Positions 1-64,000 of a stretch of 64,000 bases of DNA are shown piece after piece. The DNA is from Ligula intestinalis. Its lineage: Eukaryota; Platyhelminthes; Cestoda; Diphyllobothriidea; Diphyllobothriidae. Position 1 is the first letter of the stretch. Each line of letters starts with the position of its first letter. The notes under the pieces are model-generated. The model was not told the origin of the DNA, did not search any database, and saw nothing but the letters and a program-made list of their open reading frames with translations. Position numbers and translations under genes: made by a program. The stretch is from assembly GCA_036362985.1 (NCBI GenBank), contig JAYGXS010000004.1, positions 43,144,734 through 43,208,733 on the forward strand. The letters are read 5' to 3'.

Positions 1-883
1 GATACCTTATGGTGAATGTAATTCAGCGTAGTATTTCAGATTAAAGAATATGGAGTCTCCTTAAGTTTTGGCAGAAGATACTTAGAGGAGTGTAATTGAA
101 CTACAGCTAGCTGTACGCGTACCAGGGGGGTGGGTATCGAGATGATGGCTGGATTCATCGTTTTTGTAAGCCTAAATGTAAGAAACTAATAAAAAGTATA
201 TTTAACAACGGCTCTAACCATGCATTGGCTAGGATTGTTGTCCTCACCACAGATCCCTGAAAGGGATGTGGGCCGCTGACTCTTGGCGGACATTTAGAGT
301 AAAGACCTTTAAAGAATGTTGTCACGATTTAAGCAACAAAAATCCCGTTCGCTTGATGCCACTCAGGACTTTTGCGCTGAGGAGATTTGATTCTTTTCAA
401 AGCAGCTGGTAAACTCTCAAATTTACGGATCAAATAAATTCTGCTGTTTACACAATCTTCAAAATTGAATTCTTTACTTCACAAACCGTAAGATAGCATA
501 ATGTCGACTTTTATTGAGAATGCTGTGTAGGGTTCTACTACGATAACTATCAGACAGTGCCATCCTAAAAGCGTACCTCCGTCAACGAAATCACTCCGCT
601 TCAATACAAGAAAAGACATGCGTAGAAATCAACACGACTGTTTTTTAAAAGACAACCGACAGTAAAATCAAAAAAAGGATATTAAGCATAACAGTTTCAG
701 AATGAAAATGATGATCTAATCAGGGTGGATGATTTTTCGGGGTGAAATTTGATGGAAAAATCAGCAACACATGACAATCAGCGACTTTAAGCATATAAAA
801 TTTGGCATAAACAATTGTAAAAAAAGATTTGATAGTCAAATTGGGAATCGATAATCAAATCAGTCAATCAATCAACGGAAACT
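1..883. other. intergenic, nothing recognised
   Basis: AT-rich sequence downstream of the DRC9 stop codon. I see no conserved coding segment or repeat I can name. An AATAAA overlaps the DRC9 stop codon on the minus strand and could serve polyadenylation, but it is too close to the stop to be convincing on its own. Confidence 0.5.
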
Positions 884-3800
884 TTATTTCTTTGTTGACT
901 TTTTAGCCTTCTTTGTATCCTTTCTTCGTTTCTTCTTCAGTTTAATGTCGTGCATAACAATCATCGTGCGCCACCAGTTTTGAATCTACAAAAAAATTTT
1001 AGGAGTGTAGGAGCGTGCGTATGCATATATTCAAATGGCGATGATGATAAGACAGGATCAACCTATTAATACTGCAGCTGTACTACTGCTACTACTATTG
1101 CCCTAATACTTCTACTATTTCTACTACTACTGATAATAATACTACCACTAACGTATCACCCTCATCACAATCGGTACTGTGACTGCCCTTATTAGTACAA
1201 CTACCACTATTACTAGTGGTATCACCACTATCGTCACCTCTACTGCCAATATGAATAGTTAAAACTGTACTCATAACAACCGATTCAAAAGGCCTCATGT
1301 CACAAAAGATGGCCCCACTGCAACTGACCATTAATCCGAGGACAAAACTTGCCATTTTTACTTGATCTGAGGACACATTGCCGCTAACGGGTTGACAATT
1401 AAGGTGAGAGACTAGACTTTTCGGAGGAGCCTACTTTTTACAAATGACCTCGCAATGAATTTCGACTCAATTAGAAAATTTAGCTCCTAACTGAAAGGTT
1501 GCAGTTTTCCTAGACATATTATCAGTTAGTGGCTATTCAGGTGTTTTGAAAAGTTTAGTTTTAAGGGCAGGAGAGGAATCTCTCAAAGCGTTCTATTCCT
1601 AGGTAAGAGAACCTACACAGATTTATTTTGGGGCAACGAAACCGATGAGACATTCGCGGGACTTTACCGATATGCTTTTAATTGGAAAATAGTTCGTAAA
1701 GCCAAAATAGCGTTTTGCAAAATTACCTCAGTGCTTTGCTGACTTGCGCAGCCAACAAGCCGTGCTCCGCTGTCTACTCACTAGGTAACTACGCCTGACT
1801 GAGTGGTATTCAAGCCTACGAGAATTTTCAGTATATGGTGGCTTAATAACTTTCCTCAGTTTGCTTTTAGATGCATAAACCTTAACTGCCTTGACTAGAG
1901 TGTTTTGATCTAGTCCTTACATGGGTTGAAAAAGCACCCCCTTCAGAGGGGCTGACGAGCCTCCCTAAAATATTAAAAAGCGAACTTACCATCTGAGCAG
2001 AATCCAGCATCCTTTTTGCTTTCTCTTCTTCTTTTCGTTTCTTTTCCTTCTTTTTTCTGTCCTTGAGTACAGTCTTTTCAACGTGCTCATACTGGAAAAA
2101 AAGTAGAGGGGATAGGAGAATGTCCATAAAATTGCAAAATGGGCTCCCCTTAGGGACTGGAGACCTGACCTATAAAAGATCGATCAAGTAACTTCTGTCG
2201 AGTAAGTTGGATCGTGGTAGTGGTACATATTGGCCCTTTCACTCCTCCTCCCCCTTTAGACAGGAATCCCCGCATTACTTCAGATTCATACCCGAGATTA
2301 ACCTAGTTTACTGGGAGGCAACTATCATCTACTACCCACTAAATTCGGCATCGATTGGACAAACAGCGTAATGACTGGACATTGTTAATACTTACTCTCT
2401 ACTGATAAGTCTATAATTCTCTCTTCTTATTAGCTCTACTGTCTCAACCACTTGGTATCTGACCAACGCCATATGGGGCCGTAAAGACAGGAAGACCAAT
2501 GAGAGGAGAGAATATTGGACCTATCAGGTTTGAATAAGAAAAAAACCGAGTTCAACCATGTGTTTCCAAATGTTTGCCTATCGCCGATGATGCGCTCAGG
2601 TAAGTGCGTGAAATGTCTCTTGGTCAAAAAATCTTCCCCAGAGATCGCTTTACTTTTTCACTCTATTTCAACACTCGGGGCCAGCATTTTCGCCTTTATC
2701 TGGAGTAACTACTCACGCGAGTGACCAAAGGCCTCTGCCTCCCTTATCAATGCTGCTCGCTGGGTTTTCTCAATCCTTAGATTCGCGTATGCCGTGCATC
2801 CACCCGGTCATTCCTCCTCTATGGATGTGAATGCTATGCTGTGCGCGCTGAAGATGAGCGAAAACTGGAGGTCTTTGACCACCGCTGCCTGAAGACGATC
2901 CTGCAGGTTAAGTATAGCAACTTAATCTCCAACGAGACAGTCAGTATCCGATGCGATCTTATCACGAGGATATCTCAGACCATTCAATAAATGCGACTGA
3001 GGTGGTTTGGACACGTTCTCCGTCGTCTGTCCCATGAGCTTAGCTATGCTGCCTTCCACTCAGCGCCGCAGCTCACCAGCAAACGTTGAAGAGGAGGACA
3101 ACGTAAGACTAGGCTCGACACCGTCCGTCAAGCCATAGAAGCAGTTCTTGGACTTTCTATCTTCGATCTCCGTCGCTGGGGAAGGGACTGGGTGGAGCTC
3201 TAAAGATCCGCTGCCGCCAATCGTCACGCATGGAGAGGTACCGTTCGTGACACCATTGAGGCCGGCTAGATCAGGCATGATCACAGCTGTAACAAGTACA
3301 AGTAGATGACAGCGAGCCGAGGCTGAACGCAAAGAAACTTAACTTCATCCCATACACATAATAATTTCTGGACGTATCCCCTCGATTATCCTCTGGAGTT
3401 CATATTTCAGAACTTGCATGGAGAATGTTGAGGAGCTGAGGAGCCGAACTCCTGGCTGCGAAATACGTGTCCGAGCTTTTAGTTAGTACCTGTGTCAGCA
3501 GTACAGCATAATGTCTTTGCCATATGTGTACATTGAAGGCTCTTAAACACAAAGAAAGGCAATATGATAGGAAGAAGGAAGCCGTGTATGGGCGCACCTC
3601 AACGATCAGAGCTTTCAAACTGTTAAGGCAATCTTCCTTCTTTTTGGTCAATGCGGCTAGCTCCTCCTGCTTTGCCGAAACGTCACGAGTCTCCTTCTCC
3701 GCCATGTAGTCACAAGTCTAAAACAATACAGACACCATTAAATCAAAGCACCAGTGATCTGAAATTAACCATGAACACTATCCATACTTACAAAATGATT

Positions 3801-6800
3801 TAGAAGCAAATTTACAATATGAACAGGCTTCAGTAATATGGGCAAAGGGAAAGAATGATGTTCCGTTCCAATAAGCAGGAAGAAGACAGAGAATAAGGGT
3901 AGACCTAGGTAGTCTGCTAGTTAAGTTTTGTGTGTTTTACTTACGGGTAATCAATGGCCCCGCTAGCAGATTGGCTGTATGCAGTACCGAAATGTCCAAA
4001 TTTCAGGTGTTATTTTTAAATCGGAAGAGAATAACTTTAAAAAAATTAAGGCTTCAATGCAAACTTTGGTGATTTTCCCGGAAACCAACGTAACAACTGT
4101 GGAAGCTCCACTGGTTGTCAAAAACCCCTCAGAGCTATGTCATGCAGCAGCACAAACTCACAGCAAAACGTCTCAGAGCTTCTAGTTACAGCCTGTGTAG
4201 TGAGCATGATACAGGAATCGGTACTTGCATACCGCATCTGGGCAGAGTGTAAATATTATGTGGTGATTCCGCTGAATCTGACGGACTTCATGTCAAATTT
4301 TGAATCGAACCCGAAAAGATCTGTACTGAGGAAGGGACTTTGAGCTCCCCCAGTACTTCCCGAGGAAATCCTGCCTGGACAGTCAGCTTGCTGTTCCGTA
4401 ATGGTGAATTCCATACAAGCAATAAGTTTGGCGGGTAAAATCGATCCAATTGTGATTAACTGCACGGCTCACCGTGAGCCTCGTAACTTAATGGTAGAGT
4501 GTTAGCTGCACAAAAGCCTTCCCTGTTGTGTAGGTTCGACTTCCACCGAGGCCGACAATTTTTCACAATTGCCTCAACTAGATTTAACAAATCTGCCAAC
4601 CCCTCCCTCCTATAAATTAAAACGTTAAGCCGTAAAGAACGGTACTTTTCCGTATCCAATGAGGGCAGAAAAGTCATTCAAATAATCGATCAGTTGTAGA
4701 TGAACTAGAAAAGACTGACTACGGAAGCTGCTTTATGTTTCTAAGGATTCTTCTGTGAACACTATTCCTCGACTACTGTCGCTTGGCAGTTTACGATGAT
4801 AAAATATGCACTCCACATCTGTCCGTGATGATGCCTTCCCATCCCTCTGGCTACTGCCGTCGTCAGCCTGTCAGAAAATTAGACTTCTGATCAAAAGGAC
4901 GCGAGTCTGAGCTTCGGGTGGTGCATCACTTGGGTTGGATATGACTGGCTGAAGACGGCAAATAAGCTAAAAATAGCTATTCCAATCTCCCTTGTCTTTG
5001 CTGGCAACACTAACTGCCTATGAGTAAATACTTTACAAAGAAAGTTGAATTTGCTTATCTTGCTCAAACCCCTTGATTCACAGCACTTACAAACAAATGC
5101 GTTATGAAGGCTTTGCGTAAAATAAGACATAAAATACAGACCAAACTGAGCTCTGCATTTCTGTTTGTGAGCCATGAGAAGAGTTCCACATGGCAGCGGG
5201 TGTCTTGCGCTAGTTTGTTGCGTAAAAATCTTGTTTCCTCCCTGATCTCTTCCTCTGCCTTGCGGCATTTTCCTTCCGTTTGCTTCATGACAACTTCGGC
5301 ACACTTCTGAATGTACTTCGTTTCCATGGCGGCTCGAAACTTCAGTTCCTGAGAACAGATGAACCGATTTGACCAGGGAAGTTAGGGAGGAGATGGGGTG
5401 TGCATAAACAGGGTAGGATAAATACTACCATTATTACCCGACATTCCCCTATCTAGTGCAATGATGGCTATTTACAGTGAGGACAAGATTAACTAACCAT
5501 ATGCTAACGTTAACTTAACAGAGATAAACAGTTTTTAAAGGCTGTGCCGTGATTTAAATGCAGCGCTAATAAAATAAAGGGTTAAAATGATCGAAGAGAT
5601 AAAACGTGGTCATTTTCAAGCGTAAATTTTTTCGAGTTCTGCCCGAAATTTCTTTCAAACTGTTACTTTCTGGTAAAAGTAAATTCAGCCCTGACAAAAG
5701 AAACAGTTTCGTGTGCAACCCGAACAGCCTTTTAGTCTGTCATTTTGACGTATTTGTGTCCATCGGGATAAGCAATTGAAACAGGGTGCATTCATGAGTG
5801 GCTTGAAGCTACGCTTTAGTTATAAAGTTCAGACAATAATTAGGGTCAATGTGGCCCTGAGTAAGGTTTAACCAAAGTACTCTGATACCTTAAAACGGTA
5901 ATTAAATTCTAAAATTGTGCTTGGTTTGTGCTCCAGCGGTAGTGTATGGTTTTTTAAAATTTTTTCTTAACTATCCGCAACAGAGTAATTATGTTATGTA
6001 TACACTGGCAAGCTCGGAAGAACAGTGTACCTCAAACATTAGTAATTGATCTTCTTGGGTTTAAATTTGGCCCCACAGAAATTCAGGCCGGTAAAACGGG
6101 GTAAGTTTTGATTAACATATAAATACTAAAAGACTTAAATAATTCTAATTTTTGCTCCAAAAAGGCAAAATGTTGACTTTATTGACGATATAACCGAAGT
6201 AAAGACAAGAATTATGAACAACCCTAGTGAAAACTAAAATATTACTCCTGGTTGAGTTCATATAGAAGAGACCAGTAGAGAGTTAGCAGAGAAAATACGA
6301 AAATCAATGCATAAAATTAAAAAAGTTATAAATACACATGATTTTATAAACGCATCATCATATGAACTAAACACATATGTGTTTAGTTTATATGAGACAG
6401 CAACAAAGTAATTTCAGCCTTCCGCACTCGATTGTGTACGGTCTTCTATAGCAAATTCGCAGTGCTATTATAGCCAAAAAATTATGCTGATGAGATGGCC
6501 CAGGAATGAATTATGAATAAAAGTTTTTATCCAAAAGAAATAAAAAAAGCTGGAAATACTTAAATATAGGTTTACCTGAAATTGGTCTTGCAGGTGGGTG
6601 ATTATTTCATTGCGTTGCTTTAAGGTTTCTTCGGTTTTTTCGCGCATTTGTTTCAGTTTTTCTTTGAGCCTGGATATCTCTTCAAGTAGTCCATGCTCCC
6701 TAGAGGGAAAGATGAAACAGTTTTATTAAATTGGGCAACATTGAATAGCTTGCGCGCGTTTGTTAATCGTGCAGATACTATAGAATGCAGGGCAAATGCT

Positions 6801-7474
6801 TTTGCGTTATGTATTGAAAATACAATAGACAGACCATACAGTCTGCGCATTATTTCAAGAACTCGCGCAATTTTGACTTAATCCATAAAATACAAAAGAT
6901 AAAGATGTCAGCTGCAAACTTTTAGAAACGGTTAACTTGCCTGGAAACAATGTTCGCCAGCTTGACTAACTTCCCCGCTGAATCCGCTACATACTTTTCG
7001 AGATGAGAAACCGTTCCATCTGTTTTCATTTCTTCACTTGCATGTCTGAAAAGATCAGCATGTTGCGCACTGAGACAAATTAGTCAACAGACAAGAAATA
7101 GCAATACCTGATTTCCTTGACTTTGCGCTCGTAAAGGTAAGTTTCCAACCCGTCTTCCATTGTAGACCATTTGGTGACTATATTTTCTTGTTGTGATTTG
7201 ACAACTGGAGCGCGCTTTGATTCTACAGAAACAAATGATCAACAAGACCAATAGTAATACTTTTTAAGGAACCACATTTTTGAAGTACTCGATCAAAGTG
7301 CTGATTGAGGTCGGTTGGTTCGGCCAAATAATTCCGTAACACACTGTTATTGCTTTCTTGCAAAGCATTTTGGGTCAATACTGGTCGTGTAACCAGACTA
7401 AGTAAATCAAACTCCGTTGCGACATCGTGAAAGACCGCACTCAGGGCAATCGCATCAGCTCCATAGAGTGTCAT
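884..7474 (-). CDS. IQCG: dynein regulatory complex subunit 9 (IQCG-like), eight exons
   Basis: DRC9 is a coiled-coil subunit of the nexin-dynein regulatory complex that links axonemal doublets in cilia and flagella. Exons, in transcript order: 7474-7261, 7222-7108, 7045-6941, 6699-6576, 5348-5142, 3717-3598, 2091-1990, 985-884. All splice phases agree and give 362 codons from the first ATG. Visible landmarks follow human IQCG in order: an N-terminal ALSAVFHDVATEFDLLS segment, coiled coil ending HLQDQFQ, KYIQKCAEVVMKQTEGKC, the EEIREETRFLRNKLAQDTR block, YEHVEKTVLKDRKKKEK, and a C-terminal half IQ motif (IQNWWR) followed by a lysine-rich tail. The 5' introns are very short (38 and 62 nt); the four 3' introns are 1.0-1.5 kb and hold LINE and SINE insertions. 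Intron 6700-6940 is GC-AG. The N-terminus is uncertain: an acceptor-like site at 7520 could add an upstream exon, and the protein is shorter than the human 443 residues. Confidence 0.88.
1075..1160. repeat. imperfect trinucleotide (TAC/ACT) tract
   Basis: Degenerate run of TAC, ACT and TAT triplets in the last DRC9 intron. It produces a low-complexity open frame on the minus strand that is not a gene. Confidence 0.7.
2727..3300 (+). mobile_element. RTE-like LINE, 3' end of the reverse transcriptase ORF
   Basis: Translating the plus strand gives the C-terminal region typical of RTE-clade endonuclease-reverse transcriptases: LYGCECYAVRAEDERKLEVF, then RLRWFGHVLRRLSHE, then KTRLDTVRQAIEAVLG and RRWGRDWVELRS. 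Stops interrupt it (TAA before MRLRWFGH, TGA after TSKR), and no RT palm or endonuclease precedes it, so it is a 5'-truncated dead copy. It lies in the DRC9 intron 2092-3597, antisense to the gene. The clade assignment rests on motif memory rather than a tree. Confidence 0.72.
4478..4612 (+). mobile_element. tRNA-derived SINE (SINE-2), copy 1
   Basis: The head 4478-4552 folds like a tRNA: GCCTCG pairs with CGAGGC, an A-box-like AACTTAATGGTAGAG lies at 4485 and a B-box GGTTCGACTTC at 4533. The body has AATTTTTCACAATTGCCTC and ends in a CCAACCCCTCCC-type segment. The same head and body recur in reverse at 29140-29290, so this is a SINE rather than a tRNA gene. It sits in a DRC9 intron. Confidence 0.7.
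4868..5012 (+). mobile_element. tRNA-derived SINE (SINE-1), degraded copy
   Basis: Carries the family core GACTGGCTGAAGACGGCAAA followed by an AATAGCTATTCCAAT block and CTTTGTCTTTGCTGG, matching better copies at 24569 and 38645. A reverse partial copy may precede it at 4795-4868. It lies in a DRC9 intron. Confidence 0.55.
6365..6388. repeat. perfect 24-bp palindrome
   Basis: AACTAAACACAT is followed at once by its reverse complement, inside the DRC9 intron 5349-6575. No other feature explains it. Confidence 0.8.
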
Positions 7475-8364
7475 TCCAGGGGAGGCTCCGTAAGAGCCGC
7501 TTTGGATAGGGTTGAACAAGCTATAGGACGGAACAAATGAGACTTGTCAAAGGGAGAAAGTTTAATCGGGCAATTTGAAAATATAGGATTTCAAAGCATT
7601 TTCCTAGCTCAACACTTTTGCTTCTTCAGCCCAGTCCAATTTCTTGAAGGAAATTTAGGTGTACACCTCTGAACCTGAGTTCAGAAAAACCGGAACCCAG
7701 TAAACTACGATATATTGACATAAAATTAAAATTTGCCATCACCTAAGTGCAAAGGTAGGTGAGGTTGATTAATTAAAACATGCTCGCGTTTTTTTTGCAA
7801 TTCAAATTAACAGACAAAAATGTAACAAATTTGGTTTGATTTTCTACTTATCTTTATTAAAATAAATAAAAATGGATTTGCTGGCAATCGTCTTTTTAAG
7901 GCAAGTCTTCCTACGTTACTAAGACAATTATTATGCTTTTATCGGGGTTAACGAACTTGAGCACACACTAGTTTTGAAAAGTCGCCCTTCGGAGAATCTA
8001 AGGTCGTTACTACGACGGTAACCACAATTTTGAATAAAGCAGAAGTAATGTCACGACATTCCTCGAAATTTACCAGTTCCTTATTATCCATTTGTGCAGG
8101 TGTCAGACTATCCTAGGATCACCTCTGATGAAAGATGCTCGACAAAATTCACAAAGTCAGGAAAATAAAACCCTTGTTCAAGTGTCCGTTTGTTTTTATG
8201 TTAAAATATATATTTTTGCAAAAGCTAAACCAAGTACTTAAATTTGGAATGGAATTTTAGAAGGGAAAGATGATAAGTGGCCAGTCACTTAACATAATAA
8301 ATTTTTACGCCAGTTGAATTAGTGATGTGAAAGCAAGACATCGATGATATTATTATTTTGTGGT
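7475..8364. other. DRC9 upstream region, nothing recognised
   Basis: AT-rich sequence upstream of the first DRC9 coding exon. It should contain the promoter and any 5' non-coding exon, but I can place neither. No repeat family from this window was recognised here. Confidence 0.4.
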
Positions 8365-8452
8365 GCCCCTAATAGCACCATTTGTAATGATTTTACAACG
8401 ATTGAACGAAAAATTCGTACGATTTTCGTACGAAAAAATCGTATCTCAAATT

Positions 8453-8869
8453 TCATTTGGTCAGCAGTACGCATGACTCACATGAAAAACCGTCCATTCG
8501 CGCGATATATCGCGTAGAACTTTCTTGAAGTCTTTTTGGATTATAGGATAACTTTACTGCAATAAAATATCTGCAAAAAATGTGCACAAAATATTCAGTT
8601 TGGCTAATTGTCCATCCTTGTGGTATATTTAGCCTGTGGACGGGCCTGGCTCGGGATGATTTTCTTCCTTGGCCGAAGAGAGTACGCACCTTAGGATATT
8701 ATTTACGAGGCAGTCGTATGCGTTCACTTACTGACAGAAGATTTTCCTTTTTCAGCCTTATGACACAGTCTGAAATTTCTGTCGTAGGCTTTCTTGAACG
8801 TGTCCTTGAAGACATCCGCAACACAGCGGTGAAATATTGGCCAGGATTTATTTGCAACTGTATAAGCAT
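8453..8869 (-). CDS. exon-like segments of unknown function
   Basis: On the minus strand an acceptor (CTATCAG) at 8870 opens a frame reading SDAYTVANKSWPIFHRC and ending KAEKGKSS at a GT donor at 8735. A second acceptor (TTTTTTGCAG) near 8577 opens YFIAVKLSYNPKRLQESSTR, stopping at 8453. Amino-acid composition looks protein-like, but I recognise no family and the splice phases between the two were not resolved. It may be the 3' end of the 9124-10145 gene or a separate decayed one. Confidence 0.25.
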
Positions 8870-9123
8870 CTGATAGAAGGAGAGTTAGAATAAAGTAGTA
8901 ACCCTTAAGCCTCTGTATCACGGAAGGCTTTATTCCCCTTCTGATGGCCCTTAAAAGAGAACTTTTCTGTGATGCTGCCTGTCAGCAGGATCCGAAAAAC
9001 CCTGTTAACGTAGGTTGGCACGTCATCGGTAGCTAGGGATGTCAAGTGGGCCATCTGATAAGTTTAGATTAAATTGTTGGGTATCTTTCGATCCATTGGC
9101 GATATTGCTTCCCTGATCATGCG

Positions 9124-10145
9124 TCATTCAAGGCGTCCAATCATTGACAAACGGGTAAGGAAATGCACGTCAATAGGTGCTGAAGTGGAGGCGGTCATAT
9201 CGTAAAGGGCCGCTAGTACGTGGTCTAATTTCTCTTGTCCACGCTTTCTAGCCGCTTCTGATTGCCTAATATACCTTATAAATGACATATTCATGCCAAC
9301 GAGCCACTTCAGGCATGTGCGTGCCTGTCTAGGGCGCTGACTAGGGCACCGTTTGCGGCTTCGCCGGCGGGTGTTGTCTACAGAGAATTGCATACAACGA
9401 TAAATACTTGACGTTGTGGGAGGGTGAGTATCCAGAGGGCATTGTAGTACAACTGTGGGAATCTTCGGACTCAAACTCCTGCAACAGAAACAAGTCACGG
9501 AAATTTGTAGCTTACAGAGGAGGTGGATATATGCGGGATGTCACCATTTAATGATGAAAAGAAATCTTTGTAGGTCACTGGTTTGCGCCTTGTTCGCTTA
9601 GATTTTCGTAACCTCTGTTTCGTAGTCTTCCACCAGCAACGTCCGTGCATTTGCAGGTAGGTCCGAACAGACACGTCTACAAATCTTCAGAAGACTATTG
9701 AGGTGCATATGAGGCGTGCCGGATTCAACTGCTCCCAATCGGAGGGCTTCTAGCTGACTTGGCTCCTCTTCTTTTGGGGGCAGACTGGAAGATTCACCGG
9801 TTTGTTCATTGTCGATATCAACTAGGGCAGGACTGAACCCGGTTCTCCGAAATCAGTCCACATCAGGGAGTCCGATTTAGATCTAGAGGAAGAGGAGGAC
9901 GAAGTTAACCCCGAGGTGGATGAGGATGTGTCTGAGGCTAAAACGTCATCATAATGCTCCATAATTTCGCTTAGATATTCCAGAAGCGCTTGCCCTCTGC
10001 GTTCATATCGGATTGTCCTCAAAACAGGCATGCAAATTCTGAAAAATAGTTTCAGAAAAAAAGTACACAATTCAGGCCAACAGAAACGTAGACACAGTCT
10101 TGCGACCGCTTGCCAGTGTGAAAATGCACCAAATGATGCGCCCAT
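9124..10145 (-). CDS. short-intron gene of unknown function
   Basis: Several minus-strand segments in different frames join across very short introns. A leading segment contains ERRGQALLEYLSEIMEHYDD and a long serine/acidic stretch; then PPKEEEPSQLEALRLG; then DFFSSLNGDIPHISTSS ending at a strong GTAAGC donor. A 37-nt intron leads to EFESEDSHSCTTMPSGYS, then (after a possible 35-nt intron) TTPAGEAANGALVSALD. The terminal exon reads QSEAARKRGQEKLDHVLAAL and stops TGA at 9124-9126. Junctions 1-2, 2-3 and 5-6 have more than one possible solution, one using a GC donor. No domain is recognised. The intron sizes match those at the 5' end of DRC9, so host-gene status is plausible, although the whole gene lies between the inverted repeats at 8365 and 10336. 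Confidence 0.38.
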
Positions 10146-10336
10146 TGGTGCACCGGCCGCTTATCACACAACGCGATCGATTTTCCGATATCTGTGCGAG
10201 AAGTACTGCAGTAACTTAGCAACGCGTGATCGAATAGTCTGTAAACCAATCAAATTCTCAGAAGCAAGACAACGATAGTCAACCAAAAACAGCGATAAAA
10301 TCGAGTTACGATTCAACGATTTTTGCTATTAGGGGC

Positions 10337-12230
10337 GTTTCCAAAAGTTGGACTAAATCTGAATTTTAGCCTAAAAATTTAAACTGAACGTGGACTGTGT
10401 TGTACACTTCACAAAAAATACCATTTAATGAACATACAAGATGCCAGTTGAATGGAAGTTGCACGGTCTTCAATCTACCGTAATTACACACCATTTTGAA
10501 AACTGAAAGCTGGTATTCTTTCGCGTAAATTCTTTAAGAAAAACGCCTTTGGTTATCTATTGACCACAAGTTTTTGGCCTACGTTTTCATAGCTCTACTA
10601 GAATTTGTAAGAGGCTCGAAAATCAATGTTGAAGGAAACTCCCTCGTGCAATCCTTTTTACCCAGTCCAGTTTTTGCCGACAGTCGAAAGGAAATACATT
10701 TCAACGCCTGAATTCTAACAAGTCTAAAATATCTTTAAGATAATATTGTACGATTGAACATAAGGAGTTTTTAACGCCTGACCAATGATGTCGTCGTTCT
10801 CTCCGCTCGTGAATTATCTTAAATTGAGCAGCGAAATGGAATGTCTTTATGGGGAATGTTAGTCCCGTTGCGGCTTGGAGCGTAAGTTGCAGTCCTTAAG
10901 GCCAATCACATACTGAAATAAGCTAACCAAAAATATAAAAATTCCAAAAACCTATCCTTTGTGTGCTAGAAGACTCACTTTTTTTGCGCACCTTCCACAA
11001 ATTTTGGGTGTCAACTCGCTTGGATCTATCTTTCGGTTTGGTTAAGTTTGCGGCCCTCCAATCCCTGTTTTTGTCATGAGGCCAGTGGTGGTGATTTTGC
11101 ATCCCGCAACCAGTGAAGTCTTCAGCCGACAGCGAACAGCCATTATCCGATCCACTTTGTCTGCTGCAGAATCCTGGTTCTATGGTAAGTGAGGGAACCG
11201 GAAAATATATGCACCCATGTCAATCTTTCCCCGTTCCAGTCTGCGACCATTCTACAGGTCGCAGTTTTTTCGTAATTCATCCTATTAACTGACGAACACT
11301 TTTAACAATGGCAGTTTTAAGAGGATTTTCAGTGCCCTCTAGATCCCTACTACATAGTTCTTTTTGAGTTGCCTGCAAACTGGCAATCGATACAATTATT
11401 TATTGACATTGGGCACTATCTCATGGTAGGAGTTTTTTCACTGCTTACTCCTTAGTTCATCATATTTCCAGAGAGTGTTAACTACTATTTTAACAGAGCA
11501 GCAAATATTCACTTTGAATTTATTTTTACCAACAAATTAATTTTGACGAGGCCCGCTGGGCCTTAAAAATAAAAAATTATCAATGTACACGCTGGAAACT
11601 GAACCGACCGGGATAAGGGAGACTGCAATGAACATTCTCCACCAGCAAAGCACAGGTTTGGATAACCTGGTATGTTAACCCAGACGCCTTCTCACCTACG
11701 CGCTGAGCTGAAGTTCTATCACTGAGCGAGGAGCTCGTTGGCTGTCGGTGGCGAATGGAAAATGAAGGAGCTTGGAAGGTTGGTCACCGGTCAGGGTACA
11801 GACCATTTTCGTCACGTTGATTACTTAAAGTCAAGCCAGCGTAGGGAAAGTTGGTTCCTATGGATAAATTTTTTACTATGGTAACGTCTGGGCATTTATA
11901 CATAGTTCTGATCACAAAATATATAGCTGGAGGCAATTTCACTGCAAAAGTTTTGTACATGCCTGGAATATTCTTCATACGCTAGGGCAGAAGTATGTGA
12001 ATTTTCGTTAGGGAGAATGCACTGCATGAATGTTAAAAACTGAAAACATAGAACCATCGTTCGGAAATAAAAAAAGTGTTTTTGAACACTTTCCAAAAAG
12101 AAATGCTTTTATCATGCAGGCACTAAAACCAAAGGTGATGCAATCTTTCACATGAAAGTCCAAACGCCGATTTCGAAGAGGTCCACCTCAAAAAGGCGGC
12201 ACAGGGACGGTGATACGTGACTTATATTAA
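10337..12230. other. intergenic, nothing recognised
   Basis: Mixed-composition sequence with no long or conserved coding frame, no tRNA-like box pair and no match to the repeat families described elsewhere in the window. Confidence 0.45.
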
Positions 12231-12243
12231 AGTGGTGGTACAG
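12231..12243. repeat. left 13-bp target-site duplication of PLE-1
   Basis: AGTGGTGGTACAG here recurs exactly at 14228-14240, directly outside the two ends of the composite Penelope-like insertion. Confidence 0.75.
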
Positions 12244-13736
12244 AAGGGTTTTATTTTCCCGGCGTTTCAGATTCCCTTGGGAACCCTTAATCATAGTTTA
12301 TTGTAGGAAAGTCGGAGCCATGTGCAGATAAGGGTGTACATGCACAGGTTGCACGGTATTTATAGTTCGCAGCAGTCATCCGCATGCGTACTATAATTTT
12401 CAGTTCCCGTAGTCACCGCTTGAGGTCTTAATTGGTGCGGTGATGGCTCATTTATTGCCACAGTTTGCTTGCCAGCGTCAAAAGCTGGCTTTATAGTTGC
12501 AGGACAATTATGCTCGCTGTCGTAAGAGTAGTTGAGGCGCCCGGTCCTCCCCAGGTGACTGATTCTCATGCTTAGGAAATGTCTCAGTACACCGTATGGG
12601 AAGGCCAAATCTTTGCATTTGTTGATGGACTGGGGGCCTGAGTATCATGACTCGAGCAGCTCGCGGCTCACGCGGTTGTCACATCTTGCGAGGATTTTGG
12701 CCTCGTCAAAATTGAAAATATGGCTGGTTCCCGTTGAGTGAGCTGCAACCTGGGAGTTGGCGATTTTCTTCCCCACTGCCGCTGCATGCTCGGCCATTTT
12801 CGTACGGAGTAATCTCCTGGTTTCTCCGACGAAGTTAATTTGTCCACAACTGCATCAGATCCGGAAAACGGCTCCAGCCGTTTCCTGCCGTGGCAGTGAG
12901 TTTTTCGGTCTCATGACCCGGCGCCTGATAGTTCCTTCTGGCCTGTGCGAAACTCCAACTCCAAGTGGGGTGAGTAGACGGCTGACTGCTTCCGATAGTT
13001 TCTTCAGGTACGGATGAGCTCGCAAAACTTTTGGGCCAGTTGGATGTGGCTTCTTCTCTCGTTTGCGTATGCATTGGTTGACAAAATTGCGCAGGTATCC
13101 ATTCACTCTCAGTACCCGTCAAAGATGTTTTAATTCAGCAACTTTGTATTCCGCTTCGCTGCAATGCGTCTCAATGCGCCGTTAAAGCGCTCTTACGCAA
13201 CTGCGTTTGTGACCGATTGGGTGGTTGCTGTTGTAGTTCAGGACTTGCATAGTGTTGGTTGCCTTCCTGAACCCTTTAGTTTTTAGGCTACCACAGTCTT
13301 TGCGGCAAACGAGGACATCCAGAAAGGCCAGCTGGTTGTTTTCTTCTTCGTCCATCGTAAATTGAATGTCCGGGAAGACGGCGTTTAGACGTTCCTTGAA
13401 TGTCAGTACATGATCCTGCTCAATAACGACGAAGGTGTCGTCCACATACTGAGCCCAGAATTTCGGTCTGTTGTGTCGGAAAACCAGCGACAACAACCGT
13501 TGAAGGAATGCCTCTGTTATGAGTCCGGAACGAGGCGAACCCATCGGTGTGCTTTTCACCTGTTCGTAGATAGTTCTATTGAAGGTGAAGTACGTATTGA
13601 GGCAGAACTTTAGGAGCTGGAGGATTTGGGCGTGCCTGAGCCGATTTTCCATTTCATCGTATTTTCATCGTCGGAGTAGTTGGATAGTCTCGATGGCCAG
13701 GTCCTGTGGAATAGAATAGTGGAATAGTGGACCCGG
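12244..13736 (-). mobile_element. Penelope-like element PLE-1, minus-strand half (RT + GIY-YIG)
   Basis: Read on the minus strand from 13736: SIPQDLAIETIQLLRR (RT finger/palm), YFTF, the palm motif STPMGSPRSG and catalytic YVDDTFVV, then QLAFLDVLVCRKD, the linker LTPLGVGVSHRPE, and a GIY-YIG domain with QINFVGETRRLLRTKMAEH and SRELLES followed by a TGA where PLEs have Trp. The 3' UTR runs to 12244. RT and endonuclease parts are in different frames (13182-13652 against 12855-13106), so it is dead. It is 5'-truncated at the junction near 13736, where an inverted second copy begins. Confidence 0.85.
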
Positions 13737-14227
13737 CCATATTTTCAATTTTGACGAGGCCGAAATCCTCGCAAGAGGTGACAACCACGTGAGCCGCGAG
13801 CTGCTCGAGTCATGGTTCTCAGGCCCCCAGTCCATCCACAAACGCAAAGATTTGGCGTTCCCATACGGTGTACGCTGTCTTACGACAGCGAGCATAATTG
13901 TCCTGCAACTATAAAGCCAGCATTTGACGCTGGCAAGCAAACTGTGGCAATAAATGAGCCATCATCGCACCAACTAAGACCTCAAGCGGTCACTACGGGA
14001 ACTGACAATTATAGTACGCATGTGGATGACTGCTGCGAACTATAAATACCGTGCAACCTGTGCATGTACACCTTTATCTGCACATGGCTCCGACTTTCCT
14101 ACAATTACCTTTGATTAGGGATTCCTGAGGGAATTCGAAACGTCAGGAAAATAAAATGCTTGTTCCAGTGATCGGATCTTCTTCTTCGGAACTGCTTCCT
14201 GGAACTCGCATATTCTTCGCTATTGGC
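13737..14227 (+). mobile_element. Penelope-like element PLE-1, inverted plus-strand half
   Basis: Begins inside the endonuclease: IFNFDEAEILARGDNHVSRE, then LLESWFSGPQSIHKRKDLAF, with the Trp that the minus copy has lost. It continues into a 3' UTR nearly identical to the reverse complement of 12280-12540. It ends in GAAACGTCAGGAAAATAAAA and a terminal GGAACTCGCATATTCTTCGC tail shared with other PLE ends here. Only the last ~40 codons of the endonuclease remain. Confidence 0.82.
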
Positions 14228-14240
14228 AGTGGTGGTACAG
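14228..14240. repeat. right 13-bp target-site duplication of PLE-1
   Basis: Exact copy of the 13-mer at 12231-12243. One duplication around both inverted halves shows that they entered together. Confidence 0.75.
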
Positions 14241-15074
14241 TTGCGCTGCATCTACCACACTATCTCTGAACCTGCCAACTGTGGTTAGTGGAATGAGCAA
14301 GTCAAGAATACCAGAGGTAAAGGAGGGCGCAGGTAACCGGCGCGGCGGGAATAAAGTTGTGCCGTTAGGAATAGAACACGCATTTTTAGATATAATTAGC
14401 CTCATACTCACCCAGACGCACATCACAATCCAACTGACAGCGCAGTTTCACACCCTACGTAGTGAATTAAATAGGTTTAAGTAGGTTGGGCAGGTAAGTT
14501 AATCCAAAATTGATAAATATGATGACTACCAGTCGGGGCCTCGTAGCTCAGGTGGTTAGAAATTTAGTCGTTCTGAAGCCTGTTTCCTGTTTTCGTGGGC
14601 CCGCTGAACCATTCACATATCCAAAAATATAATCGTCAGCCCTTTCATTAATTCGAGTAGACTTTGGCTTAAAGTTATCGATAATTATATAAAAGGGGCC
14701 TTTAATGTGATGTGCTCTAGCCTCAAGATTTCAAACCTGAAACATATCCTCTTTTCGCACTCTAACCAATCAGCAAGTGATATTAAAATCACGATTTCTG
14801 CTTTACTAGTCGTTATCAACCAGTAATACCCAAGCCATGGTTTGTAACGCCTGCGGCTTAAACCCGCATTCTAGTAGATAGAAACACAATCCTCTTAACA
14901 TTGTTGCACAAAACAGTTGTCCTGTCCGTTGCAATACGTTATATGAACTCAAGTAGAGGGCGCTCACTGGTCGCTTTACTGGACCTATCACCCCGTGGTG
15001 CCTTAGGACTCAATCCACAGACTCATTACGGATGAGTAAGGCCCGCAAGGCGATCGGTGATCACTCTCAATCTC

Positions 15075-15077
<3 letters not shown>

Positions 15078-15110
<33 letters not shown>
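15078..15110. repeat. (TA)n microsatellite
   Basis: About 16 perfect TA units. Confidence 0.95.
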
Positions 15111-15115
<5 letters not shown>

Positions 15116-15344
15116 TCACTCTTCATATATAGAAATAAGCGAAGTCCCTTGGGAACAAAATAGCTGTGATTGCGTAAATATTCATTTTCAACCAAATGAG
15201 AAACGTTCGAAACAAAAGGAATTTTAAAACATGCCTATTATAAAATGATGTGGTTAGCCAAAGTGTGGGCAATATGAGTCTGATGCATTCAGTCCTCCGA
15301 TTGATAATGGCTGTGTTCACTTCCAGTTGACATTTAGAACTTTT

Positions 15345-15590
15345 TAAGTGACATCTATACTCCCATGTCTGTTATATAATGTCTCTTCTGACTGTATTGC
15401 CTCAGGAATTTGTAATCATTCCTTGAGCGGCAGGCATCATTGATGCAGCTTTTCTTCCATGCAAATCTATTTCCTGCGTCCAGTGGCTACCTGGGATAAA
15501 TGGTCTCATTTCTTCAGCAATAGCTAGTGTTCATGCATACGGATGGAGAGGAATTTTGCAGTTTGAGCACAATAGACCTCATCCCAACTG
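15345..15590 (-). mobile_element. Penelope-like endonuclease fragment PLE-3, 3' part
   Basis: The minus strand reads KLPCVSWDEVYCAQTAKFLS then IRMHEH, a decayed GIY-YIG core, followed by stops and frameshifts. The nucleotide sequence aligns with 52425-52700. The 5' part of the same element is displaced to 16565-16690 by a SINE cluster. Confidence 0.65.
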
Positions 15591-15637
15591 ACACATGGTA
15601 GTTTGCAGACTATTTATCCTCTAGCCAGATGAACGTT

Positions 15638-16515
15638 ACCGACAAAGGTAGAGGAGACTGGGCTGACCATTCCCAGCTCATTAGCCGTCATTAGGCGGTC
15701 ATGTACAGCCGCAAGTGGTGCAACACTTTAAGCTCGAGCTCGCGAACTTTTTAATCAGAGTCTCACGCCCGAACCATTGAGCCATGAACTCGTTGTGTTT
15801 CCGGCTTGGGTTTGGAGATATTGACACCTGCTGATGAACGTTCACCGACCGCTAAGGGAGCTCATTTGTCCCTATCTGCTTTTGCATTGGGTCTCATTTC
15901 TTGGGCCCTGACAGAAGCTGTAGCGGCTAATAACATAGACAGGTAGTATATGACTGGCTCATGACGGCTAGTAACCCAAAAAATGGCCATTCCGGTTCCA
16001 CTTGTCTTTGCCGTCAGGGCCCCAGAAATGAGGCCCAAGGCGAAGACGGAGAGGAACAAGTGAGTTCCGTTAGCGGTTGGTAAACGTTCCCGACAAAGAT
16101 AATGGAGACTAGATCGGCTATTTCTGGCTCATTAGCCGCCACAAGGCAGCCATACCTAACCCCAAGTGGTGCATCAACGAAAAATCAAACACGAAACCTT
16201 TCTAATTAGAATTCCAGCGCTCAAATCCATTGAGCTACGGGTTCGTTGTCTTGCCGATTTCAATCGGGAATGCTAACCCTGGTAGATGGAAGCTCACCGA
16301 TCGTTTACGCGATTGGTGCTCACTCTCGAGCCCTGCCACCAGCCTAACAGTGGCAGATGAACACTACCGACAAAGACAAGAGAGACGGAGCTGATAACTT
16401 CTGGCTTACTATCCGTCGTCAGCCAGTCCTACCTATCCTAAGACAGTGCATTGCTCGAAGCTTTAACCTGCGACCCCATGATTAGAAGTCGCTCGGGGTT
16501 GAACTCCAAGGCAGA
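15638..16515. mobile_element. cluster of four SINE-1 copies
   Basis: Three minus-oriented copies (15638-15802, 16088-16255, 16365-16510) and one plus partial (15925-16015). Each carries a tRNA-derived head, seen in reverse as a B-box-like CGAACTTTTTAATC or CGAAACCTTTCTAATTAG and an A-box CATTGAGCTACGGG-type segment. Each also has the body core GGCTCATTAGCCGTCAT or its complement and an ACCGACAAAG end. The copies differ from each other by roughly a fifth of bases. The cluster sits between two halves of one PLE fragment. Confidence 0.7.
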
Positions 16516-16564
16516 AGGGGAGGAGTGAGTCCCGTAACCTATCGATGAGCATCCATCCATCAGG

Positions 16565-16690
16565 ATTTCTTCACTGTTCAAGTAACCCACTCCGTCCTAA
16601 GGGTGTAGAAGCTGGGTGCACAAAGTAGTTGTAGACTTGAGTACTATTTCTATTTGCAGTGTTTTAAGCTGTTTCGTTGAGCACAGATAC
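16565..16690 (-). mobile_element. Penelope-like endonuclease fragment PLE-3, 5' part
   Basis: Aligns with 52700-52830 (shared GGTGTA.AAGCTGGGTGC.CAAA and ACA.ATTCTTT.CATA blocks). In the other copy this region lies just upstream of the GIY-YIG core, so the SINE cluster at 15638-16515 interrupts one element. Confidence 0.6.
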
Positions 16691-16699
16691 ATTCTTTAC

Positions 16700-19600
16700 A
16701 TAAGGGAGAGAGGGAGAGAGTTCGCCAGCCTGAAACCACCTTTCTACGTGAACTGTTGTCGCCGCATGCACTGACGATCAAAGTCAGGAAGATATCCACT
16801 CTGTGAAAAGTTTCGAACGGTATTTGATCTACAGTAGATGGACTATCTCATGCAATCCTACGATTTTTACAAGTAACTCCCTCTTACTCAAATGCAGCCC
16901 AAGCTGTGGACCCCAAAGTCTTGCAGCAATAAAGTTATGATCGTTCTTCCTAATAGGGCATATTATGATTTTTGAAGGAATCGAACGTTTTATAGAAACG
17001 CCAGCTTTTTTAATAAAGTGGAAAATTCCGAAAAAGTGGAAATCAGGCGTACTAGGTAAACTTAAGTTTTACATGTAGAGGAAGCCCTTTCATGCAAAAC
17101 CACTGAGTAAATAGAGCAGCACAAGTAAAATTACGTTGGAAAATAATCGTTTTGTCAAGTTTTAGAATAAATATGCTTCCATATTACGTGCAATATAGTG
17201 TATGGCTGTTACCAAAGAGCCTAAATTTCAAGTATGTATTCTAACATGTTTTCACGAGAACTGCTAGTTGTTTCTTTTGTTTATGCATCGCTTAACTTAC
17301 GCTGGACTAAGCAACCACGTTTTCGCTTGATATGCCCCACTGGGAGATCACAGGAGTAATATATTGCTTAAGCTCACTTTCGGACATGCCGGTCAGTGAC
17401 TAAGAAATTTAAATAGAATTATGGGGAACAATTTTAAGCGTACCATTTATTGTACACTTAGAGTTATTGCCTTCCGCCATATTGTTTTGTAATTATTTGG
17501 ATATTTCTATTACGAAGAGGTTCAGATCTTCCATTAAATTCCAATTAAGACTTTACGATTTTCACTGGCTTTAGTCAATTGACCATAAAAAATGAGTTTA
17601 TTCGATGTGCTTACCAAAACCTTCACAATAAGATAGATCTTGAAAGCTTTTACATAAATAACCAGCTTTTAAACATTTTTATAATGCAGCTGTCTTTGTG
17701 TGTCATAGTTTCAGAACCACCAATCATGTGAACTCATTGCCGAGAAAAATGAACGTCCACTACAAAAGTCGCGAATGAATATGCACAAGAGTGATTGAGA
17801 AAAATTCCACAAAAAGTAAACTCTTGGAAAAAGCTTTACTCATATATTTTGGCGTCTGATATCTGCGTACTTTAATTTTTTGATGATTACGTCAAGATCA
17901 GAATGGGAAATTTTGGCCAGTGGATTGATTTCCCAAACAATTAGGGATATCTCTTCTGTTATAAATGAAAGAGCTACTTGTTTTATAGAAAACGGAACAG
18001 TTTTCAGCATATTTGCTTACTTCTAGACTAAGTTCTACGATAACAAATACAAAGTAGGGTGGCTATAATATCAATGGCGATTTTTGAAAAAACTGTTTCG
18101 CAATGTCCTGTGACAACTCTGTCAAATGTTTGTTATGTTAACTGTCTCCAACTTCATGCCGATTTTAAAATTAATTTGGTTGCCATATACTAATAAAGTT
18201 CTCAAACGCATTCCTTGCCTGTAACCCCTCAAATATAAAATATAAATTTAATATGGAGTAATGCAAAGAAAAACTTCAAAAGTTTATTACTCAATTTTAT
18301 GGCACAAAACTTGGCAGATTTGCAAAATATAATTTTTTAAACTTATTTGGCTCTTCTATTCGCAAAAGTAATGCGCTATCTCCTAATTACACTAACCTCA
18401 ATTTCATGAATACAAAACATAATTTTCCGTTTTGTGAACCAATATAATTAAAAAGTTTCTGCTCTTCATGAATGTTCTTTTATAGTGCAACATGCACACG
18501 CAAGGAGTGCTTTTCTGCAGCGTTTAATAGCATAGGACATTCCTCGGATATCACTGAACGCTGGATTTCGCCCGTTTCTGCCTCTATTTTATCCCACTAT
18601 ACTGATATGAACGGAATGCAATTCTAGTTAACATAATTTTGCGCCTCAAGTCAACCCAATGAAATAAATAAACAACCTTAAGTGTGAGTTAAATCCTCCA
18701 ATCCCCAACCTTAAATCAGATATGCAATCTACTGTACGTTCGGTTAGTGTGGTACGCAGTTATTCGAACACAAAAATCATCCTTATGAAGAATTACATGT
18801 AAACCATTTCAACCATCCTTTTTAGGAACCCCAGACGACAGGTCATAAACTCCAATACCACTTCAACTAAATTTCGAGAAATTGTAAAAAGAAATCAGGC
18901 GTTATGTGCTTTAATTTTAGAGGAATCAACCACAATTGCATTTGGCTCAATTAGCTGCAGAGCCATTATACAGTGATCACAATTTTTCGCAAGGACACTA
19001 TTAACCGCCTTATTAGTAGTGGGTACAATCTTCAGCACAAACGAGCCAAACGACCAAAGGGGGACCTACAGTTTGTCTCCGTAAACGCGCAGGCTTCAGA
19101 GGGGATCGCGTAATTGATCCCAAAGAGAAATCGGAATGATCGTACATCGTCCACCATCCAGATCAACTTATCTAACGTCCTTGTTGAAATTGAAACGTGT
19201 ATTGAGCAGAGCTAATACCAGATTGAAAGATTACTTGACAAAACTGTCTTGTAGGGTCGCCTAAATATCTATTCCCCCCGCTCAACTGTCTTATGTAATT
19301 TGTAGTTCAACATTTAATTCTTGGTTAGCGAGTGTAAGTGAATATTTAATTGGGTTGGAAGGGCTCAAAAAATTAAATTACAGAAATTCGCATTTGCTTC
19401 AATGGACTATATAGAATCAAATCCATCAACATAAATTCCCGTGTCTCAGGAAACTGATGCCTGTTGAGGGAAATTCAACCTTATATTGAGGAATTTAACG
19501 AAAAAAGGGAAAGTTGGGTTACTTAAAATTTCAAAGAAGGTTATCGCTAAGTCAAAGGCGAAAAGAACCTCTAATGACAGTCTTGCCGATTAGTTCAATT

Positions 19601-20160
19601 GTTTCGAGACGTTAGCGATCCCCCCTCCAGGGGGTTTCACTAAATTAACACCCACTCTGTGCACAGATGATACTTTTCGTTTAGTTATCAAAGCTAGTTC
19701 TTCTCAGGGCGAAAAAGGCCTGTCTGAAGCAAGATAACCAAATGCCAACAGGAAGTTCTCAAAGATCAAATCGCCTCGCACACGGACTTGGCTGATGACG
19801 GTGACAACCACTGCTGCAGCTCCGGTCCTATTTTATAATCCTTAGCTGATATCAATGCTCTGGGTGCCGTGTCCAGAGACCTTTGTCCTATAAATCTTAC
19901 CACCCCCTTGGACCTATGCCTTGTCAGTTTGCTGAACGCAATGGACTTATCTGGTTTTAGCACTCCATAATTTATATAGGAGGACATTTACCTGACTATG
20001 CGTTGTTTTTAATGGTTCTGGAAGGCTTCAGTACCACCCAACTCAACATCGAAATTACTCTAGGTTCAAACAGTAACCGATACTTGGGTCGTAAGCATCA
20101 CGTGATGGAAAGTTTTGTGGAGTATTAGGACCACCTGTGTTTTTGACTGCTATCATATTT
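16700..20160. other. AT-rich gene-free stretch
   Basis: No conserved coding segment, no SINE or PLE remnant and no long tandem array was recognised in these 3.4 kb. The open frame at 19766-19987 (minus) has no family resemblance and I treat it as chance. Confidence 0.45.
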
Positions 20161-20164
20161 TTAA

Positions 20165-20340
20165 TTAAGGTGCCCCGTGCATCGTAGCCGTGCGTAAACA
20201 TTTCGATGTAAACTTCAGCCTGCCAAAGTCATGTGTGGTCCTTCAGTACATTCACTAGTGCACGTTCCGATCATGTATGCAACATTCAATGTTTACTCCT
20301 TCTGGTGCGGCCTCCTCTAAACGGGGAATGTCAGTTCAGT
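20165..20340 (-). repeat. interspersed repeat Rep-3, copy 1
   Basis: Its reverse complement aligns with 35255-35425 and 42485-42640. All three share an ACATGA.C.GAAAGTGC.CTATTGAATGCAC-type core. Non-coding, identity unknown. Confidence 0.6.
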
Positions 20341-21339
20341 TCAGTCGAGTTTTATTATGGGGATGGTATGCACACACTCTTGAGATTCCTATTGGTTGAA
20401 ATAACATCAAATAGCGCGCAGAAACCGTGCAATTGTCTGATAACTGCTCAAATGAGGCAAAAGTAAACTAATCAAAAAGCGTTATTGAAATGTGGTAAGA
20501 AGTATAGCCCTCGAATATAAGCCAGAATGCATTCCATGTGCACGGCGCAAAGAAGTAAATTATGCAACTGCTCAAAGTCTTTAGCATTATTCGATAAGGC
20601 ATATCCACATACAACGTCGAAGACAAGGAGTGCTTTTGAAATTTTCCTGCATACAAAAATAAGATCCATTTATTTTGTGGGACATTGGTTTTTCTTCAAA
20701 TGTAATTTTCAAAGAAAAAATCACTGTGCAAATACGAATTTTTACAACCAAAATAAACCCTTCATTTAAGTTCCGAATTTGCAGAAGATGACATTTTTTG
20801 CGAAACCGTTCTTAAGAGCATACAGGCTTGCCTCAGTGAACTCGTTTTAGGAAATAAACCCCAAGAATATTCGTTGAGAAAAGTCGCAAGCCCCTGGTTG
20901 CAAAAATAAGCACTAATATATTTACATTTAGAAAACTTCTGACGAATGGTGAATGCTGACGTACACCACGCAACGAAGTAAATCTGAATAGATTATCAGA
21001 AGAGGACCGGGCTAGCTCGTCCGTTGGCGGACCTCTAAGCCCTGGCTATTATTGGACTGTGATGGTTTAAAAGCGGGTCAGATAGTTGATAGTGTGCTGC
21101 CTCGAGGAAGGCAGTTAACAGAATCAATCGACTTTTTTTCTTCCCCTTACAGACTTCAATACGTTGTCCGAGCCGGTCAGCCACGTGATGCAGGGATTGA
21201 GCAAGTGTCTGGCAGAACTAAACAGTCTGTATACACATACCACACACGCCCTGACCCCTCAGAAGTGGTAGGAGAGTAGCCTAACCGACTGCTTGCAGGC
21301 TGTCCTGACAAGTCGCTCCTGTGGCCGACAACCAGGGAT

Positions 21340-21460
21340 TGTTCATTGCTCTGCGAAAATTCCCATTTTATGATCGAAAAGTCGTATTGAAAAACAATTT
21401 TTTCGGTCATTCATCATCAGGCCGGTACATGACATGGGGAATTAAAATTGTCTGTTAATT
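21340..21460 (+). repeat. interspersed repeat Rep-4, copy 1
   Basis: Shares ATTCCCATTTT, GAAAAGTC.TATTG, a TTTTCGG block and CAGGCC.GTACA, in order, with 26520-26640. Unknown identity. Confidence 0.55.
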
Positions 21461-23070
21461 GCAGCGTTGGGGGGGGGGAGGAATTGTTCATTTTTCAATG
21501 CGGACGGCCTCAGGGTCCTGTTTCTTCGCTGTGACGGTCCCCACTTGATGACCTTAAACCGATGGACGGATATTCACTCGCACACGCATGCGAACACATG
21601 TTAGTGCGCCACCCTGGGACCGACCAGCAGGTGACCTCAACACCCTTCGAGCAATCCAATGCACCAATCATGCAGCACTTGAACTCTCTTCACAATAACT
21701 TATAAGCAATTGTCACATCTCACACAGGTAGTTGCATCAGATTTGCTGAGACTTGCAGGCACCCAGAGGCGTGACTGGACGCAGTCCACATCAGCCCGGG
21801 CTTCGCCCGCGGTCACTGCCACCCGAGGAAGCAACTCCAGGTTCTGTACACAATACAACCATTATTCGGGTGGCTTCCACTTTTACGCTCTTGTTGTTGT
21901 GTTCTTCCTTATAAGTTTCCAACAGGGCTTAAGCAGACGGTGACAGCTCAGCTTGTCACCGTTACAACAGGAACGTCACACTTGGTTTTCAAGCAAAGGA
22001 GTCGGTTGTGCGAGAAGACCACTACGCTTGACTCTACGCTAACTATTTTATCACATACACAGCCACACAGGGCTGTCCGTGAGATCTGATTTTTTCAGCC
22101 AGTCGGCGACCGTCCAAATTACAACGGTTGACGCACCGGGATTTTTTAAAAGCATGTAAGATTTACTATTAGCGAGGAATGCACTGAAGAGCCGTGGGGA
22201 AATTGGGTACCCATAGTCGACCTAATTTTCTGTTTCCATACACTAGTAGACTGTCTGGGCCTGTCAGGTACAAGAACTGCGCACACTGTGCGTGCCGTAC
22301 ACGACCTGGTTAGGCATAATGTCGCATCAAAGAACATGCTGCCTGCCGACGTGAGATTTCCAAATGCTGTGTGTCTACGGGGTGATGTGCAGCAGGCTTA
22401 TGTGTGTGTGCGTGCTGACAGCAAGGCGCACTGAGCGGCGTGGAACAACTCGGTAATCGATAGCGTGACGGTCTCACGCTCATTGCGTAGTATGCGACCC
22501 TAGTGGAAGATAAGCGGTAGTCAGCGCGCGAGAGTGGACTGACACTGAAAGAGCGGCCGTGCAGGGAGCCGTAGCGTGCTGAGCTGAATCAGCATCTCTT
22601 AGTGACTTATAGCAACCTAAAGGCCGACTTTGCCCGGCTGTCACCAGTGAAGAATCGATGCTGGTAGACTCAGCCTAACCTACCACCTAAATTACTGTAC
22701 TTTATCCTGACATCTACTGTACTGGCACAACTGAGTGCTTTTACTACTACTAGCATCAGTAGCTATTAGCATATTCTTTCTATTAACAGTAACTTACTAC
22801 TAGCTCTCAGGCAACATCAGTCTTGGTATCTGCTCCTTGTTGTCGTTCGCAGCAATATTGCCCTTCTTGTCGTTAGTGGCACTGGTACTATTACCCGCAG
22901 CCATAATCATAATAGTCGAACATTGAGCCTAGCCTTTTAGCATCAACACAAACTTCTCCGTCGAAAGCCTTTCACACTTCCTGAAGACCCTCCGCTGAAG
23001 GGTAAGCTGTGTTCTCTTTCTTGTTTTCGTTCTCTCTCAATTGTTTTTTTCTCACGTTTTTCTTCCTTTC

Positions 23071-23075
<5 letters not shown>
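21460..23075. other. GC-richer intergenic stretch, nothing recognised
   Basis: Contains a short G run at 21468 and an ACT-rich patch near 22740, but no gene or named element. Confidence 0.4.

Positions 23076-23122
<47 letters not shown>
23076..23122. repeat. (CT)n microsatellite
   Basis: About 23 uninterrupted CT units, just upstream of a Rep-2 copy. Confidence 0.95.
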
Positions 23123-23125
<3 letters not shown>

Positions 23126-23189
23126 TGCTTTCCTCTTCCCTTGCTCAACCTGCCCTACAATGCCCAGCTCTGACTTGGCTTCCTTTTCA

Positions 23190-24045
23190 GCACCGCGCCC
23201 ATTCCACCTCAAGTGAACGATCAGCTAGGTGGTGAGGGAGAGTGTGGTGTCGACCCTCAGCGCATTTCTTTCCTCACTAAAAACAATATGATGAGCTTGA
23301 AGCTATCGCAGTGCGCTAAAAGTCGTGGCCTGGAGGGTTGCCAACTGTCGGGACAACTTGGACACCGCAGTCAGTGCAATGTGTGTCTTGTTGTGTGGAG
23401 TGGCTTAATATGGGCTTAGAGTGAGGCTCACTGGCTCATTTTTGATGTGGCCTCTATGACGCTCCCAGGCGGGAGCCTACCTAGCAAGGTGGTGTTGTTG
23501 TGGCACGGATTGGAGTGTGTTTCGCGTACATCGCCTGCGCCTTCTTCAATCTCCGGTCATCTTGGCTAATGCCTTGACGCTGGGTACAGATGTGGGAGTA
23601 GTTAGAGAGTGGGGTAGATTCTCCTCAAGTCTACTTACACTGTAATCCCGCGGTAGTTACCGCGTTGCTTCATTCTGCTGAGGCTCGTGATCGACATCGT
23701 CGAGAGCAACGGTCAAACTCTCGTGTGTTGAGTGGGATGTTTTGATGCGTGCCCCCTAAACGGATCGCGCGGTGGATGCGCTAGACCAACATTGGGAGAG
23801 GACGTGGTGGCACGCAAAGGAGCGGCCTTGGCCGCGTCAGCCACCTGCGCCCTCCCCATCTCCACTCCTCTTGACTTCGTCTGGACGTCAGCCCCAGTTG
23901 GGGGATTGGAGAGGAAGTGACGTAGATACCGCGAGAGTCTACTTTCAGCAAAATCCAGCGTCAGTCGCCGCGTTTGCCTTCAGTTTGCTGAAGCCCGTGG
24001 CGGACATCGTCGAAACCGAGGGCCGAGCTGTCGTGCTTTGACGGG
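23190..24045 (+). repeat. interspersed repeat Rep-2, copy 1
   Basis: Aligns over most of its length with 36570-37540 and in its 3' part with 48355-48615. Landmarks are GTGCGCTAAAAG.CGTGG near 23313 and CACCTGCGCCCTCCCCATCT at 23842. The 3' part is itself tandem: 23510-23735 and 23800-24040 are diverged copies of one ~230-280-bp unit ending in a GACATCGTCGA motif. No coding potential recognised. Confidence 0.65.
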
Positions 24046-24568
24046 GTATGGATTGCCGCGTTTTACAACATATTTCTATTAAGGCGCACGTGGCCTGCTA
24101 GGCTGGCGCATTGCCTGAATGATCCTGGGCAGCGTGGATAGTTTAGGCGGGTGCGGCTGGTCTATGACGGTGCACCTAATGCTAATCTGCTCGTGGCCTC
24201 TTCTGCCTCCGGTCCTGGTCATGCCACCAGGCCTAAGCGGTGTGGTAGGAGACTGCGGTAGGTGTCAACCTGTTGGCTTACCTGTTACAGTGTCTGACCA
24301 GTCCGGGGCGTGATCTGAAAGTGTGATCTCAGCGGGGAAAATTTGGCAGAATGTCCGCATTATAACCTCACTGCAGTTGAATAAGAGATCACGAAATTGT
24401 AAGACGTCATTAAATTCTGCGAACCTTGTTGAATTTGCACTGCTCAAGCTTCTTCCGGGAGATAAAATGCTTAAATTACCCACAAAAACCATAGAGTGTC
24501 TCGTAGCTGATCGGTAAATGTCTGTGTACCAATATGAATATCTCCCGATCTAAATCGGCAAGGCAACG

Positions 24569-24722
24569 AGCCTGTGGCTCAATGGCTAGAGAGTTGGAGT
24601 TTTAATCAACCGATCGTGGCTTCGAGTATCGGATGGTACAACACCAGGGATTCAGCACGACTGGCTGATGATGGCTAATAAGTCAGAAATGGCCATTCCA
24701 GTCACCATGGTCTCTGTCGGTC
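24569..24722 (+). mobile_element. tRNA-derived SINE (SINE-1), best plus copy
   Basis: A-box-like GCCTGTGGCTCAATGGCTAG at 24569 and a decayed B-box (GGCTTCGAGTATCGG) are followed by the family body GACTGGCTGATGATGGCTAA and a GTCTCTGTCGG end. tRNA-like head plus shared tail marks it as a SINE. Confidence 0.7.
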
Positions 24723-25938
24723 ATATTATTTTGCCTATAGTACTAGCCACTGTGCGGCTGCAGGCGGGATCGGAGAGTCAGCATCAACACAGAACGGGAC
24801 GACTGAGTCCAAAATCCGATCGCAGACATATATTCACTAAGGAGACAGAACTGTTTCAAGCTCATTCTGCGTTACTGCAGTTAGTCATAACCTCGCATCA
24901 CCAGTTATGACTAGAAACACAAACGTGCGGTCGTACAGGGAGCAGAGCTTCCATAGACAGTGTCTAACAGATAGGTCATAAGTATTGCATCAAAACAAAT
25001 TTCATGAGTGCCTCGTTATCTGTCATCCTCGGTCGGTCCAGTTCCGGTAGTAACTCACTCAGGGCAGTATCTGTATGAAAAAGTCGCATTCTCCATCGTT
25101 CTGCCCCCCCGCTCCCCTCAATTGTCGACTTCGGCTTGATAGTTGCTTGCCTGGTCGTGGGCTCTGCCGCCCACATGAGCTTGTTTGACTCGGGAAACCA
25201 ATAGCTCAGTGTGCGTCTATTCTTGATTATTTGCGTCATTGCTGTCTCCCCGATCACTGTGGGAGCCGTGAATTGCGAACAAACGCGCAAAAAGTTTCTA
25301 CCTTTATCCTAACTAAAGCAAAGGCAATGGGAAAGAGTTCCCGGCATACAGTTATAGAATCGGCTGCTAAGTTGGAAAAAGGCGACAGCCCCAGTGAGGA
25401 TTCCTATGGACGAAGTTGCCAGTTTACGGTACCACTAGACTTCTAGCCATTTAATCCTGCGCCTGGAGAATAGAAGATAAGGATACAATATGTGCTCCTA
25501 CCTAGACTTTATTTGTGGAACATGTCCAATTATTTCCTTTGCCTAGGCATGCTACGTCATAATTAATGTTGGATAAGTGAAGTAAGTTGCATTCCGAGAT
25601 GATATGATGAAAAGAAAGAAGATCTTCGGAAAATCGAGTTGTACTCGTGAATTTTCGAACAAGTATCACGTGTTCGTCGTCAGACTAAATTAAAAGTGAG
25701 GGCTGGGAATGTCGCACTAGAGGTTTTGGAGGCAGAGGTTACAACGGACGGGGGAGGGAAGGTGGGGATTGGGTGGAAGGGTTATGGTGACGTGACACCC
25801 GCGGCGATAGGTTGTGCTAGTGAGGGGAGGGGGCGGGTGTTAGCGTTTGGACTATGGGCCACGTGTTCGGGGGAGGGGGGGGCTGGTTAAGAGTCAGAGA
25901 AATTCCACTTGACCGGGCACAGAGAGCCAGTTGTTGTT

Positions 25939-26277
25939 TCAGACTGTGTCTAGATTAGTAGACCATGCACGAAACCCGGTATAGTGTGATTCAAGCTCTA
26001 CGTGCCTGTTTATACTAGCCGGATTCGAGTGCCAAGCTTCAAGGAATTCTCTCGCTTGTCGCGTATTAGCCATTGCAATCACGTCGGTGGCATCCCAATT
26101 GAAGCGGTGATCACACTCAATGGAGTGCGCAAATACGAGTGATAAATGGTTCCGTAGGCGAACGGCTGACTTGTGTTCCTTGATGCGAGTCTCAAGGCGT
26201 CGGCCTGTTTGGCCAATATAAACGCAAGGGCAACCAGCACACGGTATACGGTAAACGAGGTTACTTAGTTGTTCCAC
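25939..26277 (-). CDS. intact GIY-YIG endonuclease domain of a Penelope-like element
   Basis: Single open frame of 112 codons. It has the full PLE-type GIY-YIG layout: LVYRIPCAGCPCVYIGQTGR with the CxxC pair before the YIG, then RLETRIKEHKSAVR, HRFNWDATDVIAM, and the C-terminal REFLEAWHSNPASINRHVEL. In PLEs this domain nicks the target for retrotransposition. No RT is attached upstream, so this is a 5'-truncated insertion. The start given uses a GTG; the true protein would continue from an RT. It is one of the few PLE endonuclease pieces here without a stop. Telomere-like repeats lie 125 bp upstream on the same sense strand. Confidence 0.85.
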   Translation of the reverse strand: MEQLSNLVYRIPCAGCPCVYIGQTGRRLETRIKEHKSAVRLRNHLSLVFAHSIECDHRFNWDATDVIAMANTRQAREFLEAWHSNPASINRHVELESHYTGFRAWSTNLDTV

Positions 26278-26399
26278 GGGTAGGGCGTCCTTTACTCGAC
26301 ATAAGCTTGCGCGCAGTGAGGTTGCGGGCTTTTGGGCAACGGCGATTCAAAAGCGACTTAGTTGCCGACTTAGTAGTTAATGTTGTAGTTAACACTTCA

Positions 26400-26471
26400 A
26401 AAAGAGTTACGGTTAGGGTTAGGCTTAAATATTAGAGTTAGGGTTCTGCTTAAGCTTAGGGTTAAGCTTGT
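26400..26471. repeat. short interstitial telomere-like tract (TTAGGG type)
   Basis: Plus strand reads GGTTAGGGTTAGGC, then TTAGAGTTAGGGTT, then TTAGGGTTAAGC: about eight degenerate TTAGGG-like units over ~70 bp. Confidence 0.7.
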
Positions 26472-26519
26472 CAGCCACATATAGTCTTACCAAATTCACG
26501 CATCTTTAACCAATAACCA

Positions 26520-26640
26520 TGTGATAATTCGGCAAATATTCCCATTTTCCGATTGAGAAGTCATATTGGCAAACACGTGTTTTCGGCAATTTGCCACCAG
26601 GCCAGTACAATTGCAAGGACAAAAATGGTCTGTTATATTT
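26520..26640 (+). repeat. interspersed repeat Rep-4, copy 2
   Basis: Diverged direct copy of 21340-21460. Confidence 0.55.
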
Positions 26641-28560
26641 GGACCGGACCCAACGTCCTAAACAGGCTGGAGCCCGCATGCGTGAGACGAGACCAATCGG
26701 ACTTTCCCATTTATATTTCGACTTAAACTTCGAAAGCGATAACGTACTCAGATATTCGACGTCGAAATATATAATTCAAGAGCTTTTTCAGACGACAATT
26801 TGTTGTAGAAAGTTTGCTAAGTAATGTTAGGCACATTAATTTGTGACTTTTCGTGCACTTTTTATTTTTCTCCGCAATGAGTTGACCTATTTGGGTAATT
26901 ATAAAGCCATGACCCAAATAGACAACTGCATAAGAAAGGGGGTTGAGAAACTCTATATTTCGGTAAATGCTTTAAAGAAATATCGGCAAAAGTAGTTTAT
27001 GTAGCGCCACTCATATATCCCTTGTCCCAGCATTTTATCCTGCAAAAACGGTGGCTATCGAGTTTTTAGGGGTGGGGAAATAGGATAGGCAGAGAAGGAA
27101 ATTTTTAGAAGCAAGTGTAAAGCCAAAAAATTTAGTCAAAGTTGCTTCCGGCAGCCGCTCGGAGCAGGTTTTTCCGCATGTAAATTTAAGGTGTGCGCGA
27201 CGCTTCGCGCCGCGGACTATACTCCAGAACGGTAAGTTGGACCTCAGGTAAGTTGAAGTAGATGACCTCCTAACCACCATTTCAATTTTTCGGGAAATTC
27301 AAGAGACCTGCAATTTGATAATCGGGTTTTTCCGCAAGATGGTAAATGCTAATACAGATAAGGAAAATCTACAGATATAAATCAACAACACTTCCAAATA
27401 TAGTAAAATAAGAATGCATTTAGCATTTATTACAGTATGTTCAACTGCGTGTCCTAATTTTCCGCCCATGAAACCCTATAACCACCGTTTTCGTAGGAAA
27501 ACATGCAGGTTGTAGGGATTAATGAGTGTGGTTACATAAGCTACTGTTACCGACCTATCTTATTTTGAAGTTTTTGGTAAACAGGTAAAACAGAGTCTGT
27601 ATTTATTACCAATCGACTGGAAACACTGAAAATTGTAAAATGTTAACCAGCATTTCATGAACGACCAGAACGTCGTCGTAATCAAAAATTCAAAATAATA
27701 GCAAGATAGTATTTTTACGATGGCACCTGACAAATTACTGTAAATGGGTTAGTAACCATAACCTTTTCGCTGAGGTATCGGGTCTCGCATGGCCTATCCT
27801 TCGACCCGCTGCAGTCAGTCTGGACCCATTGAAGAGTGTTCTCACACACAGCTTCGTTGGTGAGCCAAGGGGAGAAGGGTTGCTGCGAAATCTGAAAAGC
27901 TGCGTGGTGTTCGTTGCCACTAAAGTGGAGAGTGGGGAGCCCAATAGAGGTCCCTTGGTCTGCTCGCTTATTTCTGCTGCAAAGGTGAACTACTTTTTTT
28001 CGCCAAATTTAAAACAGTTTCATGAAGTGCTCAATTTTGAGCGGACTTCGAATTTCGTCCTATGCCTCCTCCCGTTTCTTGAGCAGGACTTCATGCATCG
28101 AATTCGGTGAGATGGATGCGATGTCACGTCGGAGATGGCTATGATTTTATCCGACTGAATCCACTCACCTGGAAGGTCTGTAAGGAACAGGGAGGCTGAT
28201 CTGACTGAGGTTATTGACTCATCTTTAGGAAACTTCGGTTTTGCGTAAATAAATTCCGTCAAATTAGAGGTTGGACTGCTTTTTGGAACATTAATTGACC
28301 ACAGTGCAACACCTGGTTTGTGGATATTAGACAGACCGGCGCAGGTTTCGTTAGTTTCATTTGGTTACATTGATTCTCCGTGATCACATTTTGCACTTAA
28401 ATGCTCTGCGTAATCTATTCGACCGACAATCTACTCCTTTAGTCTACGCGTTCTGGACTGGTCTGTAAAATTCACTGTTAGCAATTAGAACTTTGGCATT
28501 TCATTGTAACTTGCTCGGGACATAATAACCGTTGATCGTCCTTTATCAGCGAGCAAAAGT
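26640..28560. other. intergenic, nothing recognised
   Basis: Several open frames of 60-95 codons overlap on both strands, but none shows a recognisable motif or convincing splice sites. I treat them as chance. Confidence 0.4.
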
Positions 28561-28564
28561 GTTA

Positions 28565-29060
28565 TTTTTTCGTTGTGGTTATTCTGAGGTGTTCATAAGC
28601 CCATCTCTACGCGTTCGTCCCACAAGAAACCTCATCAGAAACACCGCCAATGATATGGAATGCTCTGCCATACACCAAGGACGTTTCAGAGGTAACCGAC
28701 GAGATGTTTGAATTGTTCACCGACACCAATCTGCAATGTGCAGCAAGGTCATAAAAAGCAAACACTGATTAACTCCAAGGGGGCAGTCCAGGGGTAGTGT
28801 ATCGCATCCCGTTCCTTAACTGGCTTTATAAGTTCACAGGTCTAAATGAATGCATGCTCGAATCGCTCATATACGAACATAAGCTGGGTGGGGAATGCTT
28901 ACAAGTAGGGACGATCACCTTCGATACGGGTCAGGAATTTAACTTCGCAGCCCCTAAAATAACCACCCACGTCGGAAACATAACAAGCAAAAAATTGACT
29001 GAAGCCTGGGCCTCAAACGAAAACTCGGTCAATTGATCAATCGATTTGGCACCGGCAGAA
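28565..29060 (+). pseudogene. Penelope-like element remnant, linker and GIY-YIG endonuclease
   Basis: Plus-strand frame reads TSSETPPMIWNALPYTKDVS (the pre-endonuclease linker). After two stops it continues GVVYRIPFLNWLYKFTGLNE, MLESLIYEHK, DTGQEFNFAAPKI and KKLTEAWASNENSVN. This follows the PLE order: YRIPC, YxG, EHK, GHEF, then EAW and SxN. The two Cys are replaced (F, W) and the YIG is now FTG, so the active site is degraded. It ends at TGA 29034. Confidence 0.7.
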
Positions 29061-29139
29061 AGGACCCCACAGAGCGACCAGTACGCCGGACTGGCTTATC
29101 TCTGATTGGCAGCCATCACCCCGGAAATATCGTCTTTTT

Positions 29140-29290
29140 CATTTCTGGGAGGGGTTTGACAGATTTGAATAATTCAGTTGACCCTATTGTGAAAAATTTG
29201 TGGCCCGGTGGGATTCGAACCAACATCATCAAGGGAGGCCTTAGTAAAACCAACATTCTACCAAGCGAACTACAAAGGCACACCAAGAGT
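29140..29290 (-). mobile_element. tRNA-derived SINE (SINE-2), copy 2
   Basis: Read in reverse: TTTGTAGTTCGCTTGGTAGA (A box), GGTTCGAATCCCACCGGGCC (good B box), then AATTTTTCACAATAGGGTC and a TGTCAAACCCCTCCC end. The tail matches 4478-4612 despite a different head. Confidence 0.72.
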
Positions 29291-29509
29291 CTACTTAATT
29301 GTTGATGATGGACTTCTGCACAAGCTTGAAAACTCAAACAAATGGTTCTGAGTCTTGACCAGTCTTCTTCATTGCTCACCTGAAATTTGAACATTCATCC
29401 CCCGGAAAATGCACCGTTTCTGACAGGCAGATGTCTCAAAGATACCATAAAAGCGGTTGAGATTGATTCTACGACCTCCCGGACAAGACATAAGAACAAA
29501 ATCCGTCCG

Positions 29510-30012
29510 TAATACAAGCTGGTTTGTAGTGGGCGCTAGCGGCCACTGTGAGAAACCGTGATCGTTGACTCGTCATGCTGTTGCCCGCCAGAATTGCAGT
29601 CGCGGTGAATGCCCTTAACACGCGCACTTGTGTGAACGACCGCACCCTACCCACGTTTCACTCAATGTCGGGCGCGACCTACGAACACGCCCAGTCTCGG
29701 CTGTGCCCACGCCAGTGCGTAACCTCTCCCGATCTGACCAATTACCATCAAGACTAAGATGAAAACAGCTCTCAGTGGCCACTCGGATTACTGCCACTAG
29801 GCATCACTTCGGACCCAACCTGACTAGGGAACTGACTGCACACGTCCCAGAGTCAATTCTCCACCTACCCATTCTTCTATTCTTTCTGTATAGAATGCAC
29901 TGTTCCTACTAATCTGGCCTTCCAAAGAGTTCTCTCTAAGGAACCGGACCTGGAAGATCGCAGCTGTTAGGGTTAACTCTATTAACCTTGACCATCCTCG
30001 ATAGATTTGTGC
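29510..30012 (+). repeat. interspersed repeat Rep-1, copy 1
   Basis: Landmarks: AGTGGGCGCTAGCGGCCACTG at its 5' end; ATTCTTTCTGTATAGAATGC in the middle; ACCTGGAAGATCGCAGCTGT and TTAGGGTTAACTC-type 3' end. Seven copies are seen in this window: 29510 (+), 34480 (+), 38185 (-), 44535 (-), 51265 (+), 61080 (+), 62700 (+). No coding capacity recognised. Confidence 0.7.
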
Positions 30013-30089
30013 CAAATTCCAGGGAAATTATAGTTTGGATTAGTTACCAATACGAGCGAAACTGCTAGTCCCAGGAAGTAATTGAGAAG

Positions 30090-30400
30090 AAAGCGATGTG
30101 GTCGCTGGAACATGAACACTATTTATTTGACGTTTCGGATTCCATCGCGGAGCCATCATCAAAGACAATAGCCGAAATGGGTACTTCATACGCAGAGAGT
30201 TGCAGTATTTATAGGGTACAGCCGCTATGCTACTGTGTACCTATGACAATTAACGGTTCCCCGCTATCGAGGATAATTGTCTGCTTGTGCGCTAATGGCT
30301 TGATAGTCAGCATGCGGGTCCTGACCTGTTGAACCTTCATCCGCCGTGCTGGATTTGGGCGTGACGATTGTTCGGCCATCTGGCCTCCTAGCGTTGGCGT
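30090..30400 (-). repeat. solitary PLE terminal repeat with hammerhead-like motif
   Basis: Reverse strand carries TTGATGATGGCTCC, then GATGGAATCCGAAACGTCAA at 30124-30165. This is the same GATGA..GAAACGTC arrangement found in the terminal repeats of other PLEs here. GGCTCC and GGAATCC can pair as hammerhead helix II. No PLE coding sequence is attached. Confidence 0.55.
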
Positions 30401-30590
30401 TAGAAGACACGTTCGCCTGTGCGCTCCCGGAGTGGCGAATTGTTTAAGCCAAACTCGGCACTGCAGCCCCCTGCGTATGAATTAAAAAACGTCGTCAACT
30501 TGTTTCCGAAAAGAGGGAGCGGGTCAGCAAGGGCGAACAAAACTTGGCTATTTACAACAACCAAGTCATCCAACGTCCATTGTTCTCACC

Positions 30591-31764
30591 TTGGATAGGT
30601 CCGTTCCGGATAACCACACAGTCGGCTCAGTAGGGGGAGGATTGAGCCCAATCGAAAAACATATAGAGGCAGAACGAAAGGGAAAAACATTTGGTTATTT
30701 ACAACAACCAAGTGATCCAGCGTCCACTGCTCTCCTCCGGGAAAGATCCTCCCCGGATGACCGCACAGTCGACCCGGTAAGGGGCGGGGAGAGCCTGACT
30801 GTAACCAATTCTCGAGCAAAAAGAAAGGTAACTTTCATGTACACAAATGCACAGAGTATGCTTTCAAAGCTAGACGAGCTGAAGATTCATGCCTTTGAAT
30901 TATCACCAGATATGGTTTCAATAACGGAAACTTGGCTGTCTGAACAGGTAGCCGATGGCGAGGTATCCATGCCTGGCTATCAACTGTTCAGAAAAGACAG
31001 AGAAGGTCGTCAAGGCGGTGGCGTAGCAACATACGTGAAAAATGGACTCACAGTTTTAAACACAACGGATAAACTGGCGTGTACTTCCAAGGCCATCTGG
31101 CTGTCCATTAAAGTACCAGGTGCACCCAACCTCGATGTACTGACACTCTACCGACCACCGAGAAGAGAGCCCGTAGTGGATGCCTCCTTGCTAGAGGAGC
31201 TGGAAAAAAATTACTGCACGATCGGACATCCTGATTGTGGGGGACTTTAACGCACCTCAAATCGACTGGGGTATGGCCTGCGCACATAGCTCCGATCTAA
31301 CCTTCGACAGCTGCCTTCTGAGCATGACTCTGAAGTTATTTCTCACGCAACACGTCACTTTTCCGACAAGGATGCGCGATGGCCAACAGTCCAACTGTCT
31401 GGACCTCGTTCTCACGAAATCGCAGGACAGCATCGACGATGTGTCATGTCTCCCACCACTAGGTAAAACCGACCATGTTGTACTGCTATGGGAGTACTCG
31501 TTATTCTCAATACCGGAGAGACCCTTAACAACCAGAATAAATATTTGGCGAAGCGATTTCGATCGAATGAAGACCGAACTCACGCGCGCCGAGTGGGAAC
31601 CTCTATTTTCTGGAAACGTAACTGCGGACTGGGAAGCGTTCCGGAACACACTGCACAGACTCATCGACAACCACTGTCCAATTTCGCGAAAAAAAGTGAA
31701 CACTAGACCACGATGGCTTACGCAGGCCTTAAAAATAGAAGTGAACAAAAAGCGGAAGCTGTGA
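30591..31764 (+). pseudogene. LINE apurinic/apyrimidinic endonuclease domain, frameshifted
   Basis: First segment shows FMYTNAQSMLSKLDELK and ITETWLSEQV (the catalytic Glu region), then GGGVATYVKNG. After a frameshift near 31240 it continues VGDFNAPQIDW, the LDLVLTKSQD block and a GKTDHVVL segment matching the catalytic DH of this family. A further stretch NTRPRWLTQALKIEVNKKRK is the usual spacer before the RT; it ends at TGA in the next frame change at the 31763 A run. The domain cuts target DNA to prime reverse transcription. One base shift separates it from continuity. Confidence 0.82.
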
Positions 31765-32258
31765 AAAAAAAATGCTAGCAGACAGGACTCCTGCATCTGT
31801 CAGTGCCTACAAAACTCAGAGAAACCGGGTCAAGGGTCTTATTCTCAAAACAAGACGGGCTTTCGAAGCAGACTTGCTAAACCGGGCCACAATGAACCCC
31901 AAACTGTTTTACAGTTGCCTCAGGCAAAGTACCAAAACAAGGATCCGATACCCCTGCTGAGGACCGCTGAGGGAAGAGACTTGATAGATGATGAAGCAAA
32001 GGCTGATCATCTTTCGAAATTTTTCCGGTCAGTCTTCACAAAGGAAACGGCATACGATCACCCCACCGATGACACCGAAGCGGATATAATAGTTGAGACT
32101 GTCCAATTCCCCGAGGCTGTTGTTCTTAAGGAACTCTTAAGCTTAAAAGAATCTAAGTCATCAGGTCCCGACAACGTACCAGCCAAGATTTTGAAGGAGC
32201 TCGCCAATGAGTTGGCCAAACCACTCTCTATGCTCTTCCAAACCTCCTTCGAAACCGG

Positions 32259-33620
32259 ATGCCTACCAGTAGATTGGAAATCCGCGAGGATTGCACTGCT
32301 ATACAAGGGGGAAGCCGGGTCTCAGCGAATAACTACCGACCGGTCAGCCTTACTGCAATCTGTTGCAAGATCATGGAAAAAATTATCAAGCAACAACTTA
32401 TGCAGTTTTTGGAACAAAACCATCTGCTATCGGATGCTCAGCATGGTTTTCGTAGAGGTAGGTCCTGCGAAACAAACTTGCTTTACTGTTTAGAACAGTG
32501 GACTGAGGCAGTCGATAGTGGAAACTCAGTGCATGCTGTCTATATTGACTTCAAAAAGGCTTTCGATAGCGTGCCGCACCACCGCCTCCTTTATAAACTC
32601 AGCCGCATAGGAGTATGGGGTAGGCTCCTTACGTGGATAAAAAGCTTCCTAATCGGTCGCTCGCAAACTGTCCACATCAGTGACAAACAGTCAGCCAAGG
32701 TTGAGGTTGAGAGTGGTGTTCCCCAATGCTCCGTTCTCGGCCCTATCTTGTTTGTTATCTACATCAACGACTGTGTCCGCGAACTGGATTGCGGTATCAC
32801 CATGTTTGCCGATGATATAAAACTTTGGAGCGTAATTCGAACTGCGGCTGACGAAGTGCACTTACAGGAAAATTTAAATAGACTTAAAAAATGGTCGGCG
32901 GACTGGCTCTTACCGTTCAATCAGAGCAAGTGCACCACCATTCGAGTCGGCAAATCCGGATTTTCAAACGGCACGGCTTACCGACTGAATGACATACCAT
33001 TGAAGGAAGTGAACGCCCAGAAAGACTTGGGAGTCTGGACCACGCCCTCGCTTAAACCCTCCCTGCATTGCACAAAGGTAGCCAAGTCCGCGATGTCGAT
33101 CCTATACCTAGTCAGACGAGCTTTTTCTACGTTTGATGAAGAGTGCTTCACAAAAGTCTTCGGAACCTTCGTACGACCACACCTAGAATCCGCTATCCAA
33201 GCTTGGAGACCCTGGGCCACGAAAGACATCTACATCCTGGAAAAGGTACAACGGCGCGCAACCAAACTTGTTATGGGGCAGGGCTCGCAGCCTTATGAAA
33301 CACGGCTGTCGAATCTAAACCTCTTCCCATTGCTCTACAGGCAGCTTCGGGAGGACCTGATACTAGCATTCCGCGTATTACGTCTTCAAGACTGCTGTCC
33401 TATATCAGGGGATTTTTTCGAATTAGCATCGACAACAAATCTGAGGGGTCATCCTCTCAAATTAAAGGTGACAGGGGCCAGGCTGGACACTCGGAAACAC
33501 TTCTTTTCAAAAAGGATGGTCGGAACGTGGAGTGTGCTTCCTCAGGACGTTGTTATGTCGGAATCGCTAGAGGGTTTTAAGCAAAAACTGGATCGATATA
33601 GCAGTACAGGAGGATCGTAA
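32259..33620 (+). pseudogene. LINE reverse transcriptase domain, longest open segment
   Basis: Continuous frame with RT motifs in order: SANNYRPVSLTAICCKIME, SDAQHGFRRGRSCETNLL, motif A AVYIDFKKAFDSVPHH, motif B GVPQCSVLGPILFVIYINDC, motif C MFADDIKLW with the catalytic DD. It then runs into the thumb and a C-terminal GTWSVLPQDVVMSESL segment typical of CR1-like elements. The natural frame probably enters at about 32310 from the preceding segment, which holds KSSGPDNVPAKILKEL (motif 1). Motif B has Cys where these RTs nearly always have Gly (GVPQG), which would impair the enzyme. Terminates at TAA 33618. Confidence 0.85.
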
Positions 33621-33639
33621 CTGACAATTTGCAATAACA

Positions 33640-34480
33640 ATAATACTACTTTCAATTTTTCAGTAGTATTAATTTTATATCCATTCACGTTTGCTATTTC
33701 TAATGCCCTCCCACGCATAGCCTCATGCGAAGGTCTCGCGGTCTACCCTACTTGGCTAGCTGCGCACCGTGAATACCCCGCTAGCGACCTTATCAGCCAG
33801 CCCTGACGGCTTAAACATTCACCCTTGGTTCGACCCAAAGCGGACTGTCGACGATCTGGACGGATGCCTCTGTTTTTCCAGTTCCGTTGGCGGACTCTGC
33901 AATCAGCAGTGAAGAATCAGGACGTGGCTTCCACACGGTGATGATCCTGGGAACCTTTGCAATGCCTTCTCCAGTTGGAACCCCCTTTTTTCTCCTAAAT
34001 CCCACGCATTACCCCCACAAGAGCAACAGTTTTTCTCCTAAAAATCCCTGAGGAGTTTTTTCACCGTCTGCTCCTATTTTCATCCTATGACACAGGACAA
34101 CTGGCCTCACCAACAGTCTGAGTAAAAAATTTTCGCCTATTACTGCACATCTGTACAAATAGGGCACGCAAAGGAATTTTTCCTACATATCCCTCAATAT
34201 ACTGATACCCATTTCTGCCATTGTCTCTGATGATAGATCTGCGACAGAATCCGAAACGGCAGGCGAATGAAGATCTTGTCCCAGCGATCACAGTTACTCC
34301 TTCTCAGTTAGGTTTAGTGTCAGGATACGGGAATACTTATTTTCCTACGCCCACATTTAGTATGTGCCTGTGCGACGTTCCTTTTCCCCTGTCCCGTTTG
34401 GCAGGTCATATAAGAAATTTTGACCTAACAAGTTATTCTAATCAGTGTCTTGTGACTAGCTTGAGTCGGATTGGACTTTC
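33640..34480. other. intergenic, nothing recognised
   Basis: May include the LINE 3' UTR at its left edge. No coding motif found. Confidence 0.4.
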
Positions 34481-34870
34481 CTGAAGGCTCACAGACGCTA
34501 GTCTTGACACCTGGATCAGCCAATCGTAGCTTCCGCATAGATGCATTTTCGGGACAGTGACGAACAGCAAGCTTGCACGCGTTCCCTACGCAATCTATCT
34601 GCCTGGCCAAAAACCTCAAGGTCAACCCAGCCAATGAACGCTCTCCCACTGTCTACTGGCCTGACTGTGTCAAACCAGCACTTGGACGCGACTGGCTCTC
34701 CTGGCTAGTCGTGCTCTCCCAAGTCAGACTTCTTGCATCTACTCTCCTTTCCTCTGTGTACAAAATATACTGTTCCTTCTACTCTAGCCTTCCCAAGACT
34801 TCTTCTCTACTAAGTAACCATGATCTGAAGATCGTAGTTGCTAGGGTTTAACTCACTTAACCTCCTGCGA
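34480..34870 (+). repeat. interspersed repeat Rep-1, copy 2
   Basis: Shares CTCTGTGTACAAAATATACT, a GATCTGAAGATCGTAGTTGC block and the AGGGTTTAACTCACTTAACC end with the other copies. Confidence 0.65.
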
Positions 34871-35254
34871 TAAGTGCCACGAAAGTCATTGTCAACCACA
34901 CCGGAAAAGCATGCCATTAGCGTTTTTAAGAGTGTACCTAACCAAATAATAGTAATCACCAGGGAAGTCTTGGGCGACCATTTCACTGGCAAATACCACC
35001 AACTAGTTACCGCGCGTGCAAATCCTGTCTGCAGTGCTTTACGTAAACACACACACGCATGCGCACGCGTCCGTCCACACGCAAGCAAATGTGAAAAGAA
35101 CGCCACGTCATCACCCTCATCAGCAGCATTTAAATATTAAAAAAGACCGCCATTGTGGCGGCGCGTGGATATGCTGTGTCCACCCTATCAGTAAGTACAT
35201 AAAATCACTGGTCATAGCAAAGCGCACTCGCGTAATTTGCTTCTTTTCGTCATG

Positions 35255-35425
35255 ATCATCGAAATAAAACGTTCAGTGGAGAGTCCGTGGGAATAAGTAA
35301 ATCTTGAAGGTTGCCGACATGACCAGAAAGTGCACTATTGAATGCACCGGGGGGCCACACATGACATTCTGGCAGGCTGAAGTCAACATTTAAATGTTTA
35401 CGCACGGACACGACGCACGGCTCAG
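35255..35425 (+). repeat. interspersed repeat Rep-3, copy 2
   Basis: Contains GACCAGAAAGTGCACTATTG, matching 42485-42640 directly and 20165-20340 in reverse. Confidence 0.6.
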
Positions 35426-35429
35426 CAGC

Positions 35430-36560
35430 ATGATAGCAGTCGAAAACCCAGGCGGTCCCACTTCTGAACACCGCAAGGTGCTTCGAGTGCACATGTTGTT
35501 AAGGCCGACCCATTGGAGCCCTTCTAGACTAGGAAGTACCAGACATAGTCAAGAAGGCATTTTTGGTCACAAATTACGGCGATGCCGTTCATCAGACTTA
35601 GAAAGAACCTGTTTAGGTGAGTGGTCAGTGTTAGAGGGGAGGGCTTAGTTGATGTCAAAGTGTTGCCTCATTTTACAGGTGACAGGAAGCTTCTCCATAG
35701 GTTCCTATAGATTAATGCTATTTTTCTTAAGGGAGAATATTTGAAATGCGATTTAGGAACCAGGAAATACAGACTGTCCTTCGAAATAGACAGAGTAATA
35801 GTAAACGCCTTCATAATCGAAAAGCGCCCTTCATTGCATCTGAAGCAGGTGGAAGTTTCCACATAATAATAAAGAGAAATGGCTGTTTTGTGCATATTAT
35901 TTTTAATTTCGTTAAAATTTCCAGATGAAACCACGGCAAGACAACGAGATAGGAACATCATTTATTATATAGGTGCTCCTATTCTCAATTTCAGGGAGAT
36001 AAGGAGGAAGGATAAGGTTGGAATTAAGTTAAGGTTCGTTCATATGTTACATTTAGCATTAGAACACGACACTATGTACCCTTCCCCAAAAAACCCCTTT
36101 TTTTACTCAGAAAGGGGGAGGTTTAGGAGTCTAGCCTGACCAAATGCTAGCAACATTGTAGGCTCCCCTGAGGCGTCGTGTGTGCCGCCGACTGCTACCA
36201 TGATTCCTTTGTTAATGTGGACTGCCACCATGTGTTTGTGCCTCTGCTCTGACCGCCTCCACGCGATGACCTTACAGGCTGGACCAGAGACACACGCACG
36301 CGCGTCCAGGCGCGTGCCTAAGTAGTCGCAGTTCCCCAAGGGTCACTTAGGTTCGCCACGGCAGGTAACCAATCCCAACGCGCCCAATCGTGACACAAGC
36401 GAACGCGCTTCAGGCTTCGTGCAAGGCTGCTCTCACCCTTCGGAGCTCCAACGTCTGTATGCATATGCAATGTCAGACTTCGGTAAACCACCGTCCCTGC
36501 GGCCTGGTAGGCGCTTGCACCTTCGCTCGGTTCTGATTCCTTGTCGGTGCACGCGTTCAC
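35430..36560. other. intergenic, nothing recognised
   Basis: Open frames at 35668-36139 on both strands carry no recognisable motif. Confidence 0.4.
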
Positions 36561-36569
36561 GCTCCTACT

Positions 36570-37540
36570 GGGTTTCAGGCCCTACGTCAGGTGTCCGAGC
36601 AGCTAGGCGGTCGCTACACGGTGGGGGAGAGTGTGAGGTTGACACTCAGCGCGCTTCTCTCCTCACTTTAATAAATCCGATGCCCTTAAACCTATCATGG
36701 TGCGCTAAAAGCCGTGGCTTGGAGGGTTTGTCAACTGACGGGAAAACTTGGGCCACCTATGTTGCTGCTCCTCTTGCATGCATGTGCTTGTTTGTGCGTA
36801 TGGGAGGAGAAAACGGAGTGAGAGTCAAGCTGCAATGGCTCCTTCTTACTATAGCCTTTATGGCGCTCCCACACACACGGGAGCCTACCTAGCAAGTTGG
36901 CTGAATCAAGTGCGCGCGTATTGAGTGACTATCACACCAGCCACCTACACCCTCCCTCATCCCCGGTCTTATTGACTTTTTCTATACACCGAATACGTAG
37001 GTGGGAGTGGCCAGCGAGTGGGTAGATTTCCCACGAGTCTGCTCTAACTCTTGTCGTCATTCGCGGTAGTTCACTGTGATGCTTCAGCTTGCTGTAGCCT
37101 TCGTGTAGCTTGCCCAGCTTACGTCGGTGTCTGCTTCGGCTTGCGGCTTTTTGGAGCACGCGGCTGCCCATCGTCGAAATCGACGGGGGAACTGCCGTGT
37201 GTGTGTTGTGTCAAATGACTGACTGGCGAACTAAGAGTCAGCTTTATGTCTCCTTTTATAATGTTGCCTTTATGGTCCTCCCACTCTGTGGGATCCAAGC
37301 TTTTTACCAACTATGCTGCGGTGTGGTGGCCCACAGTGCGTAGGCCTGCGTTTTCTCCCCTCTCCGGTCTATTTGACTTTGTCTTGACACCTGGTGCAGA
37401 CGTGACGTAGGTGCAGCGAAATCACATTCTTATTTTACTCCAGTCAAAGTCACCGCCCCTGAACCATTCTACTGTAGAGCACATGGTAGGCCTCACCAAA
37501 GACGATGCTCGAATTGTCTGATAAGCAGTCACGTTGCCCG
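36570..37540 (+). repeat. interspersed repeat Rep-2, copy 2
   Basis: Aligns with 23190-24045: GTGCGCTAAAAGCCGTGGCT near 36700, the GCGCTCCCACACAC / GGGAGCCTACCTAGCAAG block, and the GACGTAGGTGCAGCG-type tandem 3' units. Confidence 0.65.
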
Positions 37541-38184
37541 TTGGAGCATTAAGTTCTGATAAATTATTTACGTAGTTGGGAAGTTTTTTTGTGGCATCCT
37601 GCCTTCAGCTGCACTGTAAGTCCTATAGAACTTTTCGTAGAAAAAAATTTCAGGTTCTTCAGCTTTTGTTACTCAAAATAAAGCAACATAAATTTCCCAC
37701 TGGAGAAGTCAAAGAAATGAGAGAGATGGGGGGGGGGGACCGTGGACAGTGTCGTCTGCAACTGGTGAACTGGCACTCACGTTCACCTACGTTACCTGTT
37801 ACTGTACCAGATTTTGATAATCTCTTGAGATTTACTTCGTTGCGTGTTGTGCGTCAGTATTCGGGCATTTAAAAAAATGGATATACTAGTGCTTATTTAT
37901 GCAACCATAGACTTGCAAATTTCCCCAATTAATGTCCTTGGAGTTGATCTTGCAAAAATGGGTCACCAAGAAATGCCTGTGTGCTCTCGGGAACGTTTTC
38001 ATACTTGAGTACTTCTAGTACGTGAAGGAATTTTCTATTTTAATTTTAAATATTCGCATACATATGGAACTGGGGTGTTAATCCAATCTATCTGGTTAGG
38101 GCATATGCATGTCCCGAAAGTGCCTTGAGGCTCGTACTTGAGTGATATCAGGCTGTCGCTTAGCAACCTCAGATATAGGATGGA

Positions 38185-38310
38185 GTAGATCTATAGAAGT
38201 TAAGGTTAAGACGGTAAACCCTAACAACTACAATCATTCAGGCCCTGGTTCCTTAGGAGATAGAAGAATTCTTGGGAAGGCAGAGTAGATAAAACATAAT
38301 ATTGTTAACA
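38185..38310 (-). repeat. interspersed repeat Rep-1, copy 3 (partial)
   Basis: Reverse complement of the family 3' end: AACCCTAACAACTACAATCA, then CAGGCCCTGGTTCCTTAGGA. Confidence 0.6.
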
Positions 38311-38644
38311 GAGTTAGGGGAAGTCGCCAATTGGTCTTGGAAGGCGTCCGACCGTGAGGCTGGCATCGTCGCGACCGCCGCACGCGAGGCGCAATTCCAA
38401 GTGTCCTCTTACCACAGTCATCGCGAGAGGCCACCGAATACGCGCTTTGTCTCGGTACACTGATGGTGATTGGTTGGCTTGGCGAGATGAAGCCGTGTGT
38501 GTCAGAAGATGGCTCAGACCATTGAGCGAGAACGGACAGGGGGTGCTGGGACTTAGCACCTGACCGCAGGCGGCATTAGGCGCGCAGGGCAAAGGCGCTG
38601 TCCATCAGATCTTGGGTTCCAAGTGGCTGCTAGGGCCACTTCAG

Positions 38645-38780
38645 ATCCGACAAAGGACCGGAACGGCCATTTCTGGCTTGTTAGCCGTCATCAGCCAGTC
38701 ATCCCCAATCTCAAGGGCTGGAATCCTCGAGATTTGAACCCGCGACCTTCGGTCATTGAGTTTAATACACTACCTCGGCA
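38645..38780 (-). mobile_element. tRNA-derived SINE (SINE-1), minus copy
   Basis: Read in reverse: GTATTAAACTCAATGACCGA, a good B box GCGGGTTCAAATCTCG, then the body GACTGGCTGATGACGGCTAA. The A-box end is cut off at ~38780, exactly where PLE-2 begins. Confidence 0.72.
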
Positions 38781-38814
38781 AGAAGAGGCGATCTCGGGAA
38801 CCACAGTTTTACTT

Positions 38815-38856
38815 TCCTGACGTTTCAAAAGCGTACAGGCTTCCGGCATCAGAGGT
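38815..38856 (-). ncRNA. hammerhead-like motif in PLE-2 left repeat
   Basis: Minus strand: CTGATGC, CGGAAGCCTGTACGCTTTT, GAAACGTC. Helix II can form fully (GGAAGC with GCTTTT, two G-T pairs). The core A9 is changed to C (CTGATGC instead of CTGATGA), which should inactivate it. Confidence 0.5.
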
Positions 38857-39087
38857 GGGAGATGTACCGCGCCTAACAGTATTTATGGGTGGCAAAAAAA
38901 ATATAACAGGTTCAATCATGTGCTCCCGAAGAGTTGTCTCATAGGCAACCGGTGAGCATAAGGCTGGCGAAACGGTGGGTGATAGAGCATGACAGGCGAA
39001 TGATTCATGCGCTCCTACAGAACTGCCATTTTCGACTGCGCTGCTACACAGTGCATCGAACTAATTGGGGAGGATTAAGTCACGCTG

Positions 39088-41271
39088 TTGCGACAGGTGA
39101 TCGCCAAATGGACCAGAGACCTACGAACGAGAAGAGATTTCGGGCTGGGCGAGAAGCTGAAAAATCGATCCCAGTCATCGCAAGATGAGGAAGATGTTCT
39201 GGTGCACAACATATCGTCCACACAGCTGACATGCGCACAAGTAAATGTGCTGAGCCATGAAGCTTACTTCAACATCACGGATGCCGATCCGGTCAATCTC
39301 GTGGCAACGGTCGAGTCGATTCTTAAACGAATCGCGAAATCTGAAGAGACGAAGCATCTCATTCGGCAACAACTTACCACCTTGGCGATGGCGCAAAAGC
39401 CACGCGCAATCATTACTCGAGCAGAAGAGAAGGCACTCAAAACACTGAGAGCGGACACCAGCATCGTGATTCTCCCAGCAGACAAAGGCCATTCCACAGT
39501 TGTGTTAGATAAGAACGACTACAGCCAGAAGGTCATTGCCTTGCTGGAGGACCGGAAAGCCTATCTTCCATGTGACGATGCACCGGTAAGGAAGCTAATG
39601 GCACAAGTAGACAAGGTGCTCACCGAAATGCAAACTAGTAAGCCGATCACCAGGGTGTAACGACTAGCCATAAAACCAAAAGATGCACCCATGGCAAGAG
39701 TCTACGGGCTACCAAAAGTACACAAATCCGGGGTCTCCCTCCGACCAATCGGGTCATTACGCGATGCATCAACCTTCAATCTGGCTAAATGTTTGTTCCA
39801 AAATATGAGTTTACTGAGGTCGAACGCAGCCACGATAGTCTGCTCAGCCACTCAATTCCTAGAGCGTCTCAAGGGAGTGCAACCCATCGAAGACGAGTTC
39901 ATGGTGTCATTCGACATCCCCTCTATCTTCACTTCTATCCCACAAAACCTGGCGGTTGACACGGTCAGCGAGCTTCTCAAAAGCCAATACGACGACACGG
40001 ACGAGACAGTGAAACGGAGACATCTTGTGCAACTCTTGAAATTTTGTCTGAAGATGTACTTCACATTCAAAGGGACGACGCACGAACAGGCACAGGGAAC
40101 GCCAATGGGATCGCCGCTGTCCGGCTTCATCGCAGAGGCAGCTCTCCAAAAATTATAGACCCTTATGTTCACAAACTATAAGCCAAAGTTTTGAACTCTG
40201 TATGTTGACGATAACTTCATCATAATTGAGCGGAAAATGCTCTAGGAATTCCACGATCTCCCAAATTATATTTTCCCTGACATCCAGTTTACGATGGAGG
40301 CTGAAAACAACAACTGACTGCCATTCCTAGACGTTCTCGTCCATCGAAAACCTAACGGGAACCTCAAAACGATGGTGTATAGGTAAGCCAACAATACACG
40401 CCAAATCCTGAACTACCATAGCAAGCACCCGTCATATCACAAACGCACTTGTCTGAAAAGATTATACAAACGGGCGGAAACACACTGCAGCGAGCCGCAC
40501 GACCGGAAATTTGAGTTACGATATCACCAGCGTCTTATCCTGGCCAACGGGTATCCTCGAAATTTCATCGAACGCGGCAGACAATCTTGACCTAAGCGAG
40601 ATCCGGCAGACGAACAACCAAAATTAGGGCACGCGATACCATAAATTGATGGTATTTTGGAGGCAGTCTCCCGTCTATTAAAACCGCTGGGTATCGGCAT
40701 CGCCTACTGACCAGAGGCAACGATACGACGTCTGGTCATGAGACCTAAGGAACCCCTGCTCCACGGTGAAACCACAAACGTCATATACCGAGTTAAATGT
40801 GATTCCTGCGCGGTCGACTATGTTGGAGAGATTGGGAACCGAATACAGACACGAGTGGCAGAAAAAATGAGAGCAGGTAGAAAGATGGGCCCTCTGTCAT
40901 TGGTGGCGTAACACTGCGCGGACTCCGGACATACGTTTGTCTTCGAGAATGCCAAAATTCTTGGTCGAGGAAATGACCGCGTAGCCAGGAAAACAATCGA
41001 GGCCTGGTACACTGGGCCAGCCGCCATCAACCGTTGTGTGGCGCTACCCACCGCCTACCAAGCCCTCCGATCGCAGCTCGGCAAACGAAGTGGCAAACGC
41101 GAGCCTAGAGCTAGCGCATATCCACCCAAAGACGAGACCGTGACGGGCAAACATGGAGCTACCCCGCATCCCGGACAGGACGAAGTAAAAAGCAGCGTCT
41201 CTGCCAGCTCTTCCAGTCATCCTACGGACGCAGAACCAGGCAGAAGAGATAACGCAAACAAAATCGTCTAG
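39088..41271 (+). pseudogene. PLE-2 polyprotein: reverse transcriptase + GIY-YIG endonuclease
   Basis: One frame throughout. N-terminal part: VHNISSTQLTCAQVNVLSHE, then the PLE signature IVILPADKGHSTVVLDKNDY. RT: ARVYGLPKVHKSG, VSFDIPSIFTSIPQN (motif A), GTPMGSPLSGFIAEAALQKL (motif B), LYVDDNFIII (catalytic DD), LPFLDVLVHRK. Linker: LLKPLGIGIAY. Endonuclease: YRVKCDSCAVDYVGEIGNRI, CADSGHTFVFENAKI, KTIEAWYTGPAAINRCVALP. Ten in-frame stops interrupt it, at 39658, 40156, 40192, 40243, 40315, 40384, 40588, 40642, 40708 and 40909, yet there is no net frameshift over 2.2 kb. The terminal stop is TAG 41269. Upstream of 39088 the frame is closed; an N-terminal piece may lie in another frame from 38934. 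Confidence 0.87.
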
Positions 41272-41654
41272 CTGGGTAGACAGCTAAGATCGATGACAGC
41301 TTGGCAGCAACCTGTACAAGATCAGCACCCTCGGACAACAGCCGAGACCGATGATTAGGCTAAAAATATCGACCAACCGGTGACGGATAATCATGACAGA
41401 GCATTTTGAATTGACCTCAACCTGCCACGTTTTATTCACCGTAACAAGTGGCAGGATGTTTTATGATCCTTACATACTGACCTCTCAAATCCACACTGAA
41501 CAGAGCTGCATAGGGACTTTGAACAATAAACACGGGGACGGCATCTAAACTGATGTCAACCCGTCAGCCTCATAAATTTACAGGATGTTTTATGAACCCT
41601 GTTGAACCTGTTATATTTATGTTTTTTCACTTATGAGATGCTGTACATCTCCCA

Positions 41655-41695
41655 CCTCTGATGACGGAAGCCTGTACGCTATTGAAACGTCAGGA
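41655..41695 (+). ncRNA. hammerhead-like motif in PLE-2 right repeat
   Basis: CTGATGA at 41658, a possible helix II (GGAAGC with GCTATT, one mismatch), then GAAACGTC at 41684, with C as the cleavage-site base. Flanking CCT and AGG give a short helix I. The minimal 2-bp helix III (AC/GT) matches the variant known from Penelope-like elements. Self-cleavage is inferred, not shown. Confidence 0.55.
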
Positions 41696-41772
41696 AAGTA
41701 AAACTGTGGTTCACGTTTTCACTTCTTTTTCTCATTTATTCCCGGGGACTCGCATTTTCGCATCGATTAGCA

Positions 41773-41810
41773 ATATATATATATATATACATACATATAT
41801 ATATATATAT
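41773..41810. repeat. (AT)n tract at the PLE-2 right end
   Basis: Interrupted AT microsatellite immediately after the PLE terminal motif. Confidence 0.9.
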
Positions 41811-42162
41811 CAGCAGTGACAGCAAATGGCAGGTGGCGAGGCGCTGATGAACTGCGGTTCGATGAAGTGCTTATGACCCATCTGATAGACACCAGTGGTG
41901 GACCAACTGCGCCGTCTGTAAGCGCGTTTGTTTGTGTTGTCCGACCAGCTAGTGTTCAGAGTTATGCTTGGCTGATGAAGGCTAATAAGCCCGAAACAGT
42001 TCTCTATCAGGTTACCCCCAGATGCTATCATACCCCCCTTACTGCTATTATGACTTGGCCGGAATCGGCCTGGCAGGCGGTCACCCGTTGGGGACCTCTG
42101 ACCACCACATGAACTTTGTTTAGTTAGGAAGCCTATTCGATCGGTGTTCGCACATTCCTGAG

Positions 42163-42164
<2 letters not shown>

Positions 42165-42196
<32 letters not shown>

Positions 42197-42250
42197 TAAT
42201 AGAAGCGAAGATGCGCGTCCCCGGACATAAATGAGAAGATAAGGCGATCC
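42165..42250 (-). mobile_element. (AT)n tract followed by a reversed PLE terminal motif
   Basis: AT run at 42165-42193, then GGCTAATAGAAGCGAAGATG and CGTCCCCGGACATAAATGAG. The reverse complement of this is the PLE tail GGGGACGCGCATCTTCGCTT. The element body is not recognisable beyond 42250. The same tail in reverse is seen at 46640-46670. Confidence 0.55.
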
Positions 42251-42484
42251 CGATCTGATTTTTGGGCATAAAATTGTTCCGCTCTGCCTTGAGGCTCATA
42301 CGATGCTTCCTCTTTCAAAATTATTTTTTAAGTAAAACAATGGCTCACAAAATAAATAGGAGAACTTATTATTTTGCGCATCCCCATTTAGACGCAGGGA
42401 AAAATGCCAAAGCAGCCTCTGCCATCGGGGTGACACGTGGATATGCATTATTAAGTTTTGGTAACCCTTTGCACAGTTGCACAG

Positions 42485-42640
42485 TTTAAATCCTTGCCCG
42501 ATGAACTTCATCATTCCCACTTCAGAGGGGAGTGTACGGAAACACGTAAATATTGAATGTTGCATATATGATCGGAAAGTGCGCTATTGAATGCACTAAA
42601 GGAACATACACGGATTTGGCAAGGTAAAAATTAACAGAAT
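42485..42640 (+). repeat. interspersed repeat Rep-3, copy 3
   Basis: Contains ATGATCGGAAAGTGCGCTAT and TGAATGCACTAAAGG, matching 35255-35425. Confidence 0.6.
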
Positions 42641-42649
42641 ACTACTTAC

Positions 42650-44300
42650 GTCGTGGATAGAATGATCAGAATGCCCTGAAGAAAGCCAATATAGGAGGTC
42701 AAAATACAGTTTTTCAATAAAAAGAGATAGGCATCAGCAACCACTTTCCACCTAAAAATCTTCCCTTGCTTCAAACCAGGCCCCTCGAAATCAAGGAGCC
42801 GGATTCTTTGTTGCCCTTATATGCAGAATGCACTGAAAGTTAGAAATCCTTGACAGGTTTACTTAAACACTTTTATAAAATAGAAGGAATTAAGTAAGTA
42901 GGTTCGCAAAAGGGCTTGTCATGTAAAAAACCCAGAGTTAATTAACCCACGATAGCAAGCAAGGTTTTTACCGGGCTGATTACTATCCCTCCCGTAAAAG
43001 TTAAATTTTTGGTAGTCCATCAGGCATGCGATTAATGAGGTCATTTGCATTTTTCTAGAGATTTTCGATACTATTATAAAGTCAAATATATTTTTAGAAT
43101 CAAGAATATGATCCAATGTGATTTACGTGGTCAGAAAAGTTTAAATTTGATAGTCCTGAGGGTTTTAAATGTTGACAAAAAAACAGAATATAGCGATTAA
43201 CTGTCAAGCTAATGCCTCTGTCTTATATTTATTCACAAAATAAAGTACCACTAACCACAATATTGGTGTATTCTACTGTAGTGAGAAGGTAACATATACA
43301 AGGGAGCTTGGACCTTTAAATGCGTTTTTTTCTCAGCTGAAATCCCTTTCGTCCTCCCTGCCAATGTCTGGTGGCGATACCTGCGGGCAAACGTAAGCTT
43401 TTTTTAGGAGCCCTCCTGATTGTCCGGCCCAGGCGCTCCCCAGCTAATTTTGTCCCCAAGCCAAGATAAATTTTTTTTTCAATTTACGGGCTTCTTGTCT
43501 GGTTAACGTTTCAGTGAAATAGGTAGTCTTACAGGAACTTCCGGTAGCAGCTTTTGTTGGCCGGTGACATCACAGTGAAGGCAAAAAATGACTCTTATTG
43601 TCTGCGCTCTGTTCACGCATAAAGTTTCAGAGGCATCCTCCTAGGTGCAGCGGTAGATGGGTTAGCAGGACAGTATCTGTGTCTGCTTTACGCGACAGTT
43701 GAAGCTTACCGTTTGACAATGTTACATTTTTCTCGAGAAAGTCGTTTTCATTTTCTAGCTTGAAATTCACCAAACTCCGCATACATACATTTGTGCAGGA
43801 GGTACTTTAATGTGAAACGCATTCATATGACAGCACGATGGCTGTAGTGCAAGGCACCATTCTGTAAGCCGACTTTTTACAGTAAAAACAGTTTAACTAA
43901 GCATTAGGCCATGGACGAAAATTGGCTCTGGATTCCTATTCTATTGTCTATTCCTCGTTTGTGCGAAGCACACAAAAACATTCTTCTTTAGTTACTTATT
44001 ATTCAAATTTTCTGCTCAAAGAAATTGTATCTTCCGGGGTTAAAAATCTTCTCCACTTGCCGAAAAACTTGAAACCTGTTTTTTACAAAATAAAATCGGA
44101 ACAGTTTTTATTTAAGGAAATTTGTACATTCCTTTAGTCCCTTATGTGATGTAGCCCTCGTAATTTTTTGGAACAGGTAGAGAACACGTTGGAGACTTAA
44201 AGAAGGGTAACAACAAACGGACAAATGAGGTGCTATAAAAATCTCATAATTACGCATGCATTTTAAAATCATGGATGCGTTTTTCTGCGTAGAGAATTGT
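42650..44300. other. AT-rich stretch, no gene assigned
   Basis: No element recognised. A minus-strand frame ending at 44108 (QRVLYLFQKITRATSHKGLK) could be a terminal exon downstream of 44306-44395, but its phase does not settle. Confidence 0.35.
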
Positions 44301-44305
44301 GATAC

Positions 44306-44395
44306 CAAACTTGTTATAATATGATTCATATACAAAAGGATCCTGTGCATGATTTCTATGAAATATGTTCAAATTTCTCAGAAGATCAGCAGCAG
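44306..44395 (-). CDS. candidate internal exon of unknown gene
   Basis: A good acceptor (TTTTTTTGTTTTCATCAG) precedes 90 nt reading AADLLRNLNIFHRNHAQDPF then VYESYYNKF, ending at a GTATCA donor. Composition and splice sites look exonic, but I do not recognise the protein, and no certain neighbouring exon was found. It could be a remnant of a host gene or chance. Confidence 0.3.
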
Positions 44396-44534
44396 CTGAT
44401 GAAAACAAAAAAACTTTTAAAACAAGTATCTTAAACATCTTTACCCAGAAGAAACTTAAACAAAGGAGAGGCAACACAATCCGCAAGATTTAATGATGCT
44501 ATAACTGGGGTTAATTTAATAAGGGAAATCTTAG

Positions 44535-44860
44535 CAGCTGCAGTCTTCAGGCCCAGGTTCCTACGAAGAAGAGAAGAAGTGGGAGGTCAGAGTGGCGGGA
44601 AAAGTTTATTCTGTAGAGAAGAAGTGAACAATATGTAGGAGGAAATTGACTATCAGATGAATGCAGTCCGCTGCTTAGTGGGGCGGCATCCGGAATGTCA
44701 GAGCGTAGGCAGTCATCGCGGTCAGGTCCTTTGTGAGGCGCCCTTGAAAGGGATTGACCAGATGGCCTGCCTACGAGTGGACAGATGTTAGTGGCCGTCG
44801 TGAGAGGCAAGCCTTCGTGGTGGAGCACGTGGCTGTCCAAAAGGTAGGTCGAGACTTGTA
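44535..44860 (-). repeat. interspersed repeat Rep-1, copy 4
   Basis: Reverse complement of the family: CTTCAGGCCCAGGTTCCTAC, GTGGCGGGAAAAGTTTATTC, TGTAGAGAAGAAG. Confidence 0.6.
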
Positions 44861-45889
44861 GTCACGTGAGGGGCCACGCGGACTTGGGCTACTACAATGT
44901 CATACATTTTCGCCAGCTCTCATTCAACTGCATATGGTCATTGCCCATTAATAGGATAAACTAAACTCTATCCAGAAGGCTGAAACTTGGTAGATAAATA
45001 AATCATGAGCTATTGTTCTAAAATACGTTGCGCAAGGGTGAAGGGGAAGGAAGAGGGGCAGGACAGCAGTCAGTTATAGGGGGAAGGGAGGGGCGTGAAA
45101 GAACGCGAGAAGAAAAAGGGTTACGCACTTTATTGATCCTCATCACGCCAGTCAAGTTCCAGTCTTCTAGGTAGATACTAAATTTGAAAGTTTATTTTAG
45201 CTTATTAATGGGCAATAACCGTAGGCAGTTGAATAACAGGTCACGTAATTCTATGGCGTCATTAAATCCTGCATATTATTTATTTTTATTGAGGAGCGAC
45301 GAACGGCAAAATTCATTATCCTAGCATGACCAGTATATACTTTGATACTGCTGCATACGAGTTAACATTACAGCACAGCGTGAGTAGTCCTTTCTTACCA
45401 AAGTAATGCAACGACATTTAAAATAATGTTGCCTGACGTACGTTACCAAATGTCGAAATCAACATTTGTTGCTGTTATTTTTGTCTACTGAATTTATATG
45501 GGGCCTAGAATTCGGTTCAGATTTGTTTATTGAAGAAAGGATAATGTATAATTGGGCAAAATCCGAGGTTTCTTGATGTGCAGAAATTTTCCTACGTTAT
45601 CGAAAGCCATAAATCCAAATCTCTTGTTTATGCACGTTGTCCGTAAACGAACATTAATATAAGCCGGAATGTTTTGTCTATCTCGCTTCAGAGAACCGAA
45701 ATTTGAATTCTGCTTTCACGAAACACAGGTAAATGCAGGTATGAAGAACCGCACTGTTTCCGGGAAAGCATAAGTAAATTCAGTTTATAAAAATTGTTTA
45801 AACAAAGTTATATTAACTGATAAACCACAATATGTTGCCTTTTTAAGAACCGTCGTTCCTTCCCTGCTGGCGGACTTGGGAGGAGGCGG

Positions 45890-46165
45890 CGTGGTATGAT
45901 TTTGCTTAACAGGGATTTTCTTGAGAGATTCATGAGATGTAATGCGTTAGGAAATCTACCATGTCCGTGGTCCAACGTTTTGAAATCTCAGGTGAGTCCA
46001 TCATCATACAGTGCAGGAATGTACAACTCATGGCCTAGTTTACTAACGCCTGACAGGACAAACTTTTAGTCTGGTTATTGATGCGTTCACGCAGAGGTAA
46101 GCAAGTTAACAGCGCATTGGTCGAATACTCAGTCGAAGGCCACGATTCCTGTAGTACACTGTAAA
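45890..46165 (-). repeat. PLE-5 terminal repeat, left copy
   Basis: Direct repeat of 47975-48225: shared ACAGGG.TTTTCT, GAGTCCATC.TC, CAGTG.AGG.ATGTAC, CTCATGGCCTAGTT and GATGCGTTCACGCAGAGGT blocks. Contains a decayed hammerhead-like motif on the minus strand at 45973-46008. Confidence 0.65.
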
Positions 46166-46884
46166 CCAGGTCATTCCACCGGCCTCAGCTTCCCACACGC
46201 TCAAAATCACAATTGTGCCCTTGGGACGATGAAGGGACAATTGCCGTGGGAAGTTTATCTTTCCATCTAACAGCTAGTTCGTGTTCATGTGGTCTCATAA
46301 GTTCCTATTTGACAGTTTCACTAACAGGTGGATCTTCTCGGACAAATGGCATCATCGTTATAACGAATCAGGATTTCGTCATAGGAGTTCAAAAGATAAA
46401 TTGGCGAGCATGCAATTGCTTTCAAATACTGCCTTCAGGTCTCTTCATTTATATTGGAATTGACGTAATAAAATAGGCGGATTGGTAGAAAAAATCGCGT
46501 GGTTGTCAGGGTCGGGAGACGAAATTAGAGTCTGTAATCTGATCCGCGTCAAAGCCATACATTATATCGCAGGTACTATAGAAGGATATGCATCTGAAAA
46601 ATTAACAAAAGGACTACTTTTGAAAGTAATTCTACTAAATAGAAGCGAAAATGCGTGCCCCAAGTTCTTGTTGTAAAGAAAAGAAAGACGCAATCTCTGG
46701 AACGGTAATTTTATTCCGAGCTTCTGGCCCCACACAAGAAGCCATCGTCAGAGTAAATGAGAGCAAACGTCAGCTACGCATAAATGGGGTTGGCAGGGGA
46801 GGAGGGGGGTGGTGGAAATTATTGATTGGTCCTTGTCCACGACACGTCCATCCTCACGCTATCTTATCATGTCTCCCACGCGCG

Positions 46885-47770
46885 TCCCTGAAGTAACGGC
46901 GTGTGATCTTGACGTGGTGGCCTGCATGCTTGTAGAGGAACTGGGCCCTGGGCTCTGGTCACGGGCACGGATGGTAAAATAACAGGGCGGTATACCCACA
47001 TGCCTGTTTATGGAGTTGTGACCTGACAACCAGGCCTCCAGCAGTTCGCGTCCCGTCCTTTTACTGGCCCGTGCCCTTATACGTGTGTTCGAGAAGTCGA
47101 ATTCATGGCCTTCTTCCAGAGTGTGGATAGCGATCTGGGACTGTGGGTCGCCTTTCCGCACTGCCCGTTTGTGCTCTGTTATTCGCGAGCTAAGTCATCG
47201 CCCGGTCTGCCCTGGATAATGGCAAGAACAGCCGCGACATGGCACCTGATAAATGACGGCAGACTGCTCACCTACATCCAGCGGGTCTTTGATTTGCATG
47301 ACTCGTGCACGCATGGTAGCTATCGGGCGATGAGCAATACCCACGCCGAGCTCTACAGCGATACGCTGGGCTGCGTCTGACACGTTTGTACGGTAGAGAG
47401 TGCCAGAGCGTTGGTGGTCCCCTTTCGTTTGTTCCCCGTTGGCGCGTTCGGAGGCAGCGGTGAATGAAGCTGTTTGGGTACCAATTCCTGGCCAGTTGGT
47501 CTCGAAGATATCGTAGGTCTTGCACTCAGCCCTCCGGTTCATTGCAGTGTGTCTTCACCCTCTTAAACTGTGCTCTAATACAGCCACGTTTATGCGTTAT
47601 TGGGTGTTTGTATGGAAGCTAAGAACCTGGACTGCGCTAGTCACCCTTCTATAAAACGTGGTGCTGAGTTCCCCATTGGGTCTGCGCGTGACGAGGACAT
47701 CCAGGGATGGTAGCTGTTCGGCACTCTCTTCCTCTCTGAATTCTTCCTTTACTGCTTCATTCACTCGTAT
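46885..47770 (-). pseudogene. Penelope-like element PLE-5, RT end and GIY-YIG endonuclease
   Basis: Minus strand from 47770: QLPSLDVLVTRRPNGELSTT (end of RT), then RNWYPNSF, then VELGVGIAHRPIATMR (linker), AVIYQVPCRGCSCHYPGQTGR (21-residue GIY-YIG start with PGQ replacing IGQ), and TGRELLEAWLSGHNSINRHV. Stops (for example TAA after SFHTNTQ) and frame changes kill it. It sits between two direct terminal repeats and is oriented like their hammerhead motifs. Confidence 0.8.
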
Positions 47771-47974
47771 TTTTTACATAGACAGAAGTTCCTTACATTT
47801 AAAACATAATTTGACTTGGTTACACCGATTTTCCACATTCAGAATTTTACCTTTTTTAAAGATGTAAGTAGTTCAAAACAACGTATTTCTAATGTATAAA
47901 CAGTAATATGCCTTCTAGGTAAGAGCCGTAGGCTCCTTATTGATGCACAGCTGTGGCGAATGAACTCTCGTCCG

Positions 47975-48225
47975 CCTCTACGTAACAGGGCTTTTCTCGG
48001 GAATTTCATGAATTATAAAGAGTTAGGTAATCCACTATGCCCGTGTTCCGACGCTTTTAAATCTCACGCGAGTCCATCGTCAAGCAGTGTAGGGATGTAC
48101 AGCTCATGGCCTAGTTAGCTGCCGCCTGACGGGAATAACTTTTAGGCGTGCCATTGATGCGTTCACGCAGAGGTTAGCAACGTGAATTCGCCCATCGCGA
48201 ACCACGATGCCCCAAAACGTAGTGG
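47975..48225 (-). repeat. PLE-5 terminal repeat, right copy
   Basis: Direct copy of 45890-46165. Minus strand at 48048-48083 reads TTGACGATGGACTCGCGTGA then AAAAGCGTC, a hammerhead-like remnant with a pairable helix II. Confidence 0.65.
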
Positions 48226-48354
48226 AGGCAGGACGATCACCGGTTCTCGAGCCCCTTAAACGGGCCGTACGGCAGATGCACTGAATCAATACAAGGTCCT
48301 GATAAGTGCACAGTAGGTATTATTTGGGGTGCGCTGCCGTAACGAATGCTGAAG

Positions 48355-48615
48355 GTAGAAGAGGGCGAGGCGTGGTGGCACGCGTAGAGGCGGTCTTGGC
48401 TGCGCCAACCACCTGCGCCCGATTCCCCTTCCTGTCTTCTTGGCTCTCTCTTGACACCGGACGCAGGAAGGTGAGAGAAGAGGAAGAGTGCGGTAGATGG
48501 TGCGCACGTCTACTGTCACCTAAAACTAATTCAGGCGTCCCTGCAACAAACTGCTGCGAGCATACAGCGGACATCCTCAAAATCGGTGGTCGAACTGTCG
48601 GTAGCTGGTGAGCGT
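48355..48615 (+). repeat. interspersed repeat Rep-2, copy 3 (3' part)
   Basis: GCGTGGTGGCACGCGTAGAG, CCACCTGCGCCCGATTCCCC and CGGACATCCTCAAAATCGGT match 23800-24040. Confidence 0.6.
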
Positions 48616-49137
48616 CAAGTGAACGAATGAACGTAACCGCCAGAAAAGTCTTATCAGAAGAGAACAGAATGGGGTAAATTTGCGAGCTTCCTCCATTGCT
48701 AAGTTTTAGTACATTCTTCATTAATATAAACTTTAATTACCACGACTCAGTAAAAGCTGTTGGTAAGACGGCTGCAAGCAGACCGATGGCCAAACTGTTC
48801 TTTGCAATTGGGATTAGACTCCCAGGTGCCTTCGTAATTAAACTTGTGAAGATATCCGAGTCCCGCCTCTTTTGATGGAACCTAACAGGTAAATATCTGG
48901 TCCAGATCGCACATGGTCCGCGTAGACTGGGTATTTACATCCTCGGCCTGTGCGCTAACGTCCACTTCTGGTCGACTTTACTTTACCCTGTTGAGTGGCG
49001 ACGAAGGGTGTGGGAATCGAAGGTGAGATGGATACAGTGCAGGTCTGCTTCTCAAGTCCACAAGTAAGTGCGGTGATAGACTCCGTTGTCTGAGCGTGTC
49101 GAAATATCAGGCAAGCTAGGGGCTCAGTGCAGTGAAA

Positions 49138-49150
49138 GTAGAAAACACTG
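49138..49150. repeat. left 13-bp target-site duplication of PLE-6
   Basis: GTAGAAAACACTG, repeated exactly at 51241-51253. Confidence 0.75.
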
Positions 49151-49195
49151 GACGAGGAAGAAGGCGTGTCGAGGACCGGATCCATTGGTTTATTG

Positions 49196-49245
49196 TTCTC
49201 AGCTTTCGAACTCTTACAGGAGTCCATCTTCAGAGATGAGAAAGC
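49196..49245 (-). ncRNA. hammerhead-like motif, PLE-6 left repeat
   Basis: Minus strand: TTCTCA, CTGAAGA, then GGACTC-CTGTAA-GAGTTC (perfect 6-bp helix II), GAAAGC, TGAGAA pairing with the leading TTCTCA as helix I. The 2-bp helix III is AG/CT instead of AC/GT. The cleavage-site base is G, expected to be inactive. Confidence 0.55.
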
Positions 49246-49415
49246 AACCAAAAATGAAGGTAATTATAGTCACCATAGGCCAATCAACTGTCACAAAACA
49301 TCAGGTTTTCAGGGGGTTAGAAACAGCAATCGAAAAAAGGATGGGGGAGGGGGGGCAACAAGTTGTCACTGGAGTCCGGGGGGGGCATTAAAGTGGTGTA
49401 CGCTAATTAGCTGTC

Positions 49416-49842
49416 AGTGGTCGTCTACAAGATACTTTGCAATGAGGGACATCGCAATTATTTTAGAGAAACAGGCCGAAAATTGCAAACCCACCTGCAA
49501 GAGTACAAACGACTGGCCCAGAGGCTGGAACCAAACTCACAACTGGCAGCACACATTACAGAGACTGACCGTAACTTCGATTTCAAAGGAGCGACCATCG
49601 CAGGCCGAGGAACCTCAAAAGCCGAAACGCTGACTCTCAAGGCACGGGACTCGGATGCCAACTCGATCAACAGGCGTCTAGAGTTGCCAGCGGCCTATAA
49701 AGTCTTGCACCATTATTTGGGAAAGAGACAGAACGGCAATAGTAGCTTGTGTAGCCCCATCAAGGTTTTTAAAACCCCAGCCTACTGTCTAACGGGACTG
49801 GTGGGATTTGGGGGTTCATGGGTGGGGAAGAAGGATGGATAG
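49416..49842 (+). pseudogene. PLE-6 GIY-YIG endonuclease, 5'-truncated
   Basis: Open frame reading VVYKILCNEGHRNYFRETGR, KLQTHLQEYKR, TETDRNFDFKGATIAGRGTS, and SDANSINRRLELPAAYK. It follows the PLE endonuclease order (YKI.C, YxxETGR, EHK-like, GHEFDF-like, SINR). The second Cys is lost, the YIG Gly is replaced by Arg and EAW is replaced by KAR, so it is unlikely to cut DNA. No RT precedes it. Confidence 0.72.
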
Positions 49843-50239
49843 TGAATAATGCATAAAGAAATAAGTCTAACAATTTCCTTAATTGAATTAAATGTGTTTA
49901 TTGCGGGCGCTATATAGCGCCGGCATAGAGAGCGTAAAAAAGACATTTTTAGCGGGATGCCCTATATAGAGCAAATTCACGGTACTGAAGGGTAAACGCA
50001 ACCCAAACACCGAAATGTAAACAAGCGGAATACTAGTAAAACAAAAAATCATAAATATTATGAAAATGTCAAAATAAGGATATTCTAAAGATATATTTCA
50101 CAGAAAACAAACATAACAGCGTCTGGTGCAACGTAAGCCCTATTAAACAAAAAGGGAGCAGCAAATGCAACACGCAAACATATTTACAAAACCCGAAATC
50201 CTTGCCCCAAAAACTAATTCAAAAACTAATCCATATCAA

Positions 50240-50523
50240 AAACCCTAGCCGTTAATCCTAACCCTAACGCTAAACCCTAACCCCAAACCCAAACCCTAAC
50301 GCTAAACCCTGAACCTTAACCCAAAACCCAAAATTTAAACCCTAACCCTAAACCCCAACTCTAACCTTAAACCCGAACTCTAACCCTAAACCCTAACCCT
50401 CAACCCTAACCATCAACCCTAACCCTCAAACCTAAATCCTAAACCTAAATCCTAACCATAACAATAACCCTAACCACAACCCGAACCCTTCCCCTTATCC
50501 TAGCCCTAACCCTTACCCTAGCA
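50240..50523. repeat. interstitial telomere-like tract (CCCTAA type)
   Basis: About 285 bp of degenerate CCCTAA units on the plus strand: runs of AACCCTAACCCTAA mixed with CCCCAAA, CCTAACG, CTCAACC and CCTAAAT variants. The unit is the TTAGGG repeat of metazoan telomeres. Variation increases toward the right end. Confidence 0.88.
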
Positions 50524-51109
50524 GTGCAGTAAATGCGTCCTTAATAAAACCAGTGATAAATAACGCAAACCAAAACTTCCCACCTAAGGTATGTTTTTTA
50601 ATAGCAAGTCGAACAGTTGCTTCTTTATAAGCGAGATAAGTGGGGTAAGTGTAATAGCAAGGCTGGATAGACGATGAATGGGAACAGTCGATTTAAATGA
50701 GTAGACGTAAATACGCCTACTAAAACTAATATAGTAGTTATTTTAGTGTGCCCTTCGAAAATGGGGCTACTGCATTTACGGTTACCGACAGAAAGAAGCC
50801 AAACCACACATAATGAAGGCAAACGAAGAGGACCCCACAACGAACCGGCCAGAAGAGGAGTTGGAGTTACCAGGACCACCTACGGGGTGATAAGGCGGCA
50901 TGCTTATTGCTTTTCATGACCCCCAGCTCCAATGACAGCTAATTAGCATACACCTCTTTAATGCCCCCCCCCCCCGACTCCAGTGACAACTTGTTGCCCC
51001 CCCCTCCCTTATCCTTTTTTCGATTGCTGTTTCTAACCCCCTGAAAACCTGATGTTTTGTGACAGTTGATTGGCCTATGGTGACTATAATTACCTTCATT
51101 TTTGGTTGC

Positions 51110-51160
51110 TTTCTCATCTCTGAAGATGGACTCCTGTAAGAGTTCGAAAGCCGAGAACAA
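51110..51160 (+). ncRNA. hammerhead-like motif, PLE-6 right repeat
   Basis: TTCTCA 51111, CTGAAGA 51120, helix II GGACTC/GAGTTC with a 6-nt loop, GAAAGC 51146, GAGAA. Same fold as the left copy, with one helix III mismatch. Confidence 0.55.
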
Positions 51161-51240
51161 TAAACCAATGGATCTGGTGCTCGACACGCCTTCTTCCTCA
51201 TCCATGCAAATACCTGGATCGCGAACTTTCTCATTCATTT

Positions 51241-51253
51241 GTAGAAAACACTG
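51241..51253. repeat. right 13-bp target-site duplication of PLE-6
   Basis: Exact match to 49138-49150. Confidence 0.75.
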
Positions 51254-51264
51254 ATCTGACCGGA

Positions 51265-51712
51265 CTCTAGTGGGCGTTAGCGCCACTGTGGGAACCCGTG
51301 CTGACTACCGGCACCCTGTCCGTCGGTCAATCAATAGCCTGAGCGAATTAATAACACGCTCAGTCTCGCCTGCACCCACTTCGCGCAGTGCAACCAATCA
51401 CTACCCGTCTGCCGAGACAAAGCGAGAATTCGGCGGCCGCCCAGGATGACTGCAGCATGACGAGACTCGGGGATTCCGCACCCCAGGGTGCGGACTTAGG
51501 CAGCGTCGCTGGCCGCTGTGACGACACCACGACCGAACGCCACACCAGACTGAGTGGCAACTCTCTCCTAACTCTTGTGTACACAATACATTGTTCCTCC
51601 TACTCTGGTTTCCCACCGTCTTCTCGCCCCACCTTAGGCACTGGCCCTAGAAGAACGCAGCTTCAAGGATTAACCTTACTAGCTTTAACTCCTGTCCATA
51701 AGACCTCGAACA
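51265..51712 (+). repeat. interspersed repeat Rep-1, copy 5
   Basis: AGTGGGCGTTAGCGCCACTG at the start and TGTACACAATACATTGTTCC, then TAGAAGAACGCAGCTTCAAG match 29510-30012. Confidence 0.65.
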
Positions 51713-52424
51713 TAGACTGGACGAATCAAAAATGGTGATTGGCTGTATCACCAGAGTACGAATTATGTCCAATGACAACATGCATTGACTTCTGTTAAAT
51801 AATTCAGTGAGCCGGGTAGTCATCTGCTGCATTCTACATTGATCGTTTCGAAAAGCCTGCTTGGGAAGTCTTCTAACTGTATTATAATTTGATGATTCCA
51901 TTCATTGCAGTAGTTTGGGAAGGTGACTTGATGCAGATGCGATAACACTCACGATTCCCGGTGGAACCTCGTACCTCAGGTAGTTATAGTGGTGGCTGTA
52001 CTCAAACCTTGCCGTTTCTGCCACTGAGTCAAGGGAATTATCTAAATCAACTGACTTATTCGCTAACTGCACTGAGAATTGAAATATCGGCATCCCAAAC
52101 GATATATTTTATTACCTATAAAATTCTTCGGGAAAGAATAGTGTTTATTGTGTGAATTTTCGAGTCTGGTTCCCCAGTTCTTCGTCATATAAATGAGAGT
52201 TGTGCGAAAAAGGTGAACTCACAAAGAAGACTAACAAAAGATTCTACGGTCGGTCACTGTTCAGGACGATAATCGTCAGTCGCACTTAATCACGCTGTCA
52301 GCGGGAAAAAAAACAGTTATCTGCATGTAATTATGCCGTCAGGTGGGAATAGTTGTCATTCGCAGTTAAAAATGCGGTCAGTGGTGGCAGTTTGTGTTTC
52401 TTTATGATCTTGCCAGATTTTTAC

Positions 52425-52865
52425 CTGACATCCAAATCGATATGCCTGTTGATGCATGCCTCGTCTGAGTGCATTGCCTCCAGAGATTTGCAGCTCTTCT
52501 TAGTTGGGCAGGCGCTGACGATTTGGGTTTCCTCCCATGCAAATGCATGTCCTGTGTCCAATGTGAGCAAAGCAACCTACGATAGATTTTTTCGTTTCCT
52601 CACCATAAACAGGTGTTCATATATGCGGGTGGATGTAGCTCTGTTGAGTTAACCACAATAGATGGCATCAAAACTGGCACACTGTATCTTATAGATGACT
52701 TCCTTTCTGTGGAAATGGCCAACACCGTCCTTAGGGTGTACAAGCTGGGTGCGCAAAATCATTACCTGCTTGTGTGCAATCTGTATTTGTGCTTTCCTAG
52801 CTGTCTTTCGACGACCTCAGACACATTCTTTCATACTCAACAGCGATAAATAAAAAAAAACAGTT
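52425..52865 (-). pseudogene. Penelope-like endonuclease fragment PLE-7
   Basis: Minus-strand frame: EVIYKIQCASFDAIYCG, a TAA, LNRATSTRIYEH, then (after TAG) LTLDTGHAFAWEETQIV, SLEAMHSDEACINRHIDLDV, stop. This is a complete-length GIY-YIG domain of PLE type with two internal stops; the first sits in the YIG loop. The upstream linker extends to ~52865. It belongs to the same family as the split fragment at 15345-16690. Confidence 0.75.
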
Positions 52866-52869
52866 ATGA

Positions 52870-54150
52870 AGAAGCTGCTGGCCACAAAAAGACTACAAGA
52901 AAGACCGTTTCTGCGTCAGAAATTTTTAAAAATAAATGCATACTGCAGCAAATGGCACATAATCGTGGTCGTCTGGGGAGGTATCCAGATTTGCGAGCAT
53001 GCAGGTGTAGAGGAATTAAAGATGGAGATGTTCCATGCCTATTAATCTTTCCAATCCGGCGGAGTTTATTATTTGGCAGCGTAGTTCATACGTTCAGGCC
53101 CATTTAACTGACCGTCTCTGCTCAAGGTCACTTCGCGTCAAGGTCATTCTTTACAAGTGCTTCTGAACGCACTGCACTCATCGTCTGCTCGACTGAAGCA
53201 TGGACACGAATGCGCGTCCAGACATCTAAAGCCACGAGCTTACATCCCATAAAAAGTAACACACTACGTGGGCAGCCGATCGTAAAACTTAGTCCTGCAA
53301 AAGCAGCCGATATCGCAGGCTCTCCCGACCAGTTGGTTACTTTTGTGCAAAAATATATAATGTTAACAGGGAAAGGGTCACTAGGTCCAAAAAATTGACT
53401 GCGTCAGTCATTTTATTTCAGCCTTGGACAATCCGCTGAGAAGCGAAGCCGGCCATCAAGTAATATTCCCCTGATTTTTTGTTAAGATTGCATCGGTGAC
53501 CGCGAGGGTCTGCCCTTTGAGCCACTTTGGAAAGTTTCCCGACCGAAGAGCTCGCATTTAGGGTATATGGCTAGTTTAAAACCAAAAATCAAATCGCATC
53601 AGAAATAGGGCTGAGAACGAAAAACTGTAGGTCACCCTCTCTCAGAGAAGGGATTTTAATTTGCCGACCATGTAGCCAAGCACTGCAATTGCGCCACCAA
53701 GGAAAATTATGCTTAGGGCAGGCGATCGTGCCCAGATTTGTTGACCACATGCCAAGATGCCAAGACAATGTCAAAATGACCGCAGGGGAGTTATAAAGAT
53801 AATCAGCCGGCCTGCGTGGGCCGCACATGGCCGGCTCTCCAGTACAGGCACGAGCCTTTCACGCGGACTACTCGGGCGGCCATATGAACAAGGTGACGTT
53901 GAGCCGGCTGTCAGTCCCAAGAGGGATCAAGTTACTCCCATCCCCCAGATGGCAATGTTCCGAATCATGACGCTTGGCGCGTCGTGATGGATAAATGCAC
54001 GTGAAATTTAGTATAGCGAAGAAAAGGCTGATTATTTTAGGGAATTGAACTCGCCAGTGTCATCTTAATCTCTCCTTCTTCTCTGAGGGTAATAGGTGAC
54101 AGTCTGAGCCTGTCAAAAAGCCGTGAAGCGATTGGACCTGACATAAGTCA
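52870..54150. other. intergenic, nothing recognised
   Basis: A GAATGCGCGTCCAGACATCTA segment at 53209 resembles a reversed PLE tail; otherwise no gene or repeat was identified. Confidence 0.35.
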
Positions 54151-54154
54151 ACAG

Positions 54155-54363
54155 TTGACGTTGCAACTTACCATACTAACAGCTTAGGTACTTGCTAAAA
54201 GGCCCAGACATGTGTTTCGCCGGTATTCTGTTGCTGCTTGACACAGCTGCGAGGGCTCCGGCTCATCAGTGGGTCGCCCAGCAGCGGCAGAATACCGGCG
54301 AAACACGTGTCTGGGGCTTTTAGAAAGTACGTAGCCTGTTAGTTTAGTAAGTTACAATGTCAA
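54155..54363. mobile_element. foldback (MITE-like) element
   Basis: Arms 54155-54233 and 54284-54363 are inverted copies starting TTGACGTTGCAACTTAC and TTGACATTGTAACTTAC. They are near-identical over the inner 37 bp (CGCCGGTATTCTG core). The ~50-bp centre is GC-rich. No coding capacity and no clear target-site duplication. Confidence 0.65.
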
Positions 54364-54779
54364 TTTATACTACTAAGGACTGTCTGATGGCAGCATGTGT
54401 ATATTTCACAGGGGTTGACGGGTTTCAACACGAATATACACTTATATTTTCGGTTTACGCCTATAACCTTAAATATACTGATGTATACCGCGATCAGAAA
54501 TTAATTTCTTTGGAGATTAAAAAGCTGAATAAGTCAACAGAGTCAGACTAGCGTCGTCTACAGTCACTACTTTCTAAGACATCAGCTTAGGGTTCAACAC
54601 GGAAGAATTTCCTCTCGCTGGTATCATTCGTACTGTCCGAGTAACCGAACTTTAGCTCGATGATTGTAACTCTTTGGGCACTCCACCACAAGCCACGAAA
54701 ACAGTCCCCTTTGACAATGAAGAAACACCACGTGATCTTTGGATTGTTCTATAGTTGCAAAAATTTCCATCAGACAATT

Positions 54780-55270
54780 CGGAGGAGTAGTTAGCGAGCT
54801 TACGAAGGCTTTCGATAAAATTTCGTCGGGCCATACGTACTGTGGACCCCAACGAAAGCATTCCGGGTGATGTATAAAATCCCACCAAAATATTTAAAGC
54901 CCGTGGGTCAACCCCGCTACCCACAGCAGCAGCGACCGCTATCAGGTTTAGGATGCTGGCATTGTGTGCACAAAAGAACCTCCTAGAAGCTCCGCGTCCG
55001 GCGTGGTCTACAGTAACTTAGCGGCATGCACTCTGTTTCCCTCCCTCCCTCCCTCCCTCCCTCCCTAGACAGGCTCCACCAAACCCCACCCTCCTAACCA
55101 GCCTTCTCTTGTTGAGCCCTCCCCCCTTTTCCCACGACTCACTTTTACGAAGAAAGCGAACACGTTTAAACTTGTACCCCGTTCCCATATAAATGTAATG
55201 GTTCGACGAGACTTTACCACAAGCCTACGTACATTCGCCAACTACTTTTCTGAAATAAGAAACAACGGCG
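54780..55270 (+). repeat. interspersed repeat Rep-5, copy 1
   Basis: Shares TGTGGACCCCAACGAAAGCA, GCACAAAAGAACCTCCTAGA, and the ATATAAATGTAATGGTTCGA end with 63190-63640. A (CCCT)n tract at 55039-55066 lies inside it. Confidence 0.65.
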
Positions 55271-56280
55271 TTTGCATCATCATATGATGTAATAAGAAGG
55301 TGATGGAGGTCGAGAGAAGAAGGTTGAATAAAGGGCTAGGGGAAAGGGTGGTGTTGCGTGTGGAGCGCCGGGTTTCAGTGGGTCACGGGAAGTTGATTTG
55401 AGTGAAACGGACGGTTGCATTGCACAAGGGTGCAAAAAAAGTTGGTTAGAGGAGGCTGTTGCACAGGTCAGCCGTTTGGCAATCGCCTTCTCCAACGGCA
55501 GGCATCTCAGACAGCCTCCTGTAAATAACTCTGACAACTTTTTCAGCGTCTGTTGAACCACCAGAGTGCAGTAGATCTGCAATTAGAGTTCTGGGGTGAA
55601 CCGGTGAATTTATCTAGGCGCTTATTTATCGTGATAGGACTAGTTAAAGCGTTTCCCGGCAGCTGAGGGATACAAAACCCTCCTCCTCTCTCTCTTTGTC
55701 AGCGCATGTCTATTTTTGTGAACTTTTTTGTTTTACTTCATCTGAGTTGAATTCTCATAGGTAAACCGTCAGTTAATGGAGGGTTTTAAACGTTCGCAGG
55801 TTGATGCAAAGTCAAGAAGCTTGTTTTGGGTCAACCAAATGTCCAGAGTCTGGGACGCATTTCATTTGCTAATATAAATACAGAATTTTCTGGAAGAATA
55901 TTCTAAAGTTATCCCCGTTAGAGGTTAAAAACACATAAAAAGTAGATTATTTTTGTGTACTTTTGCGGGTTTATTGACTAGGTGCATCTTTGCACGAAGA
56001 AATATTAACTTCTCTGGATAGAATAATGCATTTTTTAAATTTCTTTTTCTTTTTAAGGTAGGTCACTGAAATAGTGCATAATTTGCCAGCACGAGGGAGC
56101 TTGTAGCTGATAGAGTACCCAAATCACTAGAGCTGGATCGTTGGCCTACAATGACTGGCACAGACTAAGTGATAAGTAATGTCCTTCACAGCGATTGGTT
56201 CAAAATAGTCTAGGAATGTCGGGTTCACCAATACGACGCAGCGCCTGACACATTAAGGCTCGGATTGGTTTGAGCAGAAC
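55270..56280. other. upstream region of the metallothionein-like gene
   Basis: No coding feature recognised. A tRNA-like A-box remnant (GAGCTTGTAGCTGATAG) occurs near 56096. Confidence 0.35.
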
Positions 56281-56283
56281 TGG

Positions 56284-56322
56284 CCAATCGTGCGCTAAAA
56301 AGTCAAATTCGTTGTGCATAAA
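56284..56322 (+). promoter_or_regulatory. putative core promoter of the metallothionein-like gene
   Basis: CCAAT at 56284-56288 and a TATA-like CATAAAG at 56317-56323 lie 75 and 40 bp before the proposed ATG at 56363. I found no consensus metal-response element (TGCRCNC) in the ~150 bp upstream. Confidence 0.4.
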
Positions 56323-56362
56323 GGCTGGCAAGACCGGCCCATGGACAAATTCGACAATAAGA

Positions 56363-57366
56363 ATGTCTTCAGCTGGTAAGTCAGTCTGTTAAGTACGTAG
56401 ATTTAGTATATGCAATAATCTTCCTTTTTCTACACGTTATTGAATTCTGTCATACAGGGGAAATCTAAGATATCTTTTCCAGTTCATAGTTAGTAAGTCA
56501 CTGAAGTAAAATCTGACTGGCAGCGCACCGGATTAGTAATTCGGAAAACCCAATTCCTTTGGGTTTTCCGAATTACTAATAATGTGCGAACCAATTCCAT
56601 CAGAATGTTTTATTGTTATTTTACTGCTGCTGTTGTTTGAAGAGATCTTTAGTTGCTTGCCTTAGACAAACGTATAATTCCGGAACGATTTACTTTTACA
56701 ATCGTTGGTGTCGTAAGCTAACTGATCCGCATCAAATGCTTAAAACAGCGTTGACCAATGACTACTCGCTCCTGGAGGCTGAGCCAAGTTACAAAGCAGT
56801 CATTTCCTCAGTGAGCTCGTTGCGGCCGACAAACGTTCTCGGTTTCCTAAAAAGCATATAAACTCCTAGTATAATCGTCACTGTCAGTTGTTTTCTGCCG
56901 AGGGTGCATAAAAAACCATCTTCTATACCAAACAAGTATACTAAAGAGCTTAGAGAGACGGGAATGAGCGCCCAGGTAAAATGCGTTTCTGAATCCACAC
57001 TTGGGAAAGAGGGGAGCGTCCAGACCTGACCTAGCGTAAGACACCTCATTTAGCTGACAGCAGCTGAAACTGGCATTTTCTATGTTGATCTGTTTTAAAA
57101 ATTGTCTTACACAAGTACTCTGCTTTCTAAATTGCCTAGAGCACCACTGCTCCGAGCACGAGAAAGGGCATGAGCACAGCCACGGCCACGAGCATGGCAC
57201 CGAGGAGTGCAAGAAGGTCTGCGGCGACGATAAGACCTGCCATGTAGACTGCCACAAGCCCGGCTCTGGCCACGCCAACCCGGCGGGCTGCCACGAAAAG
57301 CACGAAGAACACGGGAAAGCCGATTGCAAGCAAGGCGCCAAGGAGTGTCATGGCTGCTGCAAGTAA
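56363..57366 (+). CDS. Cys/His-rich metallothionein-like protein, two exons
   Basis: Exon 1 is 13 coding bases (56363-56375, MSSA plus one base) ending at a consensus GTAAGT donor; exon 2 is 57140-57366, after CTAG. The joined frame gives 79 residues with 10 Cys and 15 His. The N-terminal part alternates His (HEHSHGHEH); the centre has CKKVCGDDKTCHVDC, a CxxxC-x5-CxxxC cluster; the end is ECHGCCK. There is no hydrophobic segment, so it is expected to be cytosolic and to bind Zn, Cu or Cd. Exon 2 is far more GC-rich than its surroundings, suggesting strong codon selection and high expression. An unspliced alternative starts at 57082 with MLICFKNCLTQVLCFLNCLE; I find that less likely because the splice sites and phase fit. 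Metallothionein assignment rests on composition and Cys spacing, not on a match. Confidence 0.75.
56524..56588. repeat. near-perfect hairpin in the metallothionein-like gene intron
   Basis: 56532-56553 (ATTAGTAATTCGGAAAACCC plus AA) is perfectly complementary to 56559-56580 across a TTCCT loop: 22 uninterrupted pairs. Outside it a 3x3 internal loop is followed by five more pairs (CGCAC with GTGCG). Confidence 0.85.
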
Positions 57367-57369
57367 CTG

Positions 57370-59640
57370 CTCTCAAGAAGCACCAACACTACGACCGCCC
57401 ACGCAGTTGGCCTGACGCATTTTGCTTTTTTCATCTGTTCGTTAACTACTTATTGGTTCCTTCTAATATACTTATAACCAACTGTTAAGGTTTTAACAGT
57501 TTTGTGTTTTGATTATTTCGCCTATCGACCTACTGTTGTACTGAGCCCTAAAGCATCACTTCCTGGATGTAATTGGTTTAGTAGGAATGATCGCTATCGC
57601 CTTACTTCCATGGTCGTGGCAGTTACTTCTAGGATACAGTTTAGGCTTCAGACAGGGGTAAGTGTTGGCTTTCTGCAGACCAGTATGAGCAAGAAATTAC
57701 AGGCGTCAATTAGCATCCAGTCAGGCCTGCAATCGGTTCAAGTTGGAAGAAAGGCAAAACGTGACAAGCTAGGAACTCCTTGGTCCCATTAAACATCGAA
57801 AATATGTACTCTATCAGACGAGGGATAAATCAGAGAAAAAAGAATGTCAGATGGAGAGATAACGTTTTGGCGGGGACATCGTGTGCGCGCTCAGGGGATT
57901 GGTTGTACCGATGTGACCTAATGGCGTGTCCGCTACGAAATGGACGTGCCGTCCGGGTGCATTACATTATCAGGAGGAAGGAACAGCAATTGAGTGACGG
58001 GGTGGAGGGACCATAGTTGATCGACTTTCTCTTATCAGACAGATGGTCAATATAGCCAAATTACAGGCTGAGAAGACATTATGTCCCAAATCTAGTCTAG
58101 GCAGTTGTTGAAGCTTGATACATTGTGCGCAGGTTCAGGGCGACAATGTAGATCTGGCAGCAAGTCTTACTTTGCGGCGGGATCAACGCACACAAAGTAG
58201 AATCCTTCGCCAATTGGGTTGCAGTGTTACTCTTCTCTGAGTTTGATTGGTGCTATTCGACGACTGATTATTAAGACTGCTGCGAGCGAGAGGCTCATGT
58301 GCTCACATTTTGCCCATTTGGCCAGCATGAGACTGATTTTTGAGCATTCAACGCAGGTTCAGAGTACGCGACCATCGCTTCCAATGGGGTTCACGGTGCA
58401 CATTACAGCAAAATTAGCGCATGCACTGTAACTCACGCATAATCTAGTTTATAGTAATGGTGGTCTTTCATAGAATCTTCTCCCTCTCTTGCCTGTATCC
58501 GGCAGCATGGCCAACTCAGGAAGCCGAAGGTAGTGTCGCAAGTAGAAGTGTCGACAAGCCGAAGGTTCCCCCAAATATCATGTCAAGCAAGACGGTATTG
58601 GCGAACAGAATTTGACTGCCAGAAAATAGGCAGTACAAAGTTGAGCTCTGCACGTCGGCAAAATGTGTTGCCTTACCTGCGGAATGGGCTTAGTATGAAA
58701 GTGGAGCCAACCAGGTGGACAGGCGCTCACCGATTGGCTGGAACTTGCGCAGAGTTTGCCGCGGCGAAAGCGTACGTCTTCTCGCAGCGGTTTTCAAGTG
58801 CGCGGCGAACAAAGGCAGACAGTGTGAGTCAGCAGCGGCAGGCTCCCACAGTAGAATCAGCCGCAGGTGGCTCCTGCGACCTTGGCCCACATCTAGATCT
58901 AAACCATCCCATGCAATGTGGTACCTGTCGTGTCCTGATGTAGTCTCCCCCGCCTTGTTGGTGCAGCGCATTTTCGGCGTGGTTCGCTTAGGTGACATAA
59001 ACAATACCTAATAAAAGTGGCTCACACGCTGTTAAGCAGATTTTCCAGTTCGAATTTACGTTTGTGAGTTTACTAAAAAGCTGAACGCAGGATAACGAAA
59101 AGCGTCAGCTTAGTCAGGAGTATGCCCGTCTACTGTCAAAAGATGGCAATTTCGATAACAGAAGGGTCCCCCAAGTCAGAAGTCAGGGAAGACGGGACAG
59201 TGTTTACTCTGAGAAAGAGCTAAAAAAGCTTACTCACAGTTTTCCGCACACCAGTTGTTGTTGGATGTGTATGTGTGCCTGTGCGGGCGGGATTAAGGAA
59301 CCCAGCGGCCTGTCCCTTGTTGCCTGCATCCAATCAGGAAGTGGTGGACACTGATTGACTTAGACATTTGTGGGGCTAAGTGCAAGACGCGCGGCAGCAA
59401 CACGAACGTGAGGTAGATAATAGCTTGTGCGCACAGGACCGGCTTGCGTAACCTGACAGCAGCCGCTTCCGCCGTAGCCAACAGACGCTGTCCAAGGGAT
59501 CTTTAATAGCTTGTGAGCACCACATTAAACACTTGGAATTCCTCTGTAGTATCCAACTGATGATCTAATTCAGTCATATGCGTTAGAATGGAAGTGTTGA
59601 TGCTCTTTATTTTAGCCTTCCTTTACCATCCTGGAAGACA
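57370..59640. other. intergenic, repeat-like but unassigned
   Basis: Segments near 58490-58900, 59160-59340 and 62200-62460 share short blocks (for example GGGAAGACGGGAC/GGGAAGACAGGAT), hinting at another interspersed family, but the alignment is too weak to define it. No gene recognised. Confidence 0.35.
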
Positions 59641-59649
59641 TTCTCGTAC

Positions 59650-60740
59650 TCTTTTGGTCAAAAGCCGGCTCGTGCGACAAATTTATTCTGCCCTACAGGA
59701 GCAGGTAAATGAATAAATGCACATAGAGGTGGTCTGGACTGGCAATTTACCCCTGATCTCTCCCTATGGGCTGGGAGTAGTCGAGAGCAGTACGTGGGCA
59801 TCGGCTGCTGAAAAAGTTGTTCGATCCAGCGTGACTCAGGCGCCTTCTTAGAAGTTCGCTTGGCAGTCCCTTTCAAATGGGACTCTGACAAAAATTAGTT
59901 TCTTCTACGCTCTTGGCACAGAGGGTATTTCGGCCACATTCTTTTCAATAAACCGACTAGGATACCCATTTTTCGGAAAAACGTCTTCCACCATCTTAAG
60001 CTCTTCTTTGATCCTATCGGTGGGGCAGATCCTTTTCGCCATTTGCGCCAAACATCGTAATAGATTACGTTTGCAGTTTGACTGTACGGACCTCCCAAAG
60101 TAAATAATTTACCCGGACAACGTCTTCTTACGATAGACACTATGTTGAAAACTCCCGTGAGACCTTATACTCAGAAATGCGTTGAGCGGTTGGAGCAATA
60201 CGGGCTGTTTTTCTAATTTACATTTTATTGACGGGTGCGCCTGATTTACAGTATGCATTGAGCTGAAATGTTAGTTTATTCAGAGGCAACCACGAATACA
60301 TTACTCACTTAGCGCTCCTAATACGTCATACTATTTATCTGGTAACGAACATGGCTTGCCCGTGTTGTCAAATAGGAAATGCACAATAGAGGGGGATGTT
60401 AATTGTGATTCCTCAAGTGCATTCACTGGCACTCGTATGTCCAGATCATTCGAGGTAATGAATTTACAGATGTAACTGCCTGTTGCTTTGCCCGGCACGT
60501 TCGTGAAAAAGGACGAGACCTCTAACGAAAACGTTACCATAACGTGCAGGTCAAAATCATTAACGACAACCACGAATTCAAAGATATCTCATGCTAGCCT
60601 CAAATCCTTGCGTGGATACCAGAAAGGCTTTCCAAAAGAGATGTACAAAATGCCATCAAGCTATTCAAAATTTCTTGGACAGCGTCTGTTGACAAGTTAC
60701 GCAAGCCAGTCTTATTTGCGCAAAGGAACTTCGTAAAGGC
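59650..60740 (-). pseudogene. Penelope-like element of a second lineage (PLE-8), internally deleted
   Basis: Minus strand from 60574: FSLEVSSFFTNVPGK (RT motif A; usual form FSLDVSSLFTNVPL), YICKFITSNDLDI, VHFLFDNTG. After a gap that removes motifs B and C: RNLLRCLAQMAKRICPTDRI, KEELKMVEDVF, KNGYPSRFIEKNV, RVPFERDCQANF, and SMCIYLFTCSC (written here in the disrupted frame as TTSMCIYLFTCSCRAE), the start of the GIY-YIG domain. Stops and frameshifts are frequent. Sequence features differ from PLE-1/2 (SFFTNVP rather than IFTSIPQ, FTCSC rather than YRVPC). Confidence 0.75.
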
Positions 60741-60864
60741 ACTGCCATTACTATGACGGATAGTGGCCAATGCAACCGCCCACAGTTTATCACCTTTCCT
60801 AGCGGCCAGTTCTCCATGAGGCTGATCAGATTGTGGACCCTAATTTTGTTTCCCTATAGTGGTC

Positions 60865-61400
60865 ATGTCTGTCCGACGCCTTCCTAATTCTTGACGCCGC
60901 AGACGAGGTCAATCAGAGCATAGGACCGCGCGGGCGAAAGCAGTTTTCCCGCATGCCTCGAGGCATGCGCAAACGGACGGGCGATCGCCAGTGCTGCAAG
61001 ATGCAACTGATGCGCACCCAAACACACGCACCATGTTTCCCCCATTCTGGCCTTAACCCACAGTGGCTTGACCTCAATCCATCGAATGAGATTCCCGCTT
61101 TAGTAGACTGACCTCATTTAGTAGGTTGGCCTCAATCCATGGGACACAGACAACAACGCGGTGTCTGCTTTCAGGCATCACTCCGGACCTGGCCAGACTA
61201 GGGAACGGATGCACTTGTCCGCGAGTCAAAACTCTTTCCATCTATTCTCCTATCTTTCTGCAGAGTACACTATTCTTAACACTGGTTTTCTCACCGTCTT
61301 CTCTCCACACCTAAAGGAATCATGGGCCTGGAAAATCGCAGTTGTAAGAGCTAAAATTATTAGCCTTAACAACTGTCGATATCCCCTTGTCTAACAAGCG
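60865..61400 (+). repeat. ~520-bp direct repeat, left copy (includes Rep-1 copy 6)
   Basis: Aligns with 62500-63012 at roughly 80-85%: GACGAGGTCA.TCAGAGC.TAGGACC, CAAACACACGCACCATGTTT, GATCGCAGTTGTAAGAG-type end. A perfect 20-bp palindrome (CGCATGCCTCGAGGCATGCG) at 60950-60969 is broken in the right copy. Confidence 0.7.
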
Positions 61401-62035
61401 CACGATCCTTTTCTACCAAACCACACATTTTACATAGTTACGTTACGATATAAATGTACAGGCTTGAAGAGACGTTTTTAAAAAGAATCATATACCCTAA
61501 AATTAAGTTTTGAATTTTTCAATGACAAGATTAGAAACTTACAATTATCAGATATCTGTCTCATCGCTAGTTCCTTCTACGACATTTCAGACCTCCACTG
61601 TATGCTGTTGTATGCTTTCCATTCGGTAAAAATCATCCCTTTTTTGCAGACAAGCTGTTACTTTATCTACTGTTAGATGATTGCCTGGCCCAAAGTTCAT
61701 TCTATCGCATTTCACTTCTGCATGGCCACCGTTCGTTTTCTGCTGTCGACGTCCACTGCAGTTTGTCCAGCAAAGATGGATAAAGTCGGCTGTGTCATTG
61801 ATTGGTGGCGCACGTGTGTTTCACTGTTAACGCCCTTTTATCGGCTCAACGTGCAATGACTTGGCGCTTGACTTGAGCAAGTCCAACCATCTATTTGGTG
61901 GAAAGGTATTTGCCGAAGGTTTGAAGTGCACGCATACGTACATGTACACAGTAACGTTCGGTGAGTACACGGAACTCATGCTTTACCCACTAATGTGATG
62001 CATACCCGCAAACAATAAACTGAAAATATTGGTTC
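61400..62035. other. spacer between direct repeats, nothing recognised
   Basis: AT-rich, no element named before the PLE fragment at 62040. Confidence 0.35.
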
Positions 62036-62039
62036 AGGT

Positions 62040-62235
62040 ATCCTTCTCAACTAATCCGTTTTGTTCGTGAGGAAGGTAAGAATAAGTTGCCAGCTCGGAC
62101 CATTTCCATGTGCATCCATTTATTTACTTGCTCCTGCGGAGCAGATTATATCATTCGCACTGTTTGGTGTCTATCCAAAAGAATAAGGGTATCGAGGGCT
62201 AGTTGCTATCTCGACACCAGATAGATCCCAAAATA
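62040..62235 (+). pseudogene. Penelope-like fragment of the second lineage (PLE-9)
   Basis: Plus frame: SSQLIRFVREEG, NKLPARTISMCIHLFTCSCG, ADYIIRTVWCLSKRI. It corresponds to the linker and start of the GIY-YIG domain of PLE-8, in the opposite orientation. Stops follow at about 62221. Confidence 0.7.
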
Positions 62236-62499
62236 ACAAGTCTGGGAAGACAGGATGGATGGAAGCAACTTTACTGAGCTTAAGTAGCTTTACAGTAGCT
62301 GCTGCAAGTGTCAGTCGAGTCAGCGTTAAAAATGTATATGCGCGCTGGTTTAGCGAAGCCTTGCCCAGTCATCAGCCAATCAGGAAAGTGTGCAGTTGTT
62401 GGCATCAGAGCTCGCGAGGAATCGATAAGCTCCGGGCGCTGGCACATCGACAGCGGTGGCGCATGAAGGTACAAGAGTGCGGTGGTCTTGTCTGACAGA

Positions 62500-63012
62500 C
62501 GCCCTCCTAACGTTTGACGCAACAGACGAGGTCACTCAGAGCTTAGGACCTCGCGCGCAAGCAGTTTTCCCGCGTGCATCGAAGCATGCCGAAACGGACG
62601 GGCGACCGCCACTGCTGCTAGATGCAACTGATGCGCACCCAAACACATGCACCAAGTTTCCCCCATTCTGGCCTCAACCTGCCGTGGCGTGACCTCAATC
62701 CGTCCAATGAGATTCCTGCTTTAGTAAACTGACCTCATTTATTGGGTTGGCCTCAATTCGTGGGACAAAGACATCAATGCGGTGTCTGCCTTCAAGCCTC
62801 ACTCCGAAACCGACCCGAATAGGTAACGGACGCACTAGTCTGCGAGTCAACACCCTTTCCATCTATTCTCCAAGTCTTCTGCAGAATACACCATTCCTAA
62901 CAGTCTGGCTTCCCCATCGTCCTATCTCTCCTCACCTAAAGAAACCGCAGGCCTGGAAGATCGTAGGTGTCAGGGTTAACCTACGTAGCCTTAACTCCTA
63001 TAAGAGCGCGCA
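62500..63012 (+). repeat. ~520-bp direct repeat, right copy (includes Rep-1 copy 7)
   Basis: Direct copy of 60865-61400. Its last 310 bp are Rep-1. Confidence 0.7.
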
Positions 63013-63189
63013 GAGGTAAGAGGGTTAGTCAGCGCTGGGCGTGCGGCTAGACAAAGGTTTGGCGGATGAGAAGGAGGTGAATACGCGCAGCATTACCGAA
63101 TTCAGGCTGCAACATGGGAACACCTCCCAGCATAGCTGAGAAAAGGCGAAGCCAGAAGCATACAAAACGCTATTCTCGCGCAAAGGATT

Positions 63190-63640
63190 AATTTCGGACA
63201 TCGTGTGGACCCCAAAGAAGCCCCCCGGGGATTTATAAGGCCTCTCCAAACTATGCCAAGACCCTGGGCCAGTGTTTGCTAGCAACAACAGAAGTTAGCG
63301 CTATGAGGTTGAGACAGCCGGTCTTCTGTGCACACAAGAACCTCCTGTAGGCTCCGCATATGGCATGGCTAACTGTCACTTAACTCTATGTGTTTTTTGC
63401 CGCTCTCTCCCCCTCGCCTCCGCTCTCCTTGCGACGGTTCCATCAAACCCTGACTGCCGTATTCCCCTCCCCCCAACCCACCTGCTATTCCGTGGACTCA
63501 TTTGCTTAAAAGGATGAACATAATTGAACGCACGTTTCCCTTTGATTCCGCTCTTATATAAAAGTAACGGCCCGATGAGAATGTATCGAAAGCTTTCGTA
63601 TGCTCGTCAAGCGCTCTTCTGAATTCGCTGATGGGAGTTT
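63190..63640 (+). repeat. interspersed repeat Rep-5, copy 2
   Basis: GTGTGGACCCCAAAGAAGCC, CACACAAGAACCTCCTGTAG, TTATATAAAAGTAACGGCCC match 54780-55270. Confidence 0.65.
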
Positions 63641-64000
63641 TTGTATAACTTAAAAGCATTAGTTTAGCTTCAGTCTAAGACAACACCCGATCAGAGGTCT
63701 GGTGATAAGGCCTGTTAAATGGAGATAATCTGGTCGTTAAAGGGCTAAGTGGACAATAAAGAGACTGGGTCGGTAAAAAGGCTGGTGGAAGCGGTTTGGG
63801 GAGATGAGCACGCCCATATATTAGAACCCTTCTCCTAACCAGATTTGCCCGCCTGTTTGTGTTTGCGTGTAAGAGGACTCCCTAAGCTGTTGGCACAAAG
63901 AGGACGCAGTGTCGGGGGTTTGAGGCCACACACATACAAGGGGGGCGATATGCCTCCTCAGTTAGCACATTTGTCTTCAGATCTACTCAGTTTTCTTCCT
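63640..64000. other. window end, nothing recognised
   Basis: No coding or repeat feature identified. Confidence 0.4.

Follow-up and report, generated by a model that had tools for sequence, protein, structure and literature searches.

A telomere-like tract within a Penelope-like element of Ligula intestinalis lies in a nested, non-autonomous Merlin-type transposon

Telomeric repeats found inside chromosomes are commonly interpreted as marks left by chromosome fusion. Among Penelope-like elements (PLEs), Athena and Coprina have no endonuclease and are located at telomeres with telomeric repeats. Endonuclease-deficient PLEs are reported from rotifers in PMC3846280, where the Pen families of Adineta vaga are described as endonuclease-bearing, with inverted pLTR arms, a tail of 30-40 bp and a short duplication. 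For DNA transposons of the Merlin superfamily, the definition given in PMC8101967 is an 8- or 9-bp target-site duplication (TSD), terminal inverted repeats (TIRs) of at least 24 bp and a 5'-GG start, with DDE_Tnp_IS1595 as the transposase domain. MITEs that carry tandem repeats include Xstir of Xenopus (Hikosaka and Kawahara 2004) and the GTCY MITEs of insects (Coates 2011), as presented in PMC6947457. For vertebrates, PMC7215372 and PMC8537989 describe interstitial telomeric sequence inserted at breaks, and a TTAGGG telomere is reported as detected in tapeworms (PMC6458723).

The window, by which we mean the whole 64,000-nucleotide stretch of L. intestinalis DNA analysed here, holds a PLE insertion whose outer structure is as an earlier note on this DNA had read it. 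The exact 13-bp direct repeat GTAGAAAACACTG that forms its target-site duplication is present at both 49138-49150 and 51241-51253. Between these lie a left arm (49149-49420, + strand), the start of which overlaps the final 2 bases of the left repeat, and an inverted right arm (50929-51204, - strand). The two pLTR-like arms are identical at 262 of 276 aligned columns, with 10 mismatches and 4 gap columns, in agreement with the ~95% identity already noted. The mismatches sit near the arm ends and a long identical stretch lies between them, a distribution that suggests conversion between the arms. A further 36 bp (51205-51240, - strand) separates the right arm from the right 13-bp repeat. This stretch is joined to the arm in 6/9 other PLE copies, like a PLE tail: a 140-base query made of arm end and tail was matched over 138-139 bases in L073, L076, L077, L079, L080 and L082, over 115 bases in L074 and over 105 in L081, with no match in the sequence available for L078. 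At least one arm was found in eight of the nine other copies read (both in L076 and L077); none was found within the sequence available for L078, which contains what we take to be a YVDD-type motif.

Next to the left arm lies the 3' part of the PLE ORF (49421-49734, + strand), an open frame from ~49420 to 49734 with the translation YKILCNEGHRNYFRETGRKLQTHLQEYKR. This is the endonuclease remnant recognised previously, and its identification as GIY-YIG draws on the relatives of the frame in copy L074 and on a weak match in copy L073. In Pfam, no GIY-YIG match was obtained for the window fragment alone or for the L074 fragment, and the L073 fragment gave a GIY-YIG match at E 0.0049, below Pfam's cut-off, and no RT match. 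The L074 frame has 12 relatives among proteins; the 11 that are named come from Sparganum, Spirometra and Dibothriocephalus, and 1/12 carries PF00078. The endonuclease motif at 49456-49479 is altered in the window copy, reading NYFRETGR where L073 has NYVGETGR. When the PLE flanks are joined at the 8-bp duplication described below, the frame continues in register from 50795 to a tandem stop; this ORF end and the 3' UTR that follows it (50795-50928, + strand) are conserved in PLE copies with an empty site. The pLTR arms, tail and target duplication by which Penelope-like elements are recognised are all present. Together with a putative GIY-YIG-like C-terminus, they are shared with the A. vaga Pen elements as described in PMC3846280, whereas in the window PLE the 5' end is truncated and a nested transposon interrupts the ORF. 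The likeness to Athena and Coprina is confined to the co-occurrence of a PLE and telomere-like sequence; in contrast to them, the window PLE has an endonuclease remnant, and nine other copies of it are without the tract.

What, then, interrupts the PLE? The earlier reading had overlooked that another element begins at 49735 and finishes at 50786, with a target duplication of its own. When the L. intestinalis genome (644 Mb, 2377 contigs) was searched with 49428-50925, only ~49735-50786, tract included, recurred elsewhere as a block, and both of its ends are sharp. This dispersed 1052-bp unit (49735-50786, + strand) is present in at least dozens of copies, as judged from the 40 scored among 2133 first-look candidates, not every one of which is necessarily a copy. 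The window was aligned with the best 20 other matches; the query contained the tract, so this selection favours tract-bearing copies. Beyond the element ends, flanks are unrelated across the 21-copy alignment.

In the window, the nested element is bordered by the 8-bp target duplication GACAGAAC (49727-49734) and GACAGAAA (50787-50794), which agree at 7/8 positions. Across the alignment, 8-bp flanks in strict register match at six or more of eight positions in 15/19 copies, compared with 2/342 control pairs; when the register may slip by as many as 3 bases, the figures are 16/19 and 37/342. The 19 copies include the window and exclude L027 and L028, whose left ends are unaligned, and the controls are mismatched pairs. 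A strict duplication is absent from the remaining four, namely L009 (which adjoins an N run), L021, L025 and L026, the last of which shows an 8/8 match once shifted by one base. The TIRs, GGCAATAGTAGCTTGTGTAGCCCCAT at 49735-49760 (+ strand) and its counterpart at 50761-50786 (- strand), are imperfect. They match at 18/26 positions in the window and at 21/26 in the alignment majority, where the ends are GGCAAAAGTAGCTTGTGTAGCCCCAT and (reverse complement) GGTAACCGTAGCTTCAGTAGCCCCAT, both starting GG. No coding sequence was found in 49735-50786.

We are highly confident that the locus records two successive insertions, that of a PLE and then that of a tract-bearing, non-autonomous Merlin-type transposon nested in it. 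The PLE, with its pLTR-type inverted arms, tail and 13-bp target duplication, would have inserted by reverse transcription. The 1052-bp non-autonomous element would then have transposed by cut-and-paste into the last part of the PLE endonuclease frame, producing the 8-bp duplication. The window copy of the nested element diverges by 6.2% from the alignment majority and the PLE arms differ at 10/272 positions, so by divergence the inner element does not appear younger than the PLE, although it must have arrived afterwards. This apparent conflict might be due to arm-to-arm conversion or to a source copy that had already diverged.

The earlier note had read the tract as belonging to the PLE or having entered it. 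A tract owned by the PLE would make this a new telomere-linked PLE type, and the location of the tract between the inverted arms is in keeping with that reading. PLE flanks joined at the duplication gave a 500-base query, a design that favours uninterrupted copies. With 40 of 1608 first-look candidates scored, 40/42 matched pieces span the insertion site, the two others being the copy in the window itself and one short match located beyond the site. All nine other PLE copies read are uninterrupted there, at 87-89% identity, and have 0-2 telomeric hexamers in ~3.5 kb each; in empty-site copies, the 8-bp target stretch is present once. The search for PLE copies with CCCTAA at the same place, which the note had suggested, thus returned nine of nine without it. 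Set beside the insert's own ends and duplication, and its 20 other aligned copies in unrelated flanks, these uninterrupted copies leave a PLE-owned tract with next to no credibility, and among the PLE copies there is no evidence for a telomere-linked type. The accompanying claim that the tract arrived with an insertion, and is not a fusion scar, holds; it is its assignment to the PLE that fails, since the tract belongs to the nested Merlin-type element.

The tract itself occupies 50241-50520 (+ strand), 280 bp according to TRF, which called periods of 6, 13 and 19; this length is close to the ~285 bp given before. The sequence is degenerate: the CCCTAA hexamer occurs 11 times, and perfect AACCCT units never follow one another three in a row. 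A tract is present at the identical internal position in 21/21 aligned copies, where it measures 147-329 bp and includes 3-17 CCCTAA hexamers. Successive CCCTAA hexamers are 7 bases apart in 32 cases and 6 apart in 15, and the tract is a telomere-like array of mixed CCCTAA and CCCTAAA units rather than a plain TTAGGG array. Its left edge grades into non-telomeric sequence in the aligned copies; at its right edge, variants such as CCGAACCCTTCCCCTAATCCTAGCCCTAACCC are common to copies, which suggests that the tract was probably degenerate already in the family founder.

A tract-independent check used the left end of the element, for which 30 of 47 pattern hits were taken as loci. Both the middle and right blocks are found in 16 of these 30 (the window included, and several also among the 20 aligned copies), and 2-17 telomeric hexamers lie between the blocks in 16/16. 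The other 14, which are without one or both blocks, include larger relatives, shortened copies, and L044 and L056. The latter two have both end blocks, no middle and 0 and 1 hexamers, showing that tract-free short copies exist. Five left-end relatives (L038, L050, L052, L057 and L058) have 0-4 telomeric hexamers in 3 kb.

These observations bear on whether the tract could have arisen without a transposon, as interstitial telomeric sequence that telomerase or a fusion left at a double-strand break; the vertebrate cases (PMC7215372, PMC8537989) provide a precedent. Such an insertion does not account for a tract at the same internal place in every aligned copy, with degenerate variants in common at the right edge and several hundred bp of family-specific sequence on its flanks, and as an explanation of this locus it is extremely unlikely. 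Break insertion could still account for how the family founder first came by its tract. A fusion scar or assembly join was rejected on the recurrence of the tract-bearing unit with unrelated flanks.

The nested family has the 8-bp TSD and a 26-bp imperfect TIR with a GG start, and its ends lead to elements that retain traces of a transposase. When as many as 3 mismatches are permitted, the left-end pattern is found 47 times in the genome, compared with 0 for the reversed control, and some of these hits continue into larger elements whose middle is different. Eight such relatives were read (L059-L062 and L094-L097). Both ends are present in five of them, L059, L060 (rearranged), L061, L094 and L096; in the sequence available, L062 has only the left end, and L095 and L097 have only right ends. 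Overall, the shared left ends extend over ~196-210 bp (73-85% identity) and the right ends over 120-220 bp (68-88%). The left sub-terminal block of the window element (49735-49938, + strand) is 78-85% identical over ~204 bp to L059-L062; with L094 the identity is 75% (196 bp) and with L096 it is 73% (210 bp). Its right counterpart (50584-50764, + strand) is 88% identical over 181 bp to L094 and 79-84% to L095, L096 and L097; with L059, L060 and L061 the identity is 68-70% across 123-138 bp.

L059 is 2814 bp long, begins with the majority's first 30 bases, is bordered by the perfect 8-bp duplication GGAAGTCA and contains a match to DDE_Tnp_IS1595 (PF12762) at E 2.9e-11, read through 2 stops. 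L061 is 3148 bp long with a 7/8 duplication. The genome profile search for this domain scored 150 of 310 candidates, and among those scored no transposase match was found for L060 or L061. In L094-L097, which account for four of 81 right-motif hits, a transposase match lies upstream on the same strand, beside the right block, and 5/47 left-end hits have a PF12762 match nearby on the same strand. No intact transposase with the window's ends was found, and the window TIR is carried by 0/10 other PF12762 loci read (L063-L072, up to 6 substitutions allowed). L065 has a better-preserved Merlin transposase, closest to a Spirometra protein (46%). Two transposase peptides, from L052 and L038, gave no Pfam transposase match by themselves; the transposase matches came from the family search of the genome. 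L062 has two left ends in the same orientation, separated by 3.4 kb (G000:C3:84466484 and C3:84469876).

Target duplications of 8 bp are produced by further superfamilies besides Merlin. Since the nested element is itself without detected coding sequence, its superfamily might have been misassigned, with hAT, P or another such group as its true affiliation. We consider this very unlikely, because L059 shares ~200 bp on the left and 123 bp on the right with the window element and contains the DDE_Tnp_IS1595 match, L094-L097 have that match next to the right block, and the GG-start ends agree with the definition given in PMC8101967. The nested element is thus placed with the Merlin superfamily (IS1016/IS1595-like), with which it has in common the GG ends, 8-bp TSD, ~26-bp TIRs and the transposase match of a larger element with the same ends; it differs in being non-autonomous and in having an unrelated middle, with a tract unseen in the larger relatives. 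It is most likely a derivative that kept both Merlin ends and had its middle replaced by sequence holding the tract.

In the proposed mechanism, the transposon would consist of two Merlin ends around an unrelated middle, which holds a degenerate minisatellite resembling TTAGGG/TTTAGGG. To judge from the shared ends, a Merlin transposase supplied by autonomous copies would act in trans, cutting these ends and reinserting the element elsewhere. The tract would probably be a passenger, spread only because it lies between ends that the transposase recognises. It appears to have had a single origin in the family founder and to have expanded and contracted since, presumably through slippage or unequal exchange.

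How the founder acquired the tract is a separate question, and one answer, compatible with the nested Merlin-type reading, is that telomeric DNA, either a telomerase product or a chromosome end, was captured during repair of a Merlin gap. The larger relatives L094-L097 have 0-1 telomeric hexamers and no tract, which indicates that the middle was replaced in the tract-bearing family, and the tract resembles the TTAGGG telomere reported for tapeworms in PMC6458723. However, the mixed 6-/7-base units and the left edge grading into non-telomeric sequence are also in keeping with local growth of a minisatellite, and we put telomeric capture forward only tentatively, as a possibility somewhat short of an even chance.

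The earlier note had also raised clustering near chromosome ends, and none was seen. On the eight chromosomes of known length, 65 right-motif positions are distributed evenly along the arms (KS p 0.96), with 1 within 1 Mb of a chromosome end compared with 2.06 expected. Telomere targeting of the nested element was rejected on these 65 of the 81 right-motif hits; the other 16 are on C4, C10 and small contigs, and one of them, C4:120596, is near a contig start. A search of the whole genome for (TTAGGG)6 with up to 1 mismatch gave 8 overlapping hits at 5 places and no such array at any contig end. Telomeres therefore seem to be unassembled or different, and the assembly cannot relate the tract to the real telomere.

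The closest parallels to the nested element are the tandem-repeat MITEs, which are likewise short, non-autonomous TIR elements whose internal tandem repeat spreads along with them. In all 21 aligned copies the repeat keeps a fixed internal place, and the window element is a TIR element in which no coding sequence was found. It differs from the MITEs presented in PMC6947457 in the telomere-like nature of its repeat and in that tracts of this kind occur in at least one further repeat family of the genome. Among the matches listed from the open-access literature, judged by title and abstract opening, no report of a telomere-like tract in a Merlin element or in another MITE or DNA transposon was found, and the best matches for Merlin elements or interstitial telomeres in flatworms included none either. 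That MITEs can carry tandem repeats is established; the apparent novelty is a telomere-like repeat on a MITE of the Merlin superfamily. The nested element spreads telomere-like DNA by cut-and-paste, so that CCCTAA arrays in flatworm assemblies and telomere-probe signals need to be checked for transposon ends before they are taken as fusion points. The family also allows the growth and decay of a telomere-like tract to be measured copy by copy.

A wider survey gave 1586 overlapping genome matches to a degenerate TTAGGG-type pattern, compared with 0 for the control. Of 12 loci selected by tract patterns, a small sample made up mostly of more regular tracts, 11 lie in dispersed repeats, and interstitial telomere-like arrays in this genome appear, on that sample, to be transposon-borne. 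Four belong to the nested Merlin-type family (the window included, and two already among the 20 aligned copies). L084, the one locus not assigned to a dispersed repeat, adjoins an assembly gap. A broader proposition, which we regard as rather unlikely, is that interstitial telomere-like DNA in this genome is for the most part cargo of several TIR families that independently gained or exchanged tracts; internal telomeric sites would then mostly owe their origin to transposons and not to fusion events or the repair of breaks. If it were true, the tracts might aid the elements, for example through telomere-protein binding or post-excision repair.

Two loci, L085 and L093, have in common another repeat family that extends across the tract; the telomere-like tract and inverted GTGCGCTGATTGG motifs are shared over L093 ~1226-1914 and L085 ~1128-1908, extents that are approximate. 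In the remaining five, L083, L088, L098, L099 and L100, the tract lies between ends like GGCAGGAGTTTCCTTGGTAGCG, a motif derived from these same loci and matched with at most 6 substitutions. No link between this group and a transposase was found. Its GG ends and 8-bp duplications would suit a Merlin assignment, the flanks matching at 8/8 positions in L083, 0/8 in L088, 5/8 in L098, 6/8 in L099 and 7/8 in L100. The elements of this second TIR group are located at L083 1299-2172, L099 350-719, L100 48-780, L098 288-504 and L088 1294-1949.
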